Under the pieces are notes generated by a model. The model did not search any database. It was not told where the DNA came from and saw only the letters and a list, made by a program, of their open reading frames with translations. This document shows positions 1 to 20,447 of a DNA stretch of 20,447 nt, piece after piece; position 1 is the first letter of the stretch; each line of letters opens with the position of its first letter. Made by a program: the position numbers and the translations under genes. Source of the stretch: a virus. The stretch spans positions 1 through 20,447 of the IMG/VR virus record IMGVR_UViG_3300032213_000860; one strand, given 5' to 3'.

Positions 1-2
1 AC

Positions 3-200
3 GAGCGCAAATGCAACGCTATTGTTGATTTTTGCTACAACCTTGGGGTTGGCAGGCTCCAAACTTCCACCCTAAAGCGTAAGATTAACGCTCAGGATTG
101 GGAAGAAGCTAAAGAACAATTGAAGCTCTGGAACAAGGGTGGGGGTAAAGTTCTGGCTGGATTAAAAAAACGCAGAGATGCGGAATGTTTACTTCTCTAA
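3..200 (+). CDS. GH24 phage endolysin (lysozyme), C-terminal part, 5' end outside window
   Basis: The open frame runs from the left window edge to TAA at 198-200 and gives about 65 residues. It contains the DFCYNLGVGRLQTSTLKRK stretch, then the LWNKGGGKVLAGLKKRRDAE stretch. These match the C-terminal half of the T4/P22-type lysozyme family (glycoside hydrolase 24), with the usual 'YNxGxGxxxxSTL' and 'GGKVLxGLxxRRxAE' signatures. The family hydrolyses peptidoglycan glycan strands for host lysis. The catalytic Glu near the N terminus of this family lies outside the window, so activity cannot be judged. It sits just upstream of the structural genes, separated by an 84-base gap with a candidate promoter. 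The family call is confident; completeness upstream is unknown. Confidence 0.85.
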   Translation, partial: ERKCNAIVDFCYNLGVGRLQTSTLKRKINAQDWEEAKEQLKLWNKGGGKVLAGLKKRRDAECLLL

Positions 201-206
201 CACAAG

Positions 207-236
207 TTGCCTTGAACTACCTTTCAAGAGTATAAT
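207..236 (+). promoter_or_regulatory. Candidate sigma70-type promoter for the structural module
   Basis: A perfect TATAAT lies at 231-236. A weak -35 (TTGCCT, 207-212) stands 18 bases upstream. The spacer contains a perfect inverted repeat, CTTGAA at 211-216 and TTCAAG at 223-228, with a 6-base loop; this could be an operator or a weak terminator for the endolysin. The start codon of the adaptor gene lies about 50 bases downstream, preceded by GGAG at 275-278. This is the only clear gap in the left arm, which supports a transcription signal here. The -35 match is poor, so confidence is moderate. Confidence 0.4.
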
Positions 237-284
237 TTTTCTCAGGCGCATGCTGTATCAGCGGCTAATACTATTGGAGTATTT

Positions 285-917
285 ATGAGCTATACCATGA
301 CCTACGACAGTCTGCTCGTAGATGTGCGCCGTTATCTTGAGCGTGGTTTCACCCAAGAAAGCGACCAGATCGTCTACGACCAACTGCCTCGGTTGATCAC
401 ATTGGGCGAACGCAGAATTGCGCGAGAGCTTAAAATTATGGGGTTCATCCGAGCGGTGAGTACCCCTTTATCCGTTGGCGTGGCTGTCTATTTGAAGCCT
501 GACCGATGGCGCGATACGATCAGCATGACTGTCAATGGATCGCCTATCTTTTCTAGAGCATACGAGTATTGTCGCAGTTACTGGCCTAACGAAGCCCAGA
601 CCGCCGCCCCTCAGTTCTATGCTGACTACGATTACCAAAACTGGTTGATCACCCCAACACCTTCTACGGTGCAGACTCTTGAAGTTCTGTACTACGAGCA
701 ACCCGCCCTTTTGGGTGATGACTTACAAACCAATTGGCTTACTGAATACGCCCCTGATGTGTTGCTTTATGCGACCTTGCTAGAGGCAACGCCGTTTCTT
801 AAAAAGGACGAGCGCATTCAGACTTGGCAAGCCATGTATGACCGTGCGGCGCAGGCGCTCAATGGCGAAGACTTGAAGCGCATCATGGATCGCACAGCAA
901 CTAGGAGTGAAGCGTAA
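285..917 (+). CDS. Head-tail adaptor-like protein (SU10 adaptor-like)
   Basis: A 210-aa protein. The N-terminal helical part contains LITLGERRIARELKIMGF (about residues 37-54). A central beta-rich part with many Trp and Tyr follows (YLKPDRWRDTISM, then YADYDYQNWLITPTPS). A C-terminal helical part follows (TEYAPDVLLYATLLEATPFLKKDERIQTW). This arrangement resembles the small adaptor proteins of podoviruses such as phage SU10, which sit under the portal ring and join head to tail. Position as first gene of the tail/ejection run fits. Start at 285 has GGAG seven bases upstream; a second Met four codons later is an alternative start. It overlaps the next gene by one base (TAATG). The family call rests on remembered similarity, so it is moderately sure. 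Confidence 0.6.
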   Translation: MSYTMTYDSLLVDVRRYLERGFTQESDQIVYDQLPRLITLGERRIARELKIMGFIRAVSTPLSVGVAVYLKPDRWRDTISMTVNGSPIFSRAYEYCRSYWPNEAQTAAPQFYADYDYQNWLITPTPSTVQTLEVLYYEQPALLGDDLQTNWLTEYAPDVLLYATLLEATPFLKKDERIQTWQAMYDRAAQALNGEDLKRIMDRTATRSEA

Positions 918-2122
918 TGCCTATCTATACAGATGTCTTTGGTGGAGCAAACATCTACCCAAGCGAGATCAGCTACAGCGCCATAACGCTGACGACTACG
1001 GATGTGACGCTAAGTTGGCCCGAGGAAACCTCGACTAACACTAACTTAGCAACCCGCATCATTGATGTGACCGCTACTAATGCAGGCAGGTCAATCTTAT
1101 TGCCAGATGCAAAAAAGAGTGGCGTTGGTAACACAATCCTGTTTAACAACCAAGGTGCGCAAACTTTCCTTGTTAAAGATGCTGGTGGTACGCAAGTAGC
1201 GTCTATTGCCGCTGGAACTGTTTATCAGATTTATTTAACTAGCAACACCACAACAAACGGCTTGTGGGAATCATTGCAGTTTGGCGCTACGGTATCCACG
1301 GCTAATGCTTCTGCCCTTGCGGGTACTGGCATTGTGGCTGTTGGCACATTGTTGTCACAGTCTGTTCCTATTACGCAGTTCAACACAAACTACACCGCAG
1401 GCGATTCAGACCGCGCCAAGATGTATTTGTGGACAGGAACAGGCTCAGGAACTTTGACACTGCCAAGCGCCGCTACAGTGGGCAATAATTGGTTCATGTA
1501 CTTGCGTAACTCAGGTGGTGGTCAAGTTGTTCTGACCCCTTCTGGCGTTAACACAATTGATGGTTTGGCGACAAAAGCCTACCAGCCTACTGAGTCTTCT
1601 GTGATCATCAGCGATGGCTCAAACTTCTACACATTAGGATTTGGTCAGGCTTCTGTTTTTGTGTTTGACTACACAGTGATCAGCATTGCTGGAACTGGAA
1701 CATACACACTGACTGGCTCAGAACTCAACCGTATTGTGTACAAGTTTACAGGCTTGCTGACTGGAAACCGAATTGTTATTGTCCCTGCAACTGTTCAGCA
1801 GTATTGGATTGACAATGCCACGACTGGTGCTTACACGCTGACTGTTAAGACTTCCGCTGGAGCTGGACTTGCTGTTGGTCAAGGCACTCGAGGCATTTAT
1901 TACTGCGATGGCAGTGATGTGATTGACGCTGATACAACGACAGCAAGCTATCCAATCACAATTGCACAAGGTGGCACAGGAGCTACTACAGCAGGTGGTG
2001 CGCTGATTAACCTTGGTGGTACTTCAGTTGGTATTTCTGTTTTTACAGCGGCTACTCAACAAGCGGCATGGACTGCTTTGGGTGTTGCCCCTGCTGGCGT
2101 AGTTAATGGCGGGACTTACTGA
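917..2122 (+). CDS. Beta-rich tail fibre-like structural protein
   Basis: A 401-aa protein rich in Thr, Gly, Ala and Ser, with three successive beta-rich segments (about residues 45-123, 150-240 and 245-345). Each has the pattern of a Leu-Pro near its start, an aromatic or Asn-Gly turn, and a final '...DGxxxY/W' strand; examples are LTLPSAATVGNNWFMYLRN and VIISDGSNFYTLGFG. The C-terminal stretch ITIAQGGTGATTAGGALINL (about 348-367) is a motif widely seen in phage tail fibres and other virion surface proteins. The tandem domain layout suggests a surface appendage or fibre attachment protein. The receptor or partner cannot be told. Both ends overlap neighbours by one base (TAATG and TGATG), indicating translational coupling. 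Confidence 0.6.
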   Translation: MPIYTDVFGGANIYPSEISYSAITLTTTDVTLSWPEETSTNTNLATRIIDVTATNAGRSILLPDAKKSGVGNTILFNNQGAQTFLVKDAGGTQVASIAAGTVYQIYLTSNTTTNGLWESLQFGATVSTANASALAGTGIVAVGTLLSQSVPITQFNTNYTAGDSDRAKMYLWTGTGSGTLTLPSAATVGNNWFMYLRNSGGGQVVLTPSGVNTIDGLATKAYQPTESSVIISDGSNFYTLGFGQASVFVFDYTVISIAGTGTYTLTGSELNRIVYKFTGLLTGNRIVIVPATVQQYWIDNATTGAYTLTVKTSAGAGLAVGQGTRGIYYCDGSDVIDADTTTASYPITIAQGGTGATTAGGALINLGGTSVGISVFTAATQQAAWTALGVAPAGVVNGGTY

Positions 2123-3957
2123 TGCCAGAATCCACAATAGTCCTGAAATCTCTTGCTGGTATCAAGCGAGATGGTACTAGGTACGATGGTGATTTTTATG
2201 TTGACGGACAGTGGGTCAGGTTTCAGCGTGGCTTGCCTAGAAAAATTGCTGGGTATCGCTCAATCAATAAATACCTGACAGAGATTTCTCGAGGCTTTAA
2301 CAGTTTTACGCAACAACAATTACAGTATTGCCATTCAGCAGGCGCATCTAAGATTGAGCGTTTTACAATTGATTCAACTACAAACAGTTCAGTTATCAGC
2401 AACCGAACTCCTGTAGCTGTTAGCGCAACTGGAACAGTTACTTTGACTGGTGGTGGGGCTGGATCAGTTAACAGCGTCACAGTCAACGGCGTAACAATCA
2501 CATCAGGCGCTGTTGCGTTTTCGGTTGATTTGTCAACGACTGCAACTGCTTTAGCGGCAAACATTACCGCTTTTGTATCTACGCCAAACTATTCTGCTGT
2601 TGCTGTTGGCGCGGTGATTACCATTACAGCCTCAACTGCTGGGCAAGCTACTAACGGGTTTGTTGTCGTAGCAAACACCACGGTAATTACAACCACAGTA
2701 ACTAACATGGCTGGTGGTTTAAATGCTTTGGTTAGCTCTGCTTACAACCAGTGGATGTTTCAAACAGCGTATGACGCATCAACCACATACAACTCGATCA
2801 TTGCGCATGTAGCGCCTAATTTGCAGTGCGTGTGTAACGACACTGGTGGTCAGATTTTCTATGGCGATGTGCTTGGAACTGCCCCTTTAATAGAAATTCC
2901 ACTGCCCGCAGGTGCTAATGCAACTGGTGGAATTGTGATGCTGTTCCCCTACCTGTTTTACTTTGGTACGGCTGGTATTGTGGGCTGGTCTGTTGCTGGT
3001 GACTTTAATGATCTAAGTGGCTTAGGCTCAGGCATAGCGCGTGTATGGGGTCAGAAGATTATCAAGGGCATGCCACTGCGTGCAGGCTCTGGATCAGCGC
3101 CAGCAGGACTGTTCTGGGCTTATGACGCTGTGATCCGTGTTAATTTTACAGGTGGCACAACCGTATTCCAGTTTGACACCATTGCAACAGACACCTCCAT
3201 CATGTCTCCTGATTGCGTGGTGGATTACGATGGCGTGTTCTTCTGGTGTGGTGTTGACCGCTTCTTGATGTTCAATGGTGTGGTTCGTGAAGTACCTAAC
3301 CAGATGAACTTGAACTACTTCTTTGACAATGTAAACCCAAGCCATCGCGCTAAAGTGTTTGCATTTAAAGTTCCTCACTTTGGTGAAATTTGGTGGTGTT
3401 ATCCAAGAGGTGACGCAACTGAATGTACGCACGCCATTATTTACAATGTGCGAGAGAACTCTTGGTATGACACAGAACTGCCTGCATCTGGTCGCGCATC
3501 TGGTGGGTACAACAATGGTTTTGCCGCACCTTTGCTGACAGACTGCATTCCAACAACCAGTGGTTATCGTGTGTGGATTCATGAGCAAGGGGTTGACGCT
3601 GTTGAGGGTCAATCAACATTGCCCATTCAGTCTTACTTTGAGACAGCAGACTTGTCCTCGTTGCCACAAGGCAAAAACGAGTATCTGCGGATCACTGAGA
3701 TTGAGCCTGACTTTATCCAGAGCGGCCCCATGACCGTGCAAGTCACAGGTCGTGCTAACGCTAGAGCGCCTGAAATATTCAGTAGTCTGTTCTCATTCCC
3801 TGAGACAGCGTCCGAGCCTTACCAACAGATTGTGATGCTTAAAGAACAGCGCCGTGAGTTGCGTGTGCGCTTTGAATCTAACGCTGTGGGTGGAAATTAT
3901 CAGATGGGTCAGATCATTGGACACATTGATACTGGCGACAGGACGGTGCTTGGATGA
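2122..3957 (+). CDS. Large tail/nozzle-like structural protein with inserted beta-domain
   Basis: A 611-aa protein. The N-terminal stretch with VDGQWVRFQRGLPRKIAGYR (about residues 27-46) resembles the start of podovirus tail-nozzle or packaged-DNA-stabilising proteins, in which the chain states the site, then forms repeated beta-propeller-like strands. The rest is rich in Trp, Tyr and Phe beta strands (FWAYDAVIRVNFTGG; FFWCGVDRFLMFNGVVREVP; FGEIWWCYPRGDATE), typical of that fold. Residues about 96-203 differ: Thr, Val and Ala dominate, with pattern VTLTGGGAGSVNSVTVNGV, and the stretch looks like an inserted immunoglobulin-like or similar beta-domain. Position after the adaptor supports a tail tube or nozzle role. 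It could instead be a P22 gp10-like head-closure protein. The stop overlaps the next start (ATGA). Confidence 0.55.
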   Translation: MPESTIVLKSLAGIKRDGTRYDGDFYVDGQWVRFQRGLPRKIAGYRSINKYLTEISRGFNSFTQQQLQYCHSAGASKIERFTIDSTTNSSVISNRTPVAVSATGTVTLTGGGAGSVNSVTVNGVTITSGAVAFSVDLSTTATALAANITAFVSTPNYSAVAVGAVITITASTAGQATNGFVVVANTTVITTTVTNMAGGLNALVSSAYNQWMFQTAYDASTTYNSIIAHVAPNLQCVCNDTGGQIFYGDVLGTAPLIEIPLPAGANATGGIVMLFPYLFYFGTAGIVGWSVAGDFNDLSGLGSGIARVWGQKIIKGMPLRAGSGSAPAGLFWAYDAVIRVNFTGGTTVFQFDTIATDTSIMSPDCVVDYDGVFFWCGVDRFLMFNGVVREVPNQMNLNYFFDNVNPSHRAKVFAFKVPHFGEIWWCYPRGDATECTHAIIYNVRENSWYDTELPASGRASGGYNNGFAAPLLTDCIPTTSGYRVWIHEQGVDAVEGQSTLPIQSYFETADLSSLPQGKNEYLRITEIEPDFIQSGPMTVQVTGRANARAPEIFSSLFSFPETASEPYQQIVMLKEQRRELRVRFESNAVGGNYQMGQIIGHIDTGDRTVLG

Positions 3958-4181
3958 CCACAATTACTCGCCCCTCTTATATGTCGCTCCATGACTGGGC
4001 TGACCAGATTGCGCTCGATCTGGATAGCTATGGGGCGCTTAGTCGCCTTGATAGTGACGACTGGCAGAACTGGGCTATGCAGTTTTTAAACAATACATCG
4101 CTAGGCAGAAACTTTCCTTTGCCTTACGATTTTGATGATTGGCGTGACTGGGCTGAGCGGTTTGCTCAATCGCTGTCTTAA
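3954..4181 (+). CDS. Small acidic Trp/Asp-rich virion-module protein, function unknown
   Basis: A 75-aa protein, start coupled to the preceding stop by an ATGA overlap. It contains three spaced helical segments of one pattern: HDWADQIALDLDSYG, DDWQNWAMQFLNNTS and DDWRDWAERFAQSLS. Each begins with Asp-Trp, has Trp-Ala three to four residues on in the last two, and ends with a hydrophobic/Ser turn. No enzyme motif or membrane segment is visible. Its place between the nozzle-like gene and the ejection-protein genes suggests a small connector or chaperone of virion assembly, which is inference. It is real by position, spacing and its internal repeat. Confidence 0.6.
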   Translation: MTTITRPSYMSLHDWADQIALDLDSYGALSRLDSDDWQNWAMQFLNNTSLGRNFPLPYDFDDWRDWAERFAQSLS

Positions 4182-4193
4182 TTGGAGTGACAA

Positions 4194-5993
4194 ATGGATA
4201 AGCAACAGATTCTTGAAATTGCAAAACGCGACCCACGGTTTTCTAAAGCGATTTTGACGCTTGAGAACCAAATTGGGGAAATGCCCATCACAAGCAAACA
4301 GCTTGATGAATTGGTGCAATTGCTTGAGTTTGCACTTAACAACCCTGACAAGTATCCTGAAATCATTGCGTCCGCAGTTAAAGATGACATGCTTGAAAAG
4401 GACGACTTGCCAGAGCAGTTTGATCCTGTGGTGATCATTTCCTTGCTAGTTCTGCTGTATGGCATGCAAGAGCGCCTAAAGCAAAAAGGTTACGCAAGGG
4501 GTGGTTTGGCGGCGATGGGCAGGCATGGCGACACGATGCTGGCGCACATCAATCCACGCGAGGCAGAGATGCTTAGGCGCATGGGTGGCGCAGGAACAAT
4601 AAACCCGCGCACGGGCTACCCTGAATACTTTAACTTGAAAAAGTTTTTGGCGGTGGCGTTGCCGATTGCGTTGGACTTCATAGTCCCCGGGGCGGGGACG
4701 GCAATCGGCTCCGCAATGGGCTTCTCAGGCACTGCCGCCACCATAGCTGGCGGCGCTGTCATCGGTGGTGGTACTGCCGCCTTGACTGGTGGTGATCCCC
4801 TCAAAGGCGCTTTGCTAGGTGGTTTGGGTGGTGGTGCTGGCGACTACTTTGGCTCTGCCGCTAACAGCGCCTTCGACATGGGTTTAGGCACAACTGGTCA
4901 AAATCTACTTGGTAACTCTTTAGTTGGTGGCGTAGCTGGCGCGGCATCTGGTCAAGGCTTTTTGAAGGGCGCGGCTTCAGGCGCTTTGGGAACCTATGCT
5001 GGTCAAGCACTTGGTGATGCAACTGGCAACGCCTCAATAGCCGCTGGTGGTAAACAGTTTGGCAATATGATTACTGCTGGCTATGACCCCAAATCAGCCA
5101 TTATTGGTGGTGGTTTGGCAGGTCTTGCTACAAGCATGGCTCGTCCTGCTCAACAAACTAGCAACCTTGGAATTAAGCCATCAGACGCTGTACTTGAAGG
5201 ATTAAAAATGCCTAAAGGTGGCGACTACTCTTACAGTGGCGTGCCAGAGGCAGGTGTTGGTACAACTAATTTCATGACAGGCTCTGTTGGGTATAAAGGC
5301 CCAGAGAACTTTGCTGTTGACTATTCATTGACAAATCCAGCCGCTCCTGTTGCTCCCCAAGGTTATGGCGCTCAAGATACAGGTGGTGGTTTAAACGCCC
5401 CAACACAATCCCCACTTGGTCAGCTTAAAACAGGCGCTCAAGCAGGAACTTCTAGTCCATTCACAATGAAGAACGCTTTGATTGGCGCTACTTTGTTAGG
5501 CAGTTTGAGCAGTGCTCCTCCTGATGTTAAGCAGGCTGTCAGCACAATGTCACCTGAAAAGAAAGAATACTTTAACCGCCCATCTATTCAGTGGGACTGG
5601 AATCGCATGCAACGCGATGCCAACAATGCGGGCTTAGGTTTAAGTCAATATATGGCGCAGGCATGGCCTCAAATCACTGGCGGTGCTTATAATATGCCTG
5701 TCCAGCGTCCTGCGGGTTTAGCACGAGGAGGAGCGCTTTCACAGATCGCGTACATGGCTCGTGGATCAGGCTCAGGTCGAGATGACACCATCGATGCCAA
5801 ACTCTCTGATGGTGAATATGTGATGGATGCTGAAACAGTTGCACTTTTAGGGGATGGTTCTACAAAAGCTGGAGCCGAGCGCCTTGACGCTATGCGTAGC
5901 CAATTGCGCAGACAAAAAGGTCGTGAGCTTGCCAAAGGCAAATTCAGCCCTAATGCTAAATCACCTCTTGCATACCTGAAGGGAGCTATGTAA
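4194..5993 (+). CDS. Internal virion / DNA-ejection-type protein 1 (Gly/Ala-rich)
   Basis: A 599-aa protein with GGAG upstream of its ATG. Residues 1-100 form a helical, charged region. A short motif (about 110-146, GDTMLAHINPREAEMLRRMG then INPRTGYPEYF) follows. Then comes a long Gly/Ala-rich hydrophobic zone (about 150-310, many GxxxG steps), able to insert in or cross a membrane. The C terminus (about 530-556) holds DDTIDAKLSDGEYVMDAETV followed by a basic tail; this motif recurs in phage internal virion or tail proteins. I infer a protein ejected with the DNA to span the envelope. Part of the gene (4650-4760) has an unusual codon skew switch around CCCCGGGG at 4685-4692. Ejection is not proven by sequence alone. 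Confidence 0.55.
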   Translation: MDKQQILEIAKRDPRFSKAILTLENQIGEMPITSKQLDELVQLLEFALNNPDKYPEIIASAVKDDMLEKDDLPEQFDPVVIISLLVLLYGMQERLKQKGYARGGLAAMGRHGDTMLAHINPREAEMLRRMGGAGTINPRTGYPEYFNLKKFLAVALPIALDFIVPGAGTAIGSAMGFSGTAATIAGGAVIGGGTAALTGGDPLKGALLGGLGGGAGDYFGSAANSAFDMGLGTTGQNLLGNSLVGGVAGAASGQGFLKGAASGALGTYAGQALGDATGNASIAAGGKQFGNMITAGYDPKSAIIGGGLAGLATSMARPAQQTSNLGIKPSDAVLEGLKMPKGGDYSYSGVPEAGVGTTNFMTGSVGYKGPENFAVDYSLTNPAAPVAPQGYGAQDTGGGLNAPTQSPLGQLKTGAQAGTSSPFTMKNALIGATLLGSLSSAPPDVKQAVSTMSPEKKEYFNRPSIQWDWNRMQRDANNAGLGLSQYMAQAWPQITGGAYNMPVQRPAGLARGGALSQIAYMARGSGSGRDDTIDAKLSDGEYVMDAETVALLGDGSTKAGAERLDAMRSQLRRQKGRELAKGKFSPNAKSPLAYLKGAM

Positions 5994-7537
5994 TGGCTAG
6001 TCTTTTTCAAGGTTCGCCACAAACGGCGACTTCATACACAACCTCTTCTACTGAGACACCAAAGTGGATGCAGGATGCAATCTACAATCAAGTTCAATGG
6101 GCTACCAATGTAGCTAACACACCTTACCAGCCTTACAGTTTACCAACTGTAGCTGAGTTATCGCCACTCCAACAGCAAGCCTACAAGCAGGTACAAGACC
6201 AGCAAGGCGCGTGGAAGGGTGACATGAATGCCGCCACTTCAGGCATGAAAGGCTTCTCTACTAAGGGAACTGCTGGTGATCTGCAAACAGCGCAAAACCA
6301 ATATTTGCGCCAAGGCATGGTTGATCAGAACTTAAACGCAGGTCAAGGTTATTTTAATAAAGCAGGTCAGATGGATATGGTGGGTGCGGCAAACCCATTG
6401 TTAAACAGAGCCTCCTCAATGGACATCGTGGGTTCGGCTCAACCATACTTGTCTCAAGCTGGTCAGCAAAACATCATGGGTGCGGCTAGTCCGTACATGC
6501 AACAATCTGGTCAAACAACTGCTGAAGCGTTGTCAGACAGGGCTTTGAACGCCGCTAACCCTTACCTGACTGCCGCCTCTCAAAGCGCCGCTTCAGGCAT
6601 TGGTCAGTACACTAACCCATATCAGCAAAGCGTCATGGATGTGATTGCTAAACAAGGTGCTCGTAATTTGAGCGAGAACTTGTTGCCTGCTGTGTCTGAC
6701 CAGTTTATTAAAGCAGGTCAGTTTGGTGGAACTCGCATGGGTGAGTTTGGTTCACGCGCATTGCGTGATACACAAGAGTCTATCCTTAACCAGCAAGCTC
6801 AAGCGGCTCAGCAAGGTTATGGTCAGGCTTTGTCAGCATCTCAGGCAGACCTTGCGCGTCAAGCTCAGCTTGCAGGCACTGTGGGCAGTATCTCTGGTGC
6901 AGACTTGTCTCGTGTTTTGCAGGGCGCTGGTCAGTACCAAAACCTTGCCCAGACTGCTGGCTCATTGACTGGTCAACAGCAACAAAACCTGACAAACCTT
7001 GGTCAAACCACTGGTCAATTGACAGGTCAGCAGATGCAGAACTTGGCAAACATTGGTCAGACAACTGGTCAATTGACAGGTCAACAAATGCAGAACATGG
7101 CAAGTTTGGGTCAAGCTCAAACTTCTGCTGGACAAGCTCAACAACAGTTTGGATTGTCTTCGGCTCAAGCGGCTCAAGCGGCTCAGGCTCAGGACTATCA
7201 ACGCCAGATGTCAGCGTTGCAAAATGTGGCTGGCATGGCTCAACAAGCCCAAGGCATGGGTTACGCAGATACAGCGGCTCTGGAGGCGGCTGGCGCGGCT
7301 CAGCAAGGACAGATGCAAAAGCAGTTGACTGCGGCAGAACAGCAGTACATCAACCAGCAAAATTATCCTAAGCAACAGCTTGATTGGTTGAACACTCAGG
7401 TTCGTGGCATGGCTCCAATCACACCACAGATAACCACTAATCAAGGTACAACGACAGGTGCTACATATTCGCCATCAGCGTTGCAACAATTAGCGACAGG
7501 CTTGTACACATACAAGGGCTTAAATGCTCTTAGCTAA
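5993..7537 (+). CDS. Internal virion-type protein 2 (Gln/Ala-rich, tandem repeats)
   Basis: A 514-aa protein starting in a TAATG overlap with the gene before. The N terminus (WMQDAIYNQVQWATNVANTP, then YQPYSLPTVAELSPLQQQAY) resembles the start of other phage tail-tip or internal proteins. The centre has two sets of short tandem repeats: three 16-residue units near residues 127-174 (pattern D/N-[IM]-[VM]-G-[AS]-A-x-P) and three 18-residue units near residues 325-378 (LTGQQMQNLANIGQTTGQ). The rest is Gln/Ala-rich helix, probably coiled coil. Very low hydrophobicity and high Gln content suggest a soluble, extended structural protein. Its place among the ejection-type proteins suggests the same complex. 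Function is inferred, family not named. Confidence 0.55.
   Translation: MASLFQGSPQTATSYTTSSTETPKWMQDAIYNQVQWATNVANTPYQPYSLPTVAELSPLQQQAYKQVQDQQGAWKGDMNAATSGMKGFSTKGTAGDLQTAQNQYLRQGMVDQNLNAGQGYFNKAGQMDMVGAANPLLNRASSMDIVGSAQPYLSQAGQQNIMGAASPYMQQSGQTTAEALSDRALNAANPYLTAASQSAASGIGQYTNPYQQSVMDVIAKQGARNLSENLLPAVSDQFIKAGQFGGTRMGEFGSRALRDTQESILNQQAQAAQQGYGQALSASQADLARQAQLAGTVGSISGADLSRVLQGAGQYQNLAQTAGSLTGQQQQNLTNLGQTTGQLTGQQMQNLANIGQTTGQLTGQQMQNMASLGQAQTSAGQAQQQFGLSSAQAAQAAQAQDYQRQMSALQNVAGMAQQAQGMGYADTAALEAAGAAQQGQMQKQLTAAEQQYINQQNYPKQQLDWLNTQVRGMAPITPQITTNQGTTTGATYSPSALQQLATGLYTYKGLNALS
6371..6514 (+). repeat. Three tandem 16-residue (48-nt) repeats in internal virion-type protein 2
   Basis: Units begin at 6371, 6419 and 6467. 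The translated units are MDMVGAANPLLNRASS, MDIVGSAQPYLSQAGQ and QNIMGAASPYMQQSGQ. Protein pattern is kept while bases differ. A partly similar stretch (ALNAANPYLTAAS) follows downstream, so the array may once have been longer. Confidence 0.7.
6965..7126 (+). repeat. Three tandem 18-residue (54-nt) Gln-rich repeats
   Basis: Units start at 6965, 7019 and 7073; translated consensus LTGQQMQNLANIGQTTGQ. Units 1 and 2 are close at base level, suggesting recent duplication or recombination, unlike the cysteine repeats of the next gene. The third unit diverges in its last residues. Confidence 0.8.
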
Positions 7538-7550
7538 TTAAGGAAGCATC

Positions 7551-10500
7551 ATGGGATTTGAACTTGATCGGTTGATGAAGCAGTTTGGGGTGGCGACTCC
7601 GAGTTTGAATTACTCAGGGGCGGGGGTTCCCGTTGACCCCGGGGCGCGTCCCGTAGCCACCTCCACCCTCACTGGTGAAGCGCTCACTTCCGCTCAAGCT
7701 AACTACGACAACTTGTTAGCCAAGTACAACCTCGACAAAGTAAACTACCCTGCTGATCAAGCCCTGTATAACACTTACAGGAATGAGTACCAGAACCGCA
7801 TGCTTGGCACGCCTCAGTACATGCAGTCCCAATTCCAAACAGGCAATGAGCCTAAATCTGCTGGCTATCAATGGGCAACCCGTCCTGATGTCAACGCTGA
7901 TACAGGCTCTGGCATGGGCGTTAAGCAGTTCAATCAGAACATTCAGAACTGGGCTTCATCAAACCCAACAGCTAACACTGCCGCAATCAATGCGTATGCG
8001 GACAGGTATGGACTCAACGCGCAGGACATCTACAACGCCACTAACAACCGTTGGGGCAACACTTTGCAAGTTCCTAAGTATGGGACTGGTGATGTTGGAG
8101 TAGTAACGCCGTTGCCACTTGTGTGTGGCACAGGTATGAAGCCAAACGCCGCAGGTACTGCTTGTATTCCTGATACTGGTGGGGGGATAGTTTGCGGCCC
8201 CGGGATGACGCTCAACACCGCAGGCACTGCGTGCGTCCCAATTACTACAAGTGGTTTGGTTTGCGGTGTAGGCATGAAACCTAACGCCGATGGAACAATT
8301 TGTATTCCTGACATTGCTAATACTTTAACTTGCGGCGTTGGTATGAAACCTAACGCCGCAGGCACAGCCTGCATTCCTGACACAGTTGACACCCTAAAGT
8401 GCGAAGCTGGATTTCAACCTAACGCCGCTGGCACTGCATGCGTACCAATCCCAGATGACACCCTAAAATGTGAAGCAGGATTTCAGCCCAATGCAGACGG
8501 TACAGCCTGCGTGCCGATTCCTGACGATACTTTAAAGTGTGGGGTTGGTTTTCAACCAAACGCTGATGGCACTGCATGCGTTCCTATCCCTGACGACACG
8601 CTCAAATGTGAGGCTGGTTTCCAGCCTAACGCAGATGGAACCGCATGTGTTCCCATTCCTGATGACACACTAAAGTGCGGCGCTGGAATGATGCCAAATG
8701 CTGACGGTACGGCGTGTATCCCGATCCCTGATGACACTCTTAAATGTGGCGCTGGAATGATGCCTAACGCAGATGGTACGGCGTGTATTCCTATTCCTGA
8801 TGATACGCTGAAATGCGGCGTTGGAATGATGCCGAACGCCGCAGGTACAGCATGTATCCCGATTGTGGATGACACGCTGACTTGTGGCGCAGGCATGACG
8901 CTGAACGCCGCAGGCACAGCTTGCATCCCAATCATTGACACACCAGCCGCATGTGGCGCTGGAATGGTTCGCAACGCTGAAGGTGTTTGCGTACCAATTG
9001 TTGCTGATACGCTAACTTGCGGTGTAGGCATGACTCCTAATGCCGCTGGAACGGCTTGCGTTCCTATTGGTGACACCACTACAACCACTGGTTTGACTTG
9101 CGGCGTTGGCATGAAACCTAATGCTGAAGGAACCGCCTGCGTTGCTGATTCAACCCTTACCACGCTGAGCACCATCATTGGTGGAAACAATAATGATGTT
9201 ATTCAAGATGATGGAACAACCGCCAGCATCTTGAGCACAATTGCAGGATTAAACGGAACTTCCACTGTAACTGGGGCAAAAGGTAACGATGTCATTCAAG
9301 ACGATGGCACAACTGAGAGCATTTTAAATACGATTGCCGCACTGAATGGAACCACTGGAACTACTGGCACTGTTGGAACCACTGGCAATACTACAGCCGC
9401 TGACGATGGCACAACTGATAGCATCTTAAATACCATTTCTACATTAAATGGTCTTACTGGAGATTCTTCTGCAACCAGTGGAACTACTGGAAATAACGCA
9501 GTGACTGGTGCTACTTCAGTTAATAGCACTACTGGTTTAGATACTTCTGGTAATGGTGCAGGGACAGGTCTTACTTCTGACCTTGGCGCTGTAACTGATC
9601 TTGGAAATGGTTTATTTGCTGTTGACAATGGAAATGGCACGCAAAGCATCTTTACAGATGATGGTTCAGCAATGGGTTCAACTGGTGGTACTACCCCAGA
9701 AGCGTGGCAAGGTAACGAAGTTAAAATTGGCGTACCAAATGTTAGCATTACAGGCGGCAACGATACTATTGGTGGAATTAACGAGCTTTATACATACCCA
9801 GAACTTGCTGGCTATAGCAGTGGTTATGGTGGCGGCATTGGCGGTGGCGGCGGTGGAAAATATTACGACGATTTCAGTTCGTCGGCTTATGCAAAAGGTG
9901 GTCGTGTGAAAACTCATTACAACGATGGTGGTCGCGTGAAAACCCATTTCCAAACTGGTGGTGCTAACCAAGCAACTGACATTGATCAGATGGCTGAGAA
10001 CTATGGTGTATCACCACAGCCTGACATGATGAGCTACCAAGGCTCTAAACTGTTCCCAATGCAAGGTCAGGCTCCTGCACCCGTTTCTAACCAAATGACT
10101 AGACGCGATGCTTACCCACCGACACCTGAATCGCCAATGGACGCTCGTGCTTCTCAGTTGGACGCATTGCTCCAAAGATATGCAGGTAATACAACTGACT
10201 ACAGTGCTGAACTTGCAGAAGCGCGTAAAACCGCCAATACAGAGTCAATGGCGTTTCAAAAAATGATTCAAGATGCTATGAAGGCGGCTCCTGATGAAGC
10301 GCCTTCCAAAGCTGAGATGTATTTCCGCTTAGCTTCTGCGTTTGGTTCTCCTACCAAGACTGGTCACTTTGCTGAGTCACTTGGCAATGTGAACAAAGAG
10401 CTTGCAACATACAGCCAACAAGAGCGCGAGGCTAAGAAGGCTCAGCGTGCGCTTCAGTTGCAGATGGGTCTTAAAGGTCAAGAGATGCGCATGGCATCTG

Positions 10501-11264
10501 CTAAGGACGACCTCACAACACTGCGCACATTGGCGGCTGAGGGCATGAAAGACAAGCGTGCAATTACGGCTGAGGTGATCAAGGACTTTATCAAGTCTGG
10601 TGAGCCTGAGTCTGCGGCAGGTAAGCAGGCGAGGGACGAGGGGTTGAGGCCCGGGTCTAAGGAGTTTCAAGCCCGTGTCAGCGAAATCGCCCAAACTAGC
10701 GTCGACGCTAAGTTAGCCCAAGTCACTGCAACTTTGGCTGGCATGAGTGTCCAGCAAGCTAACTTAACTTTGGCGCAGAACAAGTTCCTAAATCAACAAG
10801 CTCAACAAGCCAAGCTCAGTCCACAAGAGATGAAGTTGAAGTCAGAGACTGAAGACATCCTAACAAGCACTGATCAAGCCATGGCTGATTTGAAGCGTGC
10901 TTACCAGTTGAACCCTAACACCTTTGACACTTCTTTAGGCGACATTGCTCAGCGTAAATTGCTCGAGGCGGCAGGCTCTAAAGACCCCAAAGTGATAGCT
11001 ACTCGTGAGCAAACTAACTTGCTAAGCAAGTCTGCTGTTGGTAAGCTCAAGACTGCATTTGGTGGTAACCCAACTGAGGGTGAACGCAAAATTCTGCTTG
11101 ACTTGGAAGGCATCGATTCTAAGAGCAAAGAAGAGCGTGCAATCATTATGCGCAACTCTTATACTGCACTCAAGAATCGTCGTGAGCGCGAACAAAAGCG
11201 CTTGAACGATATTAAACAAGGTCTGTACCGCGATACATCTGCCCCAACAGGAGAGCTTGAATAA
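7551..11264 (+). CDS. Giant internal virion-type protein with 15 Cys-pair repeats
   Basis: A 1237-aa protein; AAGGAAG precedes its ATG. Order of parts: (1) residues 1-190, mixed helical, rich in Asn, Tyr and Gln; (2) residues 192-530, fifteen 23-residue repeats, each with two Cys (C-x2-G-x3-N-x2-G-T-x-C-[IV]-P); (3) residues about 549-634, three repeats of a DDGTT-x-SIL-x-TI pattern; (4) a Gly/Ser/Thr-rich linker; (5) residues about 781-805, AKGGRVKTHYNDGGRVKTHF, a basic stretch; (6) residues about 855-1237, mostly charged helix, likely coiled coil, including GNPTEGERKILLDLEGIDSK. Such a helical C-terminal part occurs in phage DNA-ejection proteins. Position between other large low-complexity genes fits an ejection complex. 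A cytoplasmically made protein with so many Cys pairs is odd. A tail spike or receptor-binding role is the alternative. The next gene overlaps its stop (TAATG). Confidence 0.55.
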   Translation: MGFELDRLMKQFGVATPSLNYSGAGVPVDPGARPVATSTLTGEALTSAQANYDNLLAKYNLDKVNYPADQALYNTYRNEYQNRMLGTPQYMQSQFQTGNEPKSAGYQWATRPDVNADTGSGMGVKQFNQNIQNWASSNPTANTAAINAYADRYGLNAQDIYNATNNRWGNTLQVPKYGTGDVGVVTPLPLVCGTGMKPNAAGTACIPDTGGGIVCGPGMTLNTAGTACVPITTSGLVCGVGMKPNADGTICIPDIANTLTCGVGMKPNAAGTACIPDTVDTLKCEAGFQPNAAGTACVPIPDDTLKCEAGFQPNADGTACVPIPDDTLKCGVGFQPNADGTACVPIPDDTLKCEAGFQPNADGTACVPIPDDTLKCGAGMMPNADGTACIPIPDDTLKCGAGMMPNADGTACIPIPDDTLKCGVGMMPNAAGTACIPIVDDTLTCGAGMTLNAAGTACIPIIDTPAACGAGMVRNAEGVCVPIVADTLTCGVGMTPNAAGTACVPIGDTTTTTGLTCGVGMKPNAEGTACVADSTLTTLSTIIGGNNNDVIQDDGTTASILSTIAGLNGTSTVTGAKGNDVIQDDGTTESILNTIAALNGTTGTTGTVGTTGNTTAADDGTTDSILNTISTLNGLTGDSSATSGTTGNNAVTGATSVNSTTGLDTSGNGAGTGLTSDLGAVTDLGNGLFAVDNGNGTQSIFTDDGSAMGSTGGTTPEAWQGNEVKIGVPNVSITGGNDTIGGINELYTYPELAGYSSGYGGGIGGGGGGKYYDDFSSSAYAKGGRVKTHYNDGGRVKTHFQTGGANQATDIDQMAENYGVSPQPDMMSYQGSKLFPMQGQAPAPVSNQMTRRDAYPPTPESPMDARASQLDALLQRYAGNTTDYSAELAEARKTANTESMAFQKMIQDAMKAAPDEAPSKAEMYFRLASAFGSPTKTGHFAESLGNVNKELATYSQQEREAKKAQRALQLQMGLKGQEMRMASAKDDLTTLRTLAAEGMKDKRAITAEVIKDFIKSGEPESAAGKQARDEGLRPGSKEFQARVSEIAQTSVDAKLAQVTATLAGMSVQQANLTLAQNKFLNQQAQQAKLSPQEMKLKSETEDILTSTDQAMADLKRAYQLNPNTFDTSLGDIAQRKLLEAAGSKDPKVIATREQTNLLSKSAVGKLKTAFGGNPTEGERKILLDLEGIDSKSKEERAIIMRNSYTALKNRREREQKRLNDIKQGLYRDTSAPTGELE
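8124..9140 (+). repeat. Fifteen tandem 23-residue (about 69-nt) Cys-pair repeats
   Basis: First Cys codon at 8124, last Cys codon ends at 9140. Units share C-x2-G-x3-N-x2-G-T-x-C-[IV]-P followed by an acidic linker, often IPDDTLK. Thirteen units have the same Cys spacing; unit 13 lacks one residue and unit 14 has a longer linker. Units with identical protein sequence differ in most codons (see findings), so this is not recent slippage. It is coding sequence, not CRISPR. Confidence 0.9.
9195..9452 (+). repeat. Three degenerate repeats with DDGTT-x-SIL core
   Basis: Units carry the core DVIQDDGTTASILSTIAGLN, or close variants, at about 9195, 9288 and 9390. The third starts with TTAADDGTTDSIL. 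The units are separated by Gly/Thr-rich linkers of different length. The DxxxDDG pattern could bind a metal, which is only a suggestion. Confidence 0.6.
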
Positions 11265-13309
11265 TGGCTGATTTAACACTTTCCGATTTGGTTCTTGGCA
11301 AGAAGGCTCCTGCTAACCGAGTGGTTGGTGGTGCTCGTGCCATGCTTGGTCAAGGACTAGGCATGGGTTGGGGTGATGAGGGTGAGGCTTGGCTTCGCTC
11401 CAAACTAGGAGAAGGTAAGTATGAAGACTTGGTATCAAAAATTCGTGACGAGTATGCGCAGTATTCTTCAGAGAATCCGTACACGGCTGGGGCGCTAGAG
11501 TTTGGTGGGGGGATGGCTCCTGCGGTGGCGATGATGATGACCCCCGGGGGCCAGCCCGCCGCCGTAGCCCAAACTGGACGCGCCTCCGCTGGAATGCTCT
11601 CACGCCTCGCTCAAAGCCCCATGGCTCGTAGCGCCCTTGCTGGTGGCACAACTGGCGCTGTTGCTGGCGCTGGCACAGCCACTGAGGGCGAGCGTGGTGA
11701 AGGAGCTGGCGTAGGTGGTCTGATGGGCACTGGTTTAGGGATTGCTATTCCTGTTGCCATGCGCACTGGAAAAGGTGGCTACAACTGGCTCAAAGAGCGC
11801 TTGATGCCTACACCACAAGGCATTCAAGATCGCGCCTCACAGAAGATGCTAGACGCTTTGAGGCAGGCTCAATTGACACCACAGCAAATTGAGGCTGTGA
11901 TGAAGAAAGACGCAAGCATGCGTGTGCCCTCTACGGTAGCTAATGTAGACCCCGCGATGGTGGACTTGGCTGAGGCGGTGGCACAGCGTGTGGGTACGGG
12001 TCGCCAGCAGATTGCTAAGACGCTCAATGAGCAAAAACAGGGTATTCGTGAGAGGACTTATGGGCAGGTGAAGGCGGGCTTGAAGCCGGGGGACTACTAC
12101 GCCGACGAAGACCGCCTAGTCAAAGAACTCCGCGACTTCGCTGGCAAAGCCTACGACGATGCCTACAATGTTGGCAGTGTCAACGACCCCAAGATCATGA
12201 CCATCCTCGAGCAACCCGAAGTCAAGTCAGTCTATGACCTTGCCAGACAGATTGCTAGTGGCGAGGCAAACCTTGCCAAAGTTCGTGGTCAAGACCCAAG
12301 CAAGTTTAAGCTCGAGCCTTTGTACATTGCTGACGCAGAAGGAAACATCAAGATTTCCTCAATCCCTGATGTGCGCACCCTTGACTACATGAAACGCGCT
12401 ATGGATGCCATGATCAAGTCAGGCTATAGCTCCTCAGACGCAACTGTCAAAACCCAAGCTACCACTCTTAAAGGAATGCGTAATGAGTTGCGCGACCGAT
12501 TAAAGACCGTGGTTCCTGAGTACGACACAGCTTTAACTAAGTACGCTGGCGACATGGAAGTGATCGACGCTATGCAAGCTGGTATGAATAAATTCCGTGG
12601 CATGGATCACGAGGAAGTTGCCAAGCTCGTTAAAGGCATGTCTCCTTCTGAGAAAGAAGCGTTCCGCACTGGTGTAGCCCGTGACATCTATGGGCAGATC
12701 ATGAACCCATCTACTACGCGCAACTCTGCTCAAAACATTATTGGTTCGCCTGAGATGCAACAAAAGCTCATGCCTTTGTTTGACGATCCTGCACACTTTA
12801 ATTTGTTTAAAGCGGCGCTTGAGCGCGAGTCGCAGTTGTTTAACCAAGCTAACAGCATTTTGGCTAACTCAAGCACGGCTCGTCGCACCCAGATGAACAA
12901 AGAGTTTGAGGGTGACAACTCTATGGGTGAGGCTATCGGAAACGCCATCACAGGTGGTTTCTGGTCATCCCTGACTGGTTTGGCTTCCAAAGCCGCTAAG
13001 AGTTCCACAATGACTCAGGATACGGCTGACAAACTAGCAGGAATGCTGATGTCAAAAAATCCTTCTGAGGTTGCCGCAACTGTCAAAGTTTTGGAAGACT
13101 ACGCTAAGAAAGCCGCTCCTCGTGAGGCAAGGGCAACCAAGGCTGAATTAGGCACGACCATGGGCACAGCAAGTGCTGTATTCCCATCGCCTGACCCTAA
13201 AGAGAAAACCCCTGACATTGGCACTGACATTGGAACAATACCAGTTAATATCAAAGGCGCACCAGATATTGAATCTGACATTGAGGCAGATTTAGCTAAA
13301 ATGAAATAA
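11264..13309 (+). CDS. Internal virion / DNA-ejection-type protein 3
   Basis: A 681-aa protein whose ATG overlaps the preceding stop (TAATG). Residues about 75-165 form a Gly/Ala/Met-rich hydrophobic zone (GGGMAPAVAMMMTPGG, then GGTTGAVAGAGTATEG and VGGLMGTGLGIAIPVAM). The rest is long, charged and helical (residues about 175-620). The acidic C terminus (from about residue 640) has Thr/Ile-Asp repeats such as DIGTDIGTIPVN. The hydrophobic-then-helical plan resembles phage proteins ejected with DNA to form an envelope channel, such as P22 or T7 internal proteins, but I recognise no named family. Two codon-skew switches lie in it, at 11541-11550 and 12086-12092. The strong terminator 22 bases after its stop ends the module. 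Confidence 0.55.
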   Translation: MADLTLSDLVLGKKAPANRVVGGARAMLGQGLGMGWGDEGEAWLRSKLGEGKYEDLVSKIRDEYAQYSSENPYTAGALEFGGGMAPAVAMMMTPGGQPAAVAQTGRASAGMLSRLAQSPMARSALAGGTTGAVAGAGTATEGERGEGAGVGGLMGTGLGIAIPVAMRTGKGGYNWLKERLMPTPQGIQDRASQKMLDALRQAQLTPQQIEAVMKKDASMRVPSTVANVDPAMVDLAEAVAQRVGTGRQQIAKTLNEQKQGIRERTYGQVKAGLKPGDYYADEDRLVKELRDFAGKAYDDAYNVGSVNDPKIMTILEQPEVKSVYDLARQIASGEANLAKVRGQDPSKFKLEPLYIADAEGNIKISSIPDVRTLDYMKRAMDAMIKSGYSSSDATVKTQATTLKGMRNELRDRLKTVVPEYDTALTKYAGDMEVIDAMQAGMNKFRGMDHEEVAKLVKGMSPSEKEAFRTGVARDIYGQIMNPSTTRNSAQNIIGSPEMQQKLMPLFDDPAHFNLFKAALERESQLFNQANSILANSSTARRTQMNKEFEGDNSMGEAIGNAITGGFWSSLTGLASKAAKSSTMTQDTADKLAGMLMSKNPSEVAATVKVLEDYAKKAAPREARATKAELGTTMGTASAVFPSPDPKEKTPDIGTDIGTIPVNIKGAPDIESDIEADLAKMK

Positions 13310-13330
13310 CACTTTTGCAGAGTGCCATTT

Positions 13331-13357
13331 AGCCCTGTTCACGCAGGGCTTTTTTTT
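13331..13357 (+). terminator. Rho-independent terminator ending the structural module
   Basis: A perfect 7-base stem (AGCCCTG at 13331-13337, CAGGGCT at 13344-13350) with a 6-base loop is followed directly by a T run to 13357. It sits 22 bases after the stop of the last structural gene. Read from the other strand, no T run follows the stem, so it acts only for + strand transcripts. It overlaps the stop of the convergent small - strand gene. Confidence 0.9.
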
Positions 13358-13505
13358 ACCTAAACCACAGGTATAACCCATGCAAAATCCCAAGAGGAAA
13401 CAGCAAGGCTCCAGCAATTAGGAAGCCCCACAGACCTTGAGCGAAGCATGTGAACACATGGGTGATCCATGCCATAAAACAGAGTATGCCAATAAAGTAT
13501 CCCAT
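13356..13505 (-). CDS. 49-aa membrane protein, function unknown
   Basis: Read directly on the - strand: ATG at 13505-13503, stop TAA at 13358-13356. AAGGA stands 6 bases upstream of the start. The product begins MGYFIGILCFMAWITHV and ends HGLYLWFR. Two hydrophobic stretches (residues about 2-19 and 26-43) are split by a short polar turn, CFAQGLW, so it is probably a two-helix membrane protein. Similar tiny proteins with an 'AWITHV...WGFLIAGA...HG' layout occur in phages, without a known role as far as I recall. A holin-like role is conceivable but not shown. Its stop lies within the T run of the + strand terminator, so the two arms converge without a gap. Confidence 0.75.
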   Translation of the reverse strand: MGYFIGILCFMAWITHVFTCFAQGLWGFLIAGALLFPLGILHGLYLWFR

Positions 13506-13576
13506 TATTTTTCCTTATTTGGTGGGGGTACTAACCGCTCGTCCGCAAGCATGTTGCACGGCGTTCCCCCCGTTGA

Positions 13577-13816
13577 TCAGAACGGAATTTCGTCGCCATC
13601 GTCGCGTGGCAAACCTTGGTACGGCTCTTTTGGCTTCTGTTCAAACACTTGGAACCAGCCATCGTAGTCTTTGGAATCAGGGCGTGAATCCATCTTGATC
13701 TTGATTTTGCCACTGTCTTCAATAAACAGTGTGCCATGGTTTGACCAGTAAGTTTTTTTTTCGCCTTTTACTTCGTACTCACGAGCCGCGAATTTGATAT
13801 CGTATTTTTTAGACAT
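13577..13816 (-). CDS. 79-aa protein with SSB-like acidic C-terminal tail
   Basis: The N-terminal part has a beta pattern (YDIKFAAREYEVKGEKKTYW, then GTLFIEDSGKIKIKMD). The final ten residues are PRDDGDEIPF. The tip closely resembles the C-terminal peptide of bacterial SSB (DDDIPF), which binds RecQ, RecO, exonuclease I and other repair proteins. Its start overlaps the exonuclease stop (TAATG), so the two are coupled. Together they suggest a small single-strand-binding or host-repair-protein-recruiting factor within the recombination block. An OB-fold is possible but not shown. The tail and context are seen; the function is inference. Confidence 0.65.
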   Translation of the reverse strand: MSKKYDIKFAAREYEVKGEKKTYWSNHGTLFIEDSGKIKIKMDSRPDSKDYDGWFQVFEQKPKEPYQGLPRDDGDEIPF

Positions 13817-14442
13817 TATTTGCTTTCAATAATTGATTGGATTTTTGCTACTTTTTCAGCGACTTCGCTGAGGAACTTGGTGACTTCGGCTTCCATCTCT
13901 TCGATGAAGGCTTCATCTCGTGCCACTCTTTTTATAAACATTTGCGCCTTGGCTGGCATGCGTGGATCAAACACCACATAGTCACACCACTGGCGACCCG
14001 TGCAAGCCATCTGGAATTGCATCTGGGTGTTGTACTTAGATGCCACAGTACCTGTAAGCAACACATCGATCATCGTGGCTGTATTTGGGCACTTGATCTC
14101 TATGAGTCCCTCATCCCCTACCAAGCCATCAGGAGAGGCTCCAGCCATCTCAATCGTGGGGTGGGATACAAACCCACACTCCTCGACCATAACGCCCTGT
14201 GTGGCTTCGTATTCAGCTCGGGCATATGGTTCCTGATCCGTACCCCACTGCATGGCGGCATTGGTAAAAGACTCAGCCTGTGAGTTGGAGATGCGCTCCA
14301 CCACGAGTTGAGCCATGTAGTTCTCACGAGTTGCTGAGTAACCTGTTTTGGTTTTAGCCATCAGGTCAGCTACGCGAGAGGCAGTCACCTTGCCTAAGCG
14401 CAGGGCAAACCATTCGTTTGAGCGTTGTTCGACTTCAATCAT
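13816..14442 (-). CDS. YqaJ / lambda-exonuclease-type nuclease
   Basis: A 208-aa protein. N terminus EQRSNEWFALRLGKVTASR (residues 5-23) is the typical entry of this nuclease family. The catalytic PD-(D/E)xK core is visible as SPDG with D105, then LIEIKCP with E115 and K117; E71 (WGTDQEPYA) is a fourth conserved residue. The family degrades one strand of double-stranded DNA from an end, giving a 3' overhang for the annealing protein. The ERF-family gene encoded just upstream (14599-15171) supplies that partner, so both form a Red-like pair. Length is as usual for the family. The start overlaps the stop of a 55-aa gene. Confidence 0.9.
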   Translation of the reverse strand: MIEVEQRSNEWFALRLGKVTASRVADLMAKTKTGYSATRENYMAQLVVERISNSQAESFTNAAMQWGTDQEPYARAEYEATQGVMVEECGFVSHPTIEMAGASPDGLVGDEGLIEIKCPNTATMIDVLLTGTVASKYNTQMQFQMACTGRQWCDYVVFDPRMPAKAQMFIKRVARDEAFIEEMEAEVTKFLSEVAEKVAKIQSIIESK

Positions 14443-14602
14443 TTCGGGCTTTCATCATCTCGTTTGCTAAGTCATATGCTTTGGCGGCAATGTTCTCTTG
14501 GTCTGCTTCTGTACCACTTGCTAGGTCACCTACCATGGCAAACACAGCATAGAAGTCACGCAGGGTCATTTGGTCTAGGAGGACAGGCTTTTCTTTTTTC
14601 AT
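14435..14602 (-). CDS. 55-aa protein between ERF and exonuclease genes
   Basis: Read directly: ATG at 14602-14600 overlaps the ERF-gene stop (ATGA), and its stop TGA (14437-14435) lies inside the exonuclease start region, giving an 8-base overlap. The product begins MKKEKPVLLDQMTLRDFYAV and ends NEMMKARND. It is mostly helix, with a Thr-Leu-Arg-Asp-Phe motif seen in small proteins next to phage recombination genes (remembered resemblance). It has no Cys, no signal peptide and no membrane segment. The position between an annealing protein and its exonuclease, with overlaps on both sides, points to a role in recombination or its control. That role is inferred. Confidence 0.7.
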   Translation of the reverse strand: MKKEKPVLLDQMTLRDFYAVFAMVGDLASGTEADQENIAAKAYDLANEMMKARND

Positions 14603-15171
14603 GATTTCAAACTTTCTTTTTTAGCTTTTTCAACACGGGCTTTCTTTGCGGCAATCACTTTAGTTTGCCAGCCTTGGTCACCCTTGCAGGCTTCGTAGGC
14701 TTGTGAGTAGGCTTTCTGCAACTCTTCTGAATTGGCGCTGGCGCTGATGGCGGCAAGGTGGTCAGCCATCACACCTTCTGGAACCTTTGGTTCTGCCCTG
14801 CGGGATGCGGCGTTGCCATCGTCGTCCTCTGGAGCGATTCCACAAGCCGCCATGAGCGAACCCCTGCGGGCATAGGTTAAGGCGCTCATATAGCCCTGTG
14901 GGTCGTTCTTAGCGGCAGGGAAGTACAGACGACCACAGCTAAGGGACTCGCCTGACTCATGCAGGAACATTGTTTCTACGATCACGCCATCAGGATGGTC
15001 ATGGGTTTGCTGGATCAGGCAGATGCCATTGTCGTTAAGGCTGTCCATCACAGCTTCAACACAAGCGGCAAGGTCAGCGTATTTGGAGCGGAAGTGTGGG
15101 TTGACAGAACTCTTGAGCGCAGGCCCAAACGCCTTTTGAGCTTTGACCAATGCTGTTGCTATGTTTTTCAT
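14599..15171 (-). CDS. ERF-family single-strand annealing protein
   Basis: A 190-aa protein. The N terminus has LVKAQKAFGPALKSSVNPHF, then RSKYADLAA; the NPHFxSKYADLxA pattern marks the ERF superfamily (P22 Erf and relatives). The central part has GESLSCGRLYFPAAKNDPQG followed by MSALTYARRGSLMAACGIA, again typical. The C-terminal third is basic helix (KKARVEKAKKES). ERF proteins anneal single-stranded DNA and stimulate recombination and genome circularisation. Its partner is the exonuclease downstream. Its start and stop overlap neighbours by 4 bases each. Confidence 0.9.
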   Translation of the reverse strand: MKNIATALVKAQKAFGPALKSSVNPHFRSKYADLAACVEAVMDSLNDNGICLIQQTHDHPDGVIVETMFLHESGESLSCGRLYFPAAKNDPQGYMSALTYARRGSLMAACGIAPEDDDGNAASRRAEPKVPEGVMADHLAAISASANSEELQKAYSQAYEACKGDQGWQTKVIAAKKARVEKAKKESLKS

Positions 15172-15362
15172 TTTTGAGCTTTCAGAATTTGCAGGTTAAG
15201 GACTTTGACTTGTTCTTGGTTAATTTCTAACTGGTAGCAAAGGTCACGGATCGTGCCTTGGAGCATGCCTACTTGGTAGGCTAAGCGGTCACGCGCATCT
15301 GCATCTTGGTAGGTCTTAGAGGCTTGCAGAGCAACTTGGCTGATGATGTGGTCGGCGTTCAT
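15168..15362 (-). CDS. 64-aa helical protein, function unknown
   Basis: It overlaps both neighbours by four bases (ATGA type), so it is translated within the same message. The sequence has DARDRLAYQVGMLQGTIRDL and then a C-terminal coiled-coil-like stretch of Leu, Gln and Glu (LEINQEQVKVLNLQ). No enzyme motif is visible. It stands just before the ERF gene and may be part of the recombination module, but that is only suggested by position. Confidence 0.6.
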   Translation of the reverse strand: MNADHIISQVALQASKTYQDADARDRLAYQVGMLQGTIRDLCYQLEINQEQVKVLNLQILKAQK

Positions 15363-15544
15363 TCTTCTTCCTTTAAATAAGCTGTTAGGCGTTTGATTCG
15401 GTCTGAGTGGTAGTCAGCCATGCGGCGTGCATATTCTTGAGCGCTGAAAGCGTCTAAGAGCTTGCGCTGAGCTGTTTCAAGTTCTTTAGCCGCTAACTCT
15501 TTTGCAGAAGGCAAGCGGAAATATTCTTTGAGTAAATTGATCAT
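15359..15544 (-). CDS. 61-aa charged helical protein, function unknown
   Basis: It begins MINLLKEYFRLPSAKELAAK and is followed by KELETAQRKLLDAFSAQEYA. The LPSAxELAAxELExAQRxLL pattern is common among tiny phage proteins that precede recombination genes. It looks like one long helix of the coiled-coil type. AAGAGAAG upstream could act as ribosome binding site. Its stop overlaps the next start. Confidence 0.6.
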   Translation of the reverse strand: MINLLKEYFRLPSAKELAAKELETAQRKLLDAFSAQEYARRMADYHSDRIKRLTAYLKEEE

Positions 15545-15558
15545 GATGCTGTCTTCTC

Positions 15559-15762
15559 TTAAATAAAGTAATCACCGTTTTTGATCGATTCATAAACTTC
15601 AAGCAGAGAGTTGTATTCACCGTAAGCCACAACGCGATCAAAGTCGGTTTTGTCTTTGATCTGGTTTGTACCGTTATCAGGGACAAAACCCCAGATGCTT
15701 TCCATTTTTACAATTTTGTTTTGCAACATAGTCAATAAGTTTTGTTTGCTAAAGCGGAGCAT
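15559..15762 (-). CDS. 67-aa protein, function unknown
   Basis: The start is preceded by AAGGAAACATC, a good ribosome binding site. It begins MLRFSKQNLLTMLQ and ends YESIKNGDYFI, with a mix of helix and aromatic residues. No family is recognised. It lies downstream of a short stem-loop and within the recombination message. Confidence in its reality comes from the ribosome binding site and spacing. Confidence 0.55.
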   Translation of the reverse strand: MLRFSKQNLLTMLQNKIVKMESIWGFVPDNGTNQIKDKTDFDRVVAYGEYNSLLEVYESIKNGDYFI

Positions 15763-15776
15763 GATGTTTCCTTAAT

Positions 15777-15792
15777 GGGGGCTTTCGCCCCC
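15777..15792 (-). other. Stem-loop between two - strand genes
   Basis: A perfect 6-base GGGGGC/GCCCCC stem with a 4-base loop lies just after the stop of the 90-aa gene and just before the ribosome binding site of the 67-aa gene. No T run follows on the - strand, so it is probably not a terminator. It may protect or separate messages. Confidence 0.5.
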
Positions 15793-15799
15793 TGTTGGT

Positions 15800-16072
15800 T
15801 TAGCCGATGAGGAATTTCACATCAGCCACATCAAGGGCGTTTGCCAGACGACCGTTAGCGTTGATGCTGTACTCGATTTGAGCGATGGTAGGGGTCATGA
15901 GCATTGTGTAGTCAATGCCAGAGATGCACTGGTTTGTGCCCTCGTACCATGTGTAGGTCACATGGTTGCCATCGATGCTCTCGACGGTGTAGACCTGAGT
16001 CTCTAGTCTGTCAGTAGCGACGACCAGTAATCCTGCGCGGATATTTTGTTTTTTGATTTTGGCGTTTGCCAT
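15800..16072 (-). CDS. 90-aa beta-rich protein, function unknown
   Basis: First gene after leader cassette A. The start has AAGGAAACTAAG upstream. The N terminus KIKKQNIRAGLLVVATD, then VYTVESIDGNHVTYTWYEGT, looks like a small SH3-like or KOW-type beta barrel, which is only a fold guess. The C terminus has IEYSINANGRLANALDVADV. No enzyme motif is visible. It is the first product of the recombination message. Confidence 0.6.
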   Translation of the reverse strand: MANAKIKKQNIRAGLLVVATDRLETQVYTVESIDGNHVTYTWYEGTNQCISGIDYTMLMTPTIAQIEYSINANGRLANALDVADVKFLIG

Positions 16073-16080
16073 CTTAGTTT

Positions 16081-16141
16081 CCTTAAAAAGACCGCTTGCA
16101 AAATGCTACGGCATGGGAGTGATTGTATAGCAATCTAAACA
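16081..16141 (-). promoter_or_regulatory. Leader cassette A (promoter, 5' hairpin, ribosome binding site)
   Basis: On the - strand it reads TGTTTAGATTGCTATACAAT (-10-like TACAAT at 16127-16122), then a CATGCC block, a hairpin (CCG/CGG arms at 16111-16109 and 16094-16092, with an inner GC/GC pair) and the ribosome binding site AAGGAAA. The predicted transcription start would put the hairpin at the very 5' end of the message. The same design recurs before two other genes. No clear -35 is shared. Confidence 0.65.
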
Positions 16142-16186
16142 GTTACAACAGGTTTTTACAATTATTTTCTAGGTGCTTTCCCTAAT

Positions 16187-16204
16187 AGGGGGCTTTTGCC
16201 TCCC
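16187..16204 (-). other. Imperfect stem-loop after the 207-aa gene
   Basis: On the - strand GGGAGGC, loop AAAA, GCCCCCT form a stem with one mismatch and one G-T pair, just after the stop of the 207-aa gene. No T run follows. It resembles the stem-loop at 15777-15792 in place and sequence. Confidence 0.35.
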
Positions 16205-16210
16205 TTTGGG

Positions 16211-16834
16211 TTAGACAGAAGCCATCTTTCTCCAAGACTGGGAACCCATCCAGCCCTTGAAAACTTTGTCGCCCTTCTCGAGCTTGTAGTAAACACGAGC
16301 GCCATCAACTGATGTGCATGTGTATGTCATGTGGTTGTCAATCTTTTTGTCGCTAGGCATGATGAACGCAGGAGCTTCTTTTTTAGCAACTTCGACCAAT
16401 GCTTTGCCATGGTACTTGTCAGCCACTTGAGCCATCATGTTGGCGAAGGATGTGCCCATCTCAGCGTTCCTGCGGAAGTTCCACTCGAGGGACTTAATAG
16501 CATCGCGCTGTTCCCATGAAGTAGCTTCAGCAAATGGCACAAACTCCATAGCTTTTTTGGAGTGTGGGTGGCGTGTAATTGTTGCGGGTTTGATTTCACC
16601 AGAAGCAACCTTGTCAGCCTTGACAATCATCTCGAGCACTTGCTCACGGACTGTAGCGATGAGCTTGTCAGTGTCGTCACGGCTCACTTGGATAGGAGCA
16701 AAGTGCTTACCAGCACACACGCCTTGGAACCAGCCGCTCTCGACTGTGTAACCATGCTTTGCCATCTTGCCATCTACAACGGCGTGCTCACGACCACAGC
16801 ACTGGCAGTTACCACGGATTTGAATTGCTTTCAT
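16211..16834 (-). CDS. 207-aa protein with N-terminal Cys/His cluster, function unknown
   Basis: It is preceded by leader cassette B. The N terminus has GNCQCCGREHAV (Cys 10, 12 and 13, with His 17), then HGYTVESGWFQGVCAGKHFA (Cys 40, His 44), which suggests a small zinc site. The middle part is helical (VREQVLEMIVKADKVASGEI). The C terminus has MTYTCTSVDGARVYYKLEKG. This layout matches uncharacterised proteins of many phages and prophages, but I know no function. It forms its own small transcription unit between two cassettes. Confidence 0.65.
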   Translation of the reverse strand: MKAIQIRGNCQCCGREHAVVDGKMAKHGYTVESGWFQGVCAGKHFAPIQVSRDDTDKLIATVREQVLEMIVKADKVASGEIKPATITRHPHSKKAMEFVPFAEATSWEQRDAIKSLEWNFRRNAEMGTSFANMMAQVADKYHGKALVEVAKKEAPAFIMPSDKKIDNHMTYTCTSVDGARVYYKLEKGDKVFKGWMGSQSWRKMASV

Positions 16835-16840
16835 GATGTT

Positions 16841-16904
16841 TCCCTTTTAAAAGACCCTATGCAAAATCGCTGGGGCATGGGTGCATTGTATAGCAAACTA
16901 AACA
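16841..16904 (-). promoter_or_regulatory. Leader cassette B (promoter, 5' hairpin, ribosome binding site)
   Basis: On the - strand it reads TGTTTAGTTTGCTATACAAT, then the CATGCC block, a hairpin whose arms are CCC at 16874-16872 and GGG at 16857-16855, and AAAGGGAAAC before the ATG at 16834. The element and order match cassette A; the outer stem bases differ but still pair. Confidence 0.65.
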
Positions 16905-16922
16905 CACGCAACATCTTTTTTA

Positions 16923-17138
16923 TTAGGACTTTCCCTTATGTTGCTTTAATGCAACTCGCAGGTTTTTGACTTGGTTGTCACTCAGAGTGCCCCAGTAGAT
17001 CAGCTCGTGGCACATGTTCAGGACAAATTGATCTTTGCCCTTGTATGCTTCTAAGTCGTTGACCAGATCAGCATGCTGGTCTTGCCATTGCTCGACATCG
17101 ACGGAGTAATTATTGGTGGGTGTTTGTTCAATTTTCAT
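16923..17138 (-). CDS. 71-aa protein, function unknown
   Basis: Its start overlaps the stop of the glycosyltransferase-like gene (ATGA). It begins MKIEQTPTNNYSVDVEQWQD and has an acidic middle and basic C terminus (LRVALKQHKGKS). Its last codons (KGKS then TAA) lie at the place of the GGGAAA-x-CCTA block found upstream of the other cassettes. No family is recognised. It is the last gene of the eight-gene overlapping cluster. Confidence 0.6.
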   Translation of the reverse strand: MKIEQTPTNNYSVDVEQWQDQHADLVNDLEAYKGKDQFVLNMCHELIYWGTLSDNQVKNLRVALKQHKGKS

Positions 17139-18004
17139 TTTTGTATCTCTTGCAGTTTCATGCCGTATTCATTGATGCCTTCAGGGACTACCACGCCATA
17201 GCGCTTGACCAAGGTGTTGTGCTTGAACACGCTGTAGTCGACATGGTGATGCCAGCGGTTAAACCTCCAAACGACCTCAGCCACATCAGGGTGCAGGCGC
17301 TCGATCATTTGGGATTTGGGTAGGGTTCCCTCTTTGGAATAGAACTCGTCAGTGTTGCCGCCAGCCATGGTTTGTGTGGTGGCCTTCTCTTGCAGGAACG
17401 CATTGAACTGGATGGTGCAAAGGCCAGCTTTGAGCGCCCTGATGGACAGGTCAGTGTCTTCGTTGTAGCGACCCCTCCAGCGCATTGGGAGGCTGTTCTG
17501 GATGAGCAGGCAGGAGTAGATGCGGGTGTTCATTACGAAGGCTGGGAGAGGCTCCTTGGCCTTAGCAAAAAAGTCGTAGTTAAAGCCAGCAATGACGACA
17601 TTGGCGTAGCGGTCTACAAAGTCTTCAGCGGCCCTGAAAATAGTGCCAGAGGTGACCTTGACCATAAGGTTGCGGTTAAGCCTGTTGAACGAGGCAATGT
17701 TGTCGTCCATGACCCAGTGCCTAGCGTAGCCGAGGCTCATGGAGTGATCCCAGCAGAAGTTCCGTGCGGCACCGGGGCCTTTTCCTCGCGTGTTCCCCTC
17801 CTCGTCACAAGTGTCATAGTCCCTCAAATATTTTTTAGGCAACACCAGCACCTTGGCAGGATCAATCACTGCGGCGTACTCCTCGCGCTCGTGGGCCTCT
17901 ACAACGATGTAGTAGGGCACATTGATACGGTCGAGTGCCTTGCTAGTCAGGCGCGTCTTCCAGCGCCCTTTAGACACGATATAGATGGGGTACTTAGGAT
18001 TCAT
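17135..18004 (-). CDS. TET-associated-glycosyltransferase-like protein (GT-A type), predicted DNA-base glycosyltransferase
   Basis: A 289-aa protein. It begins with YPIYIVSKGRWKTRLTSKAL (residues 5-24), the typical entry of the GREB1/TET-associated glycosyltransferase group. The metal/nucleotide-sugar binding motif is seen as WVMDDN (D100, D101), and a second acidic motif as YNEDTDLSIRALKAG (E182, D183, D185). In phages this family is linked to sugar transfer onto hydroxymethylated bases; partners such as a TET dioxygenase or base-modifying synthase are not in this window. Its start lies in an 11-base overlap with the 80-aa gene. It could instead glycosylate another target. One codon-skew switch lies in it near 17771-17779. 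Confidence 0.75.
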   Translation of the reverse strand: MNPKYPIYIVSKGRWKTRLTSKALDRINVPYYIVVEAHEREEYAAVIDPAKVLVLPKKYLRDYDTCDEEGNTRGKGPGAARNFCWDHSMSLGYARHWVMDDNIASFNRLNRNLMVKVTSGTIFRAAEDFVDRYANVVIAGFNYDFFAKAKEPLPAFVMNTRIYSCLLIQNSLPMRWRGRYNEDTDLSIRALKAGLCTIQFNAFLQEKATTQTMAGGNTDEFYSKEGTLPKSQMIERLHPDVAEVVWRFNRWHHHVDYSVFKHNTLVKRYGVVVPEGINEYGMKLQEIQK

Positions 18005-18236
18005 CTACCCACCTCAAGTGCGATGCCCTACGAAACTCAGCGTGCGGGAACCACAGAGCCTTTTGTTTGGGCGTGATCACCTGCTCCACGAGCTTGGCAA
18101 ACTCCTGTACATCTTCTTCATTCCTGAATCGGATATTAAGCACTCGAAAGGGTGTCAGGTCTTCTTGAAAAAACTCAGGCATGTCCTGCCACTCCTTACG
18201 CCAGTCAAATTGTTCGTAGCCAAACAGATCGCTCAT
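17994..18236 (-). CDS. 80-aa acidic protein, neighbour of the glycosyltransferase
   Basis: The sequence has EWQDMPEFFQEDLTPFRVLN, then FRNEEDVQEFAKLVEQVITP and KALWFPHAEF. I recall the pattern 'EWxxMPEFxQEDLTPF...EEDxxxFAKLxxQxxTxKTKSxWxP' as a small domain in phages and mobile elements, near or fused to DNA-modification or ParB-type genes. It overlaps the glycosyltransferase start by 11 bases and the upstream stop by 4. Tight coupling suggests work on the same substrate, but its own biochemistry is unknown. Confidence 0.7.
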   Translation of the reverse strand: MSDLFGYEQFDWRKEWQDMPEFFQEDLTPFRVLNIRFRNEEDVQEFAKLVEQVITPKQKALWFPHAEFRRASHLRWVDES

Positions 18237-18388
18237 TCTGGAAACGCCTTGTCAACGAGCGCTTTGATCCTTTGGTTGCGCTCATAGTTTATAAATGCCT
18301 GCTTGACAAACGGTGCAACAAACCACATGGATTTATTTTTGCGTGCCATCATTGCCAAAGTGCGGTGTCGATTAGTTCTGACTTTCAT
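18233..18388 (-). CDS. 51-aa basic protein, function unknown
   Basis: An upstream ATG at 18442 is open, but the ATG at 18388 overlaps the preceding stop (ATGA) and has AAGGGGA before it, so this start is chosen. It begins MKVRTNRHRTLAMMARKNKS and ends KALVDKAFPE. Highly basic; it could bind nucleic acid. No family is recognised. It is part of the overlapping cluster. Confidence 0.6.
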   Translation of the reverse strand: MKVRTNRHRTLAMMARKNKSMWFVAPFVKQAFINYERNQRIKALVDKAFPE

Positions 18389-18609
18389 GCTTGTCCCCTT
18401 GCTCGGATGGCTAATGAACACGCTCTTGCGCCCTCTATCCAAATTGATTTGCCTTGCATCTGTTCCTCACACACCTTTGCACACGCCTCACGCTCATGCT
18501 GTGCTACTAACTTGGCAAAGGCCACAACAACTGGTTCGTTCCAATTTGTGTCGTGGTTTGGATTGTTGCTGGCAACCTTCCACAAATACTCAATTTCATT
18601 TTTTGTCAT
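18385..18609 (-). CDS. 74-aa protein with Cys pair (HEREACAKVCEE type)
   Basis: The start at 18609 is chosen because it overlaps the upstream stop and has GGAGAAAAACAA before it; a longer frame to 18651 has no such support. It contains VAQHEREACAKVCEEQMQGK and ends CSLAIRARGQA. Tiny proteins with 'REACAKVCE...AIRARG' are very common in phages of Proteobacteria, without a fixed role as far as I know. It is a reliable phage-type gene. Confidence 0.7.
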   Translation of the reverse strand: MTKNEIEYLWKVASNNPNHDTNWNEPVVVAFAKLVAQHEREACAKVCEEQMQGKSIWIEGARACSLAIRARGQA

Positions 18610-18812
18610 TTGTTTTTCTCCAGCAGGGCGGCTTGGATTTTGTTGCCCCACTCCAGAACCTTGATTAAGTTCCAGTTAGAGCTACTTGCGTCGATGCCCA
18701 ATGCGGCTTGAATTTCCTCGTCGGTCAAGCTCTTAAATCCTGTGGTTTTCATTGCATCAAGGTAGCCATCTGTATAAGATTTTTTAAGTGCGTCTAAAAT
18801 ATCGGTAGTCAT
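18606..18812 (-). CDS. 68-aa protein, function unknown
   Basis: It overlaps both neighbours by four bases. It begins MTTDILDALKKSYTDGYLDA and contains SLTDEEIQAALGIDASS. Mixed helix, acidic. No family is recognised. Its reality rests on the overlaps and conserved spacing within the cluster. Confidence 0.6.
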   Translation of the reverse strand: MTTDILDALKKSYTDGYLDAMKTTGFKSLTDEEIQAALGIDASSSNWNLIKVLEWGNKIQAALLEKNK

Positions 18813-19009
18813 TTTTTAATTACTCTCCATTGTGTTTTAGGTTCAGAAGGGGTTACGGAAATCTTGGGCAAATTCTGGGTAATGTAGAAATGGATCAGGA
18901 AGCTGATCGTTTGGTTGTAGGTCATCTTGACTCCAGTGTCATAAGTCAGGCGATCCCTGATGCGCTCAATCTCTTCAGAGACTGGCATTGTGATGCGCTT
19001 AGTTTTCAT
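18809..19009 (-). CDS. 66-aa ribbon-helix-helix-like protein
   Basis: The N terminus KTKRITMPVSEEIERIRDRL gives a short strand followed by a helix, then MTYNQTISFLIHFYITQNLP gives a second helix. This strand-helix-helix plan is that of small ribbon-helix-helix DNA-binding proteins (Arc/MetJ type), which usually act as dimers on operators. The C terminus is short and basic. AGGGGAACCC is upstream of the start. It overlaps the upstream gene by 11 bases. A regulator within the early operon is plausible. Confidence 0.6.
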   Translation of the reverse strand: MKTKRITMPVSEEIERIRDRLTYDTGVKMTYNQTISFLIHFYITQNLPKISVTPSEPKTQWRVIKK

Positions 19010-19298
19010 TGGGTTCCCCTATCATGCGTTTAATGGTGAACAGGTCTTTGTGCTCTGGGTGACGAGCACGCCACAGGCGGGCGTAGAAGGCGATGTAGTC
19101 GTTACTGATCTTGAAATCTTCGCCTGTTGTCTCAAGGTATACCTCCCACCTAATGCGGTTGATGATCAGCCAGTGGCTGACTTTCTTGCGACCAGTCTTG
19201 ACAACCTCAAGAGAAAACCTCTCAAAGTATTCCCAAACTCTTGGGTTGGCTTTATGCCACTCCCAAAAGTCTTGTTTGCGTTCTTGAAAAGATGTCAT
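18999..19298 (-). CDS. 99-aa conserved phage-type protein, function unknown
   Basis: The sequence has FWEWHKANPRVWEYFERFSL, then KVSHWLIINRIRWEVYLETT and YIAFYARLWRARHPEHKDLF. I recall the pattern 'WHxxNPxVWxxF...IRWE...YARLWxxxHPxH' in small proteins of many phages and bacteria, but no function is known to me. Conserved Trp, His and Arg residues suggest a nucleic-acid-related enzyme or regulator, only as a guess. AGGGGTAAAC precedes the start. Confidence 0.65.
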   Translation of the reverse strand: MTSFQERKQDFWEWHKANPRVWEYFERFSLEVVKTGRKKVSHWLIINRIRWEVYLETTGEDFKISNDYIAFYARLWRARHPEHKDLFTIKRMIGEPNEN

Positions 19299-19310
19299 GT
19301 TTACCCCTGC

Positions 19311-19532
19311 TTAATTAAGAATTAAACGACCTGTCAAGCCCATAGACTTCAAAACGGTAATTGCGTTTGAAATTGCTTCTTTGCGTGAATGTCCATAAAA
19401 CACAGGTGGCACATTTGTGTTAGGTAAAGCGCAATCAAATTCAATGACCCAAGCTGGTGGGACAGTAGCGCGAATGCGGGGGTTGTATTGCTCTTGTTGA
19501 AAGTAGCAATCTGCTTTGAAGAGTTGTGTCAT
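19311..19532 (-). CDS. 73-aa protein, first gene after leader cassette C
   Basis: It begins MTQLFKADCYFQQEQYNPRI and continues RATVPPAWVIEFDCALPNTN. Mixed beta with a C-terminal helix (SRKEAISNAITVLKSMG). AAGGAAATCAA precedes the start. No family is recognised. As the first product of the leftward early message it would be made first after infection. Confidence 0.6.
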   Translation of the reverse strand: MTQLFKADCYFQQEQYNPRIRATVPPAWVIEFDCALPNTNVPPVFYGHSRKEAISNAITVLKSMGLTGRLILN

Positions 19533-19537
19533 TTGAT

Positions 19538-19598
19538 TTCCTTAAAAGACCCCTTGCAAATCGCTAGGGCATGTTGAGATTGTATAGCTATCTAAACA
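19538..19598 (-). promoter_or_regulatory. Leader cassette C (promoter, 5' hairpin, ribosome binding site)
   Basis: On the - strand: TGTTTAGATAGCTATACAAT, CATGCC block, hairpin with CCCT/AGGG arms (19569-19566 and 19554-19551), then AAGGAAATC. It faces the + strand element at 19639-19661. It is predicted to drive the eight-gene cluster and its first gene. Confidence 0.65.
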
Positions 19599-19638
19599 CT
19601 ATTTGCTAGGTGTTTTCCCTAATTAAATAAAATATATT

Positions 19639-19661
19639 TGTTTAGCTAACTGTACTAGAAT
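19639..19661 (+). promoter_or_regulatory. Divergent promoter/operator element for the Cro-like gene
   Basis: It reads TGTTTAGCTAACTGTA at 19639-19654, then a TAGAAT at 19656-19661. Its reverse complement matches 13 of 16 bases of the cassette C element (19583-19598), so the two form a spaced inverted repeat. TTAGCTAA in it is a perfect palindrome. If TAGAAT is the -10, transcription would begin about at the ATG of the Cro-like gene, giving a leaderless message. No good -35 is seen. Confidence 0.45.
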
Positions 19662-19666
19662 GCTGA

Positions 19667-19816
19667 ATGACTAAAGAAAAAGCAATCATGTTGGCAGGCT
19701 CACTGAGTGAGCTTGCACGCATCTTGTCCATCACTCGAGGAGCTGTCTGCCAATGGAAGCGGATACCCGAGGGTAGGGTGTGGCAGTTAAGGGTGTTGCG
19801 TCCTGATTGGTTTTAG
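19667..19816 (+). CDS. 49-aa Cro-like helix-turn-helix repressor
   Basis: Read directly: ATG at 19667, TAG at 19814-19816. The sequence contains SELARILSITRGAVCQWKR (residues 14-32), a helix-turn-helix of the Cro/CI type, and ends IPEGRVWQLRVLRPDWF, the usual end of small Cro-like or YdaS-like proteins. It binds operators as a dimer. No clear ribosome binding site lies before the ATG, which fits a possible leaderless message. It lies divergent from the - strand early genes, next to inverted elements it probably recognises. No CI partner is in the window, so lysogeny cannot be decided. Confidence 0.8.
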   Translation: MTKEKAIMLAGSLSELARILSITRGAVCQWKRIPEGRVWQLRVLRPDWF

Positions 19817-19823
19817 GTACAAT
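19796..19823 (+). promoter_or_regulatory. Possible promoter before the replication gene
   Basis: TACAAT at 19818-19823 with TTGCGT 16 bases upstream, overlapping the end of the Cro-like gene. The -10 matches well, the -35 is poor. It would give an about 95-base leader before the next gene. Weak evidence. Confidence 0.25.
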
Positions 19824-19921
19824 AATTTGAAACACGGCTAGGAATGGATTGATCCCCGTTCCGAAAAGAGTTATCCCCTCTCCTGCCGCAGTTTCTTTTA
19901 AGGGGTGTTTAAAAGGCGGCT

Positions 19922-20447
19922 ATGCATTACTACCAGTTCAATATTGGTGACTACCAAAGTCACACTGCGCATCTTTCAGAAATGGAAGATTTAGCCTATC
20001 GACGCTTGCTCGATTGGTATTACCTTCATGAGAGTCCAATTCCGCTGGATGCCAGTGAAGTTGCTAGGCAGATTCGTATGCGTTCGCATAGCGACAGCAT
20101 TGCCATAGTATTGCAAGAGTATTTTGAGCGCACAGCAGATGGATGGATTCACCATCGTGCTGACATCGAGATTGAGAAGGTTGGCGAGAAGTCTGTCAAG
20201 GCTAGTGCCAGCGCCAAAGCCCGATGGAATAAGGCTAAGGATGCGAACGCATTACCAACGCAATCCGATAGCAATGCTACACATAACACATTACCTATAA
20301 CACATAACACAAAAGAGAAGAAAGAGAACAAGCGCGGCTCACGCCTCGCTCAAGATTTTGTTTTGTCAAAAGATTGGATTGAGTTTTGTGTCAGCCAAAG
20401 ACCAGACCTTCACCCTGCACAAACTTTTGATCAGTTCAAAGACTACT
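19922..20447 (+). CDS. DUF1376-type phage replication protein, 3' end outside window
   Basis: ATG at 19922 with AAAAGGCGG just upstream; the frame is open to the window end (175 codons). The N terminus MHYYQFNIGDYQSHTAHLSE, then MEDLAYRRLLDWYYLHESPI matches the DUF1376 (YdaU-like) domain, which forms the N-terminal part of many phage replication-initiation proteins. A basic linker with a short repeated THNT motif (residues about 115-135) follows. The C-terminal part would normally contact a helicase or its loader, but it is missing here. It is downstream of the Cro-like gene, the usual place of lambdoid replication genes. Confidence 0.8.
   Translation, partial: MHYYQFNIGDYQSHTAHLSEMEDLAYRRLLDWYYLHESPIPLDASEVARQIRMRSHSDSIAIVLQEYFERTADGWIHHRADIEIEKVGEKSVKASASAKARWNKAKDANALPTQSDSNATHNTLPITHNTKEKKENKRGSRLAQDFVLSKDWIEFCVSQRPDLHPAQTFDQFKDY

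Follow-up and report, generated by a model that had tools for sequence, protein, structure and literature searches.

In a 20,447-nucleotide stretch of viral DNA (hereafter, the window; IMG/VR record IMGVR_UViG_3300032213_000860), we found a gene whose product carries 15 tandem two-cysteine units and is likely to be one of the ejection (internal virion) proteins of a podovirus-like phage. Read directly from the sequence, this array is under selection, lies in a sharply bounded island whose contents change among relatives, sits in a gene cassette that otherwise avoids cysteine, and consists of a module that recurs in other phages. From this context we infer that the protein is present in the virion, that it is ejected, that its cysteine pairs form disulphides, and that their closure has a mechanical effect. 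We propose, as a reading with roughly even chances of being correct, that the array is a swappable spacer, which is reduced and flexible in the capsid and closes to disulphide hairpins in the oxidising periplasm.

An old array of fifteen two-cysteine units

The open reading frame at 7551-11264 (+) encodes a protein of 1237 residues with the following features:

7551..11264, +: ORF carrying the array (P0001), probable ejection (internal virion) protein, from synteny with GB2A gp063 and the C-terminal profile
7551..8083, +: conserved N-terminal region, approximately residues 1-178, with 72-83% protein identity in nine relatives
7911..8057, +: helical-looking module of approximately 49 residues, N-I-x2-W-x3-NPxA...YG[IV]S..D[IV]..ATG
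8084..9925, +: hypervariable island; alignment with relatives drops sharply at 8080-8087 and 9925-9927
8124..9140, +: array of 15 EGF-hairpin-like two-cysteine units, from unit positions and Pfam PF12662 (cEGF)
8124, 8193, 8262, 8331, 8400, 8469, 8538, 8607, 8676, 8745, 8814, 8883, 8952, 9018, 9099, +: unit starts
9207..9461, +: three DDGTT-x-SIL-x-TI-x2-LNG repeats (9207-9266, 9300-9359 and 9402-9461), present in relatives too
9927..11261, +: conserved, all-helical, cysteine-free C-terminal domain, from 24 relatives and AlphaFold2

The array extends from the first cysteine codon, at 8124, to the end of the last, at 9140. An earlier note on this DNA had claimed fifteen two-cysteine repeats here, and its count and coordinates proved exact. 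The units begin at residues 192, 215, 238, 261, 284, 307, 330, 353, 376, 399, 422, 445, 468, 490 and 517, with a spacing of 23 residues apart from one interval of 22 and one of 27. The pattern C-x2-G-x3-N-x2-G-T-x-C was matched by 14 of the 15 units; unit 13 (CGAGMVRNAEGVC) is one residue shorter, and unit 15 ends in VA, as compared to [IV]P elsewhere. All 30 cysteines of the protein lie inside the array, which is acidic (33 D/E vs 12 K/R).

None of 2000 composition-preserving shuffles contained a single match to the array pattern. When 14 units were compared, on average 7.2 of the 16 core codons showed synonymous and 4.1 non-synonymous differences; dS was saturated in 51 of the 91 unit pairs, and the mean dN was 0.18. 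Since synonymous sites are mostly saturated while the residues have been kept, the array is old and under selection. The shuffles and the saturated synonymous sites together rule out fresh slippage or a chance origin. ORFs antisense to the array were set aside as compositional.

The array protein lies in a probable ejection cassette

The neighboring genes on the same strand are:

285..917, +: adaptor protein of the SU10 adaptor family (Pfam PF24175, E 1.5e-26)
2122..3957, +: phage stabilization (P22 gp10-like)/virion structural protein (phrog_3287, E 1.3e-29; relatives annotated 'phage stabilization protein')
4194..5993, +: cassette protein A, with a tape-measure-like C-terminal motif and no cysteine
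5993..7537, +: cassette protein B, of a DNA ejection protein family, with no cysteine (phrog_4287, E 1.1e-5)
11264..13309, +: cassette protein D, the last structural gene, with no cysteine (phrog_5880, E 8e-63; syntenic with Pam5_13 and Rhizobium phage EVC28_015)

The gene order, which reads adaptor, fibre-like protein, stabilization protein, small ORF, A, B, array protein and D, is the same as that of gp069 to gp062 in Caulobacter phage GB2A. The homologue of cassette protein B in contig L027 also matched phrog_4287 (E 2.9e-11). A profile built from the C-terminal 385 residues of the array protein found relatives in 24 IMG/VR contigs, and it also matched the Pam5_12 protein of Pseudanabaena phage Pam5, a 'tail lysozyme' (E 8e-11), as well as EVC28_014 of a Rhizobium phage (E 1e-9) and GB2A gp063 (E 6e-4), the last of which is weak, yet syntenic. 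Pam5_12 additionally bears a Phage_lysozyme2 (peptidoglycan hydrolase) domain. Most relatives have approximately 430 residues, and a single branch has gained the long N-terminal part.

These results place the array gene in a P22-like ejection cassette, and its product is likely to be an internal virion protein that a podovirus-like phage ejects. Gene order and homology thereby back the claim that this is an internal virion-type gene among DNA-ejection genes, whereas receptor contact, also suggested previously, found no support, the domain relatives being internal helical proteins. The array protein resembles podovirus ejection proteins (P22 gp7/gp16/gp20; T7 gp14-16; SU10 gp20-24) in its place after adaptor and stabilization genes and in their helical, almost cysteine-free character, but it differs from them in having a swappable repeat island of approximately 610 residues with 15 two-cysteine units. 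A two-cysteine unit would be impossible in the T7 or P22 ejection proteins, because each contains 0-1 cysteine. Searches of Pfam and PHROGs gave no significant family match of the array ORF to the P22, T7 or SU10 ejection proteins, and a tblastn search of 50,697 phage records with the full-length protein gave no match at 1e-5.

AlphaFold2 modeled the C-terminal domain as helices only (pLDDT 65), and Foldseek returned generic helical matches for this model, none at E<=0.001. The module at 7911-8057 matched no Pfam or PHROGs family; one to three copies of it also occur in two other array-bearing protein families, giving at least three phage protein families that have it. Elsewhere in the window, a glycosyltransferase gene at 17135-18004 (-) matched phrog_842 (beta-glucosyl-HMC-alpha-glucosyltransferase, E 4e-54), which hints at DNA base modification.

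The unit resembles the C-terminal hairpin of EGF domains

In a Pfam search, the array matched cEGF (PF12662) with an E value of 8.5e-15 and 54.7 bits, well over the cut-off of 26.6. Judged by its sequence, the unit corresponds to the hairpin that forms the C-terminal half of an EGF domain, C-x2-G-[FM]-x2-N-x2-G-T-x-C, and would carry that domain's single last disulphide. It keeps just the last two of the six EGF cysteines and is without the calcium-binding N-terminal signature; with two cysteines per 23-residue unit, the six-cysteine, three-disulphide EGF fold is absent from the array. The protein that carries the array also differs from EGF proteins in being a cassette protein of a phage, with no evident signal peptide. 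An AlphaFold2 model of the array showed one hairpin per unit at low confidence (pLDDT 60). The best Foldseek matches to this model were weak and mostly to disulphide-rich extracellular proteins (megalin, factor VII EGF, fibrillin), with none at E<=0.001, and phmmer against the PDB found nothing significant.

The earlier note had left the module type between an extracellular, disulphide-style unit and a metal-binding one. The cEGF score supports the former, a type of loop normally found in exported proteins. Metal binding is less likely, as the EGF turn residues are conserved and we found no CxxC, Cys/His tetrad or conserved histidine in the units. A zinc array was dropped as the main explanation for lack of a four-ligand Cys/His tetrad.

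A search of PHROGs matched the array to phrog_3503 (head scaffolding protein; E 1.8e-22), over profile positions 36-54 of 101 only. This match arises because T4-like gp68 head scaffolding/prohead core proteins hold one near-identical copy of the motif, C.PGYKLN.TGT.C[VI]P[IM]. The gp68 proteins differ from the array protein in being basic, 90 residues long and single-copy for the motif, with a gene between those for portal and protease. Membership of the array protein in the gp68 family was rejected, as the motif alone aligns and the gene context differs. Single copies in gp68 were found in Delftia phage PhiW-14, Pseudomonas phage pf16 and many contigs (L088 3959-4231; L043, L045, L060, L065, L067 and others). 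T4-like gp68 acts within the cytoplasmic prohead, and the presence of the motif there indicates that it does not require oxidation.

The array lies in a hypervariable island

The earlier note had missed the island in which the array lies. Flanking DNA is 82-95% identical in relatives (approximately 71-77% in L036, where alignment restarts only at 10473), and the sole alignment inside the island was a 55-base match in L031. In place of the island sequence, L005 and L011/L033 carry RTX-like GGTGND repeats, and L004, L030 and L036 carry PDPVIPDP or Thr-Pro repeats, while L001 has other sequence despite 95% identical DNA alongside. One copy of the two-cysteine unit is present in L005 and in L031.

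RTX repeats fold only in high calcium, after export. PF00353 (RTX) exceeded its cut-off in L033, L069 and L083, and RTX repeats were observed in phage cassette proteins (L005, L033, L069, L083), often beside two-cysteine repeats. In relatives, calcium-binding RTX repeats are found in the same island or in the same proteins, but the two-cysteine array differs from them in sequence and in trigger, and the window holds at most one weak RTX-like stretch.

The two-cysteine module recurs in other phages

Homologues of cassette protein A also contain the two-cysteine module, with five loose copies in L027 (four by profile) and one each in L028, L029 and L055. Proteins of another cassette family, which have as many as 68 cysteines, carry it in L047, L048, L069 and L079. 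In 12 contigs, a module-bearing gene was found downstream of a homologue of the stabilization protein. The module, sometimes next to RTX repeats, therefore recurs in at least two other cassette proteins of other phages. The previous claim that no such array is known in internal virion proteins thus holds for published descriptions, of which we found none, but the module itself is present in ejection-cassette proteins of many uncultivated phages and as a single copy in T4-like gp68.

A pattern scan found 46 stretches in viral contigs and 23 in the GTDB collection (257 billion bases). The 23 GTDB stretches were mostly in exported-looking, cysteine-rich proteins, with some chance matches, and a two-unit profile search gave no confirmed bacterial locus. 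Similar two-cysteine repeats were observed in ORF3 of Stenotrophomonas phage PSH1 (L114 1997-3382), a filamentous-phage pIII-like protein with an apparent signal peptide, and two copies of the unit in marine phage DUF4214 proteins with 14-18 cysteines (L042, L052, L057, L078).

Cysteine is avoided elsewhere in the cassette

Cassette proteins A, B and D and the non-array part of the array protein contain no cysteine in 2692 residues, where the rate in the phage's own non-structural genes predicts 37 (P 4e-17) and a lower rate of 0.57% predicts 15 (P 2e-7). Control proteins with known ejection, T7 gp14-16 and P22 gp7/gp20/gp16, contain one cysteine in 3570 residues, where 26 would be expected from the other T7 and P22 virion proteins (P 1e-10). 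Across relatives, protein D has 2 cysteines in 17,729 residues and the stabilization protein 279 in 24,546, counted in stop-to-stop frames that may take in a few residues upstream of the true start. With the cassette otherwise cysteine-free, cysteines are admitted here only as pairs within the two-cysteine motif.

Phage ctpbd312 (MW202545) departs from this avoidance: its homologues of A and B are rich in unpaired cysteines and contain CCCS runs. These homologues (L089 16059-17993 and 17994-19235) have approximately 36 and 33 cysteines and the run CSDCCSCCCSCCCSCCCSCCCSCCCCCACCCA. The annotation of one ctpbd312 cassette homologue reads 'coronavirus S2 glycoprotein', which is surely an error.

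A spacer that may fold in the periplasm

In our proposal, a conserved N-terminal module and a helical C-terminal domain would flank a swappable spacer, consisting here of 15 EGF-hairpin-like units. In the reducing cytoplasm and the packed head, the units would be reduced and flexible, so that the chain could thread the narrow portal and tail channel. Upon reaching the oxidising periplasm, each cysteine pair would close a 12-residue beta-hairpin. Closure might then stiffen and shorten the segment, stop back-sliding, and lengthen or protect the trans-envelope conduit. The RTX-like repeats in the island of relatives may play an equivalent role, with calcium as the trigger. According to a review, the periplasm, in which ejection proteins assemble, is a harsh and oxidising place (PMC8954989); for crassviruses, partial unfolding of the cargo during passage through the tail has been proposed from the data (PMC10172136). 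Taken together, a narrow channel, an oxidising periplasm and RTX repeats in the same island favor a swappable spacer whose folding is triggered by its environment. Of the three roles for the array considered in the earlier note, disulphide folding after ejection is the best supported, closure itself being the inferred step.

Several observations suggest such a spacer, namely the cEGF score, the weak but EGF-rich fold matches, the GB2A gene order, the match of neighbor B and the kinship with Pam5_12. Cysteine avoidance, recurrence of the module in 12 contigs, RTX repeats in relatives, the exported-looking bacterial matches and the pIII-like repeats suggest it as well. Counting against it, the identical motif occurs once in gp68, a cytoplasmic prohead protein; the proline-rich or Thr-Pro islands of relatives have no folding trigger and would suit a plain spacer; ctpbd312 has unpaired cysteines; and the array model reached a pLDDT of only 60.

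The island might instead be a flexible linker of variable length, in which any repeat serves and the cysteines are without redox role. This would fit the replacement of the island by proline, Thr-Pro or other repeats in relatives with 82-95% DNA identity, and a unit copy number that varies between 0, 1 and 15. However, the cysteine pairs and the turn Gly, Asn and Thr have been preserved despite saturated synonymous change, cysteine is avoided elsewhere across the cassette, and the module recurs in other cassette proteins, so we consider a neutral linker unlikely, though with a real chance of being correct. Sharp-edged replacement of one segment in syntenic genomes also resembles host-range loci, and the repeats could make contact with, or escape, a factor of the host periplasm or inner membrane, such as a protease, exclusion protein or entry receptor, and so set host specificity at DNA entry. 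EGF-like modules often bind proteins, and the acidity of the array would agree with such an arms race. Near-identical units would be unusual for a diversifying binding surface, however, and receptor-binding homology is absent, which makes this explanation improbable.

Two further readings place the cysteines in other settings. Reduced cysteines of adjacent units might hold zinc or another metal in the head, aiding packing or DNA contact. The protein is made under reducing conditions, the motif is present in gp68, the T4-like head-core protein, and cassette proteins of ctpbd312 contain CCCS runs that could bind metal, all of which is consistent with this. However, the unit is without CxxC or a Cys/His tetrad, the residues it conserves belong to the hairpin turn of EGF, and its bacterial relatives are mostly within exported-looking proteins; we regard a metal array as the least probable reading. 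Scarcely more probable is that the protein belongs to the tail or the tape measure and is not ejected, the array being a surface or structural decoration, or its disulphides forming in the released virion outside the cell. Virions mostly exist in oxidising water, where disulphides could form after lysis, and the annotation of some relatives reads 'tail lysozyme' or tape measure. Against this, gene order and the phrog_4287 neighbor fit podovirus ejection cassettes, and the near-zero cysteine content matches the ejected proteins of T7 and P22, unlike their tail proteins.

Beyond the window, we suggest tentatively, as a possible but doubtful generalization of the triggered spacer, that podovirus ejection proteins carry exchangeable cassettes of triggered folding (oxidation hairpins or calcium RTX), which would stay unfolded in the tail, fold in the periplasm and serve as a ratchet or stiffener in DNA delivery. 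The cEGF hairpin module and ejection proteins as a class are already known. In the open-licence literature, we found no description of EGF-like, cysteine-rich or disulphide repeats in ejection or internal virion proteins, nor of a swappable island or the co-occurrence of two-cysteine and RTX repeats. Two features emerge from the analysis: an island within ejection proteins whose contents can be swapped, and a module that is widespread among aquatic phages and apparently undescribed. Podoviruses must pass large internal proteins through a narrow tail and rebuild them as a trans-envelope conduit, and for this compartment-specific folding triggers, if real, would offer a testable mechanism amenable to redox and calcium manipulation. 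Such triggers would also explain why the cassette avoids unpaired cysteines alongside its tolerance of paired-cysteine arrays. The near-zero cysteine content of ejected proteins in both T7 (L116) and P22 (L117) may be a general rule worth wide testing.
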